From Brevibacillus sp. DP1.3A (GTDB lineage: Bacteria > Bacillota > Bacilli > Brevibacillales > Brevibacillaceae): 64,000 bases of DNA. The position numbers were made by a program, and so were the translations under genes. How positions within the stretch are numbered: position 1 is the stretch's first letter; the number at the start of each line of letters is the position of its first letter. Of this stretch, positions 1 through 64,000 are shown piece by piece. The stretch covers positions 2,587,001 through 2,651,000 of the forward strand of contig NZ_CP085876.1 of assembly GCF_013284245.2 (NCBI RefSeq). Direction: 5' to 3'. Under the pieces are notes generated by a model, which worked only from the letters and a program-made list of their open reading frames with translations, ran no database searches and had not been told where the DNA came from.

Positions 1-146
1 AAAGTATCCAGATAGGCTTGTTGTTTGGTGAGGTCAGCCTCTCGCAATCTTTTCATCATGGGTAGAAGAACAAAAAACGGTCCAATGGACATCATGGCAC
101 TGAGAATATGTAGATAAAGAATCGATTTATATAATAAAATGCCCAC
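1..146 (-). CDS. N-terminal fragment of a small membrane protein (cut by window edge)
   Basis: Reading the minus strand from a GTG at 146 gives an open frame running off the window edge, beginning VGILLYKSILYLHILSAMM and continuing with a second hydrophobic stretch. The first ~30 residues look like a transmembrane helix followed by a basic loop (MMKRLREADLTKQQ). The start lies two bases after the stop of the ASCH gene upstream, so the two genes are probably co-transcribed. Only 48 codons are visible and no family can be assigned; DUF2269-type integral membrane proteins are one possibility. The GTG start is uncertain because no clear ribosome site precedes it. Confidence 0.5.
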   Translation of the reverse strand, partial: MGILLYKSILYLHILSAMMSIGPFFVLLPMMKRLREADLTKQQAYLDT

Positions 147-148
147 CG

Positions 149-502
149 TTATTTTTTCTTGTCCGGGCTAAATTCATGGACCCACACTCGCATTTGCGGC
201 AGCCAAGGCATCCCAGGATGAGATGATAGAATGTATTGCTTATATTCCTCTACATTTGAATATCCCTCTTGCTTGGCATTATCATCGGTTAATTCCCCGA
301 GCGACTGTGAATAAACCTTGTCTATTACAAATTCGTGGCCTTCGAGGGTCATGATTTCACCAACATCTGCGTAGCGTCCATTGCGCCGGGTCGCGGTTTT
401 TTGTCCCGACAATACTTTCTCGATATCCGGCTTCACGGTAATTAAACGATCGATTGTACAGGTTTTTGGCGGCAAAGCGTCAGAACCCATTTGATTTTGC
501 AT
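149..502 (-). CDS. ASCH-domain protein
   Basis: A protein of about 117 residues that fits the ASCH superfamily, a PUA-like beta-barrel fold thought to bind RNA or nucleotides. The visible signature is an N-terminal strand with ITVKPDIEKVLSGQKTATRR (fold-defining lysine and arginine), then YADVGEIMTLEG and a C-terminal RVWVHEF strand. An in-frame ATG at 511 directly abuts AGGAGG, whereas the ATG at 502 sits nine bases from it, so 502 is the better start. It is followed immediately by a membrane-protein gene. Substrate and role are unknown. Confidence 0.72.
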   Translation of the reverse strand: MQNQMGSDALPPKTCTIDRLITVKPDIEKVLSGQKTATRRNGRYADVGEIMTLEGHEFVIDKVYSQSLGELTDDNAKQEGYSNVEEYKQYILSSHPGMPWLPQMRVWVHEFSPDKKK

Positions 503-614
503 ACATGCCATCCTCCTTTTTTCTTCAAAACCACTTTATCATAAGTCGAGCCATGAATGCACAAGCACACGACTGTATGGTTGGACGGGTGGGTCAGTCT
601 TTAACGGTCACGAT

Positions 615-682
615 TGTACAGAGATAACAAAGTTTTAGACTGATAAATAAAGTACTAGACTGGATAATAAAATTTTAGACTG
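615..682 (+). repeat. Left-end array of three ~20-bp transposase-type sites
   Basis: Three copies of an A/T-rich unit ending in TAGACTG lie head to tail with cores at 636–642, 656–662 and 676–682, a strict 20-bp period (about two helical turns). They begin at the TGTACAG terminus. They are followed by a short inverted repeat, CCGTTA…TAACGG. Confidence 0.7.
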
Positions 683-828
683 GGGCCGTTAAACTAACGG
701 GCAGAATAGTGGAGTAAAGAAATGGTAAAATGGGTGTATAATATGCTCTCTTGATGATTAAGGAGACCGACTTGGAATATTCTTAAGTCAATCGATGGAG
801 TATTATACAAGGATAAGGTGTGATGCGG

Positions 829-1467
829 ATGACTGATTTTTCAATGATTAAAAAGCTGTTTCATATTACGAAACGAAATGGGTTTAGTCATGACGAGATA
901 CAAATCATTAAAAATAATTTTGGTGAATTGCCCCAGGTGTTTATAGATTATTATTTGGAACTCGGTAAAGACGAGCGGCTGAATCATACGCAAGATAGTT
1001 TGATCAAACCCGAGCAACTCCAACACTTCAAACATAAAGAATATTTAATTTTTTATTGCGAGAATCAACGTGTCTGTGTTTGGGGAATCCATAAGAACGA
1101 TTTATTCAGGTCCAATCCCCCTGTCTATATGAGTTACGATGAAAAGGTATGGAAAAAGGATTTTGAAACATTGACCGATTTTTTTCATGCGATGGCCTAT
1201 TTGCAAACCGTATTCGCTCTTGAATACGGCTGTGAATCGTTCTATTCCATTGAACAAACCGACTTGGATTTTATTCGTGAAAATTTTAATAATAAAGGTA
1301 TTTCCTTTCGGCATTGGATAGGCATCGAATTTTATGGAAATTACGATGACAGCATAATAACAGTGATGAAAAATAACGATAGTTTTGATTTGATCTATGC
1401 TTCATGCGACAAAGAACATTTTGATGAAATGGATCGGGTTCTCTCAAAACTGGGAGTAGTAATTTGA
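829..1467 (+). CDS. SMI1/KNR4 (SUKH) family protein, probable immunity protein
   Basis: A 212-residue protein with SUKH-superfamily features: an N-terminal helix followed by FGELPQVFIDYYLELG (the LP..y..fl pattern), then strands containing YLIFYCENQRVCVWGI and the acidic, aromatic C-terminal half. SUKH proteins are mostly immunity proteins against polymorphic toxins, and some act in antiviral loci. ATG 829 is eight bases from AAGGTG; ATG 823 and GTG 820 are in frame but too close to it. The gene is the only intact cargo of the 615–1963 element. No cognate toxin is nearby, so it may be an orphan immunity gene carried for protection. Confidence 0.72.
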   Translation: MTDFSMIKKLFHITKRNGFSHDEIQIIKNNFGELPQVFIDYYLELGKDERLNHTQDSLIKPEQLQHFKHKEYLIFYCENQRVCVWGIHKNDLFRSNPPVYMSYDEKVWKKDFETLTDFFHAMAYLQTVFALEYGCESFYSIEQTDLDFIRENFNNKGISFRHWIGIEFYGNYDDSIITVMKNNDSFDLIYASCDKEHFDEMDRVLSKLGVVI

Positions 1468-1480
1468 AATTTTTTATTTC

Positions 1481-1737
1481 ATGAAGTCAACAGAATTGGG
1501 ACTTCAGAATGTCATCAATAAGTTAAATAGCCTTACAGAAGAAGTACGAAAAATAGTGTTACATCGTGGAGCAAGCAGCTGCTGTACTGTTTGGAATTGA
1601 GGATGAACGAAATGCCAAATGGATAAATAGAAATGTTTAAATCAGATAAAGATAAATTTCTTGCAGTTACCTTCAAAACTAAAGACGATGGAAGGCTTGG
1701 TCCAATTATTATAAATATTGAGCCTAGAAACTTGTAG
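1481..1737 (+). pseudogene. Frameshifted remnant of a small gene
   Basis: Coding-like peptide runs through all three frames in succession. It starts MKSTELGLQNVINKLNSL in one frame, continues as VEQAAAVLFGIEDERNAKW from 1566 in a second, and ends MFKSDKDKFLAVTFKTKD…IINIEPRNL with a stop at 1735–1737 in the third. Joined, these give a protein of about 85 residues broken by two frameshifts. It starts 13 bases after the SUKH gene stop and was probably in the same operon. The family is not recognised. Sequencing error in this spot is an alternative explanation. Confidence 0.5.
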
Positions 1738-1810
1738 GACAACAATTGAGATTTTAGATGTATACTCTAATATCTACGTTTAAGCTAACGGGTTTGATAG
1801 TTCAATGGGG

Positions 1811-1963
1811 CAGTCTAAGACTTTATTATTCAGTTAAGATCCATAGACTACTTCATTCTGACGTATAGACTAAAACTAATTTTCAATTACCTGGTGATTT
1901 AGAAGACCGGGATTACTTGTACTGTAAGGGGGTTCCGGTCTAAAACTTTACTATCTCTGAACA
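1811..1963 (-). repeat. Right-end array of four transposase-type sites
   Basis: Inverted versions of the left-end unit occur at about 1811–1825 (CAGTCTAAGACTTTA), 1845–1856 (TAGACTACTTCA), 1867–1877 (TAGACTAAAAC) and 1937–1949 (GGTCTAAAACTTT). The last runs to the ACA terminus at 1961–1963. Spacing is irregular, unlike the left end. Confidence 0.55.
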
Positions 1964-2049
1964 TCCACCTCTGAAACACATCCTGAAAGGACCACTTTGG
2001 ACGCGGTTTCGCTTTTTGCATGGAGTCGTGCAGTCAATCCCGCAGGGGG
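1964..2049 (+). repeat. Copy 1 of an 86-bp direct repeat
   Basis: The block begins TCCACCTCTGAAAC and ends GTCAATCCCGCAGGGGG. It recurs almost unchanged at 2347–2433 with a few substitutions and one inserted T. Similarity starts exactly where the upstream element ends, which independently supports that boundary. Confidence 0.85.
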
Positions 2050-2066
2050 CTGAGACTGTCCGCTCC

Positions 2067-2148
2067 GAAGGGATTCGCGGGGAAACGCAAAAGTGGTAGC
2101 CGCTACGTAGCACGAGCACGTTGCGTTTCTTTTGCCCCGAATCCCTTC
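2067..2148. repeat. Long imperfect stem-loop
   Basis: The arm at 2067–2090 (GAAGGGATTCG…AAACGCAA) is complementary to 2121–2148 (TTGCGTTT…CGAATCCCTTC) with a small bulge. The loop contains the palindrome GCTACGTAGC at 2102–2111. No coding signal crosses it. It may be a dispersed palindromic repeat. Confidence 0.7.
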
Positions 2149-2266
2149 TCCGCTTGGTAGGACTCCACAAGTCGCTACGTCTGGAAATATTCTTCTCTGG
2201 CGTAACAGATGAGGTTCTTCAATCTTTTAGAGCATTTAAAAATCGGATCACAATAAAATGTTCGTA

Positions 2267-2469
2267 GAGGAAACAGGAGAAAAAAGCGAAGATCTTAGGG
2301 ACACCGACCGAGACGCAATGCAAAAAGCGAAACACGCCTTTAAGCGTCCACCTCTGAAACTCATCCTTGAAAGGACCACTTTGGACGCGGTTTCGCTTTT
2401 TGCATGGAGTCGTACAGTCAATCCTGCAGGGGGTGGCCCTAGAATCTGAGCGTTTTCTCCTGTTTCCTC
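2267..2469. repeat. Nested inverted-repeat (MITE-like) block
   Basis: Three nested arms are visible. The outer arms, 2267–2283 and 2453–2469, are perfect 17-bp inverted repeats beginning GAGGAAACAGGAG. The middle arms, 2318–2333 and 2390–2405, are perfect 16-bp repeats (ATGCAAAAAGCGAAAC). The inner arms are GCGTCCA near 2345 and TGGACGC near 2383. The whole 203-bp block could fold into one long branched hairpin. The second copy of the 86-bp repeat lies within it. No transposase or coding capacity is seen. Confidence 0.7.
2347..2433 (+). repeat. Copy 2 of the 86-bp direct repeat
   Basis: Near-identical to 1964–2049. Here the repeat is embedded in the nested inverted-repeat block, and its upstream flank (AACACGCCTTTAAGCG) differs from that of copy 1. 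Confidence 0.85.
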
Positions 2470-2767
2470 CCCAGCACAACAGCAACTTATTTCTAAATGA
2501 ATGATATAGAATCACTCGTTATACACTACATAAAAACAGATGCTATTGCTGGACATTCACTACCCATTTACCAAATCAAAAAAATGAGGTATTCTTGTCC
2601 ATATGCAATCCTTTCATTGGAATCGGACAGGACTTCCTGGCCTCACCAGTGTAAAGGATTTTTTGCCCCTTATAAGAAGTGTCTGAATGATCGTAGTAGA
2701 TGAACCTTCATTAATTTTGTTTTAACGTAGTTCGAAGTCGGTAACTGATGAGAGATGATGAGAAACG
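2470..2767. other. No gene recognised
   Basis: This stretch between the repeat block and the kinase-like gene has only one short open frame (from 2497). It lacks a ribosome site and resembles no family I recognise. I see no RNA structure or repeat here beyond ordinary AT-rich spacer. Confidence 0.5.
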
Positions 2768-3409
2768 ATGCGGATCGATCAGCATATATTGCAAGTTTTT
2801 TTACAGGAAGTTCAAGTGGAGAGTCTGTCGCCGGATGATCCAGTCGTAGTACACCATACGCCATACCCGTGGGAGCTGGTCGGTACCGGCAATTATGCTG
2901 CCGTATTTGCCCACCCAGACTATCCAAAGGTAGTGATCAAGCTGTACGCACCTGGAAGACCAGGAGCCGAACAGGAAATCGAAGTCTATCGCAAGCTAGG
3001 GGAGACTCGTTCCTTCCCCGTCTGTTATGATTATGGGGAAGGATACTTGGTCATTACGCGGATGAACGGCATCCCCCTGTTTGACTGTGTTCGCTTTGGT
3101 ATTCCGATTCCTCCCCAGGTGATTGAAGACGTGGAGGAAGCGCTAGAAGAGGCGCGCAGGAAGGGTTTGTTTCCGCATGACGTCCATGGGAAAAATGTAT
3201 TAATGGATCAGGGACGAGGTTATCTGATTGACGTATCGGATTACTATGTCAATGATACAGACACGAAATGGCGTGATTTACGCAAGGCGTATTACAAGGT
3301 GTATCTGCCATTTATCAAGGATCGTGGATGGAAAATCCCATTGTGGATGCTGGAAGTCGTGCGAAAAGGCTATCGACTGTACAAAAAAGGAAAGCGCTTG
3401 TTCACGTAG
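2768..3409 (+). CDS. Small serine/threonine-kinase-like protein
   Basis: A 213-residue protein with a minimal protein-kinase fold. It has a glycine-rich loop GTGNYAAVF at 39–47, a probable ATP-binding lysine K58 (VVIKLY), the catalytic-loop-like PHDVHGKNV at 136–144 with D138 and N143, and DVS at 155–157 replacing the usual DFG. The C-terminal lobe is short. This resembles the reduced kinase-like proteins of Bacillus such as YrzF. It stands alone just upstream of lspA. Activity is plausible because lysine, aspartates and asparagine are all present, but the target is unknown. Confidence 0.7.
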   Translation: MRIDQHILQVFLQEVQVESLSPDDPVVVHHTPYPWELVGTGNYAAVFAHPDYPKVVIKLYAPGRPGAEQEIEVYRKLGETRSFPVCYDYGEGYLVITRMNGIPLFDCVRFGIPIPPQVIEDVEEALEEARRKGLFPHDVHGKNVLMDQGRGYLIDVSDYYVNDTDTKWRDLRKAYYKVYLPFIKDRGWKIPLWMLEVVRKGYRLYKKGKRLFT

Positions 3410-3486
3410 ACTGTCTCTGGTAAAATTGTCATTTGACATTGTGTTTGTACAGTTGCTGGTCGAAGTAGAATAAGGAGGACATTCCA

Positions 3487-3936
3487 TTGTTGTACTATCT
3501 CATTGCGGCAGTAATTATTGCGCTTGATCAGTTTACAAAGTATTTAGTCGTGAAGTATATGGAACTGGGAGAATCCATTCCTTTGATCGCGGACGTATTT
3601 CATCTAACTTCCCATCGAAACATGGGAGCGGCGTTTGGCATCCTGCAAAATCGACGTTGGTTTTTTATTGTCATTACCACTGTCGTTGTGATTGGGATTG
3701 TCATATCCTTGATTCGTTTGGGAAAAAAACAACCTCGTGCATCGCTGGCGCTGTCATTGGTCTTGGGTGGAGCCGTCGGGAATTTCATTGATCGTGCGAT
3801 GACCGGTCAAGTCGTAGATTTTCTCGATTTTACGTTGATTAACTTCCCGATCTTTAACGTGGCTGATATGGCCATCACGATTGGTGTGGGGATTTTGCTT
3901 CTCGATGTTTTTTTGGATGGGAAGAAAAACAGGTAG
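3487..3936 (+). CDS. lspA: Lipoprotein signal peptidase (signal peptidase II)
   Basis: A membrane aspartyl protease that removes signal peptides from diacylglyceryl-modified prolipoproteins. The 149-residue protein has four hydrophobic segments, the DQFTK motif at 14–18, NMGAAFG at 45–51, GNFIDR at 98–103 with catalytic D102, and FNVADM at 123–128 with catalytic D127. It starts with TTG at 3487, eight bases after AAGGAGG. Together with the pseudouridine synthase and pyr operon downstream it follows the B. subtilis order lspA–ylyB–pyr. Confidence 0.95.
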   Translation: MLYYLIAAVIIALDQFTKYLVVKYMELGESIPLIADVFHLTSHRNMGAAFGILQNRRWFFIVITTVVVIGIVISLIRLGKKQPRASLALSLVLGGAVGNFIDRAMTGQVVDFLDFTLINFPIFNVADMAITIGVGILLLDVFLDGKKNR

Positions 3937-3981
3937 TCATGAGAATAATAGTGGGAAAGCTCGGATAGGTGGAGAACATAC

Positions 3982-4911
3982 ATGAATGACACGCAATTAT
4001 TTGAACGTTACGATTGGACGGTAGACCCAGCGGATAAGAACGAGCGCATCGATAAATTTATCACGCTGCAAAATGAAGATTGGTCCCGTTCACAAGTGCA
4101 GGCTTGGGTGAAGGAAGGCCGTGTCACTGTTAATGGTGAACCGATCAAAAACAACTACAAGCTGCAGGCAGAGGACGAAGTGACCCTCCGTGTTCCGCCG
4201 CCAAAAGAAATGGCGATCCAGCCAGAAGAGATGTCACTTGATATTGTATACGAGGATAGCGATGTCGTGGTCGTGAATAAACCACGTGGCCTCGTTGTGC
4301 ATCCTGCTCCTGGTCATTACAGTGGGACACTCGTCAATGGGCTTTTGGCACATTGCAAGGATTTGTCCGGAATCAATGGCGTTTTGCGTCCGGGAATTGT
4401 CCATCGCATTGACAAGGATACTTCCGGCCTGCTAATGGTAGCCAAAAATGACAAGGCACACATGGGGTTGGCTGAACAATTGAAAGCACATACGGTCAAT
4501 CGGAAGTATGTCGCGATTGTTCATGGTGTCATCCTGCATGAAATGGGAACGATTGAAGCACCGATTGGGCGCGATCCGAAAAATCGCCAGCAAATGGCGG
4601 TCGTTTTTGAAAACAGCAAGCCGGCTGTCACGCATTTTATCGTGCTGGAACGCTTCAAGGAGTACACGTTGGTGGAATTGAAACTCGAAACAGGTCGTAC
4701 CCATCAAATCCGCGTACACATGAAGTACATTGGCTATCCACTGGCGGGCGATCCGAAATACGGTCCGAAAAATACATTGGAGCTCGATGGACAAGCTCTG
4801 CATGCGAAAACACTGGGCTTCATCCATCCCCGTACAGGAGAGCAACTTGAATTCGAAGCACCAATGCCGAAGGAAATGCTTGACGTCATAGAGGTTCTCA
4901 AACAAGCGTAA
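3982..4911 (+). CDS. RluA/RluD-family 23S rRNA pseudouridine synthase
   Basis: A 309-residue enzyme converting uridines in structured RNA to pseudouridine. It has an S4 RNA-binding domain (about residues 20–80), then the catalytic domain with the signature HRIDKDTSGL at 141–150, where D144 is the nucleophile. TGRTHQIRVH follows in the C-terminal half. This is the positional equivalent of B. subtilis ylyB between lspA and pyrR. Length and domain order match RluD; the modified site cannot be told from sequence alone. Confidence 0.93.
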   Translation: MNDTQLFERYDWTVDPADKNERIDKFITLQNEDWSRSQVQAWVKEGRVTVNGEPIKNNYKLQAEDEVTLRVPPPKEMAIQPEEMSLDIVYEDSDVVVVNKPRGLVVHPAPGHYSGTLVNGLLAHCKDLSGINGVLRPGIVHRIDKDTSGLLMVAKNDKAHMGLAEQLKAHTVNRKYVAIVHGVILHEMGTIEAPIGRDPKNRQQMAVVFENSKPAVTHFIVLERFKEYTLVELKLETGRTHQIRVHMKYIGYPLAGDPKYGPKNTLELDGQALHAKTLGFIHPRTGEQLEFEAPMPKEMLDVIEVLKQA

Positions 4912-4930
4912 GAGAACAGGAGGAATAGCC

Positions 4931-5332
4931 GTGCTAAAAAGATTAGCGCATGTGACGCTGTACGTTCACGATTGTGAAGAGGCATTGCGATTTTACACGG
5001 AAAAACTCGGTTTCGAAAAACGCATGGATTCTCGTATGGATGATGGCTCTCGGTGGCTCACTGTCGGTCTTCCAGGGCAGGAGATAGAGATCGTATTGCA
5101 TGACCCTACCCATTGGCATCGGGAAGAAGTTGCGCAGGAAATGCTTCGTCAGGTTGGCAAAAATCCAATGTGGGTTTGGGAGACGGATGATTTTGGGTCC
5201 ACATACGAAGCGCTGCGTCAACGCGGCGTGAAGTTTGTGAGTGAACCAAACGAAGTGATGTATGGCATTGAGGTTGTTTTCGAGGATCTGTATGGCAATC
5301 GTTTTTTGTTGTTGCAGCCAGTCTTCCTATGA
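4931..5332 (+). CDS. VOC-superfamily (glyoxalase-like) protein
   Basis: A 133-residue single-domain VOC protein. The two beta-alpha-beta-beta-beta modules are visible as LAHVTLYVHDCEEALRFY near the start and MWVWETDDFGSTYEALRQRG…VVFEDLYGNRFLLLQ at the end. Candidate metal ligands are H8, and E and D in the FEDLYGN strand. The GTG start is preceded by AGGAGG and lies 19 bases after the pseudouridine synthase stop, so the two are probably co-transcribed. The substrate is unknown; family members include glyoxalases, dioxygenases and resistance proteins. Confidence 0.85.
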   Translation: MLKRLAHVTLYVHDCEEALRFYTEKLGFEKRMDSRMDDGSRWLTVGLPGQEIEIVLHDPTHWHREEVAQEMLRQVGKNPMWVWETDDFGSTYEALRQRGVKFVSEPNEVMYGIEVVFEDLYGNRFLLLQPVFL

Positions 5333-5358
5333 CACTTACATAATGGTAGTTGGATTGG

Positions 5359-5404
5359 AAAACGCTAGTAGAGAGCTAATTACTTTCTTCTGGCGTTTTT
5401 TTTC
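5359..5404 (+). terminator. Probable rho-independent terminator
   Basis: AAAACGC at 5359 pairs with GCGTTTT at 5393, with partial pairing inside and a run of eight T. It separates the VOC gene from the TolB-like gene. Confidence 0.6.
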
Positions 5405-5432
5405 ATCATTCAATCGAGAGTGTAAGGAGTGG

Positions 5433-6794
5433 ATGCCTGTGATTCGAAAATGGGGGAAGCTGATCAGCCTTTTTGTCCTTTTGGTTGTACTTGTCACAGC
5501 AAACGGTGAAGCAAAGGTGGCAGCCCAAAGCCAACTGCCAGAGCGTGTGAACAAGGAGATAAGTGTTCCGGCAAAAATTGCATTTACGAGCAACCAGCAT
5601 TTGTTTTTGGCAGATGGACGGGATGCAACAGGAAAGATAAAGCAAATCACCAAGGACGGCTATGCGCAGATCGTGGGTTGGTCGCCAGATGGCAAGTGGC
5701 TCCTGTTCGTGAAATACAAAGGCAACGACAATTACTCGTCGCCTGGCTACGTGTGGATCGTCAGTGCTGACGGCAGCAAAGCTGTCCAGGTAGACGAGCG
5801 AGCGGTTTTTGAAATGCCTAAATGGTCCCCGAAAGCGAACAAGCTAGCGTACACCGTGAATATCGGTAGTAATGAAGCGCCGAGACCATTGCTGATTGTA
5901 AAAGACGTCCATGAGCATGGAGAACTAGCTTTGCAAAGTTCAACGAAGGCTGATTTCGCAGATTTTGCCTGGATGCCGGATGGGGAAAACATGCTTGTTT
6001 CGCTACCTGCCGAAAAAAATAAGCCGATGACGCTAGCCTTGCGTACGCTTGCAGGTAAACCGTTGGTTGCCTACCCGATTGCAGAACCACCAAAAGTGGA
6101 GGAAGGTATCTACCCATGGGCAGCGACAGGCTTAAAAGTATCCCCGGATGGGAAGGCTGTGGCCTACTTTGTCAGGTATAACTCCGGCTCCTTGTCTGCT
6201 GATGGCGTACCTATTCAATGGTTTGATTTGACACAGCCTGCCAAAAAGCCAATAGTGCTCGGTACAGGATTGGCTTATCCTGATTGGCTTGCCTGGACAC
6301 CAAATAGCGAACAGCTCGCTTTTATCGATGGCACTGACCGGATCGCCACGACTAACAAGCAGTTGAAGCTGGCGGATCGAGCAGGAAAGGTCAATACAGT
6401 CAGCCCTGGTCCAGTGGTGGTAGACACTTATCCAGTATGGATTCCAAAAGCTCCGTACACGCTGCTTTTCACTAGAGGCTTGTCTACGCCGTATTCGTAT
6501 GATCCAAAAAAGGTCATGGTACCGGAACAAGGCATCTGGCGGCGGTCCGCAGAGGGAGCTGAGCAGCAGGTGACAAAAGGGGAAGCGAATACAGCGGACT
6601 ACTATCCTGCGCCGTCTCCAGATGGAAAACAACTTCTTTTCTTGCGTTTGGATCGAGCGGAGCATGGCTCCCTGTTTATCCAAGGAATTGGAGCGGACGC
6701 GGACAAACAAGTCGAGCTGATCAAAGACATTGCAGGGGATATTGGTTATTATGCGAACTACTTGCCACCGTGGGTCAGCGTCTATTGGGAATAG
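5433..6794 (+). CDS. Secreted TolB-like beta-propeller protein
   Basis: A 453-residue protein with a signal peptide (MPVIRKWGKLISLFVLLVVL…AKVAAQ) followed by repeated WD40-like/PD40 blades. Recurrent motifs are IVGWSPDGKWLLFVKY, PKWSPKANKLAYTV, FAWMPDGENMLVSLP, LKVSPDGKAVAYFV, LAWTPNSEQLAFID and PAPSPDGKQLLFLR, indicating at least six blades. ATG 5433 follows TAAGGAG; the frame is open further upstream but without a ribosome site. It is probably exported and bound to the envelope. This gene and the VOC gene are inserted between ylyB and pyrR relative to B. subtilis. Ligand unknown. Confidence 0.82.
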   Translation: MPVIRKWGKLISLFVLLVVLVTANGEAKVAAQSQLPERVNKEISVPAKIAFTSNQHLFLADGRDATGKIKQITKDGYAQIVGWSPDGKWLLFVKYKGNDNYSSPGYVWIVSADGSKAVQVDERAVFEMPKWSPKANKLAYTVNIGSNEAPRPLLIVKDVHEHGELALQSSTKADFADFAWMPDGENMLVSLPAEKNKPMTLALRTLAGKPLVAYPIAEPPKVEEGIYPWAATGLKVSPDGKAVAYFVRYNSGSLSADGVPIQWFDLTQPAKKPIVLGTGLAYPDWLAWTPNSEQLAFIDGTDRIATTNKQLKLADRAGKVNTVSPGPVVVDTYPVWIPKAPYTLLFTRGLSTPYSYDPKKVMVPEQGIWRRSAEGAEQQVTKGEANTADYYPAPSPDGKQLLFLRLDRAEHGSLFIQGIGADADKQVELIKDIAGDIGYYANYLPPWVSVYWE

Positions 6795-6814
6795 TTAGAC
6801 TTTTCCGGGCTGCA

Positions 6815-6843
6815 TTGACACCCGTCCAGAATCGTGACATAAT
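6815..6843 (+). promoter_or_regulatory. Probable sigma-A promoter of the pyr operon
   Basis: TTGACA at 6815–6820 and CATAAT at 6838–6843 are separated by 17 bp. They lie just ahead of the first PyrR-type attenuator. Confidence 0.75.
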
Positions 6844-6861
6844 TCTACATGACGAATGGAA

Positions 6862-7557
<696 letters not shown>

Positions 7558-7578
7558 AAATAAAATAACTCCTCTTTA

Positions 7579-7668
7579 AAAACGATCCCGTGAGGTCGGC
7601 AAGAGGCAAGAAACTTCCCATGAGCATGGCGAAGCTAGCCTCTTTGTGTCCGCACAAAGAGGCTTTTT
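7579..7668 (+). promoter_or_regulatory. PyrR attenuator 2 (pyrR–pyrP)
   Basis: The binding-loop sequence ACGATCCCGTGAGGTCGG with following CAAGAGG lies at about 7581–7606. The terminator stem GCCTCTTTGTG / CACAAAGAGGC followed by five T is at 7638–7668. The loop keeps the GTGAGG…CGGCAAG core. Confidence 0.92.
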
Positions 7669-7719
7669 GTATAAAAGAAGCTTTTTGAATGAAAGAAACA
7701 AAACAGGGGGCATACAGTC

Positions 7720-9072
7720 ATGAGCCAGAAAAATTACATCGATGTAGACGAAACACCACATATTTCGCGATTGCTGCCACTAAGTATTCAACATTTGTTT
7801 GCGATGTTCGGCTCGACTGTACTCGTACCGATCTTGACGGGTTTGGATGTTGCAACCGCCCTCTTGGCGAGCGGGATCGGGACACTTCTGTTCCTGTGGA
7901 TCACCAAAGGAAAGCTTCCAAACTATCTCGGTTCTTCCTTCGCCTTCATTGGTCCGATTATCGTCGTGAGTCAATCGCATGGCGTAGGGACGGCACTCTT
8001 AGGCTGCTTCCTCTCCGGGATTGTGTACATCATCGTCGCCGGGATCGTGAAGAAGGCAGGAGTCAAATGGCTCGATCGGGTACTGCCACCAGTTGTCATC
8101 GCATCCGTCATCGTTGTGATCGGTCTGAGCCTAGCTGGCGTAGCAGTAGATATGGCAACGAAAGTCACTGTAGACGGTCAATCGCAGATGTCACTGACTT
8201 CGATTGAAATCTCGCTCATTACCGTGGTCATAACAGTTCTTGCAGCGGTCATGCTGCGCGGTTTCCTTGGTCTTATCCCAATCTTGATCGGAATGGTTTC
8301 AGGTTATGTATACACACTGCTGCGTCACCCTGATCTGATTCATTTTCAAACAGTGAAAGATGCTCCTTGGGTTGTTGGATTCGGTGAAATGTTTACCTCC
8401 CACTTCAAATTCGCAGAGGTGACGAGTGCAATGGCGAATCCAAGCGCATGGATCGCTGCCCTGGTTATCGCACCAGTCGCTTTCGTCACATTGGCAGAGC
8501 ATCTGGGTCACTTGCTGGTAACGAGTAAAGTCATGGATCGTGATTTGATGAAAGACCCTGGACTGCACCGCAGCTTACTCGGGGACGGTATTGCAACGTC
8601 ACTCGCTGCGATTATGGGCGGTCCACCTGCAACGACGTACGGTGAAAACATCGGAGTCCTTGCGATTACAAAGGTATACAGCCGCGTCGTCATCGGTTTG
8701 GCTGCGGTTCTCGCGATTATGTTCGCCTTCGCAGGTAAGGTCAGTGCCTTCTTGATGACGATCCCAACGCCGGTACTTGGCGGTGTCTCCATCATCCTGT
8801 TCGGTATCATCGCGGCACAAGGCTTGCGGATGTACGTCGAGAACAAAGTGAATTTTGCAGACAAGCGCAACATGATTCTCGCAGCGGTCATCCTCGTAAC
8901 GGGAATCGGCGGATACAAAATCAGTTTTGCAGGTACAGGTATCGCTTTCCTGAACGATCTGACCATCGATAATATCGCACTCTCTACCTTCCTGGGAATC
9001 ATTCTACACCTGATCCTTCCGGGAAAAGAGTCCGCGATGGGAGAAGCACACCGCGAAGAACAAAATCAATAG
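7720..9072 (+). CDS. pyrP: Uracil permease, NCS2 family
   Basis: A 450-residue polytopic transporter importing uracil. About 12–14 hydrophobic segments are evident from residue 23 on, with the N-terminal QHLFAMFGSTVLVP and, later, LGHLLVTSKVM (a relative of the family AEH motif: VTLAEHLGHL) and GDGIATSLAAIMGGPPATTYGENIG split across the central region, typical of UraA/PyrP. It lies between two PyrR attenuators, so its expression falls when pyrimidines are plentiful. Confidence 0.95.
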   Translation: MSQKNYIDVDETPHISRLLPLSIQHLFAMFGSTVLVPILTGLDVATALLASGIGTLLFLWITKGKLPNYLGSSFAFIGPIIVVSQSHGVGTALLGCFLSGIVYIIVAGIVKKAGVKWLDRVLPPVVIASVIVVIGLSLAGVAVDMATKVTVDGQSQMSLTSIEISLITVVITVLAAVMLRGFLGLIPILIGMVSGYVYTLLRHPDLIHFQTVKDAPWVVGFGEMFTSHFKFAEVTSAMANPSAWIAALVIAPVAFVTLAEHLGHLLVTSKVMDRDLMKDPGLHRSLLGDGIATSLAAIMGGPPATTYGENIGVLAITKVYSRVVIGLAAVLAIMFAFAGKVSAFLMTIPTPVLGGVSIILFGIIAAQGLRMYVENKVNFADKRNMILAAVILVTGIGGYKISFAGTGIAFLNDLTIDNIALSTFLGIILHLILPGKESAMGEAHREEQNQ

Positions 9073-9090
9073 CACAAACGTTCCCAATCC

Positions 9091-9213
9091 TTTAAATCCA
9101 GTCCAGAGAGGCTGGCAAGGCAAAGAACGCTGTTTTGGCTGCCCAAAAAAGGCACTCAACCAGCTTCTTGTCTCGCTTGCCTCCAGATGCAAAGCGATGC
9201 CAAGAAGCTTTTT
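9091..9213 (+). promoter_or_regulatory. PyrR attenuator 3 (pyrP–pyrB)
   Basis: The loop AATCCAGTCCAGAGAGGCTG followed by GCAAGG (about 9095–9120) is almost identical to attenuator 1. The terminator is AGCTTCTTG at 9162–9170 paired with CAAGAAGCT at 9201–9209, followed by T-rich sequence. The terminator has an unusually long apex of about 30 nt containing further pairing (CGCTTGC…GCAAAGCG). Confidence 0.88.
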
Positions 9214-9221
9214 CTTTGTGA

Positions 9222-9294
9222 AAAACGTCTCGACGTTTTCCATAAAACAGGATCCGACCGCTTGCGGTCTGCAAAAGAACGGGATTGACCGTTC
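9222..9294 (+). other. Three small perfect hairpins in the pyrB leader
   Basis: Downstream of attenuator 3 lie AAAACGTC-TC-GACGTTTT (9222–9239), GACCGC-TT-GCGGTC (9256–9269) and GAACGG-N6-CCGTTC (9277–9294). The last is followed by CTTTT. They fill the gap before the pyrB ribosome site at about 9315. They may protect the mRNA 5' end after processing or act as pause sites; no known motif matches. Confidence 0.55.
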
Positions 9295-9324
9295 CTTTTG
9301 AATATTAAAGAACCGGAGGGATTC

Positions 9325-10269
9325 ATGATGAAAAATGTAGCGCATTTGATTGGCCTCAAAGACTTATCGAAAGAACAGATCATCCAGCTCCTCGAGCGAG
9401 CAGAGTATTGGGCTGCCAGACCAACTGAGCAGGCGGATATCCTTCGCGGACGGTTTGTCGCGAATCTGTTCTTCGAGGCCAGTACCAGAACCCGCTTCTC
9501 TTTTGAGGTAGCACAAAAGCGACTGGGCGCACATGTTTTGAACTTCATTCCGGAAACCTCCTCTACCGTAAAAGGCGAAACGGTCTATGACACGATCCGC
9601 ACCTTGGAAGCAATGGGAGTGGAAGCAGCCGTTATCCGCACTAAGAAAGAAGGCCTGCTGCAAGAGTTAGCAGAAAGCGTAGACATGAAGCTGATCAACG
9701 CGGGAGATGGAACGAATGAGCACCCGACTCAATGCCTGCTCGATCTTTTGACCATGAAAAGGCAGTTTGGCAAGCTCTCTGGTCTCACGGTAGCGATCAT
9801 TGGAGACCTGCGCCACAGCCGCGTGCTCGGTTCTCACCTGCACGCGCTGCCAAAGCTCGGCGTGAATCTGCTGCTCTCAGGTCCAGCTACGATGATGCCG
9901 GCACATATCCCGCAAGGTGTCAAAATCGTGGAAATGGAAGAAGCGGTTCAAACCGCAGATGTGGTCATGATGCTGCGCGTTCAGCTGGAGCGCCATGCGG
10001 AATCCCTCTATCTATCGAAGGAAGAGTATCACAAGGCACACGGGCTGACTCTGGAAAGAGCCAAAATGATGAAGTCCAGCGCAGTTATCATGCATCCGGC
10101 ACCCGTCAATCGTGGGGTTGAGATTCATACCGATTTGGTAGAATGCGAAACGTCCTTGATTCAAACCCAAGTGACCAATGGAGTCGCAGCAAGAATGGCA
10201 GTTCTAGAAACTCTTTTGAAAGGGAGCGAAATGACATGGGAATCATCCTTGGCAACGGCAACGTACTAA
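9325..10269 (+). CDS. pyrB: Aspartate carbamoyltransferase catalytic subunit
   Basis: It condenses carbamoyl phosphate with aspartate, the first committed pyrimidine step. The 314-residue protein has the carbamoyl-phosphate-binding STRTR at 53–57, HPTQCLLD in the middle and GDLRHSRV starting the aspartate domain. There is no regulatory-subunit gene, as expected in Bacilli. Two ATGs at 9325 and 9328 follow CCGGAGGG; upstream TTG is in frame but lacks a site. The 3' end overlaps pyrC by 34 bp. Confidence 0.96.
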   Translation: MMKNVAHLIGLKDLSKEQIIQLLERAEYWAARPTEQADILRGRFVANLFFEASTRTRFSFEVAQKRLGAHVLNFIPETSSTVKGETVYDTIRTLEAMGVEAAVIRTKKEGLLQELAESVDMKLINAGDGTNEHPTQCLLDLLTMKRQFGKLSGLTVAIIGDLRHSRVLGSHLHALPKLGVNLLLSGPATMMPAHIPQGVKIVEMEEAVQTADVVMMLRVQLERHAESLYLSKEEYHKAHGLTLERAKMMKSSAVIMHPAPVNRGVEIHTDLVECETSLIQTQVTNGVAARMAVLETLLKGSEMTWESSLATATY

Positions 10270-11516
10270 ATCAGGCGGGGGAACTCACCCCGATGGAAAT
10301 ATTGGTGGAAAAGGGAAGAATCACAGCGAAGGGGGAAACGCTCGATCGCGAGGGGCATGAATGGATCGATTGCCACGGCGGCATGATTAGCGCGGGTCTC
10401 ATCGATGCCCACGTACATCTGCGTGAGCCAGGCTTTGAACATAAAGAAACGATCGAAACAGGAGCAAAAGCAGCGGTACAAGGCGGATTTACAACAGTAG
10501 CATGCATGCCGAACACACGACCGTCCATCGACAGTGTCGAGACCGTGACCTACATTTTGGACAAAGCGAGCGAGGCTGGTATGGCGCGCGTGATCCCGTA
10601 TGGTGCGATTACTGTTCGCCAATTGGGAAAAGAGTTGACGGATTTTGCGGGGTTAAAAGAAGCGGGGATCTTCGCGCTGACAGATGACGGTGTGGGTGTG
10701 CAATCCACAGCGATGATGAAAAAGGCCATGCAAAAAGCAGCAGAGCTTGGTATCGCAATCGTTGCTCACTGTGAAGACGAAGACCTGTTGATCCCGGGAG
10801 CAGCTTTGCATGACGGGGTGGTAGCAGCTCGCCACGGTCTCCCTGGAATTCCATCTGAGTCAGAGTCCATCCACGTTGGCCGCGATATTTTGCTGGCAGA
10901 ACAGACTGGTGTGCACTACCACGTATGCCACATCAGCGCGAAAGAGTCGGTACGTCTGGTACGCGACGGGAAACGCGCTGGCGTAAATGTAACGTGTGAA
11001 GTCAGTCCGCATCACCTCTTGCTGTGCGACGAGGATATCCCAGACAATCTGGATACGAATTGGAAAATGAACCCGCCACTGCGCTCTCGTGAGGATCGCG
11101 CTGCACTGATTGCGGGATTGAAAGACGGCACCATTGATATGATCGCCACAGACCATGCACCACACACTCAAGAGGAAAAAGCAAACGGGATGAACCGTGC
11201 ACCGTTCGGAATCGTCGGACTGGAGACAGCATTCCCGCTCCTGTACACAAATCTCGTGCAAACTGGAGAGCTGACTTTGAAGAAGCTGGTTGAGCTGTTG
11301 ACCGTAAAGCCAGCAGAAGCATTCAAACTGCCATACGGACGTCTGGAAGTAGGCGCGCCAGCAGACCTGACTGTGATTGATCTGGAAACCGAAAAAACAA
11401 TTGACCCAAGCACATTCGCAAGTAAAGGAATCAACACACCATTTGCTGGTTGGGCATGCAAAGGCTGGCCGACCCTGACGCTGGTAGATGGGAAGATCGT
11501 ATATCAAAACGTGTAA
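10236..11516 (+). CDS. pyrC: Dihydroorotase
   Basis: A zinc amidohydrolase that cyclises N-carbamoyl-aspartate to dihydroorotate. The 426-residue protein has the metal-binding HVHLREPG at 59–66, a CED-type HCEDEDLL and DHAPHTQEEK near the end, all hallmarks of class I dihydroorotase. ATG 10236 follows AAAGGGAGCG inside the end of pyrB; the frame is open earlier but without a ribosome site. The overlap suggests translational coupling. Confidence 0.95.
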   Translation: MGIILGNGNVLNQAGELTPMEILVEKGRITAKGETLDREGHEWIDCHGGMISAGLIDAHVHLREPGFEHKETIETGAKAAVQGGFTTVACMPNTRPSIDSVETVTYILDKASEAGMARVIPYGAITVRQLGKELTDFAGLKEAGIFALTDDGVGVQSTAMMKKAMQKAAELGIAIVAHCEDEDLLIPGAALHDGVVAARHGLPGIPSESESIHVGRDILLAEQTGVHYHVCHISAKESVRLVRDGKRAGVNVTCEVSPHHLLLCDEDIPDNLDTNWKMNPPLRSREDRAALIAGLKDGTIDMIATDHAPHTQEEKANGMNRAPFGIVGLETAFPLLYTNLVQTGELTLKKLVELLTVKPAEAFKLPYGRLEVGAPADLTVIDLETEKTIDPSTFASKGINTPFAGWACKGWPTLTLVDGKIVYQNV

Positions 11517-11571
11517 AAACGACTTACAGACAAGACACAAGTTTTTACACGACAATGGAGGAGGAGCATAG

Positions 11572-12669
11572 ATGCGTGCAAGATTGATCTTGGAAGATGG
11601 AACAGAATTTATCGGGACTGCATTTGGAGCGACAAAGGAGTCCTACGGTGAAGTGGTTTTCAATACAGGGCTGACTGGCTATCAGGAGGTTTTGTCCGAC
11701 CCATCCTACTGCGGACAGATCGTCACCATGACATACCCGCTGATCGGAAATTACGGGATCAATCGAGACGATTTTGAAGCTGTTCGTCCATACATTCACG
11801 GCTTCGTTGTTCGCGAGCATTGCGAGGCACCGAGCAACTGGCGCAATACGAACACACTCGATGAACTGCTGAAAACATACGACATCCCGGGCATTGCCGG
11901 TATCGACACTCGGATGCTGACGAGAAAAATTCGTTACCACGGCACGATGAAGGGCATGATTACAACCAGTGAAGCCCCGTTGGCTGAATTGGTTGCTGCC
12001 CTAAACGGCACGACATTGATGACAGACCAAGTATCACGCGTTTCTACGAAAAGCGTCTTCAGCTGCCCAGGTACAGGTCATCGGGTAGTGCTGGTAGACT
12101 TTGGCGCCAAGCACGGGATTTTGCGTGAGTTGACCAAACGCAACTGCGACGTAGTCGTTGTGCCTTACAATGTGACAGCAGAAGAGATTCGCCGCATTCA
12201 GCCGGACGGGATACTCTTGTCCAATGGCCCTGGGGACCCGAAGGACGTACCGCAAGCCGTAGAAATGATTCGCGAAATCTTGGGTGAATATCCTCTGTTC
12301 GGAATTTGCCTCGGTCACCAGCTGTTTGCACTTGCATCTGGCGCTGACACGACGAAAATGAAATTCGGACACCGTGGCGGCAACCATCCGGTAAAAGAGC
12401 TGCCAACCGGACGCACATATATCACATCCCAGAACCACAGCTATGCAGTCAAAGAAGACTCATTGGCAGGCACGGAACTGGAAGTTACACATATCGCACT
12501 TAATGATGGCACCATCGAAGGCGTACGACATGCAGCGAAGAATGCATTCTCAGTACAGTACCATCCAGAAGCAGCTCCAGGACCGTATGATTCCGGCTAC
12601 CTGTTCGACCAGTTTCTTGCGATGATGGAAACCGCTAAGGAGGAAAAAACTCATGCCAAAACAAGATAA
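11572..12669 (+). CDS. pyrAA: Carbamoyl-phosphate synthase, small (glutaminase) subunit
   Basis: It supplies ammonia from glutamine to the large subunit. The 365-residue protein has the CPSase small-subunit N-terminal domain ([16 protein letters not shown]) and a class I glutamine amidotransferase domain. The nucleophile C246 sits in FGICLGHQ and the catalytic His/Glu in [11 protein letters not shown]. Its position within the pyr operon marks it as the pyrimidine-specific enzyme (carA-type, pyrAA in Bacillus). It overlaps the next gene by 17 bp and a GGAGG site lies ahead of the ATG. Confidence 0.95.
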
Positions 12670-15600
12670 TCTGAAAAAAATCCTCGTAATCGGCTCTGGA
12701 CCTATCGTCATTGGGCAGGCTGCTGAATTTGACTATGCAGGAACACAAGCATGCGAAGCGTTAAAAGAAGAGGGCATGGAGGTAGTTCTGATCAACTCCA
12801 ACCCAGCGACCATTATGACTGATACAAACATGGCGGACAAAGTATATATCGAACCAATCACACCTGAATTCGTAGCGCGAGTCATTCGTCAAGAGAAGCC
12901 GGATGGACTACTGCCTACACTTGGAGGTCAAACAGGCTTGAACATGGCTGTTGCCCTCTCAGAAGCAGGCGTACTCGAGCAAGAAAATGTAAAGCTGCTC
13001 GGAACCAAGCTGGAATCGATCAAGCAAGCAGAAGACCGCGAGCTGTTCCGCTCCCTTATGAATGAACTGGGCGAGCCGGTACCTGAATCTGTCATCGTGA
13101 GCACGGTAGAAGAAGCTGTCGATTTTGCAAACGAAATCGGTTATCCCATCATCGTTCGTCCTGCCTACACCTTGGGTGGTACAGGCGGCGGAATTTGTGA
13201 AGATGAAGTAACCCTCCGCGAGATCGTCGCAAGCGGATTGAAATACTCCCCGATTACGCAATGCTTGATCGAGAAAAGCATTGCTGGCATGAAAGAAATC
13301 GAGTACGAAGTGATGCGCGATGCCAACGACAACTGCATCGTAGTCTGCAACATGGAAAACATCGACCCAGTCGGCGTGCATACAGGTGACTCCATCGTAG
13401 TAGCGCCAAGCCAAACACTGGCTGACCGTGAGTATCAAATGCTGCGCACATCTGCACTGAACATCATCCGGGCGCTTGGTATTGAGGGTGGCTGCAACGT
13501 ACAATACGCACTCGACCCGCACAGCTTCCAGTACTACGTGATCGAAGTGAACCCGCGTGTGAGCCGCTCTTCTGCACTGGCTTCCAAGGCGACAGGCTAC
13601 CCAATCGCAAAGATGGCAGCCAAAATCGCAATCGGCTACACGTTGGATGAACTGAAAAACCCAGTGACAGGCCAAACATACGCATGCTTCGAGCCAACAC
13701 TGGACTACATCGTTAGCAAAATCCCACGCTGGCCGTTCGACAAGTTCCAATCCGCCAACCGCAAGCTCGGTACGCAAATGAAGGCGACTGGAGAAGTCAT
13801 GGCGATCGGTCGGACTTTTGAAGAATCGATCATGAAAGCCATCCGTTCCTTGGAAATCGGCAGCTACCACATCGAGATCAAGGGAGCAGACGAAATCAGC
13901 GAGGACGATTTGAAAGCACGACTGGTGCACGCGGATGACGAACGACTCTTCCTGCTGGCAGAAGCACTGCGCCGTGGCTGGACGATCGAACAACTGCACA
14001 ACCTGACCAAGATCGATCTGTTCTTCCTGCACAAGTTCCATAAAATGATTGCCTTTGAAGCGGAACTGGCAAAGGGCTTGACGAGCGAAAAGCTGTACGA
14101 AGCAAAACGCATGGGCTTCACGGACCGCAAAATTGCCGAGCTGTGCGGTGAGACAGAAGAAGCGGTACACGCAATGCGCAAAGAAAAAGGCTTTGTACCT
14201 GTATATAAAATGGTAGATACTTGCGCGGCAGAATTCGAAGCGCAAACACCGTACTACTACTCCGCGTATGAAGTAGAAGACGAGCGTATCGAGACTGGTA
14301 AGAAGCGCGTGGTCGTGCTGGGCTCCGGACCAATCCGCATCGGTCAAGGAATCGAGTTTGACTATGCGACTGTCCACGCTGTCTGGGCACTGAGAGAAGC
14401 GGGCTATGAGGCTGTGATCATCAACAACAACCCGGAGACGGTTTCTACAGACTTCAACACTTCTGATCGCCTGTACTTCGAGCCGCTGTACATCGAAGAC
14501 GTCCTGAACATTCTCGATGTGGAAAAACCAGAGGGTGTCATCGTACAATTCGGCGGGCAAACCGCGATCAACCTGGCTGACAAGCTGGCTGCACGCGGAA
14601 TCAAAATCTTGGGTACGAGTCTGGAAAACATCGACGCAGCGGAAAACCGCGAGAAGTTCGAAGCACTGCTGCGCGAATTGGAAATCGCCCAACCACCAGG
14701 CAAAACGGTTACGTCAGTCGAACAGGCAGTAGTGGCAGCAGAAGGTCTTGGCTTCCCAGTCCTGGTTCGCCCATCCTACGTACTTGGTGGACGTGCGATG
14801 GAAATCGTCTACAACGAATCCGAACTGTTGGAGTACATGGAAAAAGCGGTGAAGGTAAATCCTGATCACCCTGTACTGGTAGACCGTTACATGGTTGGGG
14901 TAGAAGCGGAAGTCGATGCGATCTGCGATGGCGAAGACGTTCTGATCCCAGGTATCATGGAGCATATCGAACGCGCAGGGGTGCACTCCGGTGACTCTAT
15001 CGCTGTATATCCTCCGCAATCCTTGTCCCAAGCAATCAAGGATGAACTGATCGACATGACGACAAAGCTGGCGCGTGCCCTGCAAATCAAAGGCTTGCTC
15101 AACATCCAGTTCGTCATCTATAAAGACCGCCCATACGTAATCGAGGTCAATCCGCGTTCATCGCGTACGGTGCCATTCCTCTCCAAAGTAACGGGGATTC
15201 CAATGGCGAACATCGCAACGAAAGCGATCCTAGGTCACTCTATCATCGAACAAGGCTTTACACCGGGCTACCATCCAGAGGAGTCAATGGTTTCTGTCAA
15301 AGTACCAGTCTTCTCCTTCGCAAAGCTGCGTCGCGTCGATATTACGCTCGGCCCTGAAATGAAATCGACCGGAGAAGTCATGGGACGCGAGAGCACTCTG
15401 GCAAAAGCGTTGTACAAAGGCTTGGTCGCAGCGGGCATGAATATCCCGACACAAGGCACCTTGCTCGTGACAGTTGCTGATAAAGACAAGGAAGAAGCGC
15501 TAGACATCGTGAAACGCTTCCGCCACCTCGGCTTCAAGCTGATGGCGACCGCAGGCACAGCCGATTATTTGGAGCAAGCGGGACTACAAGTAACACGCGT

Positions 15601-15865
15601 AAGCAAATTGTCCGAAGGCACGCCAAACCTGTTGGATGTCATCCATACAGGCGAAGCGAACATCGTACTCAATACACTGACAAAAGGCAAAACGCCACAA
15701 CGCGACGGCTTCCGCATTCGTCGGGAAGCAGTAGAGAACGGCGCTGTATGCTTGACTTCTCTCGATACAGCTTCCGCTCTCCTGCACGTACTGGAGACGA
15801 TCACATTCTCTACAGAAGCAATGCCAGCCCAGCGTGCTGGTGCCAAAGTGGCAGTAACCATATAA
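12653..15865 (+). CDS. pyrAB: Carbamoyl-phosphate synthase, large subunit
   Basis: It makes carbamoyl phosphate from bicarbonate, ammonia and two ATP. The 1070-residue protein has the duplicated architecture of the family. Two ATP-grasp halves begin [21 protein letters not shown] and [21 protein letters not shown] split by an oligomerisation region, and a C-terminal MGS-like allosteric domain (from about residue 930) follows. Length is normal for the family. The gene is intact and ends 15 bases before pyrF; pyrK and pyrD, which follow it in B. subtilis, are absent here. Confidence 0.96.
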
Positions 15866-15880
15866 AAAGGGGAGAGCAGC

Positions 15881-16618
15881 GTGCAACAACAACTTACCGA
15901 TATTCGCGAACGCATGATTGTTGCGCTCGACTTTTCCACACTGGATGAAGTCAAGAAGTGCATCGAGCCTTTAGCGGGGCATATCCGCTATGTAAAAGTG
16001 GGGATGGAGCTCGCTTACGCAGAAGGGCCAGCGATCGTTTCCTTTCTGAAGGAAAAAGGGCTTAAAGTGTTCCTCGACTTGAAGGTTCACGATATTCCCA
16101 ATACAGCAAAAGGCGCGATGAGAAGCCTAGCGCGGCTGGGAGCAGACATGGTAAACGTTCATGCGGCAGGCGGCGTAGCCATGATGGCGGCAGCGAGAGA
16201 AGGTTTGGAGCAAGGGACAGCGGCAGGTGCTGCTCGTCCCCTCCTGATCGGTGTGACGATGCTGACATCCACTGGTTTGCAAACGATGAATCAAGAATTG
16301 GCGATTCCGGGTGCGGTAGAAGATGTTGTGGTGCACTATGCACAAATGACCAAGCAAGCTGGTTTGGATGGGGTCGTTGCTTCTCCACTAGAAGTACCGA
16401 TGATCAAAAAAGCTGCTGGAGACTCATTTGTAACAGTCACGCCAGGAATTCGTCCGCTGGGAGCAGATCAAGGCGATCAGACGCGTATCACGACGCCGGA
16501 ACAGGCATTCCGCTTGGGCAGTGATTACCTCGTGATCGGACGCGCCATTACGGGTGCAAAAGATCCGGTAGGGGTTTGGCAAAGTATCGTCGCAGCAGTG
16601 GAAAAAGATCGTTCGTAA
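15881..16618 (+). CDS. pyrF: Orotidine 5'-phosphate decarboxylase
   Basis: It decarboxylates OMP to UMP. The 245-residue TIM-barrel protein carries the catalytic DLKVHDIPNT (about 66–75, with D66, K68 and D71) and the phosphate-gripping GIRPLGADQGDQTRI. GTG 15881 follows GGGGAGA and agrees with the family N-terminus IVALDF shortly after; ATG 15914 is an alternative. It follows pyrAB directly. Confidence 0.95.
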   Translation: MQQQLTDIRERMIVALDFSTLDEVKKCIEPLAGHIRYVKVGMELAYAEGPAIVSFLKEKGLKVFLDLKVHDIPNTAKGAMRSLARLGADMVNVHAAGGVAMMAAAREGLEQGTAAGAARPLLIGVTMLTSTGLQTMNQELAIPGAVEDVVVHYAQMTKQAGLDGVVASPLEVPMIKKAAGDSFVTVTPGIRPLGADQGDQTRITTPEQAFRLGSDYLVIGRAITGAKDPVGVWQSIVAAVEKDRS

Positions 16619-16645
16619 AGTAGCCAGCTGGAGGGAATAAGTGAA

Positions 16646-17284
16646 ATGACGACAATGACAACTGCTAAACAAATTGCAGCGAATCTTCTCGAAATCGGGG
16701 CAGTTCATCTGCGACCGGAGCAACCTTTTACATGGACGTCCGGGATCAAATCCCCAATCTACTGCGACAACCGGATCACGATGTCCTATCCGCATGTGCG
16801 TCGTGCCATTGCGAGAGCATTTGCCGATTTGATCAAGGAGCAGTACCCAGATGCGCAAGTCGTTGCTGGAACAGCGACTGCTGGTATTCCACATGCTGCA
16901 TGGGTAGCAGAGGTGCTTGATCTGCCTATGATTTACGTACGGGACAAGGCAAAAGGCCACGGTCGCCAAAACCAGATTGAGGGCGCATTGGCGGCTGGTC
17001 AAAAGGTAGTCGTGATTGAAGACCTGATTTCCACTGGAGGCAGCTCCTTGAAAGCAGCCCAAGCGGTGCAGGCTGAGGGTGGAGAGGTACTAGGGGTCGT
17101 AGCCATTTTTAGCTACCAATTCCCGGATGCCCAAGCTTTGTTTGAGGAAGCGGGTGTTCCTTGCTCCACCATATCGAATTACACAGCACTTTTGGAAGTA
17201 GCATCAGAGCAAGGGGTTATTACAAGCGAACAGGAAAAAGTATTGGGTGAATGGCGGAAATCCCCGCGTACTTTTTTTGAATAA
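16646..17284 (+). CDS. pyrE: Orotate phosphoribosyltransferase
   Basis: It joins orotate to PRPP to give OMP. The 212-residue protein shows the family substrate loop RDKAKGHGRQNQIEG and the PRPP-binding motif VVVIEDLISTGGSS. It has a GGAGG-type site (CTGGAGGGAATAAG) ahead of the ATG. It is the last gene of the pyr operon, closed by a strong terminator. Confidence 0.95.
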   Translation: MTTMTTAKQIAANLLEIGAVHLRPEQPFTWTSGIKSPIYCDNRITMSYPHVRRAIARAFADLIKEQYPDAQVVAGTATAGIPHAAWVAEVLDLPMIYVRDKAKGHGRQNQIEGALAAGQKVVVIEDLISTGGSSLKAAQAVQAEGGEVLGVVAIFSYQFPDAQALFEEAGVPCSTISNYTALLEVASEQGVITSEQEKVLGEWRKSPRTFFE

Positions 17285-17302
17285 TAAGTGATACATGATG
17301 AA

Positions 17303-17338
17303 GAGTAGGGCGGCGGTTAAACCGTCCTACTCTTTTTT
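17303..17338 (+). terminator. Terminator of the pyr operon
   Basis: GAGTAGGGCGG pairs with CCGTCCTACTC (one internal bulge), followed by six T. The hairpin overlaps the last codons of the convergent oxidoreductase gene, so the pyr terminator doubles as that gene's 3' coding end. Confidence 0.88.
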
Positions 17339-18414
17339 GTTTCGTCGTGGATCACAATCTGGACCCCTTCGGATCGATAGAACTGGAGGATATCGTCGCC
17401 AGTCATTTCGAAATGACCGAAATCCTCTGGAAAAAGAATACCGGGCGTAACCGTTGGGTTTTCGTTTTGCAGAATGATTTGTTGTGCAAAAATGGCAGCT
17501 CCCAAAGCGGTCAGATGAGTCTGCCCTTTCGGATCAGTAATGTCGACTTGGCGTTTCACGTTCATGCCATGCTGATTGCGCCCATTTATTTGGATGACAA
17601 CATGATGAGGAGAGCCTGCGCCTGGATTGTACAGTATTTTTTGACGTGTGCTCTTGCTGAGCAGGTTCCATATCCGGCTTTTTACCAATGAAACGAGGGC
17701 AAAAGTAGACAGTTTATGGTCAAAGGCGATGCGAAAATCAGCGGTAGTTACGTTTTGGGCTTTCACGAGCGTCATGTGATCCGGTGTGTCAAGACGATAG
17801 CATTTCGTAGTGTATCCATTGGGAAAGGTCACGGGTACCGGATCAGACATGGGTGTAACTTCTTTTACGCCAGTGGGTGTGGTCACAGTAAAAGGGATCG
17901 TCATGCGATCCATATAGTCGGTGGAATCTGGACCTGCTTTGTCTTGAAGGGAATAAAGGGCGTGAAGATGTATCTGGACATCTTGCATGGAAGCTGCATG
18001 TATGCTTGCGAGAAGCGCTACAGTTCCCCCCATCCACCCTGAGGCGAGAATGACTGGAGAGCCAATGTTCTCATTCTTCAAGCGTTCGATCGATCGTGTA
18101 AATCGTTCTGTCCAACGAGTGACGTCAATCAGAGGAATCTGTCGGCGAACTGCAGCAAGTAGCAGTGTGTCATCAGGATCATTTACTGCACTAATAATCA
18201 AGGTCAAATCATCTGGAGCATGGGCGAGAGGATCGGATTTGGAGATATCCAGGAGGAAAGGCTTTAGCCTAGTGGACGCAAATGGCAAAGTCTTTCCCGC
18301 AGACCTTCCTCCCAGCAATAATTCGAGAGTAGGGTGGCGATCGTGCAGAATCTTGGCAATTTGGCTCCCGACCGTTCCGTAGCCGCCGACAATTAGAACT
18401 TTGGTGAGATTCAT
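17317..18414 (-). CDS. Saccharopine-dehydrogenase-like NAD(P)-binding protein
   Basis: A 365-residue protein with an N-terminal Rossmann fold, VLIVGGYGTVGS at about 7–17, followed by GGRS, the NADP-preferring end of strand 2. The Sacchrp_dh_NADP architecture continues to around residue 130 (LASGWMGGTVALLA). The C-terminal half matches no named enzyme I recognise. It lies downstream of an ArsR-type regulator on the same strand with a palindromic operator between them, so it is probably the regulated gene. Substrate unknown; it is not likely to be a true lysine-pathway enzyme. Confidence 0.75.
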   Translation of the reverse strand: MNLTKVLIVGGYGTVGSQIAKILHDRHPTLELLLGGRSAGKTLPFASTRLKPFLLDISKSDPLAHAPDDLTLIISAVNDPDDTLLLAAVRRQIPLIDVTRWTERFTRSIERLKNENIGSPVILASGWMGGTVALLASIHAASMQDVQIHLHALYSLQDKAGPDSTDYMDRMTIPFTVTTPTGVKEVTPMSDPVPVTFPNGYTTKCYRLDTPDHMTLVKAQNVTTADFRIAFDHKLSTFALVSLVKSRIWNLLSKSTRQKILYNPGAGSPHHVVIQINGRNQHGMNVKRQVDITDPKGQTHLTALGAAIFAQQIILQNENPTVTPGILFPEDFGHFEMTGDDILQFYRSEGVQIVIHDETKKSRTV

Positions 18415-18431
18415 GTAGATTTCCCCTTTGA

Positions 18432-18451
18432 TTAAACGTTTATTCGTTTAA
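18432..18451. promoter_or_regulatory. Palindromic operator between ArsR gene and oxidoreductase
   Basis: TTAAACG-TTTATT-CGTTTAA is a perfect 7+7 inverted repeat located 17 bp before the oxidoreductase start. Similar AT-rich half-sites (TTAATAAAC…TTTAA) lie ahead of the ArsR gene at about 18842–18862. The simplest reading is an ArsR-family binding site; this is inference. Confidence 0.55.
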
Positions 18452-18513
18452 GTTCATTAACGGATAGCTGTGAAAAACAGGGACACACTGTCCCTTTTCG
18501 TGACGGTTCAAAT

Positions 18514-18831
18514 TCAGTTGCACTCTTCTTCGACGAAAGTCACCAATTGCTTGAAAAGTCGGATCGCTTCTGTAATTTCAAGCCGATAAAACATCTCTGT
18601 TCCCTTCTTTTGAACGTTTACTAGGCCCGCTTGTTTTAATATTTTCAAGTGATGAGACACCGTAGGTCTAGACATGGGAATATGCTCGGCGATTTGTGTT
18701 ACGTTCATGCTTTCCTTGTCGATGAGAAGAGCTACGATTTGCTGCCGAATCGGATCACCCAAGCCTTGGAAGTATGGACTTAACTCCATAAATATTTGAA
18801 TCGCTTTTTCATTGCAGGTTGGATTCGTCAT
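18514..18831 (-). CDS. ArsR-family transcriptional regulator
   Basis: A 105-residue winged-helix repressor. GDPIRQQIVALL precedes the recognition region NVTQIAEHIPMSRPTVSHHLKIL (split helix-turn-helix at about 43–65), and the wing VQKKGTEMFYRLE follows. The metal-sensing ELCVCDL motif is missing, so a non-metal signal is more likely. It shares strand and close spacing with the saccharopine-dehydrogenase-like gene, its probable target. Confidence 0.88.
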   Translation of the reverse strand: MTNPTCNEKAIQIFMELSPYFQGLGDPIRQQIVALLIDKESMNVTQIAEHIPMSRPTVSHHLKILKQAGLVNVQKKGTEMFYRLEITEAIRLFKQLVTFVEEECN

Positions 18832-19021
18832 TGCACACTCCGTTAATAAACTTAATCATTTAAACCAAAGTATATGAGTTCTTCCTTATTTTTGCAAGTC
18901 ATAAAAACGTTGATAGATCAGCAATAAAAGAAGAGGAAGCGAGAATCGCCAGATGCAATAGGAAAGAAAAGTAGGGAATAGTAAGGGAGGTTACAAAAAA
19001 AGTAAAGGTAGGTGCTTGTGT

Positions 19022-20242
19022 ATGAATAAAGGAACGGGGAGCCTGGGCTCTCTTATGAAAACAGGGAAGGTTAAGAAAATCATCGGTGCAGCTTTTTTGT
19101 CTGCCACACTCATGTTTTCCCTTCCTCATACAGGACTGGCTGTGGGCAAAGGTGCTCATGGGCCAGATATTTATGTGATTCAGGGAATGTTGAAATCATT
19201 AGGTAGTTACTCGGGTCAAATCAATGGATACTATGATGATGTTACCGTACGTGGTGTGAAGCATTTTCAGAAAAAACACGGGTTGCCTGTTACAGGAAAT
19301 GTAGATAATCGTACGTTCCAAAACATTGTTTATTCTTATGATAGTATCAAATCTGGCAAACGCGGCCAAGGAGACGGCAAAGGTCACGGTGGCGGAGCGG
19401 GCCAAGGAGGCGGCAAAGGTCACGGTGGCGGAGCGGGCCAAGGAGGCGGTAAAGGTCACGGTGGCGGAGCAGGCCATGAAGGCGGTAAAGGTCACGGTGG
19501 CGGAGCGAGCCAAGGAGGCGGTAAAGGTCACGGCGGCGGAGCAGGCCAAGGCGGAGGCATGGGCGGCGGAGCAGGTCAAGGTGGAGGCATGGGCGGCGGA
19601 GCAGGTCAAGGTGGAGGTATGGGCGGCGGAGCAGGTCAAGGCGGAGGTATGGGCGGCGGAGCAGGTCAAGGTGGAGGTATGGGCGGCGGAGCAGGTCAAG
19701 GTGGAGGCATGGGCGGCGGAGCAGGTCAAGGTGGAGGTATGGGCGGCGGAGCAGGCCAAGGCAAAGGCTACGGCGGTGGAACTGGCCAAGGTAAAGGCTA
19801 TGGCGGCGGAACAGGCGAAGGTCAAGGCCAAGGTAAAGGCTACGGCGGCGGAACAGGCGAAGGCAAAGGAAAAGGCTACGGCGGTGGAACTGGCCAAGGT
19901 CAAGGTCAAGGTAAAGGCTATGGCGGCGGAACAGGTGAAGGCAAAGGAAAAGGTTACGGCGGCGGAACAGGTGAAGGCCAAGGTAAAGGCCAAGGTAAAG
20001 GCAACGGTGGCGGAACAGGTGAGGGCCAAGGTAAAGGCCAAGGTAAAGGCAACGGTAACGGCGGTGGAACCAGCAACGGCGGTGGAAAAGGCAACGGTGG
20101 TGGAAAAGGCAACGGTGGTGGTAACGGCAACGGTGGCGGCAATGGCAATGGCAATGGAGGTGGAACCGGAACCGGCAACGGTAACGGCAACGGTAAGAAC
20201 AATGAGAACAATGAGGACAACAAAGGTACTGGAAAAGACTAA
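19022..20242 (+). CDS. Exported peptidoglycan-binding protein with long glycine-rich repeat tail
   Basis: A 406-residue protein in three parts: a signal peptide (IIGAAFLSATLMFSLPHTGLA, split around 24–43 from the ATG); one PG_binding_1 domain (DIYVIQGMLKSLGSYSG…DNRTFQNIVY); and about 280 residues of Gly/Gln/Lys repeats. The tail goes from a 12-residue unit GGGKGHGGGAGQ to a 10-residue unit GGGMGGGAGQ, then GKGYGGGTG(Q/E) units, ending in Asn/Gly. ATG 19022 is preceded by AGGTAGGTG. It is probably anchored to the wall or spore surface; repeat number is likely to vary between strains. Function unknown. Confidence 0.78.
   Translation: MNKGTGSLGSLMKTGKVKKIIGAAFLSATLMFSLPHTGLAVGKGAHGPDIYVIQGMLKSLGSYSGQINGYYDDVTVRGVKHFQKKHGLPVTGNVDNRTFQNIVYSYDSIKSGKRGQGDGKGHGGGAGQGGGKGHGGGAGQGGGKGHGGGAGHEGGKGHGGGASQGGGKGHGGGAGQGGGMGGGAGQGGGMGGGAGQGGGMGGGAGQGGGMGGGAGQGGGMGGGAGQGGGMGGGAGQGGGMGGGAGQGKGYGGGTGQGKGYGGGTGEGQGQGKGYGGGTGEGKGKGYGGGTGQGQGQGKGYGGGTGEGKGKGYGGGTGEGQGKGQGKGNGGGTGEGQGKGQGKGNGNGGGTSNGGGKGNGGGKGNGGGNGNGGGNGNGNGGGTGTGNGNGNGKNNENNEDNKGTGKD
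19365..20190 (+). repeat. Tandem coding repeats (36-bp then 30-bp units)
   Basis: 36-bp units containing GGCAAAGGTCACGGTGGCGG recur about five times from 19376. They give way to near-identical 30-bp units containing GGTGGAGGCATGGGCGGCGG, about seven copies to 19750, and then mixed GGC/AAA/TAC units. The third-position differences (GGT/GGC, CAT/TAT) suggest recent expansion by slippage or recombination. Confidence 0.85.
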
Positions 20243-20258
20243 TTGCACACGGGAGATA

Positions 20259-20296
20259 AAAACGCTTCTTCTCTTTTTAGGGACGAAGCGTTTTTC
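20259..20296 (+). terminator. Terminator after the glycine-repeat gene
   Basis: AAAACGCTTC pairs with GAAGCGTTTTT across a 16-nt loop, with a T run. Confidence 0.8.
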
Positions 20297-20512
20297 ATGT
20301 AAAAGAGCTAACTTTAGTTAGTGTTAGAAGGAATTTGGCTAATGATATCATTATTCATGATTGCTATTTAATCAGCCAGGATATCAGAAAAAGTTCGAAG
20401 GAGGAAGAGCGATACATAGGAAGGACAAGTCGGCGTATCCAGGCCTGAAAGAATGCAAGCAGGTAACTGATTAAATGACAGAAAAGTACAACGATTGCAT
20501 GCAAGGAGGATT

Positions 20513-20989
20513 ATGGTACATACCAGACCTTTTGAATATGAGCAAGACGAAGCATTTATTTGGGAATTGTACTGTTCTACGAGAACCGAAGAAATGGCTC
20601 TTTGGGGTTGGAGTGAGTCGGACAAGCTTGCTTTTTTACAGTCGCAGTTTATCATGCAACAGAAATCTTACCAAATGCAGTTTCCCGCTCAGAAGCATCA
20701 AATCATTCTCCGATCCGAGCAGCCTATCGGTCGGATGATCACGGATGCGAGCGGAGATGCTTTGCATCTTGTAGATATTTCCTTGCTGCCTGCTTATCGG
20801 GGACAGGGTGTTGGTTCTATCATGATTGGCGATTTGCAAAAAGATGCTCAAGCCTTCCAATTACCAATTCGTTTAAGCGTTTTACAAGGGAATCCCGCCT
20901 TTCGATTATATGAACGATTTCAATTCATTGTGACAGACTCAACAGGGCTGTATAGCCAAATGGAATGGCAGCCAGTTCTGCAAAAATGA
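20513..20989 (+). CDS. GNAT-family N-acetyltransferase
   Basis: A 158-residue acetyltransferase. The acetyl-CoA-binding motif A is DISLLPAYRGQGVGSIMIG, followed by the typical FRLYERFQF strand-helix near the C-terminus. ATG 20513 follows CAAGGAGG at correct spacing; the upstream in-frame ATG at 20495 has no site. The substrate is unknown. It lies just ahead of the tail-collar cluster but is not clearly part of it. The upstream gap contains the palindrome AATGATATCATT at 20341–20352, a possible operator. Confidence 0.85.
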   Translation: MVHTRPFEYEQDEAFIWELYCSTRTEEMALWGWSESDKLAFLQSQFIMQQKSYQMQFPAQKHQIILRSEQPIGRMITDASGDALHLVDISLLPAYRGQGVGSIMIGDLQKDAQAFQLPIRLSVLQGNPAFRLYERFQFIVTDSTGLYSQMEWQPVLQK

Positions 20990-21043
20990 CCTATCTGTTC
21001 GTTCGACAACGGAAATAACCACTTTACATAAGGGGGAAGCAAC

Positions 21044-21559
21044 ATGGCAGAGCCATTTCTTGGAGAAATCAGGATGTTTGGGGGAGATTATGCTCCACAA
21101 GGATGGGCATTATGCGAAGGACAAATCATATCTATTTCTGAAAACGACACATTGTTTAGTTTGATTGGAACCACATACGGCGGGGATGGACAAACGACTT
21201 TTGCGTTGCCTGATTTACGGGGACGTATCCCGCTTAATCAAGGGAAAAATCCGGGTACAGGAACTACCTACGTGATGGGTGAAAAAAATGGTGTAGAATC
21301 CGTCACCTTAACCGTCCCACAATTGCCCGCGCATACGCATACGGTCCATGCATCATCGCAGTCAGGAACGCAGAACAGCCCTGCCAATGCTGTATGGGCA
21401 AAGAATGCGCAGCAATATTCAGCGAATGCACCTGATGGATTAATGAACGCGTCCAGCTTGAGCAGTGTAGGTGGGAATCACCCACACAGTAACCTGATGC
21501 CGTTTACGGTTATTAATTTCATCATCGCCCTGTACGGGATCTATCCTTCACAACAGTAA
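21044..21559 (+). CDS. Phage-tail-collar domain protein (Mdp-like), copy 1
   Basis: A 171-residue protein of the tail-collar/microcystin-dependent-protein family. Visible features are FLGEIRMFGGDYAPQGWALC at the start, YGGDGQTTFALPDLRGR in the collar domain, PQLPAHTHTVH (HTH metal-binding-type motif) and a C-terminal PFTVINFIIALYGIYPS strand. There is no signal peptide. It is the first of three adjacent paralogues with AGGGGGA ribosome site. No other tail, sheath or baseplate genes are present. Such proteins occur outside phages, but their role is not established. Confidence 0.88.
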   Translation: MAEPFLGEIRMFGGDYAPQGWALCEGQIISISENDTLFSLIGTTYGGDGQTTFALPDLRGRIPLNQGKNPGTGTTYVMGEKNGVESVTLTVPQLPAHTHTVHASSQSGTQNSPANAVWAKNAQQYSANAPDGLMNASSLSSVGGNHPHSNLMPFTVINFIIALYGIYPSQQ

Positions 21560-21586
21560 CATCCAAATCGAACAGGAGGATTTTAC

Positions 21587-22096
21587 ATGGAACCATTTCT
21601 TGGAGAAATTCGCTTTTTTCCATTTGCATTTGCGCCAAAGGGTTGGGCCTTGTGTAATGGTGCGGTGCTGTCTATCAACGGAAACCAGGCACTGTTTTCC
21701 TTGTTAGGTGTTTCTTATGGGGGGAACGGGACCACGACGTTTGCTTTACCAGATTTAAGAGGCCGCGTCCCCGTTCATCAAAACAGACTTGCCGATCGTC
21801 CAATTGTAACGCTCGGTATGTCAGCCGGCGAAGAAACCCATGTATTAACGACGAACGAAATACCCGCCCATACCCATACGGCAACTGGCTCAAATGCAAC
21901 TGCCAATGACAAAGTATGCGCTGGGAACTACTGGGCACAAGCTTCCGCCGCAACCTATGGGACAACCCCGGATACGACGATGAGCGAGAGTGCGTTGCAA
22001 ACGATAGGGAATAGTGCACCTCATACAAATATGCAGCCGTATTTGGTAGGGAATTTTTGTATCGCGATTCAAGGGGTTTACCCGTCAAGAAACTAG
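21587..22096 (+). CDS. Phage-tail-collar domain protein, copy 2
   Basis: A 169-residue paralogue of the preceding gene: FLGEIRFFPFAFAPKGWALC, YGGNGTTTFALPDLRGR, NEIPAHTHTATG and a C-terminal NFCIAIQGVYPSRN. It follows 27 bases after copy 1 with its own AGGAGG site, so the three genes are almost certainly co-transcribed. The variable middle (Asn/Ala/Cys region at about 100–140) is where the copies differ most. Confidence 0.88.
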   Translation: MEPFLGEIRFFPFAFAPKGWALCNGAVLSINGNQALFSLLGVSYGGNGTTTFALPDLRGRVPVHQNRLADRPIVTLGMSAGEETHVLTTNEIPAHTHTATGSNATANDKVCAGNYWAQASAATYGTTPDTTMSESALQTIGNSAPHTNMQPYLVGNFCIAIQGVYPSRN

Positions 22097-22111
22097 AGGA
22101 GGTACTATCAT

Positions 22112-22636
22112 ATGGACCCGTATATTGGAGAAATTCGTATCTTCAGTGGCAACTTCCCACCGAGGGATTGGGCTTTTTGTGATGGACAATTGATCTCGAT
22201 CCCTTCCAATCCTGTATTGTATGCGGTATTGGGAACGAAGTATGGTGGAGATGGCAAAACGACATTCGCGCTTCCCAATTTAAGAGGCTCAGCACCCATG
22301 AACCAGGGGGAAGGACCTGCCTTGACACCGCGTGTGGCAGGTGAAACAGGTGGTGATGTCAACATCACTCTGCTGCAAAACGATATTCCGGCGCATACTC
22401 ATGTTCCGAATGCGTGCGCAACTCCTACAGAGGATACGCCAACAGGGGCCAAATGGTCTTCCACCGTTGGCCGGGGATCTGTCATTCCTTATTCCAACAC
22501 GAGTGATGGGACACAGCTTAGCCCGCAAGCAATCGGCACCACTGGCGGGACTCAACCACATAATAATATGCAACCTTATCTTGGACTCTCGTTCATCATT
22601 TGTGTGAGTGGCGGAAATTTTCCGCCGAGAGGATAG
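22112..22636 (+). CDS. Phage-tail-collar domain protein, copy 3
   Basis: A 174-residue paralogue: YIGEIRIFSGNFPPRDWAFC, YGGDGKTTFALPNLRGS, NDIPAHTHVPNA and a C-terminal LSFIICVSGGNFPPRG. It starts 15 bases after copy 2 behind AGAGGAGG. A terminator follows its stop, closing the three-gene unit. The end repeats the NFPPR motif also seen near its N-terminus. Confidence 0.88.
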   Translation: MDPYIGEIRIFSGNFPPRDWAFCDGQLISIPSNPVLYAVLGTKYGGDGKTTFALPNLRGSAPMNQGEGPALTPRVAGETGGDVNITLLQNDIPAHTHVPNACATPTEDTPTGAKWSSTVGRGSVIPYSNTSDGTQLSPQAIGTTGGTQPHNNMQPYLGLSFIICVSGGNFPPRG

Positions 22637-22649
22637 GAACTGTATCTTG

Positions 22650-22684
22650 GACGCCCGATGCTGTGTAGCAGGAGGCGTCTTTTT
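22650..22684 (+). terminator. Terminator after the tail-collar triplet
   Basis: GACGCC pairs with GGCGTC, with an inner GCT/AGC stem, followed by five T. It lies between copy 3 and the AAA ATPase, so the ATPase needs read-through or its own promoter. Confidence 0.75.
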
Positions 22685-22819
22685 CGAATGACGGTCACAG
22701 CCCTTCTTCCATCTTTTCCTACTTTTCGTATTCTTCTTGCGAGACGTATGCATTATAATGGATATGTCCGTGATACTAAACGATCGCTTGAAGCAGAACG
22801 ATCGCAGAGGATGAAGCAG

Positions 22820-23995
22820 ATGACGAAGATAGAAATACTGAAAAGCATGTTGACGAGCGATCAACGCAACGCACCAGTATGGCTGTTATTAGGATTAGAG
22901 CATGCTGAGCAGGGGGATCGTACGGAGGCTTTACAGGCGTTTACGCAGGCCCTTGCCTATGGAAATGAAGCGATGAAGGAAAAAATTGTGATCGAGCTCA
23001 ACAAGCTGCAAAAGGAATCCCCATATTCGCGGACGTTAAAAGGGATCCATCAAAAGGATTCCTCTACATATACGATGTTTTCACCTAAGATACGCGTCAT
23101 CGAAGGGGGCAAAGGGAAGACCACCGCAAACTCGGTTCAACTCGTTGAGAGAACTGAGGGTTTTGGAATGGTCGGCGGGCTTGGACGAGTAAAAGAGGCA
23201 ATCTTTCAAAGACTCCTACATCCTATTTCGCAACGGTTGCCTCAAAAGAGAAGTACCATTTTACTTTACGGACCATCGGGGTGCGGAAAATCTTTGCTAG
23301 CAAAAGCAACTGCAGAAGAATGTCAGGCTCATTTTTTTTCCATGGCGATCACAGGCGGTCGAAGCATGTATACGTCGTCGAACAGGCAGTTCAACATCCA
23401 TGACTTACTGGCAACAGTCCCTGCCAATAAACCGTTTCTGTTCTTTTTAGATGAACTAGACGCTTCCAGCCATTATGACGAGAATGCGAACTCCTATAAC
23501 AGACAGGGGATCGATTCCAAATGGCTTCAGCAGATAGCGGAGGCAGGAGAGTACGACGAACGATTCGTCCTGATGGGCGCAACCAACGTTCCATGGGAAT
23601 TGGAGCCTTCCATGCTCCGAGCGGCTGGTTTTGATCACTGGATTTTTGTTGGACCGCCAGATCGGCAAGCAAGGGAGGATATTTTTCGCTTAAAACTGGA
23701 GGGCCGTCCTTCTGAGATGCTCGATTATGGGCAATTAGCAGGATGGACAGAGTTTTATTCGGGGGCAGACATCGAGTATGTAGTGGAGCTCGCAACGGAG
23801 CAGGTATGGCATGATATCGTTACAAAAGGGGTCGATCGCCCGATTCAAATGAGCGATCTACGAGAGGCTATTGCAGCTACCTATCCAACAACCATTGAGT
23901 GGTTGAGGACTTTGAAAGAGCATTTGAAACAAGTGGATTACAACGGAATTTATGATGAAGTGTGGGACTACCTGTCTCTTCATAGTAGAATCTGA
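22820..23995 (+). CDS. TPR–AAA ATPase
   Basis: A 391-residue protein with an N-terminal TPR-like segment (APVWLLLGLEHAEQGDRTEAL, split about 14–50) and a CDC48/FtsH-type AAA module. Walker A is GPSGCGKS at 151–158, Walker B is FLFFLDELD with D211/E212, and GATN is sensor 1. RAAGFDHWIFVGPPDRQAR replaces the usual arginine-finger region R-FD…. ATG 22820 lies nine bases from GAGG; open frame upstream lacks a site. It sits next to three tail-collar genes. AAA ATPases of this type occur in extracellular contractile injection loci, but no other injection genes are here. Likely a protein remodeller; partner unknown. Confidence 0.82.
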   Translation: MTKIEILKSMLTSDQRNAPVWLLLGLEHAEQGDRTEALQAFTQALAYGNEAMKEKIVIELNKLQKESPYSRTLKGIHQKDSSTYTMFSPKIRVIEGGKGKTTANSVQLVERTEGFGMVGGLGRVKEAIFQRLLHPISQRLPQKRSTILLYGPSGCGKSLLAKATAEECQAHFFSMAITGGRSMYTSSNRQFNIHDLLATVPANKPFLFFLDELDASSHYDENANSYNRQGIDSKWLQQIAEAGEYDERFVLMGATNVPWELEPSMLRAAGFDHWIFVGPPDRQAREDIFRLKLEGRPSEMLDYGQLAGWTEFYSGADIEYVVELATEQVWHDIVTKGVDRPIQMSDLREAIAATYPTTIEWLRTLKEHLKQVDYNGIYDEVWDYLSLHSRI

Positions 23996-24007
23996 TATCA
24001 ACAAACG

Positions 24008-24047
24008 AAAAGACTGTCGGCTCACTAACAAGCTGCGGTCTTTTTTT
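24008..24047 (+). terminator. Terminator after the AAA ATPase
   Basis: AAAAGACTG… pairs with …GCGGTCTTTTTTT, a moderately stable stem followed by seven T. Confidence 0.65.
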
Positions 24048-24063
24048 GGGTACAAATGTTAGA

Positions 24064-24078
24064 ATATTGACTCAATAT
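24064..24078. promoter_or_regulatory. 15-bp palindrome overlapping a -35-like TTGACT
   Basis: ATATTGA-C-TCAATAT is a perfect palindrome containing TTGACT, 60 bp before kynB. It could be a repressor site over the kynB promoter; no regulator gene is adjacent. Confidence 0.45.
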
Positions 24079-24137
24079 AGTCTTTTTTGTACGCTGAGTA
24101 TAGGTATAAACAGTTGCTGGAAGGTGGAGGATACGCG

Positions 24138-24758
24138 ATGAAAATAATAGATATATCCCGTCCGCTCATGGCAGGTATGCCGACCTGGCCAGGGGACACT
24201 CCCTTTCACTATGTCATAAACTGGCCCAAAGCGGAGAGTGGCTCAGTCAATGTCGGTAAAATAACGATGAGTGTACATACGGGTACACATGTGGATGCTC
24301 CATTCCATTTCGATGATGATGGTCGAAAAATGGCGGCATTGCCCTTGGACCTGTACATTGGAGTGGCAAGAGTGGTAGAGCTTACTGGACGTTCCAGCAT
24401 TGGCCCAGAAGATTTTGCCCACGTTGATCTGGAGGGGGTGGAACGCTTGCTGCTCAAAACATTATCATGGAGCGACCCCAATCTGTTTCCGTCAACCATC
24501 TGTCATCTGCGAGCAGATTTGCCAGCGTTCCTCGCCCAAAAAGGCATTCGGCTGATCGGAGTGGATGTCCCATCTGTCGATCCGTTGGACAGCAAGGAAC
24601 TGGCTGCTCATCATGGGCTTCACCAGCATGATATTCATATTTTGGAGGGGCTCCTGCTCGATCATGTGGAACCGGGTGATTACGAACTGATCGCACTGCC
24701 GCTGCTTTTGATGGAGGCAGATGGAAGTCCGGTACGTGCAATTTTGCGTCGGTCGTAA
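24138..24758 (+). CDS. kynB: Kynurenine formamidase
   Basis: It hydrolyses N-formylkynurenine in aerobic tryptophan breakdown. The 206-residue cyclase-family protein has the metal-binding HTGTHVDAPFH (H47, H51, D53) and family-specific stretches WPGDTPF, LRADLPAFL and GVDVPSVDPLDSKELAAHH. These match bacterial KynB as I remember it rather than generic cyclases. The ATG is preceded by GGTGGAGG. kynA and kynU, its usual partners, are not in the window, so it may act with genes elsewhere. Confidence 0.82.
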   Translation: MKIIDISRPLMAGMPTWPGDTPFHYVINWPKAESGSVNVGKITMSVHTGTHVDAPFHFDDDGRKMAALPLDLYIGVARVVELTGRSSIGPEDFAHVDLEGVERLLLKTLSWSDPNLFPSTICHLRADLPAFLAQKGIRLIGVDVPSVDPLDSKELAAHHGLHQHDIHILEGLLLDHVEPGDYELIALPLLLMEADGSPVRAILRRS

Positions 24759-24855
24759 GGCTGCATATTGATAAAGCAGTGATTTTCTCGAATAATAACA
24801 GTGTAACTACAAAAACCATCATCACGGTGTACGTATGAAGGGAATGAAAAAGTAG

Positions 24856-26355
24856 ATGGAAGCGATGACCTTTGTCCTATTTGGCGCGACAGGAGATTTA
24901 GCCAAACGCAAAATTTTCCCTGCGCTCTTTAATTTATATGTAGATCAAAAGTTGCCTGCTGCCTTTTCGATTATCGGTGTGGGGAGAAGGGCCTGGTCTG
25001 ATGACGAATTTCAGGAATCGGTTCGCCAGTCTGTCCATGAGTTTTCTCGTCGCGCCCAGATTGATTCCCACGAGCTAGACGCTTTCTTGTCTGCTTGTCG
25101 CTATGCGGAAGTAGATGTCATGGAACCACGTGCTTATGTAACGTTACATGATCTGGTCCTGCAAAGAGAGCAAGAGCTGCAAATCCCGCAAAACCGGATG
25201 TTTTACTTGTCAGTAGCCCCGCAATTTTTCGAGGGAATTGCAACCAATATCAACTCCAGCGGACTGGGTTCAACGACAGGCTGGAAGCGTCTGATCATTG
25301 AAAAGCCATTTGGACATGATTTGCAATCCGCTGAAGAATTGAATGAAAAGCTGGGGAAAGCATTTTTGGAAGAAGAAATATATCGCATTGACCATTACTT
25401 GGGAAAACCAATGGTCCAAAATCTCGGGGCTCTCGAATTTGCGAACCCAGTCTTCCAAGCTCTCTGGAACAATCAGTACATCGCCAACGTGCAAATTACG
25501 GCGAATGAAACGGTCGGCGTTGAGGATCGGGCTGGATATTACGAACCTGCCGGGGCACTGCGCGACATGCTCCAAAATCACATGCTGCAAATGCTCATGA
25601 TCATCGCCATGCAGCTTCCGAAGCGAATTACGTCCGCCCATATCCGCGAAGAAAAGCGCAAGGTGATGGCAGCCGTGCGTCCGATGAAGAAAGAAGAAGT
25701 TCGCACCCACGTTATTCGCGGTCAGTATAGCGCGGGACATATTCAAGGAACGCCTATGGCTGGCTACAGGGACGAGCCTGGTGTCGATCCCGTTTCGATG
25801 ACAGAAACGTATATTGCCACGCGCGTCTGGATTGATGCCCCGTTTTGGCAAGGGGTACCATTTTATATTCGCACGGGAAAAAGACTGCAAGAGAAATCAA
25901 CCAGGATCGTTATTGAGTTCAAAAATCCGCACGAAAAGCTATATCAGGAGCAAAATGAAACGACATCGCCTAATTTGTTGATCATCAACGTGAATCCGAA
26001 CGAAGGTATTGCCTTGCAGGTAAATAGTAAGAATCCGACAAATAGCGGTAAGATTGAGCCGGTGACGGTAGATTTCAGTGCAGGGACAAAAGACGTGCCA
26101 GAAGCGTACGAGCTGCTTTTGTTCGATGCACTCCGAGGGGATTCCACTTACTTTGCGCATTGGGATGAGGTCCGGCTGTCGTGGGAGTGGGTGACACCGA
26201 TATTGGAAGCCTTCGGTGAAAATTTGGTGCCACTCTTTACGTACGAAGCTGGCTCATTCGGACCGAAGGCCGCAGAGCAATTACTTGCTGCGGACGGATT
26301 CGTGTGGTGGCTGGATAAGTTCGAAGAACCAGTGCCAGTTACTGCAACGAGATAG
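24856..26355 (+). CDS. zwf: Glucose-6-phosphate 1-dehydrogenase
   Basis: It oxidises glucose-6-phosphate to 6-phosphogluconolactone with NADP, the entry step of the oxidative pentose phosphate path. The 499-residue protein has the nucleotide-binding FGATGDLAKRK at 9–19 and the active-site IDHYLGK, and the EKPFG substrate motif. It lacks gnd beside it and is instead grouped with a Gfo/Idh oxidoreductase 26 bp downstream. Confidence 0.95.
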   Translation: MEAMTFVLFGATGDLAKRKIFPALFNLYVDQKLPAAFSIIGVGRRAWSDDEFQESVRQSVHEFSRRAQIDSHELDAFLSACRYAEVDVMEPRAYVTLHDLVLQREQELQIPQNRMFYLSVAPQFFEGIATNINSSGLGSTTGWKRLIIEKPFGHDLQSAEELNEKLGKAFLEEEIYRIDHYLGKPMVQNLGALEFANPVFQALWNNQYIANVQITANETVGVEDRAGYYEPAGALRDMLQNHMLQMLMIIAMQLPKRITSAHIREEKRKVMAAVRPMKKEEVRTHVIRGQYSAGHIQGTPMAGYRDEPGVDPVSMTETYIATRVWIDAPFWQGVPFYIRTGKRLQEKSTRIVIEFKNPHEKLYQEQNETTSPNLLIINVNPNEGIALQVNSKNPTNSGKIEPVTVDFSAGTKDVPEAYELLLFDALRGDSTYFAHWDEVRLSWEWVTPILEAFGENLVPLFTYEAGSFGPKAAEQLLAADGFVWWLDKFEEPVPVTATR

Positions 26356-26380
26356 ACAAAAAGAAAAGGGAGCGAATGAG

Positions 26381-27370
26381 ATGCGATTTGGCGTAATCGG
26401 AACGAACTGGATCACCGAGGAATTTATCCAGGCTGGTCAAGAAGTAGAAGGATTTTCTCTTCAGGCTGTTTATTCACGTACCATCGAACGCGCCAAGGAA
26501 TTCGCTGACAAGTACCATGCTCCATTTGCCTATAACAGCCTAGAAGAAATGGCTACAAGCAAAAATATTGACGCGGTCTATATTGCGAGCCCCAACTCCT
26601 GCCACGCGGAGCAAGCGATCCAGTGCATGGACGCGGGGCTACACGTATTATGTGAAAAGCCACTGGCTTCCAATGCGATTGAGGTAGAAGAAATGATCGA
26701 GGCAGCGAAAAGAAATGACGTGCTGCTCATGGAGGCCGTCAAATCTACACTATTGCCCAATTTTTTTGCGATACAAGACAACCTGCACAAGCTGGGAAAA
26801 GTACGACGCTTTATTGCTAGTAATTGCCAATATTCTTCGCGCTATGACGCGTATCGCGAAGGGAAGGTTTTACGTGCTTTTGATCCTTCTTTTTCAAACG
26901 GAGCCTTGATGGACATCGGTATCTATTGTCTTTATCCGTTACTCATCCTTTTTGGCAGACCAGACGACATCAAAGCAGAAGGAATTGTGCTTGATTCTGG
27001 AGTGGACGGAGAGGGCAGTATGCTTTTGAAGTATCGAGAGATGGATGCAATCATTAGTTTCTCGAAAATTACGACCTCCTATCAACCAGCAGAAATTCAA
27101 GGGGAGGACGCTACGATGGTGATCGATCGAATCAACCATCTCAAAGAAGTGGACATTCGTTACAGGGACGGACGAATCGAGCAAGTGACAAGGCCACAAA
27201 CCCCGAAGACCATGCATTATGAAATAAGAGAATTCCTAGACTTGGCGAAGAGCGGGGCCAGACAATCTGCAACGAATTCGCATGAAGTATCCAAAATGGC
27301 CATGCAGGTCATGGATGAAGCGAGAAGACAGATGGGGATTGTTTTTCCAGCGGATCGTAAAAAACAGTAG
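26381..27370 (+). CDS. Gfo/Idh/MocA-family oxidoreductase
   Basis: A 329-residue NAD(P)-dependent sugar or inositol dehydrogenase-type protein. The Rossmann start is MRFGVIGTNWITEEFI, and the family motif LCEKPLASNAIE is at about 93–104, where the lysine is catalytic. Members act on sugars, inositols or related polyols. It lies 26 bases after zwf with its own AAGGGAG site, so it is probably in the same transcript. ATG 26381 is favoured over the longer open frame that overlaps zwf. Substrate unknown. Confidence 0.88.
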   Translation: MRFGVIGTNWITEEFIQAGQEVEGFSLQAVYSRTIERAKEFADKYHAPFAYNSLEEMATSKNIDAVYIASPNSCHAEQAIQCMDAGLHVLCEKPLASNAIEVEEMIEAAKRNDVLLMEAVKSTLLPNFFAIQDNLHKLGKVRRFIASNCQYSSRYDAYREGKVLRAFDPSFSNGALMDIGIYCLYPLLILFGRPDDIKAEGIVLDSGVDGEGSMLLKYREMDAIISFSKITTSYQPAEIQGEDATMVIDRINHLKEVDIRYRDGRIEQVTRPQTPKTMHYEIREFLDLAKSGARQSATNSHEVSKMAMQVMDEARRQMGIVFPADRKKQ

Positions 27371-27391
27371 GCAAAGGGGAGGGCGTTTGGG

Positions 27392-28015
27392 ATGAAAATG
27401 TATGATGTAACTGCCACCGTGTACGAAGGAATGACGGTGTATAAAAACAAGCCGGAAAAGCAGCCGAAAATACGAACCGCTACGAATGGCTATGTAACTG
27501 AATCGAGAATCGACATGGACCTTCACTCTGGTACCCATGTAGATGCTCCCCTGCACATGGTGAATGCTGGCGATACATTTGAGAGTATTTCCTTGGAGAA
27601 GCTAGTGGGCAATTGCAAGGTTCTCGATCTCACAGCGGTAGAAGACAGGATCACTCGCTCCGACTTGGAGAGTTTCGATCTTGTGCGAGGAGATTTTGTC
27701 CTGTTTAAAACGAAAAACTCTTTTGAAGAGGCGTTCTCTTTTGAATTCGTTTTTCTGTCTGAAGAAGGAGCAGAATATTTAAGTGAGCTGGGTGTGCGGG
27801 GTATTGGTACCGATGCACTTGGAATCGAACGCGCCCAGGAAGGACACCCCACACATAAAAAGCTGTTTGCAGCGGGAGTCATTGTCGTGGAAGGCTTGCG
27901 GCTAGCAGAGGTCCCGCCAGGCGAGTATTTTCTGGTAGCTGCACCACTCAAGCTGATCGGCACGGATGCAGCCCCGGCAAGGGTCCTATTGTTTGAAGGC
28001 TTACATAGCGAATAA
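27392..28015 (+). CDS. Cyclase-family protein (KynB-like fold)
   Basis: A 207-residue metal-dependent hydrolase of the cyclase family with HSGTHVDAPLH at 45–55 (H45, H49, D51). Later regions diverge from KynB: GTDALGIERAQEGHPTHKKL replaces the SVDPLDSKELAAHH region. It is therefore probably not a second kynurenine formamidase. It starts 22 bases after the Gfo/Idh gene behind GGGGAGGG. Related proteins are annotated as isatin hydrolases or polyketide cyclases, but the substrate cannot be told. Confidence 0.83.
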   Translation: MKMYDVTATVYEGMTVYKNKPEKQPKIRTATNGYVTESRIDMDLHSGTHVDAPLHMVNAGDTFESISLEKLVGNCKVLDLTAVEDRITRSDLESFDLVRGDFVLFKTKNSFEEAFSFEFVFLSEEGAEYLSELGVRGIGTDALGIERAQEGHPTHKKLFAAGVIVVEGLRLAEVPPGEYFLVAAPLKLIGTDAAPARVLLFEGLHSE

Positions 28016-28026
28016 TGGTGAGCGTC

Positions 28027-28058
28027 ACCCGCCTGTGAAGATCAGGCGGGTTCGTTCG
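28027..28058 (+). terminator. Probable terminator of the kynB–zwf region
   Basis: ACCCGCCTG pairs with CAGGCGGGT across a seven-base loop. The following tract TTCGTTCGT is only moderately T-rich. Confidence 0.6.
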
Positions 28059-28120
28059 TATTGGGATGCATGGGGGTATAATTTGTCTAACCAAAATGAA
28101 TGACGAGGAGTGGGAAATAC

Positions 28121-28636
28121 ATGCTCAGACGACCAGATCGCGATGAATACGTTGCTTATTTTGACTATTATATTGGGCTTGTACCTGAGGGGGAGCTGCA
28201 AACGATCCTCACACAACAAGGCGAGAGGCAAGTCGCATTATTTTCGTCACTTGCGCCCGAGCAAATGGATTATCGATATGCACCAGGAAAATGGACGGTA
28301 AAAGAGGTTTTGGGTCATCTCGTCGATACAGAACGCATCATGAGCTATCGCTTGCTGAGAATCGCGAGAGGAGATCAGACACCCCTCGTTGGTTTTGATG
28401 AGAATGCTTTTGTCGAACACGGGTGTTATCAGCTAAGAGACCTCTCAGATTTACTGGAAGAGTATAAGGCTGTTCGGGCTTCCACCATCGCACAGGTCCG
28501 CGGAATCTCTCCGGAAGCGTGGTTGCGTACAGGAATTGCCAACGGAAACAAGCTATCTGCAAGGACGTTGGCTTATGTGATTGCAGGACATGAAGCTCAC
28601 CACACTACCATTTTAAAGGCTCGGTATTTGGGGTAG
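28121..28636 (+). CDS. DinB-family metal-dependent protein
   Basis: A 171-residue four-helix protein of the DinB/YfiT superfamily. The three-histidine metal site is represented by LGHLVDTER and the C-terminal GHEAHHTTIL pair. WTVKEVLGHL is the classic helix. ATG 28121 follows GAGGAG at ten bases. DinB-like proteins are often thiol-S-transferases (bacillithiol-dependent), but no activity can be assigned. Confidence 0.87.
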   Translation: MLRRPDRDEYVAYFDYYIGLVPEGELQTILTQQGERQVALFSSLAPEQMDYRYAPGKWTVKEVLGHLVDTERIMSYRLLRIARGDQTPLVGFDENAFVEHGCYQLRDLSDLLEEYKAVRASTIAQVRGISPEAWLRTGIANGNKLSARTLAYVIAGHEAHHTTILKARYLG

Positions 28637-28904
28637 GTCAGAGCCTCTCCTCGTTTGTCGGCAACAGCTGGACGAATATTTTTCCGGCAAGAGACAGTCC
28701 TTTTCTGTTCCCCTGTGGATGAAAGGGAGAGGCTTTCAGAAACAGTCTTGCACACATTGACCACCTATAGGAGCAAACGGAAGTTTAACAGGCTATTCGG
28801 GTGGCTTGTGGCGAAAGGAATGGTTACTGACCCACGAGCAATGTTCGCAAAATAAGGGGAAATAAGGTAAAATCTGAGGGTGGTAGTAATAAATGACAAT
28901 TTCA

Positions 28905-29131
28905 TAGGTGGAAACAGGTTCCTTAGGGCGTAACCAATTCGCCACAAGGATAATAGGGAAGCTCGGTGCAAATCCGACACGGTCCCGCCACTGTAAGAGG
29001 GGAGTCAGCGTCCAACAAGCCACTGGTCTATCAAAATAGACGGGGAAGGCGACGCTAGACGATGAACCCATAGTCAGGAGACCTGCCTGTTTCGACAACA
29101 CTGATAGACCTACGGGAGATAGGGAGGTGTT
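28905..29131 (+). promoter_or_regulatory. Cobalamin (AdoCbl/B12) riboswitch
   Basis: The conserved core is present: AGGGAAGCTCGGTGCAAATC, then CACGGTCCCGCCACTGTAA, and the B12 box GTCAGGAGACCTGCCTG at about 29073–29089. The closing P1 stem is GAAACAGG (28911–28918) with CCTGTTTC (29086–29093). Beyond it, AACAC (29097–29101) can pair with GTGTT (29127–29131) and mask the GGGAGGTG ribosome site of the next gene. That suggests translational control and no intrinsic terminator is seen. No cobalamin-synthesis or transport gene follows; the regulated unit is two small genes. Confidence 0.92.
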
Positions 29132-29135
29132 AGAG

Positions 29136-29267
29136 ATGGCTTGCGAAAAACAGCGAGTGGACAAGTACGTCCCTCCTTTTCTGGCATTTTCTAACGATCG
29201 TCACGGTCGAGTGGAAAATGCTCTTTTTATTTTGGGCAGGATAAAAGAAGAGGAGGGTGTGCGATGA
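29136..29267 (+). CDS. 43-residue protein under the cobalamin riboswitch
   Basis: The ATG follows GGGAGGTG at good spacing, immediately downstream of the riboswitch. The product begins MACEKQRVDKYVPPFLAFS, continues with a hydrophobic ALFILG stretch and ends EEEGVR. It has no signal peptide or recognisable domain. Its stop overlaps the next start (ATGA), so the two are translationally coupled. Real translation is supported by ribosome site, position and coupling rather than by homology. Confidence 0.6.
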   Translation: MACEKQRVDKYVPPFLAFSNDRHGRVENALFILGRIKEEEGVR

Positions 29268-29398
29268 TGCAACTTTTTATTTGCCAATGGTGCGGATATG
29301 TCGAGGAAAAAGAGCTGCCTGAGGAATGCCAGGAGGGCGTGTTTCATTGCACTTGCTGTAGTATGGAAGAGGTAGAAAGCCTGTTCACCCACAACTGA
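29264..29398 (+). CDS. 44-residue zinc-ribbon-like protein under the cobalamin riboswitch
   Basis: It starts MMQLFICQWCGYVEE, has an isolated cysteine in PEECQEG, and ends with HCTCCSMEEVESLF. The CxxC (C7, C10) and CxCC (about C31–C34) pairs could hold one zinc or another metal. AGGAGGG lies seven bases ahead. It is translationally coupled to the 43-residue gene. No terminator follows before the SAM riboswitch promoter. The function is unknown; a role in cobalt/B12 or methionine metabolism is suggested only by the riboswitches around it. Confidence 0.65.
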   Translation: MMQLFICQWCGYVEEKELPEECQEGVFHCTCCSMEEVESLFTHN

Positions 29399-29444
29399 GA
29401 AAACCTGGCCAATTCAGATTGCAATCAGAAAAGAAAGAATTTTG

Positions 29445-29473
29445 TTGACGCTTGCCTTGGAATTTCTTAGAAT
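29445..29473 (+). promoter_or_regulatory. Probable sigma-A promoter for the SAM-riboswitch/hom transcript
   Basis: TTGACG at 29445–29450 and TAGAAT at 29468–29473 are spaced by 17 bp, directly upstream of the first SAM-I aptamer. Confidence 0.75.
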
Positions 29474-29495
29474 AAAGCTCAACAGCATAAATGGT

Positions 29496-29654
29496 TCTTA
29501 TCCAGAGAGGTGGAGGGTCTGGCCCGATGAAGCCCGGCAACCGTTGCATAATGCGACAAGGTGCCAATTCCTGCGAGACGTTTCGTCTCGAAAGATAAGA
29601 AGCGGGTTACTCCATTAGTAGATGAACCTTCTTCTTAGCGAAGAAGGTTTTTTT
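29496..29654 (+). promoter_or_regulatory. SAM-I (S-box) riboswitch 1 with terminator
   Basis: The aptamer runs from CTTATCCAGAGAGGTGGAGG to AAAGATAAG (about 29496–29600) and contains the S-box core CTGGCCCGATGAAGCCCGGC followed by AACC and AAGGTGCCAATTCCTGC. A terminator follows at 29625–29654: AACCTTCTTC with GAAGAAGGTT and a run of T. In this family SAM binding favours termination. Confidence 0.95.
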
Positions 29655-29668
29655 CAATTTCATATTTT

Positions 29669-29834
29669 CTTTATCCAGAGAGGTGGAGGGACTGGCCCGA
29701 TGAAGCCCGGCAACCGTCACGCATATTTTGTGACAAGGTGCCAATTCCTGCAGGACATATACGTCCTGGGAGATAAGGAGGGGGAGCATTATTAGCTGCT
29801 AACAAGCCTTCTTCTTATCGAAGATGGCTTTTCT
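29669..29834 (+). promoter_or_regulatory. SAM-I (S-box) riboswitch 2 with terminator
   Basis: A second complete S-box element: CTTTATCCAGAGAGGTGGAG, CTGGCCCGATGAAGCCCGGC, AAGGTGCCAATTCCTGC and closing GAGATAAG. The terminator at 29805–29834 is AGCCTTCTTC with GAAGATGGCTTTTC. It starts only 15 bases after the first terminator and lies 35 bases before hom. The variable P3/P4 region (GTCACGCATATTTTGTGAC) differs from copy 1, so this is not a simple recent duplication. Confidence 0.95.
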
Positions 29835-29868
29835 TTTTATCTAAAATTCGGGGTATGGGGTGGTCAGG

Positions 29869-31134
29869 ATGAGTGCAGAAGTGGTACGCGTGGGATTATT
29901 GGGATTGGGAACAGTGGGTGGAGGCGTAATCAAAACGATCCGTTCGCAGCAGGAGAAGCTGGCTTCTCGTCTGGGTAAACGAATTGAGATCGTCAAGGCA
30001 TTGGTGCGTGACTCGGAAAAAGAGCGGGCGGTTCATATCGACCCGGCTTTACTGACAACAGACTTTGAGGATGTATTGAGCAGTAATGTGGATATAGTGG
30101 TGGAGGTCATGGGTGGTGTAGAACCTACCTATGACTACGTCCGTGCTTTGATCGAAAAGGGCTGCCATGTGGTAACTGCCAACAAAGAGCTCCTGGCGAA
30201 AAAAGGAACGGAGCTAGTCGATTTGGCAAATCAACATCAAGTGCATCTTGCCTATGAAGCGAGTGTGGCAGGGGGCATCCCGATCTTGAGCGTGCTCCGG
30301 CAGTTCCTACGCACGAACGATATTCAAGGCGTTCGCGGTATTCTTAACGGAACAACGAACTTCATTTTGACGAAAATGGAGGCAGAGCAGCTCTCCTACC
30401 AGGAGGTTCTCAAGCAAGCGCAGGAGCTGGGCTATGCGGAAGCAGACCCTCGTTCGGATGTGGAAGGCTTTGATGCTATGTACAAGTTGTATATCTTGGC
30501 ACAGCTTGTGTACGGAGAATCGCTGCCCTTAGCAGATGTTGTTCGCAAAGGAATTGCAGATTTGTCAGCAGGTCACATTCGGATTGCGAGCGAGCTCGGG
30601 TACCGGATCAAGCTGATCGCGCAGGCCTATCAAGCTGAGAAAGGAATTCGCCTATCTGTTGAACCAACCATGCTTCCGCTGAGCCATCCGTTGGCGCAAA
30701 TCCACGACGCGTTTAATGCTGTCCAGCTATCCGGCAACATCGTAGGAGACTTGTTGTTTACAGGAAGAGGGGCAGGAGAGCTCCCCACAGCAAGTGCAGT
30801 CGTGGAGGATTTGGCCTATTTATTGACACAACCATTCACACCGCATCCTACTTGGAAAGAAAAAACGGCTGACAAAGCTGGAGTCACGGTGGACTCGGTA
30901 GAACACGTCCTATGTTATCTTGAGGGCTCGTGTCATACTGCTACGCCAGATCGTGTCTTGCATTTCCTTCAGCAGGCAGGAGTCAACGTGCATAAACTAA
31001 AAGTCCAATTCGACTTGGGAGGCGTCTTGCGCGCAGGTTTGATCGTGACAGGAATCAGCGAAGAGCACGAGTCCCTATTGAAAAATGATTTTGGCTTAGA
31101 AGTGCGCTGCTTCCCTATTATCGAATCTGCGTAA
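29869..31134 (+). CDS. hom: Homoserine dehydrogenase
   Basis: It reduces aspartate semialdehyde to homoserine, the branch point to methionine and threonine. The 421-residue protein has the nucleotide-binding VRVGLLGLGTVGGGV near the N-terminus, the catalytic ELGYAEADPRSDVEGFDAMYK region, and a C-terminal ACT-like domain (about 345–421). ATG 29869 lies six bases from GGGGTGG; GTG 29860 is in frame. The double SAM-I leader ties its expression to methionine supply. thrC/thrB do not follow in this window. Confidence 0.94.
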   Translation: MSAEVVRVGLLGLGTVGGGVIKTIRSQQEKLASRLGKRIEIVKALVRDSEKERAVHIDPALLTTDFEDVLSSNVDIVVEVMGGVEPTYDYVRALIEKGCHVVTANKELLAKKGTELVDLANQHQVHLAYEASVAGGIPILSVLRQFLRTNDIQGVRGILNGTTNFILTKMEAEQLSYQEVLKQAQELGYAEADPRSDVEGFDAMYKLYILAQLVYGESLPLADVVRKGIADLSAGHIRIASELGYRIKLIAQAYQAEKGIRLSVEPTMLPLSHPLAQIHDAFNAVQLSGNIVGDLLFTGRGAGELPTASAVVEDLAYLLTQPFTPHPTWKEKTADKAGVTVDSVEHVLCYLEGSCHTATPDRVLHFLQQAGVNVHKLKVQFDLGGVLRAGLIVTGISEEHESLLKNDFGLEVRCFPIIESA

Positions 31135-31154
31135 GTAAGAGGAATCATAAGAAG

Positions 31155-31195
31155 AAAAGCCGTATTTCTAGTTACCTGGAAACACGGCTTCTTTT
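31155..31195 (+). terminator. Bidirectional terminator between hom and capA-like gene
   Basis: AAAAGCCGT…TTTC pairs with GAAA…ACGGCTT, followed by CTTTT; the opposite strand also ends in T-rich sequence. It lies between two convergent genes. Confidence 0.8.
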
Positions 31196-31196
31196 G

Positions 31197-32366
31197 TCAG
31201 GAGGCAGTCTCCACCGCTTTTGCACGAGGTTGAATACGCCCTTCACTTTGTATGTCGACACTCTCTGAAATGGATTCAATGCGTTTTAGCAGGGCAGCGC
31301 CGTTGCTTTCATTCATGGGTACAGCTTGTCCCAATTCTGCGTGAAACGGAAGCATCGTCAGCTCACAATCGCCGCTTTTCGTACAGTTTGCTTGCAGAAC
31401 CATCGTTTCCCAGGTCTTGGGTTCGTTTGATCGTGTGAAAATGAAATTGCCGAGACTGTACGCAATCCATTTGTCGTTGTATCGTTCAAAACCTTGAAGT
31501 ACGTGGGGATGACCGCCGACAATCAAATCTGCACCAGCATCGATGTAGGCACGAGACAACTCTTTTTGATGATCGACAGGATAATCAGCGCGTTCTTTGC
31601 CCCAGTGTGCAATCACCACGACGAGATCCGCTTGGTTTTTCGCTTCTTGGATCGCTTTTACTGCTAGTGAAGGATCGTAGGAAGCGGCCATACCTGGCTG
31701 GGAATGCCCTGCATACCAGCTCGTTTCGGGAATGACCCTGCTGAAGCCGAGAATCGCGATTTTGATGCCGTTCTTTTCTATGAATACAGGTGAATAGGCA
31801 TGGCTGGCATCCTTACCTGCGCCGACGTATTCAATCCGGTTTTCGTCTAAAGCGTCAAAGGTATCCAGCAATCCCGGCACTCCTTGATCCATCGAGTGAT
31901 TATTGGCGAGATTCACCACATCAATCCCAGCGTTTTTCATGGCAGGAACAGCAAGTGGCGACGACTTGTAGACATAGGCCTTGTTCTGTGCAGCAACACC
32001 AGTTTCGGTGATCGGCGTCTCCAAATTGGCAATTGTGATATCATCTTGCAAAAAGAGCGAGCTTACATGCTTGTATGGGTAGTCATAGCTGTTTGCGAGT
32101 AAGGTTTTCTCTACATTACCTGACATCATGATGTCACCGACAAAGGTGAGCTGCACAGAAGTCTTTTGGTTCACGGTATTGTCAGGAGCAGGCTGCGTGT
32201 TCGGGTTGGCATGTTCTCCATCCATAGCAGTTTGGAATAGGTAGTAGGTTCCGACGACGAAGATGGCCAACACGCTAAATAGGAGCGTGTTCTTTCCAAC
32301 GCGTGCCCATTTTCTGCGTGAGTGCTTGCGCCGAACTTTTACCCGGCTTGATCTGGTCTCGTTCAT
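31197..32366 (-). CDS. CapA-family metallophosphatase-like protein (poly-gamma-glutamate type)
   Basis: A 389-residue membrane-anchored protein: a basic N-terminus, one transmembrane helix at about 26–46, then a PGA_cap/CapA domain outside the membrane. The metal-binding pattern is visible as LTFVGDIMMSG, LANNHSMDQG and VGGHPHVLQG. CapA proteins take part in poly-gamma-glutamate capsule assembly, but the companion capB/capC genes are missing, and stand-alone members are common with unknown roles. It is convergent with hom. Confidence 0.88.
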   Translation of the reverse strand: MNETRSSRVKVRRKHSRRKWARVGKNTLLFSVLAIFVVGTYYLFQTAMDGEHANPNTQPAPDNTVNQKTSVQLTFVGDIMMSGNVEKTLLANSYDYPYKHVSSLFLQDDITIANLETPITETGVAAQNKAYVYKSSPLAVPAMKNAGIDVVNLANNHSMDQGVPGLLDTFDALDENRIEYVGAGKDASHAYSPVFIEKNGIKIAILGFSRVIPETSWYAGHSQPGMAASYDPSLAVKAIQEAKNQADLVVVIAHWGKERADYPVDHQKELSRAYIDAGADLIVGGHPHVLQGFERYNDKWIAYSLGNFIFTRSNEPKTWETMVLQANCTKSGDCELTMLPFHAELGQAVPMNESNGAALLKRIESISESVDIQSEGRIQPRAKAVETAS

Positions 32367-32443
32367 TTTTCCCCCTTGTCATTCTATCCTTACATAAATG
32401 AATTTTGATATCCTATAAGTAATACGAAAAGAGGCGAAAAAAG

Positions 32444-33253
32444 GTGCGATTAACTTTTGATCATTTGGTTCATTTTGTACAGCGAACTCCTCAGGAAGCA
32501 TCGGAACAATTTTGCCAAGCGGGTTTTCATGCGGTAGCTGGAGGGCGTCATGCGTCTTGGGGGACATGGAATAGCCTTAGTTATTTCGGGCTTTTTTATG
32601 TTGAATTTTTGGCGGTTGAACACGAGGAGCTTGCTCGACAATCAGATAATCCGCTCGTACGTCAATGTATCGAGGATGAAGCAAAGGGAGAAGGATTTGG
32701 TCAGATTGCGCTTCGGACCAAAGAGATGGATGCGTGGGCAGAGCGCCTGCGAAGCCAAGGTTTGCAGGTTACTGGACCTGTTGCGGGATGTCGTACGCGT
32801 GATGATGGCACGACGCTTCGGTGGCGGATGTTATTCCTCGAAGATACAGATAGTGCTCTTCTACCGCCATTTCTCATTGAATGGTCGCAAACAGATGAGG
32901 AAAGAATAGAAGATTTGACGAATCGTGGCATCATTGGCGCACATCCGAACGGTGCAGCCCATCTCCAGTCAGTAGGCTATGCAGTAAAAGATCTGGAAGA
33001 AGCAACAGCACGTTGGCAAAGTTGGTTTGGATGGAAGAAGAGCGAAAAATTCCACGATAAAGAACTGGGGGCCATCTGCCAAGCATTTGAACTTCCGGGT
33101 GGAAATGTAGTGCTTTGCCAACCGACTGAGGAGGGATTGGCGCAGACTGCATGGAAAAATCGCGGGCAAAGACCGTTTTTTGTGAGGCTGGCAGGAGCAA
33201 GCCAAAATAGCGAGTATAAGATTGGTGGAGGATCTTACTTTCTAGCTACTTAG
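32444..33253 (+). CDS. Two-module VOC (glyoxalase-3-like) protein
   Basis: A 269-residue protein with two VOC halves: FDHLVHFVQRTPQEASEQF at the start and HLQSVGYAVKDLEEATARWQ in the second half. The form HASWGTWNSL.YFG..Y.E following the first strand is typical of the Glyoxalase_3 group. GTG 32444 follows GAGGCGAAAAAAG. It stands alone between CapA-like and transporter genes. Substrate unknown. Confidence 0.83.
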   Translation: MRLTFDHLVHFVQRTPQEASEQFCQAGFHAVAGGRHASWGTWNSLSYFGLFYVEFLAVEHEELARQSDNPLVRQCIEDEAKGEGFGQIALRTKEMDAWAERLRSQGLQVTGPVAGCRTRDDGTTLRWRMLFLEDTDSALLPPFLIEWSQTDEERIEDLTNRGIIGAHPNGAAHLQSVGYAVKDLEEATARWQSWFGWKKSEKFHDKELGAICQAFELPGGNVVLCQPTEEGLAQTAWKNRGQRPFFVRLAGASQNSEYKIGGGSYFLAT

Positions 33254-33339
33254 GTGTCCCCATCTGACACACATACAAGGGGTGGTACCAACGAAGTTGA
33301 CACCACCCGTAATGTAGATAGTTTAATCATCTACGAATA

Positions 33340-34341
33340 CTATTCATTTTTGTTTTCAGCATTTCTGTTCGTCTCTCGTAAAAGTACATTTGGAACAAGA
33401 CGAATATATAATAGCTCCCCAATAAGTTCTACAATTGTTTGGGTTACGATTACAGCAGACACTACCCCGTTTAGAGGTTCAGGTAGCGCCAGTGCAAAAG
33501 GAAGAACGACAAGAGAATTACGGGTTCCTGCACTAAAGATGAGAGCCCGCCCTGCACCGGTATCTAAACGGAATAGACGAGAAACGATACGTGCAATAAT
33601 CGGTGTAATGGCCATATATGCTACATAGACGGGAATCACTTGGCTAATAAAATGAAAAGAGGTATATAGTTTAGAGATTTGGGATGCAACAACAATAAAG
33701 AGGGTTAGTGCCATAAAAGGCACAGGAAGCCATGCTGTAGCCTCAAGAAAACGTTCTCCGTATGGTTGGCGTCTTGACCACCATTGAGTAAGTAGAGCAA
33801 GTACCAGTGGAACAACAATAAGACCTAAAAACGCTTCGAGAAACGGTCCGACACTTACAATTTCTGCCGATGTCTTGCCCATAAAAAGCCATAGATAAAT
33901 AGGCAATAAAAGCATTTGGGTGACAAAGAGTATAGGGGTTGAAACCAAAACAAGCTTTTCGTTCCCTCTCCCAAGATGTGTAAAGACGATAACATAGTCA
34001 ATGCAGGGGGTAAGCAAAACAAGGAGTACACCTAATAGAATTGCTGGATCGGTTGGAAGAAGCTGAGTTAACCCCCAAACAAGGATAGGTACAGCTATGT
34101 AATTCGTAACAAGTAGCGCATAAATGAACTTTCGATTCGAGAGCGCCTCTTTTAAACGAAAAAACGGTATTTGAGCAAACATTCCATACATTAAGATGGC
34201 AAGTATGAACGAAATCATGCTATCTAAGCTCGCACTGGATTCTGGCCACAACAAACCTGTTCCAGCGGCAATAATTAGTACGAAAGCATAGAGCCATACT
34301 TGATTCTTTTCTAATTGTTCTCTTGAAATCACTTCTTGCAC
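33340..34341 (-). CDS. Arsenite-efflux-like transporter (bile acid:sodium symporter/ACR3 superfamily)
   Basis: A 333-residue protein with about ten hydrophobic segments. The central TPCIDYVIVFTHLGRGN region resembles the substrate-site segment of ACR3-type arsenite carriers, and the second repeat contains SAGTRNSLVVLPFALALPEP. ACR3 members extrude arsenite or antimonite. The canonical cysteine is present in TPC. No arsR or arsC is next to it; the ArsR-type gene at 18.5 kb lacks a metal motif. Substrate is therefore tentative. Confidence 0.75.
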   Translation of the reverse strand: MQEVISREQLEKNQVWLYAFVLIIAAGTGLLWPESSASLDSMISFILAILMYGMFAQIPFFRLKEALSNRKFIYALLVTNYIAVPILVWGLTQLLPTDPAILLGVLLVLLTPCIDYVIVFTHLGRGNEKLVLVSTPILFVTQMLLLPIYLWLFMGKTSAEIVSVGPFLEAFLGLIVVPLVLALLTQWWSRRQPYGERFLEATAWLPVPFMALTLFIVVASQISKLYTSFHFISQVIPVYVAYMAITPIIARIVSRLFRLDTGAGRALIFSAGTRNSLVVLPFALALPEPLNGVVSAVIVTQTIVELIGELLYIRLVPNVLLRETNRNAENKNE

Positions 34342-34426
34342 TTCCCCTTCCTAACACGAACCCGTATTTTCTATCTTCTCCAAGCATTCCGACCATGTAA
34401 GACATTTACAGCTTAGCCCTCTGCCC

Positions 34427-34457
34427 TTGACTTAAAGGTAACTTTAAGTTTTATGGT
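34427..34457 (+). promoter_or_regulatory. MerR-family-type promoter/operator
   Basis: TTGACT (34427) and TATGGT (34452) are separated by 19 bp, the over-long spacer typical of MerR-activated promoters. The spacer holds the dyad CTTAAAG-GTAA-CTTTAAG. Similar CTTAAAG…CTTTAAG dyads are known for AdhR/NmlR-type aldehyde-responsive regulators. No merR gene is in the window and the downstream gene is only a remnant. Confidence 0.65.
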
Positions 34458-34491
34458 TAATTATATCTCGTTACGAAAGGGGAAGACAGTA

Positions 34492-34606
34492 TTGAGTAAA
34501 GAGAATCGAAGAAGCGAAGGCATTCTTACGAACTGACTTTCAAGAGAAAATGAATATGATAGCTCAGGAAGAGGGCGAAGCATTCAAACAAAAAACCATC
34601 TCGTAA
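34492..34606 (+). pseudogene. Short gene remnant behind the MerR-type promoter
   Basis: A TTG at 34492 starts LSKENRRSEG but meets a stop soon after. The neighbouring frame from 34502 reads RIEEAKAFLRTDFQEKMNMI and continues AQEEGEAFKQKTIS to a stop at 34604–34606. The second run looks like a real protein C-terminus, so this may be a gene with a frameshift near its start or a mostly deleted gene. A terminator follows directly. Family unknown. Confidence 0.4.
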
Positions 34607-34630
34607 TCGGAGAGGGTTTTTTGTTTTTTT
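34592..34630 (+). terminator. Terminator after the remnant
   Basis: AAAACCATCTC pairs with GAGAGGGTTTT, followed by TTG and seven T. Confidence 0.75.
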
Positions 34631-34814
34631 TATGTCGTAGTTCCTCGATCACTGGATGCCAACCGTTTTCTTACCCAGAGGATTCCTGTGATGGTGGAAT
34701 GCCCAATCTGAAACGGAATGAAAATTAGAATTTGTAAAAATGGTGAAATTTGGATGAAAAAACGCAAAAATGAAGATAAAATACAAGACAGAAGAGAAAG
34801 TGGAGGTGATAGGG

Positions 34815-35696
34815 ATGCTCATAGTGAGTATCTTATTAAACATAGTTCTAATTGTTCTGTTAGTCTTTATCTACAAAAAAAGTGAAGAAACCGAGTCAAA
34901 CCTAGGATGGAAAGTTTTTGGATATTTTTGTTTAGGGGCATTTGCTTTTAAGGTAGACGAGATCCCCTTACCTTTAGGTTTTTTGTTATTTCTTTTGATT
35001 TTCCGTCCAAAGACGAATGTTAAAACAAAAAAACGTTCCGCTTATCTCGGTTTAGTATGTTTCCTCATCCTGCATTTGATTTTGCCAGCAGTGGAGAGGG
35101 ATCTGTTTGAACGTCCACGAGATGTAGTTGCTGCCAGCGACAATATGTTTCAAATCAATTTCACGAACGATTGGATGACGATACGAGATCAACTCAAAAT
35201 CGAAGAGCATGCACGGCTGGTATATTTTAAGGCGTATTATCAAAAAAATGGTCAGATAGATGATTTGTACTATTATGTAGCCAGCGTTTCAGGAAAGGAC
35301 TCTGTTTATTATGATATCCATTTTTCTGCTGACACAAATCGATATACAATTCGCGCTGAGAAAATTGGTATTGAAGGATTAGAATATGTGGAATTTGTAC
35401 AAGCTTCGAGATTTTTTGAAGTTTTGGATGAGGTTCAGGTCCGAAACCTTTCTTTGGAACAGCCATTTGTAGGGTATACCCTCAGATTCGATGGAGAACG
35501 GATAAAGGATAATGACGAATATCAGCAAAAATATATGATCTTGGGGAAAGAAATCAAAACCATTACCAAGGATCAACTTCCGACAGAAGGGTATCCCATC
35601 AATATTTGCGGGAAAGAGAAGCCTTACGAATTACCGACTGGGTCTGGAGTATCATACAGATGTGAAGCGAATGCAGATTTCTTTTTTGCTGACTGA
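34815..35696 (+). CDS. Membrane-anchored protein of unknown function
   Basis: A 293-residue protein not recognised. The N-terminal third is hydrophobic, with helices at about 1–22 (LIVSILLNIVLIVLLVFIY), 32–60 and 75–95. The rest is a soluble, acidic, aromatic-rich domain with repeated beta-type segments (VYYDIHFSADTNRYTIRAEK). The ATG at 34815 is preceded by a near-perfect site TGGAGGTGA; in-frame ATG 34770 lacks one. It lies alone between two terminators. The codon pattern is AT-richer than the neighbouring housekeeping genes, so it may be acquired. Confidence 0.7.
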   Translation: MLIVSILLNIVLIVLLVFIYKKSEETESNLGWKVFGYFCLGAFAFKVDEIPLPLGFLLFLLIFRPKTNVKTKKRSAYLGLVCFLILHLILPAVERDLFERPRDVVAASDNMFQINFTNDWMTIRDQLKIEEHARLVYFKAYYQKNGQIDDLYYYVASVSGKDSVYYDIHFSADTNRYTIRAEKIGIEGLEYVEFVQASRFFEVLDEVQVRNLSLEQPFVGYTLRFDGERIKDNDEYQQKYMILGKEIKTITKDQLPTEGYPINICGKEKPYELPTGSGVSYRCEANADFFFAD

Positions 35697-35707
35697 ATTA
35701 TGAAAGA

Positions 35708-35735
35708 AACCACCTCACTATGGAGGTGGTTTTTT
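35708..35735 (+). terminator. Terminator between convergent genes
   Basis: AACCACCT pairs with AGGTGGTT across a seven-base loop, followed by T. The convergent CcdC-like gene ends two bases downstream. Confidence 0.85.
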
Positions 35736-35736
35736 A

Positions 35737-36216
35737 CTAGGTACCAAACGTTTTTTTAGTTAAATTCCGGTACATCACCAGCATCGCGATACGCCAAGGT
35801 ACGAGCATACCGAATGCGAGCAAGAAGAACAGTCCACCCGTTTGAATCGGTGTAAAGCTATCATTGATCAGCAGTTTAATAATCAACCGGATGACCAACA
35901 GACCGGACAAAATGAAGAAAAACGCACGGGACCGTTTCAAATACACATCTTGCCCAATGATTTCGAAGCGTGACGTCATAATCAACGGAATCGAAAAGAT
36001 AAGCCCAACCACAAAGGCTGCAATATCAAACTTGGGCGGTAATTGCGCCTCCGGGAATAAGAACATCGCAAACCCTGTCGCCATAAAGAAGGGTGGCAAA
36101 ATAATGCTTTTTGCAGAAGCCGGCTTTTTTTGCCGACGCATTCTCACAAAGATCACTGCAATGGCCATCACGAGAGGCAGCAAAATTCCCAAAATGGGAG
36201 AGGAAAGTATCTGCAT
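35737..36216 (-). CDS. CcdC-like membrane protein (DUF1453 family)
   Basis: A 159-residue protein with five hydrophobic segments separated by short basic loops (RMRRQKKPASAK; SRFEIIGQDVYLKRSRAF). Length, topology and the SRFEIIGQDVYLKRSRAFF segment are those of the CcdC family, named after a gene near the B. subtilis cytochrome c biogenesis cluster. The CcdC protein itself is dispensable and its function unknown. No cytochrome genes lie nearby. Confidence 0.78.
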   Translation of the reverse strand: MQILSSPILGILLPLVMAIAVIFVRMRRQKKPASAKSIILPPFFMATGFAMFLFPEAQLPPKFDIAAFVVGLIFSIPLIMTSRFEIIGQDVYLKRSRAFFFILSGLLVIRLIIKLLINDSFTPIQTGGLFFLLAFGMLVPWRIAMLVMYRNLTKKTFGT

Positions 36217-36314
36217 GGAAAAACGCCTCCATAATTGTTCAACATACTTTCACTAGTGTACACCAAAGCATGGTCTGTGGGAAAGCGTTTGTCATGGTAC
36301 ATTACATTCCGATA

Positions 36315-37532
36315 CTAGGCAGCTGCTTCATCGTGGGAGCGTACATCCAGCTTATGCTTTTTACTGTAGAAGAAAGTCAATAAGCCAAAGAGCACTGTCA
36401 CCGAGCCGATGAAGAGGAGGTAGCCGCTAATGCCGAGAAGGTCCAGCCCAACTCCTGTAATCGCGAGAGCCAACAAGAAGAATCCACGATCCAGCATGCT
36501 TTTGAAAGAAAAGAATCGCCCTTGCTGGTGTGGAGGTAGGCGCTTCTGGAAAATCGTTGCGGTGACCGGGAAGAAGAAAGCAACGACAAAGCCGAACATG
36601 GAGAAGGAAGCGAGCACCATGAATTTGTTATCGGCGAATGACATGCCAAACTGGGACAGCGCGAAGAAAAAGAGCATGATGGTGGACGCTGCCACGAGGT
36701 TTCTGCGGCCGATCCAACGTTTTGCCAAGAGCCCCCCAATCAAAATGCTGATTCCTTCTGCTGCATAGATCCATCCCATGAGCTGAGGTTCCTGTTGTAG
36801 CTCGCTAAAGTTCAAGATCATCAGGTTCAGACCACCAAGGAACAAGGTAATCAGCCCGTTATTAATCAATCCGACAAACAAGGCCGGGTCCTGTCGCGAG
36901 ATCGTCAGCACTTCGCGAAACTCCACTTTTTCCTGAATCTTCCGTGAAGTGACTGGAGGAATGCGGAGAAAGAGTGTGACGACAGCGAGTACAGCGTACG
37001 CGATGATGGAGCACACATACAGCATGGACAGGTCCATGGAGGCAACGAGTATACCGCCGATGGCTGTTCCTCCAATACGCGAGAGGGTAGAGATATTCAA
37101 ATATGCGCTGTTCGCCTTGAGTAACTCGTCCTGGGAAAGGATGGCTGGCAAGGAAGCCTGCACGGTTGGAAAATAAAACGCAGCAGAGCATTGCATCACG
37201 ATCAAAGATACGATCATCCACAGAAGAGAATCGTTTGCAAGAGCGGGGAACATGAAGACTGGGCTGAGTGTTCGGACCAGGCTGGCAAACAGCATGATCT
37301 TGCCTTTGTCGTACATGTCAATCACCACACCCGCTTTAGGGGCGAGGAGAATGCTGACCACCAATCCACACATCAGAATCAAGCCCTTCACCGTATCAGA
37401 AGGAACGAGTTTCTGCATGAATGCAAGATTGGCAATAATCGAAATCCACATGCCCGCTCCCGCGACGATCTCTCCGCTCATTAAAAGCAGAAAGGTACGA
37501 TTACGCCATAACATGAGAGCCACTCCAAACAT
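36315..37532 (-). CDS. Major facilitator superfamily transporter
   Basis: A 405-residue permease with 12 predicted membrane segments, a break after about residue 200, and a loop-2/3-type motif DMYDKGKIMLFASLVRT. It resembles the MFS_3/enterobactin-exporter-like group of drug efflux proteins. The gene is monocistronic, with divergent orientation relative to the CPBP protease gene. The substrate is unknown. Confidence 0.87.
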   Translation of the reverse strand: MFGVALMLWRNRTFLLLMSGEIVAGAGMWISIIANLAFMQKLVPSDTVKGLILMCGLVVSILLAPKAGVVIDMYDKGKIMLFASLVRTLSPVFMFPALANDSLLWMIVSLIVMQCSAAFYFPTVQASLPAILSQDELLKANSAYLNISTLSRIGGTAIGGILVASMDLSMLYVCSIIAYAVLAVVTLFLRIPPVTSRKIQEKVEFREVLTISRQDPALFVGLINNGLITLFLGGLNLMILNFSELQQEPQLMGWIYAAEGISILIGGLLAKRWIGRRNLVAASTIMLFFFALSQFGMSFADNKFMVLASFSMFGFVVAFFFPVTATIFQKRLPPHQQGRFFSFKSMLDRGFFLLALAITGVGLDLLGISGYLLFIGSVTVLFGLLTFFYSKKHKLDVRSHDEAAA

Positions 37533-37708
37533 TCGTTAGATAGGTAAAAATTTGAACCGATCCATTCATTTGATAAAAAGCGATTTCTCAAGTATAGCAT
37601 TCATGCAAACGCTTGTATATTTATTGTCTTTGTGGGTATTCTTCGTGTTCATAACGGACAAACTAACGCAATACTGCGGCCATTACGCCCAAAAGGAGTT
37701 ATTCGTAA

Positions 37709-38389
37709 ATGGCGCGAAAACGGACGTTGCTACTGTTGATCGTGTATGGATTTGCTGCGACACTCACGATCTTTTACGGACTGGTGGAAAAGCATAGCGT
37801 GATTGTCACGTTCTTTTCTTTTCATGTGCTCGTTTGCATCTGTATCCCCGTCATTCACGGATGGTGGGAAGGAGATTTGCGAAAGCACTGGCGTTTAGCG
37901 TGGGGAAGTTTTGAATGGCAGGGTACTTTATACGGACTGGCATTTGGAGTTCTTATGTTGACAGGAGTGCTGGCTGGGCTTTGGTTGCTCCTGCAGGAAC
38001 CGGGAAGACCTGAAGCTGTTCGAACAGGTATGGAAACATGGGGGATTGAACGCCGCTGGATTTTGGTTTTTTCCTTCTACCTCGTTTTCATTAACTCGCT
38101 GCTGGAAGAGTTGTTCTGGCGAGGATTCGTATTGCAGCGGTTGCGTGCATCCTTATCCATCTTGATGTCCATTTTTCTTTCCAGCTTTTTTTATTCCTTG
38201 TATCACCTGATTATCTCTACGATCCTATTTGGTTTTCGAAACGGCTTGCTCATTACGTCGATGGTTTTTGGTGCAGGGCTGATTTGGGGATGGATGAAAG
38301 GGATGTTTCCTTCGATTTATCCAAACTGGTTTAGTCATTTGTTCGCGGATTTGGGTCTCGCACTAGCTGTGGTTCTCTGGATTTATTGA
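37709..38389 (+). CDS. CPBP-family intramembrane protease
   Basis: A 226-residue membrane protein of the CAAX-protease/bacteriocin-processing (ABI) family. The catalytic EExxxR motif is EELFWRGF at 133–140 (E133, E134, R138). FFYSLYH and NWFSHLFAD supply the later conserved histidines. AAGGAG lies ahead of the ATG. Family members process prenylated or peptide substrates or act in bacteriocin self-immunity. The KptA-like gene starts 21 bases downstream and may be co-transcribed. Confidence 0.88.
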   Translation: MARKRTLLLLIVYGFAATLTIFYGLVEKHSVIVTFFSFHVLVCICIPVIHGWWEGDLRKHWRLAWGSFEWQGTLYGLAFGVLMLTGVLAGLWLLLQEPGRPEAVRTGMETWGIERRWILVFSFYLVFINSLLEELFWRGFVLQRLRASLSILMSIFLSSFFYSLYHLIISTILFGFRNGLLITSMVFGAGLIWGWMKGMFPSIYPNWFSHLFADLGLALAVVLWIY

Positions 38390-38410
38390 CCGGATTGGAG
38401 GGCGAAACTG

Positions 38411-38962
38411 ATGCTGGCGATTCATGAAGAAACGAGACTTCGCAAGCGATTACTCAGTATACTTCGGCAAAACAGTGAAGCATTTCAACTCTACTATGAC
38501 ACATATGGTTATACCCCGGTTGAGTCGTTGCTGGACTATCTTCATACGCTGAAAGGGTGCGCATACATAACCAGGCAAGATCTTCATCAAGTTGTGGAAT
38601 TCGATCCGGAGCGGAGTATCGAATGGGACGGTGGAGCACTCATTCGAGTTACCTACGGCTTTTTGCCCTCGATTGCAAAAAGCAGGCTCATCGAGAGCGC
38701 ACCACCTGATGTTCTTTATTACGGAACACATCGAAAGTTAGTGAAACAAGTACTCACTGGCGGCCTGTTGCCGATTGCCAGTGAGTATGTGCAGCTTGCG
38801 GATAGACCGGAGCATATTGGAGAGCCAACAGACACATTGCGCCTCGTCACTGTGAATGCAAAGGAGGCCCATGAAGCCGGCATTTGCTTTTACCGAGTGG
38901 GAGAACACTATTGTTTGAGCGATGCTGTCCCGGCCGGTTATTTGCAGCTGTACGCAGATTAG
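38411..38962 (+). CDS. Divergent KptA/Tpt1-like (RNA 2'-phosphotransferase fold) protein
   Basis: A 183-residue protein with the two-lobe KptA plan. The N-terminal winged part has GYTPVESLLDYL and ITRQDLHQVVEFDPE. The ADP-ribosyltransferase-like part has PPDVLYYGTHRKLVKQVLTGGL, split, then LRLVTVNAKEAHEAGICFYR and DAVPAGYLQLY. Canonical KptA has RHxP near the start, GHS before the second lobe and HVHL after the GT motif; here these read YDTYG, GFLP and EYVQL. So several expected catalytic Arg/His residues seem lost. It may bind NAD or RNA without phosphotransfer, or serve a new role. Confidence 0.75.
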   Translation: MLAIHEETRLRKRLLSILRQNSEAFQLYYDTYGYTPVESLLDYLHTLKGCAYITRQDLHQVVEFDPERSIEWDGGALIRVTYGFLPSIAKSRLIESAPPDVLYYGTHRKLVKQVLTGGLLPIASEYVQLADRPEHIGEPTDTLRLVTVNAKEAHEAGICFYRVGEHYCLSDAVPAGYLQLYAD

Positions 38963-39504
38963 TTCGACTCGTTGTTTCGACGTGCTTCGCGCCTTTGTAG
39001 CTGGTGCTGGCGTTCTGCTAAAACGTCGCTTCGATCTCTCAGGGTATGCTTATTCAGCAAGTAGGCGTCTTGCATATCACTATCCCGATGTTCAGGGTGA
39101 TTTTGCGTCGTACAAGCCTTTTGATACGCCTGTTTCAAAGTATCGGACATGGGCAAGGACAGGCTTCGATAGGGCTGACCAGTTTGCATTTCCGTCAGGC
39201 GCTCTTCAAGCAGGCTCGCCAGACTGTCACTATCCAACCCGAGCATTTGGATGTCAAGATGATGCCTTTTGACAAGGGATATGGCGCTTGTGAGCATTTT
39301 GATTGCACCTGACTGATTCCCGCGTCTCTGGTGATAAAGAGCGACGGAGATTTGAATCAAACCAACCCACACTGGCTCTCGCTCATGTGGAGGAGCGCTT
39401 TTCCAATACTCCTCGAGAATTTCATGACACTCAAAATAATCGCGTTCTACATGAAACTGGATCAAATAATCCAGATACGGTTGCGGATACATGGTGATCT
39501 TCAC
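38959..39504 (-). CDS. DUF309-domain protein
   Basis: A 181-residue helical protein. The DUF309 signature is FHVERDYFECHEILEEYWKS at about 17–36, followed by LIQISVALYHQRRGNQSGA. The C-terminal 50 residues are charged and low in structure (RQHQLQRREARRNNESN). The fold is known as a helical bundle with no established function. It overlaps the convergent KptA-like gene by four bases. Confidence 0.85.
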   Translation of the reverse strand: MKITMYPQPYLDYLIQFHVERDYFECHEILEEYWKSAPPHEREPVWVGLIQISVALYHQRRGNQSGAIKMLTSAISLVKRHHLDIQMLGLDSDSLASLLEERLTEMQTGQPYRSLSLPMSDTLKQAYQKACTTQNHPEHRDSDMQDAYLLNKHTLRDRSDVLAERQHQLQRREARRNNESN

Positions 39505-39583
39505 CTCACTGCTTGGTTTTCAATCGTTCGTTTATGTACTATTATAAAGCATAGAGAGTAGAAAATGAGGTGTAAAACCATTT

Positions 39584-39835
39584 ATGACAAGAGATGAACT
39601 CGTAGCCGTATTGGAAAAAAAGCGAATGACCGAAATCATAGAACTGATCGAGGATGCTGAACAGGGAGAACTGGAAGAGCTCGAGCTCGTGGAAAGCCTG
39701 GGATTGCTCATGGATCAGGAGTTGAACAAAGAAGTCCTTTCGTTATTGGAGAGCTTGGGAGTCACCATTATTTACTTGAGCGGTGATGAAGAAGACGAAG
39801 AGGAAGAAGAAGACAACGAAGACGACGACAATTAG
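39584..39835 (+). CDS. Short acidic protein, possibly sigma region 1.1-like
   Basis: An 83-residue protein with helical N-terminal 60 residues (LVAVLEKKRMTEIIELIEDA) and an almost wholly acidic tail (GDEEDEEEEEDNEDDDN). The segment LNKEVLSLLESLGVTIIYL followed by acidic residues resembles the end of sigma-70 region 1.1 (…LEELGIEVVDEEEE). The similarity is a pattern seen by eye only. It is divergent from DUF309 and followed by a terminator. It may be a DNA mimic or regulator; function unknown. Confidence 0.7.
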   Translation: MTRDELVAVLEKKRMTEIIELIEDAEQGELEELELVESLGLLMDQELNKEVLSLLESLGVTIIYLSGDEEDEEEEEDNEDDDN

Positions 39836-39845
39836 TAAAAAAGAG

Positions 39846-39879
39846 AACCAACCTTGTGCATGGTGCCAGGTTGGTTTTT
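39846..39879. terminator. Bidirectional terminator
   Basis: AACCAACCT pairs with AGGTTGGTT followed by TTTG. It lies between the acidic-protein gene and the convergent YjzC-like gene. Confidence 0.85.
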
Positions 39880-39886
39880 GCATTCC

Positions 39887-40057
39887 TTACTTTTGCGTCC
39901 ATACGCGATTTTTATTTCGTGTAGCGGGGAACTTTTCCCCTCTGGAAAGCTCGATGATCATCGGGTCCTGCACACTTGCGCCGGATTCACCAATCTCCAT
40001 GTATACGGCATTTTTCGGAGACTTTTCTCCTTCACGAAAACGACTGTGTTCTCCCAC
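39887..40057 (-). CDS. YjzC-like small protein
   Basis: A 56-residue frame on the minus strand from GTG 40057 to TAA 39887. It reads VGEHSRFREGEKSPKNAVYM, then EIGESGASVQDP, then LSRGEKFPATRNKNRVW. This matches the B. subtilis YjzC pattern as I remember it (H.FR.GQKAPN.GVY.EIGE … L..GD.FP.T.N.NR.W). AAGAAGG lies ahead of the GTG; no in-frame ATG precedes it. Function of the family is unknown. Confidence 0.8.
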   Translation of the reverse strand: MGEHSRFREGEKSPKNAVYMEIGESGASVQDPMIIELSRGEKFPATRNKNRVWTQK

Positions 40058-40133
40058 GAAGGCACCTTCTTCCTAAGGAATTGTCATCTGAATTAGTATG
40101 ACCCGGTACACTGGCTTCATGCTTTCCCTTCTA

Positions 40134-40161
40134 TTGACGATCGATTTTGAATTCCTATACG
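40134..40161 (+). promoter_or_regulatory. Probable promoter of the GntR gene
   Basis: TTGACG at 40134–40139 and TATACG at 40156–40161 with 16-bp spacing, 33 bp before the start codon. Confidence 0.5.
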
Positions 40162-40194
40162 ATCATTTTCATTACTTTTTGGAGAGGTGAATAC

Positions 40195-41127
40195 ATGCTA
40201 TCTTTGACCTTGAAAAAGGAATCCAATATATCTTATCACGAGCAATTATACCAACAAATTTCATCCTCGATTCGAAGCGGTGAGCTTCCTTCCCAAGAGC
40301 AGCTGCCAACGGTTAGGGAGTTGGCGGCACAACTGAAAGTCAATTACAACACCGTTCGCAGCGTGTATTTGCGTCTCCAGCAAGAAGGACTGGTTGATTG
40401 TCGGCAAGGGAGGGGAACGATTGTAAGCAATAGCGCAAGTGACGCGCTCTTGACACGTAATCCGATCTATCTTGCTTTACTCGCCAAAGAAACCATTCAT
40501 AAAGTAAAAGCAATAGGCTATACCATGGATGAATTCTCGCGCGTCCTTTCCTGTTTGTTACAAGAAATCAATCAGTTTCCGGTTCTTTTTTTGCGGTTCA
40601 CAGAGCTGGAGGTCACTGAATATATGCGTTTGGTGCAGTACCATCTTCCGAGTGTGATGGTCGAAGGGAGAACCATCGAGGATTTTTCCCAGCAGGTAGA
40701 ATGCGATGCGAATTTTTTACAGCAGTACAAAGCCATCGTTATCCCTCCTTGTGTTAACCTGAAACTTCCGAAGGATGCTCCTCCTATCGTTAGCCTTGAT
40801 TTTATCCCGGACCCGACGACTGTAATCCCTGCCATGGAGGCCTACCCACGAAATACGAAAGTCGGATTGATCTGTGCGACCATACGAGGTGGTGCGGGGA
40901 TGATCAATGATCTCTACAACGCAGGCATTACGCATTTGGATATTCGGACAATAGAAGCGAACCATGCCGAAGTGTTTGATTTGATTACATCTTGTGATGT
41001 CGTGTATATTTCCAAGCCTGGCTATATGGTGAAGCCTCATTTGCTGACGTTGCCAAAAGTAAAGGAATTTCAAGAAATTCCTGACCACCACGGTATTAAT
41101 GAGCTGCGCAAGCTCGTCACCCATTAA
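40195..41127 (+). CDS. GntR-family transcriptional regulator with unusual C-terminal domain
   Basis: A 310-residue regulator. Residues 1–75 form a GntR winged helix: YHEQLYQQISSSIRSGELPS then LPTVRELAAQLKVNYNTVRS, and GRGTIVSN ends the wing. The C-terminal 230 residues do not look like UTRA, FCD or aminotransferase effector domains; they contain alternating strands and helices (KAIVIPPCVNLKL; TKVGLICATIRGGAGMINDL), somewhat like a periplasmic-binding/LacI-type fold. ATG 40195 follows GGAGAGGTGA. The closest genes are not obviously its targets. Confidence 0.85.
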   Translation: MLSLTLKKESNISYHEQLYQQISSSIRSGELPSQEQLPTVRELAAQLKVNYNTVRSVYLRLQQEGLVDCRQGRGTIVSNSASDALLTRNPIYLALLAKETIHKVKAIGYTMDEFSRVLSCLLQEINQFPVLFLRFTELEVTEYMRLVQYHLPSVMVEGRTIEDFSQQVECDANFLQQYKAIVIPPCVNLKLPKDAPPIVSLDFIPDPTTVIPAMEAYPRNTKVGLICATIRGGAGMINDLYNAGITHLDIRTIEANHAEVFDLITSCDVVYISKPGYMVKPHLLTLPKVKEFQEIPDHHGINELRKLVTH

Positions 41128-41327
41128 GTTAGATGCATGAGTATGCTCTCATGTACCGGAGTTACCTGGTCGGAAAAAGCGCGATCCAACCAGCGATTGA
41201 CCACTCCTACTTCTGAATAGCCTACGAGACATCCGCTGATTTTTACTAGTGTATAGACTTATGTCCATGCCGATATGCCTTCACCTACATACCTTGTAGA
41301 TGTAACGAACAAGAAGGGGTGAGGTTA

Positions 41328-41600
41328 ATGAGTTGCGGATGCAGAAGATCTCGTCGCAGATGCTTTAAATGCTGCGAAAAGAAAGTGTACAGAAAGCATT
41401 GCTTCTACAAGCCACACTACAAAACCCATTGTAAACCATACGGTCGTAGTTGGGGACACGGACATTGTGGAGGTGGAGGCCACTATGGCGGTTGGGGCCA
41501 CTTTGGCGGCGGCTATGATGGTTACGGCTCCTCTCATGGTGGCGGGTATGGTGGAGGGTACGGCGGCATGTACGGTGGAAGTCACGAGAGCAAGTATTAA
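41328..41600 (+). CDS. Cys/His/Gly/Tyr-rich small protein (coat-like)
   Basis: A 90-residue protein. The first 35 residues are Cys/Arg-rich (MSCGCRRSRRRCFKCCEKK), the middle is His/Tyr-rich, and the last 45 are Gly/Tyr/His repeats (GGGYGGGYGGMYGG). Such composition is common in spore-coat or exosporium proteins that crosslink through Tyr and Cys, but also in metal-binding proteins. ATG 41328 follows AAGGGGTGAGG. The preceding 200 bp hold no other gene. Confidence 0.68.
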   Translation: MSCGCRRSRRRCFKCCEKKVYRKHCFYKPHYKTHCKPYGRSWGHGHCGGGGHYGGWGHFGGGYDGYGSSHGGGYGGGYGGMYGGSHESKY

Positions 41601-41609
41601 TAGAGAAAG

Positions 41610-41630
41610 GCGCCGTGGTGGCGCTTTTTT
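41610..41630 (+). terminator. Terminator after the coat-like gene
   Basis: GCGCC-GTGGT-GGCGC followed by six T. Confidence 0.85.
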
Positions 41631-41690
41631 CGTTTTTTCGCAAGTTTTGCGCAATTTGTCGTACAATAGAGGAAAAGGAGTAATGGAGGT

Positions 41691-42047
41691 ATGGATATGC
41701 AATTCCTGAATGGGAAAGAGGAACGAATGTGGGCGATGATCGTACATCTATCCGCCTTCCTTGGTTTTATCGTTCCGTTCGGCAATGTACTAGGACCTTT
41801 AATCGTATGGTTGATCAAGCGTGAAGAAGGAGCCTTTTTTTATCAGCATGGAAAAGAGGCACTGAATTTTAGCATCTCGGTGACGATTTATGCCGCCATT
41901 TCAAGTTTGTTGATCATCATTTTTATCGGCGCACTATTATTAGGAGCCCTCTTTATTTTTTGGGCGATCTTCGTTATTATCGCTGCGGTGAAAGCGAATG
42001 AGGGAAAAGAATTCCGGTACCCGCTCACTCTCCGGTTTATAAAATAA
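41691..42047 (+). CDS. DUF4870-family membrane protein
   Basis: A 118-residue protein with three hydrophobic segments. The signature is ERMWAMIVHLSAFLGFIVP followed by GPLIVWLIKREE and FFYQHGKEALNFSISV, diagnostic of DUF4870 (Tic20-like fold). The ATG at 41697 is six bases from GGAGGT and may be the actual start; ATG 41691 is ten bases from AAAGGAG. Function unknown; often stress-related small membrane proteins. Confidence 0.88.
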   Translation: MDMQFLNGKEERMWAMIVHLSAFLGFIVPFGNVLGPLIVWLIKREEGAFFYQHGKEALNFSISVTIYAAISSLLIIIFIGALLLGALFIFWAIFVIIAAVKANEGKEFRYPLTLRFIK

Positions 42048-42057
42048 CCGTTCTTGG

Positions 42058-42085
42058 AAAAGCCGTTCCACTTGGGACGGCTTTT
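42058..42085 (+). terminator. Terminator after the DUF4870 gene
   Basis: AAAAGCCGT pairs with ACGGCTTTT across a ten-base loop. Confidence 0.8.
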
Positions 42086-42178
42086 ATATTTGTTTGAATT
42101 TTCTATTAAAAAAGAGGGTGAACAGTCGTTCATCTCGAATTATAAAGAGAGTGTAGTCGGTGAAGGGGGAGTCAAATC

Positions 42179-43354
42179 ATGTTGACGGGAGTGACGATAG
42201 TTGATTTTTCTCGCCATCTTCCAGGTCCGATTTGTACGATGCGCCTGGCTGATTTGGGGGCAGAGGTCATCGAGGTGGAACCGTTTCACGACAAAGCTCA
42301 CTCACCGTTAACCGGGCCTTCTCATCCTGAAGCTAGAGAGACGGGAGCGTTTTACCTGCGTTCACATCGCAATCATAAAAGTATTTCCTTGAATTTGCGG
42401 ACGAATGAGGGAAAAGCGCTCGCGTTTGCTCTGGCCAGACAGGCTGATGTCGTGGTGGAAAGCTATCGACCAGGTGTTATGCGACATTTGGGACTTGATT
42501 ACGATCGCCTGTGGGAGATGCACCCTGCGGTCATTTATTGCTCCGTGACGGGCTATGGTCAAAGCGGCGAGCTATACCAAATAGGGGGACATGACTTGAA
42601 TGTCCAGGCAGTAAGCGGATTTCTCTCACTGGTTCGCGATCTGGAAGGCAAGCCTGTCGTTGCAGATATTCCGCTATCTGATTATGCACTCGGGTTGTAT
42701 GCTAGTGAACAAATATGCGCGGCGCTTGTGCAACGAGCACGGACAGGACGAGGAGCTTATTTGGATGTTTCGTCAGCTGACTTGTTTAGTTCTTGGACAG
42801 GGCTGCATGCACTGTTCATGTTATACAGCTCCTCGATTGGACGGGAGACCGGGAGTGGGAGTTTGCTGGCGTATCAGGTCTTTGAGACAGCAGACGGTCA
42901 GTATGTCGCACTTGCTGCGTTGGAAGAGAAGTTCTGGCTTAATTTTTGCCGCGCGGTAGGAAGAGCAGACTGGGAGCTTTGCCATCGAGCTAGCGTTGCT
43001 GAGCATCCAGAGGTGTTTGACGATATGAAAGCACTGTTTTTGTCCAGAACCCAAGCCGAGTGGAGTGAACTGGGCAGTGAAGTGGATTGCTGTCTGACCG
43101 CCGTTGAAGATTGGGAAAACTGGGCAGACAATCCGTACGTTGCGAACAGGGAGATAGCGTATACGCTGCCTTATTTGGAAAAGAAGTCGCCCGATCAAGA
43201 GGGGAGCTTCGCACATCGATACAGGGCGGAGCGATTGTCACCCCCGTGGCACACCGATTACACGTACGAGCTGCTCAAACGCAAGCTGAACCTCACAGAG
43301 GAGGATTTGAGCAGGCTGCAAAGGCAGGGTGTTATTCCTGCTGCTTCTTCATAG
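42179..43354 (+). CDS. Family III (CaiB/BaiF) CoA transferase or acyl-CoA racemase
   Basis: A 391-residue enzyme. The N-terminus VTIVDFSRHLPGPICTMRLA, then LGAEVIEVE, and GGHDLNVQAVSG at about 136–147 with catalytic D139 are family hallmarks. The GHD.N pattern is closest to alpha-methylacyl-CoA racemases, while others transfer CoA between acids. It is followed 15 bases later by an enoyl-CoA hydratase gene, suggesting a pathway handling a branched or unusual acyl-CoA. AGGGGGAG lies ahead of the ATG. Exact substrate unknown. Confidence 0.88.
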   Translation: MLTGVTIVDFSRHLPGPICTMRLADLGAEVIEVEPFHDKAHSPLTGPSHPEARETGAFYLRSHRNHKSISLNLRTNEGKALAFALARQADVVVESYRPGVMRHLGLDYDRLWEMHPAVIYCSVTGYGQSGELYQIGGHDLNVQAVSGFLSLVRDLEGKPVVADIPLSDYALGLYASEQICAALVQRARTGRGAYLDVSSADLFSSWTGLHALFMLYSSSIGRETGSGSLLAYQVFETADGQYVALAALEEKFWLNFCRAVGRADWELCHRASVAEHPEVFDDMKALFLSRTQAEWSELGSEVDCCLTAVEDWENWADNPYVANREIAYTLPYLEKKSPDQEGSFAHRYRAERLSPPWHTDYTYELLKRKLNLTEEDLSRLQRQGVIPAASS

Positions 43355-43369
43355 GAAAGGGTGAGAAAA

Positions 43370-44143
43370 ATGATGGAACAGGATCATCAAACGCAATTGA
43401 TCGTAACAAAAGCTGGTGGAATCTGCACGATTACACTCAACAGGCCACACGTCCTCAATGCGATGACGGTTGAAATGTTTTCCCTTTTGCAGGACGCTAT
43501 CGCAAAAGCCTCAGCAGATGAGGAGGTCGATGTGCTTATTTTGCGGGGAGCGGGGGGGAACTTTTGCTCCGGTGCTGATTTGGGCGTGTTAACTGCGCTG
43601 ACGGATAAGAGTGACGCTGATCAATCATTGACGATCATTAATGATTTCATCACCAACTTGCATCAAATGCCAAAGCCTGTGATTGCAGTGATCGAGGGAG
43701 TAGCCGTCGGAGCGGGACTCAATCTCGCGTTGCATGCTGATTTCGTCATTGCGAGGGAAGACGCCCTGTTGCAGGAGCCTTTTGTCCAGATCGGTCTGAC
43801 AACGGATTTTGGAGGGACATACCTTATGCCAAGGCTTGTTGGTACGGCGTGGGCGAAGCGTCTCGCACTGCTGGGAGAAAAGATTACAGGGAAAAAAGCG
43901 GAGGAAATCGGCTTGATCTATCGAGCGGTAGAAGCTAGTCAAGTCGAAAGTGAGGTTGAAAAATTGGTTGCTGCGGTACGTCGCCTGCCGAAGCAAGCGT
44001 ATGCGGTAACAAAAGAAGGATTGGGACGCTGCCAGACAAACGGCCTAGAATATGCACTGGCCTGGGAAAAGCAACAGCAGCCGTCCCTAATCGCAAGTCC
44101 AGAATTTCAGGAGCTTGTACAAGCGAAGCTAAAGCGCACGTAG
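43370..44143 (+). CDS. Enoyl-CoA hydratase/isomerase family protein
   Basis: A 257-residue crotonase. The oxyanion-hole segments are LRGAGGNFCSGADLGVL and VEGVAVGAGLNLALHADFVI, and the FVQIGLTTDFGGTYLMPRLV stretch is typical. The second catalytic glutamate expected in true hydratases is in doubt: the sequence has D in LTTDFGG where hydratases usually have E or D-G. It may be an isomerase or hydratase. It is in an apparent operon with the CoA transferase. Confidence 0.87.
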   Translation: MMEQDHQTQLIVTKAGGICTITLNRPHVLNAMTVEMFSLLQDAIAKASADEEVDVLILRGAGGNFCSGADLGVLTALTDKSDADQSLTIINDFITNLHQMPKPVIAVIEGVAVGAGLNLALHADFVIAREDALLQEPFVQIGLTTDFGGTYLMPRLVGTAWAKRLALLGEKITGKKAEEIGLIYRAVEASQVESEVEKLVAAVRRLPKQAYAVTKEGLGRCQTNGLEYALAWEKQQQPSLIASPEFQELVQAKLKRT

Positions 44144-44147
44144 TGGT

Positions 44148-44573
44148 TTATTTTGGTAGTGGGATGTTTAGCTTATGAATGCGCTGTCCTGTCGCTGCAC
44201 TTTCCTCGAACAAAGAGAGCACAGGTGATTTTGCGCTCGGGTCCAGCTTGAGATCGATGGAAAAGCTTCCCCAGTCAGGAGCGCCCATGCTAGCTGTCAC
44301 AAAGCTATTTGCCAATGTCTTGTCTCCGTCCGTCACGACGAATCGTACGTTGGCTTCGTTCACGCGTGCTTCACCCTTAATCGTATATTGTCCTTCACCT
44401 GTTTTGGTGATCGCAATATTCCGAAACGATTCATTCTCGTATTGTCCCTTGTCTTCTCCAACAGGATGAGAATGTGTGCTAGCTGCTGCGGGCGGAATGA
44501 TGGCGGGGAATGATACAGCAGTCAAGCTCATGGCGAGTAAGCAGGTTGTCAGCATATTTGTTCGAAATTGCAT
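44148..44573 (-). CDS. Exported Gmad2-domain-like protein
   Basis: A 141-residue secreted protein with a signal peptide (MQFRTNMLTTCLLAMSLTAVS, split; cleavage near AAAS) and an immunoglobulin-like domain resembling Gmad2, which is seen in spore-germination and cell-wall proteins: SFRNIAITKTGEGQYTIKGE, then VTDGDKTLANSFVTASMG and WGSFSIDLKL. ATG at 44573 has a GGAAGG site. It is convergent with the crotonase gene, four bases apart. Function unknown. Confidence 0.75.
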   Translation of the reverse strand: MQFRTNMLTTCLLAMSLTAVSFPAIIPPAAASTHSHPVGEDKGQYENESFRNIAITKTGEGQYTIKGEARVNEANVRFVVTDGDKTLANSFVTASMGAPDWGSFSIDLKLDPSAKSPVLSLFEESAATGQRIHKLNIPLPK

Positions 44574-44754
44574 GTTTTTCCTTCCCTTCATTCGTTTTCC
44601 TCTCTAGGTTGTCGAAATTGGAGTGGAACTATTCTTGGGAGTTGTTTAGATTACGATTCCGTTAAAATGTGTATCCTTCGTGAAGAAGGGATGAGATAAA
44701 AGTCCAAAGGGAACTTTATCCGTTGAGCAAAGGACCATTCTGTGATAAAGTAGG

Positions 44755-44960
44755 GATATCAAGATCCTGCGATGTACGATAGGCCGTAAATGTTTCTAAC
44801 CTTATACGTGTTTTTCGGGAGACGGAAACTGTGATGGATGTCAGGCCCACCTCCTTTTTGGATGCATGGGAAGGCTGAAGTGCAGAAGGGTCGCCCACCT
44901 GTGTGAGCGCAGGTTATAGAAACATGAGGTCAACGGCAGAGCGGGGACTTGGCCGTTTAT
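44755..44960 (+). ncRNA. ssrS: Probable 6S RNA
   Basis: No protein fits here, but a long rod-like RNA does. A promoter (TTGAGC at 44723, TAAAGT at 44746, 17-bp spacer) precedes it. The outer stem CAAG-A-TCC pairs with GGACTTG (44760/44945); GCCGT (44783) pairs with ACGGC (44933); ATGTTTCTA-AACCT (44790–44802) pairs with AGGTT-A-TAGAAACAT (44911–44925), with unpaired stretches between, as in 6S RNA. The 5' start AAGATCCTGCGATGTACG resembles the known 6S 5' consensus as I recall it. Size (about 200 nt) fits. A different structured RNA cannot be ruled out. Confidence 0.6.
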
Positions 44961-44985
44961 GAATGCAATGAATTGCCGATAGCAC

Positions 44986-45027
44986 AAAAAACCACTTGGA
45001 ATCTGCTTCCAGGTGGTTTTTGTTTTT
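44986..45027. terminator. Bidirectional terminator
   Basis: AAAAAACCACTTGGAA pairs with TTCCAGGTGGTTTTT. It can end both the RNA gene on the left and the Gln/Gly-rich gene on the right. Confidence 0.88.
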
Positions 45028-45036
45028 GTAGCTTGT

Positions 45037-45489
45037 TTAATGGGTGGTTTTGTTTTGTTTGCCCGAGCCGTGACCCTGCCCTTGCTTTTGGGAGCCCTGG
45101 TCTTGGTCCCCGTGATCGACAATGGTCAGGTCCTTTTCAAGTGTTTGGGAGTCTTGGGCGTCTTGAAGAATTTGATACATTTGCAGGAAGTTTGCTTTTT
45201 GTCCCTCAGGAATTCCTTTAATGCGGACGGTCAGTTCTTGCGGGCCGCCGCCATTTTGCTGTTGCCCACCTTGGCTGTTCCCTTGCCCGCTGTTTTCATT
45301 TGAACTCGGCTGCTCATCAAGAAAGCTGAGAAACATCGAGTCGCTGTCTTGGTTTTGTTGGTTGTTTTGTCCGCTGCCGTGTGATTGCTGTCCTTGTCCG
45401 TTTCCGCCTTGCCCGCCCTGTCCGCCTTGCTGCTCAAACAGCACGTTGAATTCGTTAAGATCGGTCTGGATGATGCCAATGACGTTCAT
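45037..45489 (-). CDS. Gln/Gly/Asn-rich low-complexity protein
   Basis: A 150-residue cytoplasmic protein without a recognised family. A short ordered N-terminus (NVIGIIQTDLNEFNVLFEQQ) is followed by a GQ/GN-rich stretch, a second ordered patch (ELTVRIKGIPEGQKANFLQM…YQILQDAQDSQTLEKDL), and a Gln/His/Lys tail. AGGAGG lies ahead of its ATG (5'-AAGGAGGATCAGG). Gln/Asn richness suggests disorder or phase separation, or a sporulation role; this is speculation. Confidence 0.68.
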   Translation of the reverse strand: MNVIGIIQTDLNEFNVLFEQQGGQGGQGGNGQGQQSHGSGQNNQQNQDSDSMFLSFLDEQPSSNENSGQGNSQGGQQQNGGGPQELTVRIKGIPEGQKANFLQMYQILQDAQDSQTLEKDLTIVDHGDQDQGSQKQGQGHGSGKQNKTTH

Positions 45490-45521
45490 CCTGATCCTCC
45501 TTCCAAATTAGAAATGATGCT

Positions 45522-45884
45522 TCAGCCCGGATGTTTGGAATGATGGACTCCGTGCCGTTGTAAGTAACCATGGAAAAAGTATTCGACCACCGTAATGGCA
45601 AATGCCGTCAACAACAAACCAGATAAGGATATGGTCTGACCAAACAAGTAACAGCCAAGCCACAAGGAGGCAAACACGAACAAGAAATCAGCGGAGCTCG
45701 CAAACGTATTGTTCGTACGCGGAAGGATTGTCAAATCAAGTACATAACCCAATAAACTGACAATCACGCTTGCGAGCACTGCAAACATAAGGGACGTTCC
45801 CGACCACCAAAGCCCTGGAATGGCAATGATTCCGTTAAACAAGAGCTTGAGAACGATGTTCAAAGAGCGAACACCACCTTTCAT
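45522..45884 (-). CDS. DUF2512-family membrane protein
   Basis: A 120-residue protein with four transmembrane segments. It matches the YndM/DUF2512 pattern of small sporulating-Firmicute membrane proteins: LLFNGIIAIPGLWWSGTSL then VLDLTILPRTNNTFASSADF (LP...N..A...DF) and VVEYFFHGYLQRHGV. It lies 15 bases downstream of rqcH on the same strand. Function unknown. Confidence 0.82.
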   Translation of the reverse strand: MKGGVRSLNIVLKLLFNGIIAIPGLWWSGTSLMFAVLASVIVSLLGYVLDLTILPRTNNTFASSADFLFVFASLWLGCYLFGQTISLSGLLLTAFAITVVEYFFHGYLQRHGVHHSKHPG

Positions 45885-45899
45885 GCCCTTAGTATGAAC

Positions 45900-47648
45900 T
45901 TAGGTAGTCGCACTATTCGTAGAAGAGGTGTTTGATTTTAATCGACGGATCAGTGCTTCATTGGGTGTCACATAAAGCGTTCGTTGCTGCTCGTAGATCA
46001 CATAGCCAGGCTTGGCCCCGCTCGGTTTTTTTACATGCTTGACGAGCGTGTAATCTACGGGAATTTGACTTCCTTCTTTGGCACGACTGAAATAAGCCGC
46101 CAGATTTGCTGCTTCAAGCAACGTTTCATCCGAAAATTCACGAGCGCGAATGACTACATGGGATCCAGGGATATCCTTGGTGTGCAGCCATGTTTCTTGC
46201 GACGATGCGAGCTTGTTGGTCAAGTATTCATTTTGCTTATTGTTTTTACCGACCAAAATTTCAATGCCGTCCGAAGAAAAGTACGTATCAAGCTCTGGTC
46301 GGGTATCTTTTTTCTTGCGCGGACCGCGTTTTTTACGATCACGCATGTAGCCTTGCTCAACGAGCTCCTCGCGAATTTCTTCGGCATCTTTTAAGGTGGC
46401 ATGTTCTAGTTGAACTAATACGCCGTCCAAGTACAAGAGTTCTGCCTGTGCTTGCTCAATCTGCTCACTTACGATGGAAAGGCTGTTTTTGGCCTTGTTA
46501 TACCGCTTGTAATACGACTGCAAATTTTCCGATGGGGTCTTCAACGGATCAAGCGGAATTGTGATGGTACCTCCTGCTTCGTCATACCAGTTGACTGTGA
46601 CGAGCTCGCGATCTCCTCGCTTCATTTGGTGCATATTGGCGGTCATCAATTCACCGTACAGGCGGAACTGATCTGCCTCATGCGCATCTTGCAGAGTTTG
46701 CTCGAGCTTCTCGATTTTCTTTTCATTTTTATTGCGCTCAGTGGTGACGAAACGAATTAAATCGTGCGCACGTTGCTTGACAGTGTCACGGAGCGCCTTT
46801 CCTTCGTAAAATGCCTGCAAGCATTCTTGAGCGGAAGGATAGGGGGTGGTAACCCCATTTGAGAGATGAGTCAGCTCAACGACGTGAAAATACGCTTTGC
46901 CATTTGCCTCTATAATGGATGGCAAATACTCATGAGCGTTGATTGCCTTCATCACCTGTGAAAAGGCAGCCCACAGTGTTTCACGATTCGCGAGGCCAGC
47001 TCTGTGCAAAATTTCTTTTGCCAATAAGGGGCTAATCCCGGTGTAGCCATCTACGATTTGCTTGTCCAAACGGCCGCCGTTCCAGTCGAGGGAAGAAATA
47101 AATGCTTGCTCGGTTACAGTGAGAGGGTCGCGTTTATCTTGGCTCGGAGGAGAGACATAAGGTCTGCCAGGCGTAACTTGTCTGTACTGGCTAATGGCGA
47201 GTGTCACATGCATGGCGCTATCCAAAATCATTCCGGTTGCAGGATCGATGAGGATGATGTTACTGTGCTTGCCCATGATCTCTACAATAATTCGGCGGAC
47301 AGCCGTGTCACCCAGCTCATCTCGGGTGCGTACGTCGAAGTGAATGATTCGCTCCATCCCGATTTGCTGGACAGATTCAATTACGCCGCCTTCACAATGC
47401 TTGCGCAATAGCATGCAAAACATCGGAGCTTCCAGCGGATTCGTGAATTCTTCTGTCGTGATGTGCAAGCGGGGATAGGTCGGGTTTGCAGACAGGAGGA
47501 ACTTTACCGTTTCTCCTTGTGTCCGTACTTGCATAACAATATCACTATGGTGGGGCTGGTGGATTTTCGAGATGCGTCCTCCTACCAGTTTATGTAATTC
47601 CCTCGCTACGGAGCGGGTTACTACGCCATCGAATGCCACAAAAGTCAC
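45900..47648 (-). CDS. rqcH: Rqc2 homologue RqcH (NFACT family, formerly fibronectin-binding protein)
   Basis: It binds stalled 50S subunits and recruits alanyl-tRNA to add C-terminal alanine tails that mark nascent chains for degradation. The 582-residue protein has the NFACT-N domain at the start (FDGVVTRSVARELHKLVGGR split), central coiled coils (about 280–430) and an NFACT-R domain (YFSSDGIEILVGKNNKQNEY, LHTKDIPGSHVVIR). The older name reflects similarity to FbpA. It is divergent from yicC, as B. subtilis yloA is oriented near yloC; yloB is missing between them. Confidence 0.93.
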   Translation of the reverse strand: MTFVAFDGVVTRSVARELHKLVGGRISKIHQPHHSDIVMQVRTQGETVKFLLSANPTYPRLHITTEEFTNPLEAPMFCMLLRKHCEGGVIESVQQIGMERIIHFDVRTRDELGDTAVRRIIVEIMGKHSNIILIDPATGMILDSAMHVTLAISQYRQVTPGRPYVSPPSQDKRDPLTVTEQAFISSLDWNGGRLDKQIVDGYTGISPLLAKEILHRAGLANRETLWAAFSQVMKAINAHEYLPSIIEANGKAYFHVVELTHLSNGVTTPYPSAQECLQAFYEGKALRDTVKQRAHDLIRFVTTERNKNEKKIEKLEQTLQDAHEADQFRLYGELMTANMHQMKRGDRELVTVNWYDEAGGTITIPLDPLKTPSENLQSYYKRYNKAKNSLSIVSEQIEQAQAELLYLDGVLVQLEHATLKDAEEIREELVEQGYMRDRKKRGPRKKKDTRPELDTYFSSDGIEILVGKNNKQNEYLTNKLASSQETWLHTKDIPGSHVVIRAREFSDETLLEAANLAAYFSRAKEGSQIPVDYTLVKHVKKPSGAKPGYVIYEQQRTLYVTPNEALIRRLKSNTSSTNSATT

Positions 47649-47818
47649 CTCAGATCAAAAAAATGGCTAGAATAATAGATAGAGAGCTGCCAGTCACAGT
47701 GTAGCATAAGTCAGAGCAAGGAGGAATCTCATCGTGGTGGGGTTGCTTCGGTTGACACTGCCAAGAGTTGTCTCCTATAATAAATTAACGATTTTGCGTC
47801 TAATGGAAGTGAAAACTT

Positions 47819-48703
47819 GTGATTCGAAGCATGACTGGTTACGGTAGAAAAGAAGATAGCAAAGGTTCCATTCGAGCAACAGTCGAGATTCGTGCAGTGA
47901 ATCACCGCTTTTCTGAGATTGTCGTGCGCCTGCCCAAAGCATGGAATATGCTTGAGGATTCGATTCGTAAGCTGGTCGCACAGTATGTCAGAAGAGGGCG
48001 TGTCGATGTCACTGTCTCAGTGGAAGGGAAAAATTCTTCTGCTACGGTTATGGACATTGACTGGGATGTAGCTGAACAGCTAGTCTCCATTTCCCGCGAG
48101 ATGACTCAGCGTTTTTCGCTAGAGACGCCTTTAACCGTCAAGGATCTGCTACACTTTCCTGGCGTGATACATAACAAAGAGTCAGAGGACAATGTGGAGG
48201 AGCTGGCAGAGTGGCTCCAAGACCTAGTCAGGGGCGCAGCAATGGATCTCGTTTCGATGAAAGAGACCGAGGGTAATCTGCTACACGCTGATCTAGCCAG
48301 TCGCCTGACTGCCGTCAACACATGGACGCGGGAGATCTCCCAGTTGGCCCCACTTTGTAGGGAAGATTACAAGGGCCGACTTGAGCAGCGCGTAAGTGAG
48401 TGGGCCGGTTTGACACCTTTTGAATTGGACCCTGCTCGTGTAGCGCAAGAGGTTGCCTTTTTCGCTGATAAAAGTGATATTAGTGAAGAGTTGACCCGTT
48501 TAGATAGTCATTGCCAACAGTTTGCTGTTCAATTAGGCAAAGAAGAAGCAATTGGTCGAAAACTGGATTTTCTGCTCCAAGAAATGAATCGGGAAGCCAA
48601 TACGATTGCTTCCAAAGCGAATCATTTGCGTATTCAGCATCTGGCTGTCGAGATCAAGACAGAACTGGAGAAGATGCGGGAGCAAATACAGAATGTCGAG
48701 TAG
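47819..48703 (+). CDS. yicC: YicC-family endoribonuclease
   Basis: A 294-residue protein homologous to B. subtilis YloC and E. coli YicC, which is an endoribonuclease affecting small-RNA turnover. The conserved N-terminus MIRSMTGYGRKE and C-terminal FLLQEMNREANTIASKAN are clear. It starts with GTG at 47819. Downstream lies the remA–gmk–rpoZ–coaBC run, as in Bacillus. Confidence 0.93.
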   Translation: MIRSMTGYGRKEDSKGSIRATVEIRAVNHRFSEIVVRLPKAWNMLEDSIRKLVAQYVRRGRVDVTVSVEGKNSSATVMDIDWDVAEQLVSISREMTQRFSLETPLTVKDLLHFPGVIHNKESEDNVEELAEWLQDLVRGAAMDLVSMKETEGNLLHADLASRLTAVNTWTREISQLAPLCREDYKGRLEQRVSEWAGLTPFELDPARVAQEVAFFADKSDISEELTRLDSHCQQFAVQLGKEEAIGRKLDFLLQEMNREANTIASKANHLRIQHLAVEIKTELEKMREQIQNVE

Positions 48704-48727
48704 CATGAAAGGATGGGCTGGGCCGTC

Positions 48728-48988
48728 ATGGCAATCAAGCTAATCAATATCGGTTTTGGCAACATCGTCAATGCCAACCGCATTATTTCAATTGTAAGTC
48801 CGGAGTCCGCTCCTATCAAACGGATCATCCAGGAAGCGCGTGATCGCAACATGCTTGTGGACGCTACCTATGGGAGACGTACACGTGCGGTAATTATTAC
48901 AGACAGCGATCACGTGATTTTGTCAGCGGTACAGCCAGAAACAGTGGCACAGCGCTTGACTACGAAGGATGACGAATCGGACGAATAA
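48728..48988 (+). CDS. remA: Extracellular matrix regulator RemA
   Basis: A DNA-binding activator of biofilm-matrix genes in B. subtilis. The 86-residue protein is nearly identical in pattern to Rem[40 protein letters not shown] and the basic [22 protein letters not shown] 48728 matches the family start; the open frame extends a little further upstream. It lies in the conserved yicC–remA–gmk order. Confidence 0.95.
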
Positions 48989-49004
48989 AGTAGGAGTGTA
49001 AACA

Positions 49005-49625
49005 ATGAGTATGGTTGATCGTGGTCTCCTTTTGGTTCTTTCCGGACCAGCTGGTGTGGGAAAAGGAACAGTATGCAAGGCGCTTCGTGAAGTGATGCCT
49101 GATCTGGTGTATTCTGTTTCGGCTACCACACGCCAGCCGCGTCCTGGAGAGGTGGAAGGAGTTAATTACTTTTTTAAAAGCCAGGAAGAGTTCAAGCAAA
49201 TGATTGAAGAAGATGCTCTTCTGGAATGGGCAGAATACGTAGGAAATTACTACGGAACACCTCGTCATTTCGTGGACGATATGCTGAGTGAGGGGCGCGA
49301 TGTCATTCTTGAGATCGAAGTTCAGGGTGCTCTTCAAGTAAAAGAGCGCTTCCCGCAAGGTACATTCCTGTTCCTGGCTCCGCCTGATTTAAACGAACTG
49401 GAAAACCGGATCGTGGGTCGCGGGACAGAATCACAGGAGATCATTCGCAAGCGCATGGAAGTGGCGCGTGCTGAAATTGAGCTCATGGACCACTACGATT
49501 ATGTAGTCGTCAATGACGTCATCGAATCGGCTTGCGATCGAATTCAAGCGATTATTACAGCGGAACATCTGAAAAAAGAACGTCAGGTTCACAAATATAG
49601 CAAATGGTTACAGGAGGTTGAATAG
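49005..49625 (+). CDS. gmk: Guanylate kinase
   Basis: It phosphorylates GMP to GDP with ATP. The 206-residue P-loop kinase has Walker [11 protein letters not shown] at about 11–20, the GMP-binding [20 protein letters not shown] and later [11 protein letters not shown]. The ATG follows TAGGAGTG. Its stop is four bases before the rpoZ ATG; ribosome site AGGAGG for rpoZ lies in the end of gmk. Confidence 0.96.
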
Positions 49626-49629
49626 AATT

Positions 49630-49836
49630 ATGTTGTATCCATCTATTGACGAATTGACTGAAAAAGCGGAGAGCAAGTACATCCTGGTGACAGTAGCATC
49701 CAAGCGTGCGCGTCAGCTTCGCGAAAACAGCGAAGTTCAAGTAGTGAGACCCAAATCCAAAAAGTTTGTAGGTTTGGCACTGGAAGAGTTCATCTCCGAC
49801 GAGCTCGTTCACGAGTTTTTGGACGGTCGCAAATAA
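49630..49836 (+). CDS. rpoZ: RNA polymerase omega subunit
   Basis: A small subunit that helps assemble and stabilise the beta' subunit of RNA polymerase. The 68-residue protein has the omega signature [20 protein letters not shown], then ASKRARQL and [13 protein letters not shown] 49630 is the family start; an in-frame TTG at 49618 lies too close to AGGAGG. A transcription-terminator-like hairpin separates it from coaBC. Confidence 0.93.
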
Positions 49837-49848
49837 GCAGTCACCTTT

Positions 49849-49876
49849 AAAAACAACCTCACGAGGTTGTTTTTTT
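49849..49876 (+). terminator. Intra-operon terminator-like hairpin (rpoZ–coaBC)
   Basis: AACAACCTC-AC-GAGGTTGTT followed by six T gives a strong stem. It may reduce transcription into coaBC or be bypassed by a downstream promoter. Confidence 0.82.
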
Positions 49877-49911
49877 CGGATTTCGGAAAGGGGAGAAAGG
49901 AGAGAGTGCAG

Positions 49912-51159
49912 ATGCATTCGCTTGCAGGAAAACGTATTGTTCTTGGAGTTTCTGGCGGTATCGCTGCTTACAAGGCTGCTGCACTGACCAGCAAGCTGAC
50001 ACAGGCAGGTGCATTGGTGCATGTCATTTTGACAGAGAGCGCCTTACAGTTTATTCAGCCTTTGACGTTTCAAGCCTTGTCTCACCTGCCTGTTTATACA
50101 GATACATTTACAGAGCCAGACCCGCATGTGATTAGCCATATTGAACTGGCTGATCGAGCTGATCTCGTTTTGATCGCGCCAGCAACAGCTAACGTGATTG
50201 GCAAAATGGCGAATGGCATAGCGGATGATATGCTGACGACGACTGTACTGGCTACGAAAGCGCCTATCATGGTCGCGCCTGCCATGAACGTCAATATGTA
50301 CAATCACCCTGCGGTTATCGCAAATATGGATAAGCTTACAGCTTATGGCTATCGGTTTGTTGAACCGGGTGTCGGGCTCTTGGCATGTGGCTGGATTGGC
50401 AAAGGACGTTTGGCGGAGCCAGAGGAAATCGTCGAAGCTGTTCGTCAATGGTTTGCTTCCGATGAGACAAGACAAACGATCCGAGAAAAAGATTTGTTGG
50501 ACAAGCACGTACTGATCACAGCGGGACCGACTCGTGAAAAAATTGATCCAGTTCGTTACATAACCAATCATGCTTCAGGAAAAATGGGCTACGCCATCGC
50601 GGAAGCGGCACGAGACAGAGGCGCGAAGGTCACACTGATCAGTGGGCCGACTTCCTTGGCACGTCCTGATGGAGTGGAATTCATCGCGGTGGAATCGGTA
50701 CAAGAAATGTTTGATGCCGTCATGGAGCAGTTGCCGGACTGTGACATCGTCGTCAAATCAGCAGCAGTGTCCGATTATCGACCGAAGCATGTAGCTGAAC
50801 ATAAGATGAAAAAGGGTGATGGTCCACTCGAACTTGCGCTAGAGAAAGCACCCGATATTTTAAAGACCATTGGTGAGCTGAAAACGAAGCAATTCGTCGT
50901 TGGCTTTGCAGCAGAGACCCAAAACGTGTTACAGCATGCCCAGTCCAAGCTGGAGCGAAAAAATCTCGATATGATCGTAGCCAACAACGTATTGCTCGAG
51001 GGAGCAGGTATGGGGAGCGATACGAATATCGTGACCTTGCTAACCCGTGGCGGAGAGCAACTGGCATTGGATAAATTGAGCAAGCGGGCTGTGGCAGATA
51101 AGCTGTTTGATGCTGTTCTTGCAGTGCAAGAGCATAGACCGCTCCAAGACCTGTCATGA
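49912..51159 (+). CDS. coaBC: Bifunctional phosphopantothenoylcysteine decarboxylase / synthetase
   Basis: It performs two coenzyme A steps: joining cysteine to 4'-phosphopantothenate (CoaB) and decarboxylating the product (CoaC). The 415-residue protein has the FMN-binding CoaC part at the N-terminus (VLGVSGGIAAYKA, APAMNVNMYNHP, LACGWIGKGRL with its cysteine) and the CoaB part from about residue 185 (TAGPTREKIDPVRYITNHAS, KMGYAIAEAA). ATG 49912 follows AAAGGAGAG. It overlaps priA by four bases (ATGA). Confidence 0.95.
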   Translation: MHSLAGKRIVLGVSGGIAAYKAAALTSKLTQAGALVHVILTESALQFIQPLTFQALSHLPVYTDTFTEPDPHVISHIELADRADLVLIAPATANVIGKMANGIADDMLTTTVLATKAPIMVAPAMNVNMYNHPAVIANMDKLTAYGYRFVEPGVGLLACGWIGKGRLAEPEEIVEAVRQWFASDETRQTIREKDLLDKHVLITAGPTREKIDPVRYITNHASGKMGYAIAEAARDRGAKVTLISGPTSLARPDGVEFIAVESVQEMFDAVMEQLPDCDIVVKSAAVSDYRPKHVAEHKMKKGDGPLELALEKAPDILKTIGELKTKQFVVGFAAETQNVLQHAQSKLERKNLDMIVANNVLLEGAGMGSDTNIVTLLTRGGEQLALDKLSKRAVADKLFDAVLAVQEHRPLQDLS

Positions 51160-53591
51160 TTGCCCAAATTATCGTGGATGTTCCGGTCAATCGGACGAAT
51201 CGACCTTTTGATTACCATGTTCCGCCTTGGTTGCGTCCACTGATTCGCATTGGCAGCCGTGTGGTTGTCCCATTTGGTCCTCGTCAACTGCAAGGTTATG
51301 TCATCGGGATCGTAGAGGATGACGAAGCTATACCAGATCGTTCGCGACTAAAAGACGTCGTGCAGGTACAAGACGACACTCCTCCTCTTACGCTAGAGCT
51401 GCTAAAGATGAGCGAATGGATGTCTAAGCAATACTTGTGTCCATGGGTAACGGCTGTACAGGCGATGCTTCCGGCTGTGCTCAAAGGGAAGTCGGAGAAG
51501 TGGCTGACGGCGACAGATGCATTAGACGAAGAAGCGTGCGGGAGATCGGGGCTTCTGTGGGAATTGTTTCGCAAAAGGCAACTACCGCTAACAGAAGTGG
51601 AGAAACAATTTGCGGAGGAGTATTTGCTCGTCCCGGGTTGGATACAGAGTGGTCTGCTTGCTACGGAGTATCAAGTAAGGGACAAAATTACCCGCAAGCA
51701 GCAATCATTTGTCCGGAGCTTATTGGATGAGGGTAAGCTGGAAGAAGCGATTAGTTCTCTGCCAGCGCGGGCAGAGCAGATGCGCCGTGTCCTTCAACTG
51801 ATGCTCATGCACAAGGAGCAGTCCTTATCTGTACAAATGCTGCGGGATGAATACGGAATAACGCGTTCTCCGCTGAAAAGCCTGGAATCAAAAGGCTGGA
51901 TCGCGATCGAGCAAGTGGAGGTTTATCGGGACCCGTACGCCAATCGACGTTTCCAGGAAATGCAAAAACCGGTCTTTACCCCGGTACAGGAAGCGGTACT
52001 GAGGCCTATCTTGCAATCGATTGAATCGGGAACCTATGCTTCTTACTTGCTGCACGGCGTTACCGGAAGCGGTAAGACCGAAGTGTATCTCGAAGCGATC
52101 GAACGCACGTTGGAAAAAGGGCGGGAGGCGATCTTTCTCGTTCCGGAAATTTCACTGACTCCACAAATGGTAGAACGCTTCAAGGCTCGTTTTGGTGCAG
52201 ACGTCGCTGTTTTACACAGTGCATTGTCACAAGGAGAGCGCTATGACGAGTGGCGCAAGATCATTCGCAATCAAGTCAAAGTGGTGGTAGGTGCACGATC
52301 TGCCATCTTTGCTCCGTTTCGGAATGTTGGTTTGATTGTGATCGATGAAGAGCATGAGAGCTCGTATAAACAAGAAGAGACCCCTCGCTACCATGCACGG
52401 GAAGTAGCCCTGTGGCGAGCGAAAGAGAATCAGGGTGTACTCGTCATGGGTAGCGCGACTCCAGCCTTAGAGACGTATGCACTGGCTACACGAGGCCGAT
52501 ATGAGTTGTTGCGCATGCCGGAGCGTGTCGGGAATCGCCCGATGCCAGAGGTACATGTTGTGGATATGCGCGAGGAGCTTCAGGCCCAGAATCGTTCGAT
52601 GTTCAGCCGGAAGCTGCATGAGATGATTGCGGATCGATTGGCAAAAGAAGAGCAGATGGTCATTTTCCTTAACCGAAGAGGCTTCTCTACCTTTGTCATG
52701 TGCCGATCCTGCGGCTATACGATGCGCTGCATTCATTGCGACATCTCGCTTACTTATCATAAAACGAATCATACGGCGCGCTGCCATTACTGTGGATACA
52801 CCATCGCACAGCCTAAGCATTGTCCAGAGTGTCAGAGTGAGCATATACGCTTTTTTGGTACCGGAACGCAAAAGGTGGAAGCAGAGCTGGCAAAACTTTT
52901 TCCTGGAATCCGGGTCATCCGAATGGACGTGGATACGACCTCGCGTAAAGGCTCTCACGAAGAGCTATTAAACAAATTTCGCTCAGGTCAAGGCGACGTT
53001 TTGCTCGGTACGCAGATGATTGCCAAGGGCCTTGATTTTCCTCGAGTGACGCTGGCGGGAATCATTGCAGCGGATACTTCCTTGCATCTGCCTGACTTCC
53101 GTGCTGCGGAAAAGACATTTCAGCTCCTGACACAGGTAGGTGGACGGGCAGGGCGGCATGAGCTGGACGGCGATGTCGTGATTCAGACGTATACGCCGGA
53201 GCACTACAGCATTATTCATGCGACCAAGCATGATTATCCCGCATTTTATCAGGATGAAATGATGCAGCGCAGACGAACAGGCTACCCGCCGTATTTCCGT
53301 CTCGTATTAATTACGTTTAGCCACGCGGATGTACCTGTTGTTATCCGCGGTGCGCATACAATGGCTGACTATTTGCGGCAGCGTTTGGCACAGACAACGG
53401 TCCTCTTGGGCCCAGTCGCTTCGCCCATTGCAAGGGTGAAGGATAGATTTCGTTTTCAGATCATGCTAAAATATCGTGATGAACCGCAACTGTCAGACCT
53501 GCTCGCTCAGGCGACGGCTGCGTTTGAAGAATGGAACAAACAGCAGAAAGTATTGATGACGATTGACGTCGACCCTTACGTACTGCTTTAG
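51156..53591 (+). CDS. priA: Primosomal protein N' (PriA helicase)
   Basis: It restarts stalled replication forks by loading the primosome. The 811-residue protein has the N-terminal DNA-binding domain, Walker A GVTGSGKTEVY, Walker B VIDEEHESSYK, the zinc cluster CRSCGYTMRCIHC…CHYCG…CPEC in the helicase insertion, and motif VI QVGGRAGRHELDG. The ATG overlaps the coaBC stop, so translation is coupled. Length and domain order are normal for Firmicute PriA. Confidence 0.96.
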   Translation: MIAQIIVDVPVNRTNRPFDYHVPPWLRPLIRIGSRVVVPFGPRQLQGYVIGIVEDDEAIPDRSRLKDVVQVQDDTPPLTLELLKMSEWMSKQYLCPWVTAVQAMLPAVLKGKSEKWLTATDALDEEACGRSGLLWELFRKRQLPLTEVEKQFAEEYLLVPGWIQSGLLATEYQVRDKITRKQQSFVRSLLDEGKLEEAISSLPARAEQMRRVLQLMLMHKEQSLSVQMLRDEYGITRSPLKSLESKGWIAIEQVEVYRDPYANRRFQEMQKPVFTPVQEAVLRPILQSIESGTYASYLLHGVTGSGKTEVYLEAIERTLEKGREAIFLVPEISLTPQMVERFKARFGADVAVLHSALSQGERYDEWRKIIRNQVKVVVGARSAIFAPFRNVGLIVIDEEHESSYKQEETPRYHAREVALWRAKENQGVLVMGSATPALETYALATRGRYELLRMPERVGNRPMPEVHVVDMREELQAQNRSMFSRKLHEMIADRLAKEEQMVIFLNRRGFSTFVMCRSCGYTMRCIHCDISLTYHKTNHTARCHYCGYTIAQPKHCPECQSEHIRFFGTGTQKVEAELAKLFPGIRVIRMDVDTTSRKGSHEELLNKFRSGQGDVLLGTQMIAKGLDFPRVTLAGIIAADTSLHLPDFRAAEKTFQLLTQVGGRAGRHELDGDVVIQTYTPEHYSIIHATKHDYPAFYQDEMMQRRRTGYPPYFRLVLITFSHADVPVVIRGAHTMADYLRQRLAQTTVLLGPVASPIARVKDRFRFQIMLKYRDEPQLSDLLAQATAAFEEWNKQQKVLMTIDVDPYVLL

Positions 53592-53607
53592 GGAGGATAT
53601 GAAACAC

Positions 53608-54084
53608 ATGGCGATTCGCACAATTGTAAAACATCCAGATCCGATTTTGCGTGAAAAAGCAATGGTCGTAACCAAATTTAATTCCAACTTGCACAAGCTG
53701 CTTGATGATATGGCAGATACGATGTACGATGCAGACGGTGTAGGCTTGGCTGCTCCACAAGTGGGCATCTCCAAGCGTGTCATCGTGATGGATTGCGGTG
53801 ATGGACTGATTGAAATGATCAATCCGGAAATCGTTGAGCATGAAGGGGAGCAATACGATTATCCAGAAGGCTGCCTGAGCATTCCTGGTCTGCAAGGAGA
53901 CGTTCGTCGCCACAAGTGGATCAAGCTGCGCGGTCATGATCGTAATGGGAATGTGGTTGAGCTCGAGGCAGACGACCTGTTGTCCCGTTGCGCTCAACAT
54001 GAGATCGATCATTTGAATGGTGTCCTCTTTATCGATGTAGCTGACAAGGTGTACAAAGTAAACCCGAACCAGGAAGGGGAATAA
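53608..54084 (+). CDS. def: Peptide deformylase
   Basis: It removes the formyl group from nascent N-formyl-methionine. The 158-residue metalloenzyme shows the three motifs: [18 protein letters not shown] with metal-binding cysteine, and QHEIDHLNG with two histidines and the catalytic glutamate. ATG 53608 fits the family N-terminus; an ATG at 53599 is only two bases from GGGAGG. It is followed by fmt, the enzyme adding the formyl group. Confidence 0.96.
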
Positions 54085-54088
54085 CCAT

Positions 54089-55039
54089 TTGAAAGATGCT
54101 CGCATCCTGTTTATGGGTACGCCTGACTTTGCTGTATCGAGTCTTACGGCTGTGCTCGAAGCAGGCTACAACGTGATTGGAGTCGTAACAAAATCCGATC
54201 GTCCCGTTGGACGCAAGCAAGTATTGACGCCGCCCCCCGTGAAGGAGGCGGCTTTGCGTCATGGACTTTTGGTATTGCAACCGGAGAAAATCAAGGAAGT
54301 AGAAGCTTTGGATGAAGTGTTAGCGCTCGAGCCTGATCTGATCATTACCGCGGCGTATGGACAGATTTTGCCTAAAAAGCTGCTCGATGCACCGAAATAT
54401 GGCTGCATCAATGTGCACGCTTCTCTTTTGCCGAAATATCGTGGGGGTGCCCCGATTCATAAATCAATTGTCGAGGGAGAAGCAGAAACAGGCGTGACCA
54501 TCATGTACATGGTGGAAGCTCTCGATGCAGGGGATATGCTGTCCAAGGTAGTCGTTCCGATTGAGGAGCGCGATACCGTGGGGACCATGTTTGACAAATT
54601 GGCTGCGGCAGGCTCTGAGCTGTTGCTGGCTACCGTTCCACGCCTGTTGGCTGGTGAGCTCGTAGCAGAACAACAGGATCATTCGGCAGCGACTTTTGCC
54701 CCGAATATCAAGCGTACAGACGAAAAAATTGACTGGAGCCGTTCTGCGGAACAGATTTATAACCAAGTCCGCGGCTTGAATCCATGGCCAGTCGCATTTA
54801 CTACATGCGAAGGCAAGATCTGGAAGCTGTGGTGGGTAGAAAAAATGCCTGCTTCGGGCGAAGGAAAAGAGCCGGGAACGATCATCGCCCGTGAGGAAGA
54901 TGGTATCGTTGTCGCTTGCGGTAGCGGTGCAGTGAAAATAACCGAATTGCAGCCAGAAGGCAAAAAACGTATGAGTGCACTCGATTTTTTGCGTGGAGCG
55001 GGCAGCAGCATTGAAATCGGCACAAAGGTAGGAGAATAG
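54089..55039 (+). CDS. fmt: Methionyl-tRNA formyltransferase
   Basis: It formylates initiator Met-tRNA using 10-formyl-THF. The 316-residue protein has [15 protein letters not shown] at the start, [18 protein letters not shown] in the catalytic domain (N, H and D of the hydrolase core), and a C-terminal OB-like tRNA-binding domain from about 205. It starts with TTG, preceded by AGGAAGGGGA. The four-base spacing from def is typical of this operon. Confidence 0.95.
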
Positions 55040-55042
55040 TCC

Positions 55043-56389
55043 GTGGCAAAAAAGGGAGCTCGCGATATCGCCCTCGATGTTTTGAACAGGGTAGAAGAAC
55101 ATAAGTCCTACAGCAATCTTGAGCTGCGCAATGTCTTGGATCGGGAAAATCTCAGTGCAGTAGATGCAGGGCTGGTAACAGAGCTTGTGTATGGTACCAT
55201 TCAGCGCAAGTTGACGTTGGATCATGTCCTTTCCCATTTTGTCGGGAATAAAAAGGTCCAGACCTGGGTCCGTAATTTGCTGCGTCTCAGCTTGTATCAA
55301 ATTCACTTTTTAGACCGTATTCCTGAGCGCGCTGCCGTTCACCAGGCGGTTGAAATCGCCAAGAAACGTGGTCACCAAGGGATTGCTTCGATGGTCAACG
55401 GTGTCTTGCGTAATGTGTTGCGCCAGCCGGATGTGTGGGAGCGTCAGCCAAAAGGTGACCGTGCCTTACAAATCGCCGTAGCCTATTCTCATCCAGAATG
55501 GCTTGTGCGTCAGTGGCTCGCCGTATATGGCGAAGAGACGACGATTGCGATTTGCGAAGCCAACAACAGAACCCCGCATAGCTCTGTCCGGGTCAATGCA
55601 TCGAAAACGACGAAAGATCAAGTGCTGGACAAGCTGGCGGAAGAAGGGCTGGAAGGACAAGCATCGACTGTCAGTCCTTATGCTATTCTGATGGAAGGCG
55701 GACATGCAGCAGGCTCTCGCTTGTTCAAGGAAGGCTACTTCACGATCCAGGATGAGAGCTCTATGCTCGTAGCACCAGCTCTTGCTGCCGAACCAGGCAT
55801 GCGTGTACTGGATGCTTGCGCGGCACCTGGTGGAAAAACAACGCACATAGCAGAAATGATGGAAAACCGCGGGCAAATTATTGCGAGTGACGTACATCCG
55901 CACAAACGCGATCTGATTGCGAGTGCAGCGAAAAGACTCGGGATTACGATCATCGAGCCAATCGTTAGTGATGCGCTGGACCTACCTGAAAAAGCGCTGG
56001 GAACTTTCGATCGAATCCTGCTGGATGCGCCATGCACCGGTTTTGGCGTGATTCGTCGCAAGCCTGATCTGAAATGGAACAAAACGCCTGAAGACGTCCG
56101 TGCGATTGCTCAGCTACAGTACGAACTGCTCAAGACATTGGCGCCGATGCTTGCTCAGGGTGGTGTCATGGTTTACAGCACATGTACGATCGAGCCAGCA
56201 GAAAACCAGGAGATTGTTCGCCGCTTTGTCGAAGAACACCCTGATTTTGTATTAGATGATACACTGGCACAAGACCTGCCTGAGGCTGTCAGAAAGCATG
56301 TCGATGAAACCGGAGCCTGCGTACAAATTTTGCCTCACCATTTCGAGAGTGATGGATTCTTTATCGCGCGATTGAAACGAAGAGGATAA
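55043..56389 (+). CDS. rsmB: 16S rRNA (cytosine-967-C5)-methyltransferase
   Basis: It methylates C967 of 16S rRNA. The 448-residue protein has an N-terminal NusB-like domain (LDVLNRVEEHKSYSNLELR…) and a SAM-dependent Rossmann domain: DACAAPGGKTTHIAE, LDAPCTGFGVIRRKPDLKW (motif IV cysteine) and YSTCTIEPAENQ (catalytic motif VI cysteine). It starts with GTG three bases after fmt. A weak hairpin follows at about 56410–56465 and separates it from rlmN. Confidence 0.95.
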   Translation: MAKKGARDIALDVLNRVEEHKSYSNLELRNVLDRENLSAVDAGLVTELVYGTIQRKLTLDHVLSHFVGNKKVQTWVRNLLRLSLYQIHFLDRIPERAAVHQAVEIAKKRGHQGIASMVNGVLRNVLRQPDVWERQPKGDRALQIAVAYSHPEWLVRQWLAVYGEETTIAICEANNRTPHSSVRVNASKTTKDQVLDKLAEEGLEGQASTVSPYAILMEGGHAAGSRLFKEGYFTIQDESSMLVAPALAAEPGMRVLDACAAPGGKTTHIAEMMENRGQIIASDVHPHKRDLIASAAKRLGITIIEPIVSDALDLPEKALGTFDRILLDAPCTGFGVIRRKPDLKWNKTPEDVRAIAQLQYELLKTLAPMLAQGGVMVYSTCTIEPAENQEIVRRFVEEHPDFVLDDTLAQDLPEAVRKHVDETGACVQILPHHFESDGFFIARLKRRG

Positions 56390-56602
56390 GGAAACGGACA
56401 TACAAACAAGGGGTGGCGCACCAACGGGTGGAAAATGCCACTCCTTTGCCTTTGTTTGCGAGCGGGCGTATTGGTTTACACTAGGAAAAGCGACGCATTT
56501 ATGAATCTGGATGTCAAAACCGTTTGAAGCGAGACGTCCCACGAGGTACAATGATAGAATGGATTTAGGTAAGCAATGATTTTGAGGATGTGGAGATAGA
56601 GA

Positions 56603-57673
56603 ATGCCGTTAACGACATTTACTGGCGCAAAGCCGCTAATTTACAGTTTGACACAAGATGAAATGAAGGAATGGCTGGTTAGTGCTGGCGACAAAGCATT
56701 TCGTGCGCAACAAATTTTTGACTGGCTATATGTAAAGCGCGTCACTTCTTTTGACGAGATGAGCAATTTGTCCAAGGAGTTGCGCGAAAAGCTGGCTGAT
56801 ACATTCCGCATGGAGCCACTCAAGGAAATCACACATCAGGAGTCGCAGGATGGGACGATCAAGTTTTTGTTCCAGCTTGTTGATGGACATGCGATTGAGA
56901 CGGTGATTATGCGTCATAACTACGGAAACAGCATTTGTGTTACGACACAGGTGGGCTGCCGTATCGGATGTACGTTTTGTGCCTCTACATTAGGTGGACT
57001 AAAGCGTAACCTGGATGCAGGTGAAATTGTCTCTCAAGTATTGACGGCACAACGCAGATTGGATGCGGAAGGTGAGCGTGTCAGTCACGTTGTCGTCATG
57101 GGGATCGGGGAGCCTTTCGAGAACTTCGAGAGCTTGATGGCGTTCTTGTCCGTAATCAACGATAACCGTGGACTGAATATCGGTGCTCGTCACATAACGG
57201 TTTCCACCAGTGGAATTGTGCCGAAGATTTACGAGTTTACTGAACGAGGCGGACAAGTGAACCTGGCGATTTCCCTGCACGCTCCAAACACGGAGCTGAG
57301 AAGCCAGCTGATGCCGATCAACCGCGGCTTCCCGCTCGATAAGCTGATGGAAGCATGCCACCATTACATTAACAAGACAGGGCGCCGCATCAGTTTTGAG
57401 TACGGTCTTTTCGGTGGGAAAAACGATCAGCCTGAGCATGCAGAGGAGCTGGCCGAACTCATTGGCGACATGCTTTGCCACGTGAATCTGATCCCGGTGA
57501 ACTACGTACCAGAGCGTGATTATGTGCGTACGCCTCGCAATGAGATTTTTCAGTTCAAACGCATTTTAGAGGAAAAAGGAATCAATGTGACCATCAGACG
57601 CGAGCAAGGTAGTGACATTGCTGCTGCTTGCGGACAATTGAGGGCACAACACGCTAAAGAAACCGTGGGGTGA
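56603..57673 (+). CDS. rlmN: Dual-specificity 23S rRNA/tRNA m2A methyltransferase RlmN
   Basis: A radical-SAM enzyme methylating adenosine-2503 of 23S rRNA and A37 of some tRNAs. The 356-residue protein has an N-terminal helical domain and the CxxxCxxC cluster motif in [11 protein letters not shown] (about 116–126), followed by [18 protein letters not shown] and the C-terminal conserved cysteine in AAACGQL. Its ATG follows GTGGAGAT. It starts the second half of this cluster, ahead of prpC. Confidence 0.95.
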
Positions 57674-57677
57674 TGCC

Positions 57678-58433
57678 ATGGAAATCGCGATGAAATCCCA
57701 TGTTGGCCGCGTTCGTCAGGTTAACGAGGACTATTATGCCTGTGTGACCGATTTAAACGGACGCGTGCTCGCCATTGTAGCAGATGGTATGGGTGGCCAT
57801 CAGGCTGGTGATATCGCCAGTCGCCTTGCTGTTGAGCGAATAGTAAAAGAACTGCGTCACCTAGATGGGGACCTCGAAGCAGAGGATGTGCGTGAGCAAT
57901 TGATGAACGCTATCCTGCTGGCGAATAAAGAAGTCTATGAATATGCGGTTGAACATCCGGAGTGCAGTGGCATGGGCACAACTGTGGTTGCTGCCTTGTT
58001 TGATCAATCCACTGTGATTACCGCGCATATTGGCGACAGCCGTCTGTATTTTTACAACCAAGACGGACTGGTCATGAAAACAGAAGACCATTCCCTTGTC
58101 AATGAGCTGGTGAAAAGTGGACAGATTACAGCCGAGGAGGCGTCTGTCCACCCTCACCGCAACGTTATTATGCGTTCGCTCGGGACTGAACCGGATGTGC
58201 TCATTGATCTTGGGCAGTTTGAATGGTCAGAGGATGATATCGTCTTGATTTGCTCAGATGGACTGAGCAACAAGGTCAGTCATCCTTCCTTAGAAGAAAA
58301 TTTGCAGAAACAGATATCGTTACAAGCGAAGGTGGACGGTTTGGTGCAGGAAGCACTGGATGCCGGTGGGGAAGATAACATAACGCTGGTTGCCGTACGA
58401 AATACGCTTGATGCCGGTCAGGAAGAGGGGTGA
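57678..58433 (+). CDS. prpC: PP2C-type protein phosphatase PrpC
   Basis: It dephosphorylates substrates of the PrkC kinase encoded next. The 251-residue metal-dependent phosphatase has DGMGGHQAGDIAS, SGMGTTVVAALF, AHIGDSRLYF, SDGLSNKV and GGEDNITL, the complete set of Mn-binding motifs. It is translationally linked to prkC at the GTGA overlap. Confidence 0.95.
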   Translation: MEIAMKSHVGRVRQVNEDYYACVTDLNGRVLAIVADGMGGHQAGDIASRLAVERIVKELRHLDGDLEAEDVREQLMNAILLANKEVYEYAVEHPECSGMGTTVVAALFDQSTVITAHIGDSRLYFYNQDGLVMKTEDHSLVNELVKSGQITAEEASVHPHRNVIMRSLGTEPDVLIDLGQFEWSEDDIVLICSDGLSNKVSHPSLEENLQKQISLQAKVDGLVQEALDAGGEDNITLVAVRNTLDAGQEEG

Positions 58434-58438
58434 GAGAG

Positions 58439-60424
58439 ATGGAAGGTCAACGACTGGGAGGACGATACCAAATAGAATCCCGCGTCGGTGGGGGCGGTAT
58501 GGCCATTGTATACAAGGCCAGAGATTTAATTTTGAATCGTCCAGTGGCAGTCAAAGTACTGCGTTCACAGTTTGGTACGGACGAAGATTTCGTCAATCGT
58601 TTCCGACGTGAAGCGCAGGCGGTGGCGAGCTTATCTCACCCCAATGTGGTTGGGGTGTATGATGTCGGTCAGGAAGGCGATACCCATTACATGGTGATGG
58701 AGTACATAGAAGGCTACACGTTGAAAGAGGTCATCATTCAACGTGGTGCGCTGCCGGTAGAAGAGGCAGTGCGGATAGCCGAGCAAATTTGCGATGCACT
58801 CGATCATGCGCATCAAAACCAGATCATTCATCGAGATATAAAGCCGCATAACATTATGATTGGAAAAAATGGTCGGGTGAAGGTTACGGACTTCGGGATT
58901 GCGCGAGCCGTTACATCAGCAACGATTACGCATACGAATGCGATGCTTGGCTCTGTCCATTATTTTTCGCCAGAGCAGGCGCGCGGTGGGATTACCGGGG
59001 AAAAATCCGACATTTACTCGCTGGGGATCGTCTTGTACGAAATGGTGACGGGTGAACTGCCGTTTTCCGGTGATTCGCCTATATCAGTGGCGCTCAAGCA
59101 TTTGCAGGAGCCGCTTCCAGAGCCGCGCCAAGTCAATCCGGCTATCCCACAGAGTGTGGAGAATGTCATTTTAAAGGCGCTGGTAAAGGATCCGTTTCTC
59201 AGATACGCATCCGCGAGCGAAATGCTAGAAGATTTGGAGACCTGCCTGTTTCCAGAGCGATTAAACGAAGAAAAGCTGACGTTCCCGGTGGATGAAGAGA
59301 TGACGCGTGTGGTGCCGATCATCACACCTGACATGCTCGAAGGCCATACCAATGGCAAAACCGGAGGAGCGGGGCGTGGTCGCTATGAGCAGCGTACGGA
59401 AGAAGAGGACGCCAAACCAGCCAAGAAACAATGGTGGGTCAAAGCCCTATTATGGGTAGGCGGTATCGGACTGTTTTTCGTACTGGCATTCTTCGGATTT
59501 AACTTACTGTTGAATCTGTTTCCTTCCGTTCCTGAGGCACAGGTACCTCATGTAGAAGGGATCGAAGTGACGCTTGCCGAGAAGAAGATTCAGGATGCCA
59601 AACTTGTTGCCCGTATCGTTGAAGAAGCCAATGATACGATAGAAAAGGGAATGGTAATACGCCAGGACCCTGCACCTCCCATGCGGTTAAAGGAAAATTC
59701 CGTTGTGACCTTGTATGTAAGCAAAGGACAACAAGAGATCAATATGCCAAATCTGGTTACGTTGCCGCGAGCAACAGCAGAGGAAGCATTGAAAAGCAAT
59801 GGTTTTAAACTGGAGAATGTCACTTTCGTAGAGGAAGAGGACGACAAAGCCGAGGTAGGCACGGTTATCAAGCAGTCTCCAGCCGCAAATGAAAAGGTGT
59901 TCCCGACCAAAACGAATGTAACGGTCACGATTAGTAAAGGAAAAGCCTTCGTGAAAATGCCGGATGTCCGGAATAAATCCGTAGAGGCTGCACAAGTAGA
60001 ATTGTTCAAAAGAGGGCTGTCTGTCGGTGAAATCAAGGAAGTGCCTACTTATACCACGGACAAACCAGGCATTGTTCTCAGCACGCACCCATACGATCCG
60101 GGAATGGATGTGCAAAAGAGTGTAGCAGTTCCGCTTGAGGTCAGCAATGGCCAATATCCGCAGGACGCCAAGCTGGCAAACGTTCCGGTTTATGTAGAGG
60201 TTGTGCCTGGTGAAACACTGGAAGTGAAAATTGAAGTGACAGATGCTCGTGGAGAAGCAAAAGTTCTCCATACGGATACGGTCACCGAAAATAAAGAGTA
60301 CGATGTACCAATCGTCTTGGCGCCACAGAAGGACGGGGTAGTCAAGGTCTTTGTGAAACGATCGACTGATCAAGGCTTCAATGAATACCAGACGATTCCA
60401 GTTTCGTATAACAGCTTGCCATAG
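58439..60424 (+). CDS. prkC: Serine/threonine protein kinase PrkC with PASTA repeats
   Basis: A membrane kinase that senses muropeptides and regulates dormancy exit and cell wall processes in Bacillus. The 661-residue protein has a complete Hanks kinase (GGGGMAIVYKARD, VAVKVL lysine, HRDIKPHNIM, DFGIARA, activation SPEQARGG), a charged linker, one transmembrane helix at about 341–365 and three PASTA repeats (starting near VPHVEGIEV, INMPNLVTL and VKMPDVRNK), then a C-terminal immunoglobulin-like tail. ATG 58439 lies six bases from GGGGTGA; GTG 58430 overlaps prpC. Confidence 0.95.
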   Translation: MEGQRLGGRYQIESRVGGGGMAIVYKARDLILNRPVAVKVLRSQFGTDEDFVNRFRREAQAVASLSHPNVVGVYDVGQEGDTHYMVMEYIEGYTLKEVIIQRGALPVEEAVRIAEQICDALDHAHQNQIIHRDIKPHNIMIGKNGRVKVTDFGIARAVTSATITHTNAMLGSVHYFSPEQARGGITGEKSDIYSLGIVLYEMVTGELPFSGDSPISVALKHLQEPLPEPRQVNPAIPQSVENVILKALVKDPFLRYASASEMLEDLETCLFPERLNEEKLTFPVDEEMTRVVPIITPDMLEGHTNGKTGGAGRGRYEQRTEEEDAKPAKKQWWVKALLWVGGIGLFFVLAFFGFNLLLNLFPSVPEAQVPHVEGIEVTLAEKKIQDAKLVARIVEEANDTIEKGMVIRQDPAPPMRLKENSVVTLYVSKGQQEINMPNLVTLPRATAEEALKSNGFKLENVTFVEEEDDKAEVGTVIKQSPAANEKVFPTKTNVTVTISKGKAFVKMPDVRNKSVEAAQVELFKRGLSVGEIKEVPTYTTDKPGIVLSTHPYDPGMDVQKSVAVPLEVSNGQYPQDAKLANVPVYVEVVPGETLEVKIEVTDARGEAKVLHTDTVTENKEYDVPIVLAPQKDGVVKVFVKRSTDQGFNEYQTIPVSYNSLP

Positions 60425-60442
60425 TGTAGTGGAGGGACATGA

Positions 60443-61333
60443 ATGCCAGAAGGACGGATTGTGAAAGCGCTCAGCGGTTTCTATTATGTAGCCGACGGAG
60501 GGCGAATCTACAGTTGCCGTGCACGAGGGCTCTTCAAGAAAAAAGATGCAAAAGTAAATCCACTGGTTGGGGATTGGGTCGTCTACGATGCGATCAATGA
60601 GGACGAAGGCTATATCATGGAGGTGGGCGAACGGACGAATGAGTTGGTTCGTCCGCCCGTTTCCAATGTGGATCAGGCGGTACTCGTCTTTTCGATGTAC
60701 AAGCCGATGTTCAGTCCGTTGCTGTTGGACAAGTTCCTGACGCACACGGAGCGTGCAGGGATTGATTCTGTGATTGTGCTATCCAAAGCCGATCAAGTAT
60801 CGGAAGAAGAGGTAACCGAAATCGTGGAGAAATATGAAGCGATCGGGTACCGCGTGATTCCGACTTCAACAGCGGATGAACGTGGTGTGGAGGACGTACG
60901 TGAGATTTTGCGGGACCGTATTTCGGTTTTTGCAGGTCAGTCAGGTGTAGGCAAATCCTCCCTGATCAACATGCTGTTTCCGGGTGTCAGCCTGCAGACA
61001 GGAGATGTCAGCCAAAAGCTCGGACGAGGAAAGCATACAACGCGTCACGTCGAACTGATTCCGCTTGCGGGCGGCGGCTATGTGGCAGACACACCAGGCT
61101 TCAGTTCACTCGAATTTATCGATTTCTCCGAGCTTGATCTGGCGGAATCCTTCCGGGACTTTGCCGATCGCAGTTCGGAATGCAAGTTCCGTGGCTGTCT
61201 TCACGTAAGCGAGCCAGCTTGTGCCGTACAGGCCGCACTGGAGGCCGGGGAGATCAGTGAACAGCGCTACGCACACTACAAACAATTCCGCGAAGAGCTA
61301 AAAGAATACCAACGGAGGAACAAACCATGGTAA
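60443..61333 (+). CDS. rsgA: Small ribosomal subunit biogenesis GTPase RsgA
   Basis: A circularly permuted GTPase that helps mature the 30S subunit. The 296-residue protein has the N-terminal OB-fold (about 1–65), VLSKAD (G4), [12 protein letters not shown] (G1), DTPGFSSLE (G3) and a C-terminal zinc finger C…C-H…C ([14 protein letters not shown]). It is the counterpart of B. subtilis yloQ. It overlaps the rpe start by seven bases. Confidence 0.95.
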
Positions 61334-61974
61334 AAATCGCACCTTCTATCCTATCTGCTGATTTTGCCCGTTTGGGCGAAGAAATTCTCGATGTCGAGAA
61401 GGGAGGAGCAGATTGGATTCACGTGGATGTGATGGATGGACACTTCGTTCCAAACATTACGATCGGCCCTCTAATTGTGGAGGCGATTCGCCCAGTGACC
61501 AAGCTGCCTCTCGATGTACACTTGATGATTGAGGATCCAGATCGCTACATTCCGCAATTCGCGAAAAGTGGGGCAGACTGGATTACTGTTCATCAGGAAG
61601 CATGCCGTCATCTGCATCGCACGCTGTACTTGATCAAGGAGCAAGATGTGAAAGCGGGAGTAGTATTGAACCCGGCTACACCGATTTCCACGATCGAGCC
61701 AGTCCTTGCTGACTTGGATATGGTTCTCCTCATGACAGTGAACCCTGGTTTTGGTGGACAAAAATTCATTCACAGCGTTGTGCCAAAGGTTGCCCAGTTG
61801 CGTCAAATGCTGAACGAGCGTGGCTTGGGGCATGTGGAAATCGAAATCGATGGCGGTGTCAATGCACAAACAGCACGTTTGTGCGAGGAAGCAGGAGCGA
61901 CTGTCCTCGTTGCAGGTAGCGCGGTATTCAATCAGGCAGATCGCGGTCAAGCGATCGCTGCGATTCGTGGATAG
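61327..61974 (+). CDS. rpe: Ribulose-phosphate 3-epimerase
   Basis: It interconverts ribulose-5- and xylulose-5-phosphate in the pentose phosphate path. The 215-residue TIM barrel has [33 protein letters not shown] (metal His and Asp), [20 protein letters not shown] and EIDGGVN. The ATG is inside the rsgA end behind GGAGG. In B. subtilis thiN and spoVM follow; here a terminator closes the cluster instead. Confidence 0.96.
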
Positions 61975-61994
61975 TAAGAATAATACGTAGCTCT

Positions 61995-62032
61995 AAGCTG
62001 ACGACGATATGCAATCGGCGTCAGCTTTTTTG
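61995..62032 (+). terminator. Terminator after rpe
   Basis: AAGCTGACG pairs with CGTCAGCTT across a 15-base loop, followed by five T. Confidence 0.88.
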
Positions 62033-62039
62033 TGCTTTT

Positions 62040-62362
62040 TTCTGTTTATGTTGTTTGTAATCATCTGAATATTGTAACTAATTATGTGATAAATCAATTA
62101 ATAATAAAAATAAAAGTATAATTATAGTTCATACTACAAATAGAATGAAATCGAATTATTCTTACTCTTATAAGGATTATTGGTTATAGATGGTGAATGT
62201 TAATTAACAAAAATAAAACATTTTGGAAAATATTGCTTTTTAATAAATATAATGATTAAATCAAATTATCCAGATAGTGGTAAAAATTTCCTGTCTGAGA
62301 GATACTGGCCAGTATCAAGAAATGTTTCTCGCCCTCTAAAAAAAATCAGGAGTTGATCATGT
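62040..62362 (+). promoter_or_regulatory. AT-rich leader/promoter region with 16-bp palindrome
   Basis: The stretch is much richer in A/T than its surroundings and has no ORF. It contains many TTAAT/TAATAA runs. A perfect palindrome GATACTGGCCAGTATC lies at 62301–62316, 47 bp before the next gene start. The ribosome site CAGGAGTTG follows. It may be a regulated promoter with an operator, or an acquired segment. Confidence 0.5.
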
Positions 62363-62827
62363 ATGAAATCGTTATGGAAAAACAGTGTAGCGGTTCTCAC
62401 CATTCTCTCCATTCTGCCATTTTCACAAACTGCCGTGCACGCTGAACAAAAACATTCGGAGCCGATCTCGACTTCTCAAGTAGACGTGCAAACGAAAAAA
62501 ATGTCTATCGAAAAAGAAGGTACCTTGACAGCGGTTGAACGAGCATTCGTAGGAAAAGTAAAATCGAAGAAGGGCGTACATCGCCAAGGCGACCTGTATG
62601 TGGTCTCCCGTGGTGAAATGCCTACCTCTGGCTACAATTTGAAGGTTGTTGGAACGCAGCAAGGATGGGAAATGCTCACGGTTTATGTAGAGCTGACAAA
62701 TCCTGCTCCAGAAGAGATTACAATGCCAGCGGTGCACACACCTTATATCATTGTGCGTGCAAGCCTACCGCCGTACACAACTATGGTGTTTATGGATGCG
62801 AATACAGATAAGGTGTTGTTCCGATAA
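62363..62827 (+). CDS. Secreted PrcB-C-terminal-domain-like protein
   Basis: A 154-residue exported protein: signal peptide MKSLWKNSVAVLTILSILPF, cleaved near VHA, then a charged linker and a compact C-terminal domain. LYVVSRGEMPTSGYNLKVVG followed by LTVYVELTNPAPEE and HTPYIIVRASLPPY matches the PrcB_C pattern (G..PT.GY.i.v), a domain first noted in a treponemal protease complex. It is monocistronic with a terminator. Partner protease not seen nearby. Confidence 0.75.
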   Translation: MKSLWKNSVAVLTILSILPFSQTAVHAEQKHSEPISTSQVDVQTKKMSIEKEGTLTAVERAFVGKVKSKKGVHRQGDLYVVSRGEMPTSGYNLKVVGTQQGWEMLTVYVELTNPAPEEITMPAVHTPYIIVRASLPPYTTMVFMDANTDKVLFR

Positions 62828-62850
62828 ACTGCTTGATGGATAGAAGTAAA

Positions 62851-62882
62851 AAAAGGCCGGATGATTATATCCGGCCTTTTTT
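62851..62882. terminator. Strong terminator
   Basis: AAAAGGCCGGAT pairs perfectly with ATCCGGCCTTTT across a six-base loop; both strands end in T/A runs, so it may serve both neighbours. Confidence 0.92.
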
Positions 62883-62921
62883 CGTCGCAGAGCTGCTATT
62901 CTATTTCGGAAGAGTGCTAAA

Positions 62922-63344
62922 TTAAGGCTGATTTGATGTTACATACGTACCGGCGATCAAATCATGGATCGAGCGTTTATCCTGACGAACACCAACCATG
63001 ATGGCGCTGACGATTATACCAAGACCGAGTGTAATGACATACACGATTCCTCCAACTAAGTTGCGTAACAGCATGGTTCCGATTCCTACAGGCTCTCCAT
63101 CGATTCGGGCGATGCGAATAACGGCAATTCGTTTGCCCACTGTATAGCCATGCCAAAATACAGGCACGAGGAGGCTGTACAGTGAGGAGATGATGTTGGT
63201 AACAAGATTGTCTTCTGTATTGCCTGTAATGATATAGGTGATCAGTAGTAGCGGTAGTCCGATAATGATTGCATCTAGTAGACCGGCACCCAGCCGGCGC
63301 CAAAATCCTACGGGATTGCTTGGCGATGTGGTGATTGATTCCAT
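62922..63344 (-). CDS. RDD-family membrane protein
   Basis: A 140-residue protein with the RDD signature near the N-terminus (GFWRRLGAGLLDAIIIGLPL) and three transmembrane segments; GKRIAVIRIARIDGEPVGIG and the terminal DKRSIHDLIAGTYV (the usual HD..A.T.V) complete it. RDD proteins are often exporters or ion-antiporter-related, but the function here is unknown. GAGAGG site ahead of the ATG. Confidence 0.9.
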   Translation of the reverse strand: MESITTSPSNPVGFWRRLGAGLLDAIIIGLPLLLITYIITGNTEDNLVTNIISSLYSLLVPVFWHGYTVGKRIAVIRIARIDGEPVGIGTMLLRNLVGGIVYVITLGLGIIVSAIMVGVRQDKRSIHDLIAGTYVTSNQP

Positions 63345-63409
63345 GTTTTACCTCTCCTTGTTATTCGAATAGGAATATATATGACTGCCTATTCAAAAAT
63401 AGTGCAGAT

Positions 63410-63445
63410 AAGGCTCCGTCGTTAACTAGACGGAGCCTTAATTTT
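63410..63445 (-). terminator. Terminator after the M20 peptidase gene
   Basis: AAGGCTCCGTC pairs with GACGGAGCCTT across an eight-base loop. It lies just beyond the stop of the minus-strand peptidase gene. Confidence 0.75.
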
Positions 63446-63472
63446 CCATAAAATTATACACTTGTAAATTTA

Positions 63473-64000
63473 TTATGACAAGGTTAAAAACATCCGAAGC
63501 ATTACGGCAATCCTGCCAGGAATGGCGTCAATGACGATATGCTCGTGGGAAGCGTGGGCTCCATCACCAACAGGTCCCAAACCGTCAAGCGTTGGTGTTC
63601 CTGCATCAGCGGCGAAGTTTCCATCGCTTGTTCCACCGACACCTTGCTCCGTCAATTCAAATCCTTCCAGACGCGCTTGTTCCTGAGCATGCAAGAACAG
63701 TTGCTCGGTACCAGCTGTTCGTTCCATAGGAGGCTTGGTGATTCCGCCTTCCACGATCAGCTTGGCTTCGGGATGGACAGGGGTCAACTGACTCATCAAT
63801 TGGGTAATACGCTCGCTTTCCTCGCGGCTTTGGATACGCACATCGATTTCTGTCATGGCAAAGTCAGGTACGACGTTCGATGCACTTCCGCCTGTAATGG
63901 TACCGACAGACAAGGTAGTGCCTGCCTCATAATTCGTAAACGATTGAATATCGAGGACGTGGTGGGCCAGCTCAGCGATCGCATTGATCCCCTTAGCGTG
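63473..64000 (-). CDS. M20-family metallopeptidase, C-terminal part (cut by window edge)
   Basis: The visible 175 residues come from the C-terminal half of an M20/M28-type carboxypeptidase. The dimerisation domain is HAKGINAIAELAHHVLDIQS and SVGTITGGSASNVVPDFAMT (the family G.GTI.GG.A.NVVPD motif); GGTSDGNFAADAG and a final GAHASHEHI histidine are the metal-binding end. It resembles glutamate carboxypeptidase (CPG2)-like enzymes. The N-terminal catalytic part lies beyond the window, so completeness cannot be judged. Confidence 0.88.
   Translation of the reverse strand, partial: HAKGINAIAELAHHVLDIQSFTNYEAGTTLSVGTITGGSASNVVPDFAMTEIDVRIQSREESERITQLMSQLTPVHPEAKLIVEGGITKPPMERTAGTEQLFLHAQEQARLEGFELTEQGVGGTSDGNFAADAGTPTLDGLGPVGDGAHASHEHIVIDAIPGRIAVMLRMFLTLS

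Follow-up and report, generated by a model that had tools for sequence, protein, structure and literature searches.

Genes controlled by cobalamin (B12) riboswitches have been grouped, in the accessible part of PMC3766115, into four groups: those for the synthesis of B12, for its uptake, for the uptake of cobalt, and for isozymes of enzymes that depend on B12. A row of one cobalamin and two SAM riboswitches (cobalamin-SAM-SAM) makes up 9% of the tandem cases of hom1 in Bacillota reported in the main text of PMC12452182 (Microb Genom 2025), a text in which Brevibacillus is not named. In the accessible part of PMC11260477, a translated upstream frame with an AUGA overlap is described for ppe2, which lies behind a B12 switch in Mycobacterium tuberculosis. 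The locus described here resembles both of the latter arrangements and lies in a stretch of 64,000 nucleotides from Brevibacillus sp. DP1.3A (contig NZ_CP085876.1), referred to throughout as the window. It was interpreted, with moderate confidence, as a transcription-terminating cobalamin riboswitch followed by one gene (ORF2), forming part of a B12-repressed module around metE that also includes a hot-dog thioesterase.

The coordinates of all features of the locus are collected in Table 1. A covariance-model scan placed the aptamer in the cobalamin riboswitch family RF00174 with 115.2 bits (gathering score 31.5; E 3.7e-28), the match covering model positions 1-189 of 189. The complete B12 riboswitch claimed in a preliminary description of this DNA was thus confirmed, its start being moved from position 28905 to 28899, six bases earlier. 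The promoter-like site upstream of the aptamer is likely to be the start of the riboswitch transcript; two sites of this kind were found in the region against 1.4 expected in shuffles, which lends it weak support, and its -10 stretch GGTAAAATCT is still present in genomes G002 and G014, from which the aptamer has been deleted. B12 riboswitches are present in all 26 genomes of the genus, and the one in the window is ordinary.

Several other elements were recorded in the window and its relatives. A decayed 6-O-methylguanine-DNA methyltransferase (ogt) gene, recognised by eye at 28641-28862, shares 53% identity over 117 residues with an open frame in G013, and open ogt copies lie just 5' of the riboswitch or of ORF2 in G003, G010, G013 and G023. 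A 6S RNA was detected at 44761-44951 (70.3 bits) and two PyrR binding-site leaders at 6858-6979 and 7569-7671, before frames that resemble pyrimidine-synthesis genes by eye. The predicted 408-residue protein encoded at 19016-20242 has a start of peptidoglycan-binding appearance (by eye) and a long Gly-rich repeat.

Table 1. Features of the riboswitch-ORF2 locus and its downstream neighbours (window coordinates).
Feature	Position	Strand	Basis
Promoter-like site TTCGCA-18-TAAAAT	28844..28873	+	9/12 consensus matches
Cobalamin riboswitch aptamer	28899..29104	+	RF00174, 115.2 bits
Antiterminator 5' arm (GGGAGGTGTTAGAGA), previously taken as the ribosome site of ORF1	29122..29136	+	RNA fold
Antiterminator 3' arm, overlapping the terminator	29178..29192	+	RNA fold
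Intrinsic terminator, stem-loop 29183-29222 with T-rich tail to 29233	29183..29233	+	-18.2 kcal/mol
ORF1, 43-codon open frame from ATG 29136, best read as non-coding expression platform	29136..29267	+	Frame loss in relatives
ORF2 ribosome binding site GAGGAGG, 3' of the terminator	29250..29256	+	Sequence
ORF2, 44 codons, zinc-ribbon-like protein	29264..29398	+	Conservation in the genus
Promoter-like site TTGACG-17-TAGAAT, between ORF2 and the SAM riboswitches	29445..29473	+	10/12 matches, consensus match only
Two SAM riboswitches in a row	29495-29601, 29668-29779	+	103.3, 97.6 bits
Homoserine dehydrogenase gene (hom), named by eye	29860-31134	+	3' of the SAM riboswitches

Fold prediction for the stretch between the aptamer and ORF2 yielded two mutually exclusive structures. 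One is the terminator GGCATTTTCTAACGATCGTCACGGTCGAGTGGAAAATGC-TCTTTTTATTTT, with a predicted energy of -18.2 kcal/mol; in the other, positions 29122-29136 (GGGAGGTGTTAGAGA) pair with 29178-29192, which consumes the 5' arm of the terminator and, at -27.4 kcal/mol for a 74-base stretch, excludes it. An exclusive terminator and antiterminator in this position mark the element, by fold prediction, as a transcription-terminating OFF switch. Because of this pairing, what appears to be the ribosome site of ORF1 is read as an arm of the antiterminator, and the earlier suggestion that the leader can mask that site agrees with the predicted fold, which pairs it away. The hairpin 29183-29222 was absent from a simple terminator scan of the region, because its stem is bulged and the scan requires one unbroken stem. 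A pair-count test was carried out on eight rows of one length type, the shorter hairpins, leaving out the longer G000-type hairpins; 95.2% of the cells were paired, as against at most 49% when the pairing was slid. Two pairs had changed on both sides in these rows, a covariation signal above all slides and not above column shuffles (102 of 500). A terminator of like kind was found in all 15 metE leaders examined, which share with the antiterminator region of the window the block ACCTACGG(G/A)AGAT(A/G)GGG together with GGGAGGTGTTAG and all of which are without ORF1, the nearest ATG opening 2 codons in 14 of them and 11 codons in G008. With a platform of the same plan preceding the thioesterase gene in G008, counterparts of the terminator occur in ORF2, metE and thioesterase leaders.

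The status of ORF1 was evaluated in the ten genomes in which riboswitch and platform are intact. The frame reaches ORF2 in five of these (G000, G004, G005, G015 and G019), overlapping it as ATGA in all of the five except G015; it is shifted by two bases in G006, where a TTG could restart the old frame, and is missing in G003, G016, G021 and G023. Variable sites in six close genomes are distributed over codon positions 1/2/3 as 4/9/6 and follow no codon pattern, compared with 8/3/14 for ORF2 (six genomes); the contrast gave a Fisher p of 0.027 for third versus second positions and of 0.135 for third versus all other positions. The pN/pS of ORF1, based on few changes, is 0.36 (five genomes), close to the 0.33 of ORF2 (eight genomes). 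Its sequence is conserved in 7 of the 26 genomes, all of one close clade (E at most 1.3e-18). It has no match among the Pfam and NCBIfam families, and 17% of random sequences with its composition would be expected to contain an open frame of 42 codons. ORF1 was rejected as a gene on account of its frame loss, the lack of a codon pattern and of a family match, and the occurrence of the same platform before metE without it, and is most likely, as far as comparison of sequences can tell, the riboswitch's own on/off hairpin. In the preliminary description the locus had been presented as two overlapping small genes under one riboswitch, with stop codons or frameshifts at sites of conserved riboswitch named as the sign against it. 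The two frames (43 and 44 codons) and their ATGA overlap in the window are real, and every one of the 15 genomes with ORF2 has it as an open frame; the two-gene unit did not survive, as five of the ten genomes keeping riboswitch and platform have lost the ORF1 frame, so that of the proposed pair ORF2 is kept with the riboswitch and ORF1, a region of predicted terminator and antiterminator, is not.

Single-sequence and profile searches identified ORF2 in 15 of the 26 genomes of the genus, the former at E 2.8e-11 or better in 14 and at 1.5e-5 in G007, the latter at 1.1e-19 or better in all 15 with a profile built from the same 15 rows. The proteins of the 14 other genomes are 39-98% identical to that of the window and are 43-44 residues long, except for longer forms in G008 and G016. 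Nine residues are invariant in the 15 rows (C7, W9, C10, G11, Y12, E14, C29, C31 and C32), five of them cysteines, giving the pattern C7-x-W-C10-G-Y...C29-x-C31-C32. A collection of 84,980 species, which may omit records of the window's own genome, yielded seven ORF2 loci, all from Brevibacillus. In the class, 398 genomes were searched, 25 of them of the genus, with the best 15 first-look candidates scored in most genomes; the 373 genomes outside the genus contained no credible relative, and the weak matches in 15 of them (E 0.0046-0.048, none full length) were taken as chance. Judged by its sequence conservation, ORF2 is a real gene and the sole gene of the riboswitch unit, and its family is, in these searches, limited to one genus. 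The unit has been disrupted in several relatives: upstream of hom in G014 (L166) it is deleted as a whole, leaving stumps of promoter and aptamer; in G002 and G010 ORF2 is cut off from the aptamer with the terminator kept, and is probably silent; and G013 has an intact ORF2 with neither aptamer nor terminator. In G003 and G023 a second B12 riboswitch lies directly 3' of ORF2 and leads into a NikA/Opp-like ABC transporter operon (L084:4579-10787 and L085:4694-10900), of which the substrate protein and permease were checked in G003 and the last frame is methyltransferase-like by eye; this operon is a candidate importer of cobalt or corrinoids.

Single scans of four ORF2 proteins against Pfam and NCBIfam gave no match above cut-off, the best family match of the window protein being the rubrerythrin rubredoxin-like domain PF21349 with 18.8 bits, below its gathering score of 26.5. 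In a scan of all 15 rows the best match was Zn_ribbon_RPB9 (E 0.0006, three rows), and a search of solved structures by sequence returned nothing usable (best E 0.69). The AlphaFold model of ORF2 (pLDDT 72.8) contains two short strands around the first knuckle; with this model the best Foldseek match had an E of 1.6, and VIA-align returned generic zinc ribbons (best Z 3.5) and LysW chains at Z 2.8-3.0. LysW is an amino-group carrier whose C-terminal EDWxE tail carries the substrate. The C-terminus of the window protein is VESLFTHN, an EDWxE-type ending is missing from every row of the alignment, and the identification of ORF2 as a LysW carrier was dropped. Because the Cys pattern is invariant, the family matches, weak as they are, fall on rubredoxin-like and zinc-ribbon domains and the fold matches are generic zinc ribbons, ORF2 is likely to bind zinc, a prediction based on the Cys pattern and a model of medium confidence. 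A literature search, largely confined to openly accessible main texts, retrieved nothing on the ORF2 protein, which is thus a small protein family undescribed in the literature searched. The undescribed B12-responsive unit proposed earlier is upheld for this one Cys-rich, zinc-ribbon-like protein and not for two proteins.

The occurrence of ORF2 was compared with that of metE across the 26 genomes. A search with the whole MetE protein found the gene at full length in 13 genomes and interrupted by one frame change in G023 (C10:74855-77145; a real break or an assembly error), remains of it in G013 (residues 4-30 and 29-192), G022 (639-763) and G007 (730-764), and no match in nine; PF08267 alone matches 15 of the 26. 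The remnant in G022, C-terminal and 63% identical over its length (G022:C2:415413-415787), is situated directly upstream of the thioesterase gene. ORF2 is present in 13 of the 14 genomes with a complete or near-complete metE, in two of the three with remains and in none of the nine without a match (Fisher p, with relatedness ignored: 1.8e-5 when every trace of metE is counted, 1.7e-4 when complete and near-complete genes alone are, and 2.1e-5 for a PF08267 match). The sole genome with a whole metE and no ORF2, G014, carries the deletion scar with riboswitch scraps. A tree of the 26 genomes based on carB shows ORF2 together with metE or its remains in three separate places, namely the main clade, G008 and G007, and the respective sisters of the last two, G009 and G018, have neither; inside the main clade both are missing from G020, and G022 has the metE remains alone.

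Gene order connects the two more directly. The order is riboswitch-metE-ORF2 in G008 and, in G007, truncated riboswitch (49 bits)-metE scraps-thioesterase-ORF2. The five ORF2 aptamers compared, out of ten intact ones, form one group (support 80/89), and in the identity lists the nearest relatives of ORF2 aptamers are those of metE and the thioesterase. In 12 of the 15 genomes that match PF08267, metE is followed by the hot-dog (4HBT) thioesterase gene (as at L185:8577-9188 and L088:5310-5792), which in G008 sits elsewhere behind its own B12 riboswitch (G008:C1:503926-504790) and therefore looks like another B12-repressed gene; its product might free CoA when methylmalonyl-CoA mutase is without B12. 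The gene orders in G008 and G007, the placement of the thioesterase and the aptamer grouping therefore suggest a module of metE, thioesterase and ORF2 under B12 control, the members of which appear to have spread with copies of one riboswitch type. The preliminary remark that no transport, synthesis or isozyme gene follows is accurate directly at the window but overlooks the isozyme link seen in relatives, in which metE is the operon partner of ORF2 (G008) or persists as remains upstream of it (G007).

Two other candidates for an ORF2 partner were tried and rejected. A close copy of the thioesterase (at least 75% identity), found in 15 of the 26 genomes, is absent from G002 and G013, which have ORF2, and present in G014 and G022, which do not. 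The class-Ib ribonucleotide reductase operon is also located behind a B12 riboswitch in G000; the family of its beta subunit, PF00268, used as a control, occurs in 26 of 26 genomes, does not track ORF2 and hence forms no joint pattern with it.

According to the proposed mechanism, binding of coenzyme B12 would allow the terminator 29183-29233 to form, and RNA polymerase would stop before ORF2; when B12 is absent, the antiterminator (29122-29136 with 29178-29192) would form instead and ORF2 would be made along with MetE. This ON/OFF direction is inferred from the fold and by analogy with known class-I switches. ORF2, whose gene follows metE in some lineages and in others is solitary and preceded by a riboswitch of the metE type, would be an accessory protein produced together with MetE under B12 shortage. 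MetE needs a zinc ion for catalysis, and the E. coli enzyme is sensitive to oxidation, which is the reason for considering a zinc-supplying or thiol-guarding role for a small zinc ribbon; our guess is that ORF2 assists MetE during B12 shortage, either as a source or buffer of its catalytic zinc or as a protector of its thiols. The tie of ORF2 to metE is, from its genomic distribution, clear, though not exclusive. ORF2 looks dispensable, having been deleted in G014 and cut off in G002 and G010, all three of which have metE; it is intact where metE is broken (G013 and G007), and G022 retains metE remains without it. No small frame with two CxxC motifs was found within 700 bases 3' of metE at any of 28 loci outside the genus or at either of 2 inside it, in a scan of the best 30 metE loci of the class that does recover ORF2 in G008. 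ORF2 is for these reasons regarded as accessory at most, with a role that may be wider and concern metal or redox balance under B12 shortage.

Two accounts of the role of ORF2 were accordingly compared. That it is a dedicated MetE partner, a mini zinc ribbon loading or buffering zinc or guarding thiols and switched on at B12 shortage, is a tentative proposal that we hold to be rather doubtful; if true, it would provide an accessory protein for an enzyme that does without one in most bacteria. A part in general metal or redox balance at B12 or cobalt shortage, the link to metE reflecting shared regulation only, is plausible, although short of probable: it would accommodate the intact ORF2 of G013 and G007 beside broken metE, its absence from G022 despite the metE remains, and its position in G003 and G023 between a B12 riboswitch and the riboswitch-led transporter operon, but not so readily the failure to find ORF2 in the nine genomes without a metE match, given that all 26 have B12 riboswitches. 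It seems extremely improbable that the two frames arose by chance and that the riboswitch is a decaying orphan, its gene having been lost. The aptamer has indeed been lost in G002, G010 and G013 and the whole unit in G014, yet ORF2 retains its nine invariant residues at 39-98% identity in 14 other genomes, evolves in eight close genomes with a pN/pS of 0.33 and belongs to a metE operon elsewhere.

The remaining alternatives concern the extent of the regulated unit. The cobalamin switch could be the first of a cobalamin-SAM-SAM row that jointly controls homoserine dehydrogenase, the stretch between the switches being leader RNA. The accessible text of PMC12452182 reads this row before hom1 in Bacillota as joint control, counting riboswitches as contiguous if they lie in one shared intergenic region; 8 of the 26 genomes retain the order cobalamin-ORF2-SAM-SAM-hom, and from the end of ORF2 as far as the hairpin that follows the first SAM riboswitch no terminator-like site is listed on the + strand, which makes read-through into hom possible. 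However, the cobalamin and SAM switches do not share one intergenic region here, as the conserved ORF2 gene with its codon-like changes lies between them, and the promoter-like site 29445-29473 that separates ORF2 from the SAM riboswitches is likely to be a separate promoter of hom. Moreover, the riboswitch-ORF2 unit is 12-14 kb from hom in G003 and G023, ORF2 belongs to the metE operon in G008, and SAM-SAM-hom remains in G014 without the unit; the SAM-SAM pair before homoserine dehydrogenase is kept in five checked genomes without ORF2 at the site (G001, G007, G014, G018 and G020). Joint control was judged unlikely, and the SAM riboswitches and hom are neighbours of the riboswitch-ORF2 unit rather than parts of it. 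A still less probable reading has ORF1 translated as an upstream frame and governing ORF2 through translational coupling at the ATGA, as in ppe2 of M. tuberculosis; this precedent, published in PMC11260477 (accessible part), is the reason why ORF1 was tested rather than dismissed. A good ribosome-site match followed by ATG, the ATGA overlap in four genomes and the sequence conservation in the close clade with a pN/pS of 0.36 speak for it. Against these stand the frame shift in G006 and the absence of the frame from G016, G021, G023 and G003, the 4/9/6 distribution over codon positions, the ribosome site that ORF2 has of its own and the antiterminator role of the apparent ORF1 site, which is also found before metE without any ORF1. 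The reading preferred here therefore remains the terminating riboswitch with ORF2 as its one gene.

If this reading is correct, ORF2 fits none of the four groups of the B12 riboswitch regulon given in the accessible part of PMC3766115, and it suggests a protein need that may arise on the change to MetE. It would also correct the cobalamin-SAM-SAM "hom1 control" row as presented in the main text of PMC12452182, which contains an overlooked gene, at least in Brevibacillus. As a more general point, a small gene can be mimicked by an expression platform whose antiterminator resembles a ribosome site.

The closest known system is the B12-riboswitch-controlled metE (OFF switch), which has the same aptamer family and a closely similar platform in the same genomes and whose operon ORF2 can share; ORF2 differs in being a 44-residue Cys protein and not an enzyme, and is usually alone under its own copy of the switch. 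Among small rubredoxin-like and zinc-ribbon proteins (PF21349, LysW, desulforedoxin), to which its matches are weak, ORF2 resembles the others in the CxxCG knuckle, the second Cys group and the hairpin of its model, but has CxCC as its second knuckle, scores below the PF21349 cut-off and, unlike LysW, is without the acidic carrier tail. The M. tuberculosis metE and ppe2 B12 switches, as described in the accessible part of PMC11260477, also have a small leader frame, that of ppe2 having in addition a ribosome site and overlapping the next frame by AUGA, as in ORF1 and ORF2; those switches act on translation, whereas the small frame of the window overlaps a predicted intrinsic terminator, is not conserved and is followed by a frame that is itself tiny. 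Finally, the cobalamin-SAM-SAM row before hom1 (PMC12452182, main text) has the same riboswitch order and the same downstream gene, and its cases and the window are probably the same kind of locus; in Brevibacillus, however, the stretch from the cobalamin switch to SAM-SAM-hom contains a conserved gene as well as a promoter-like site.
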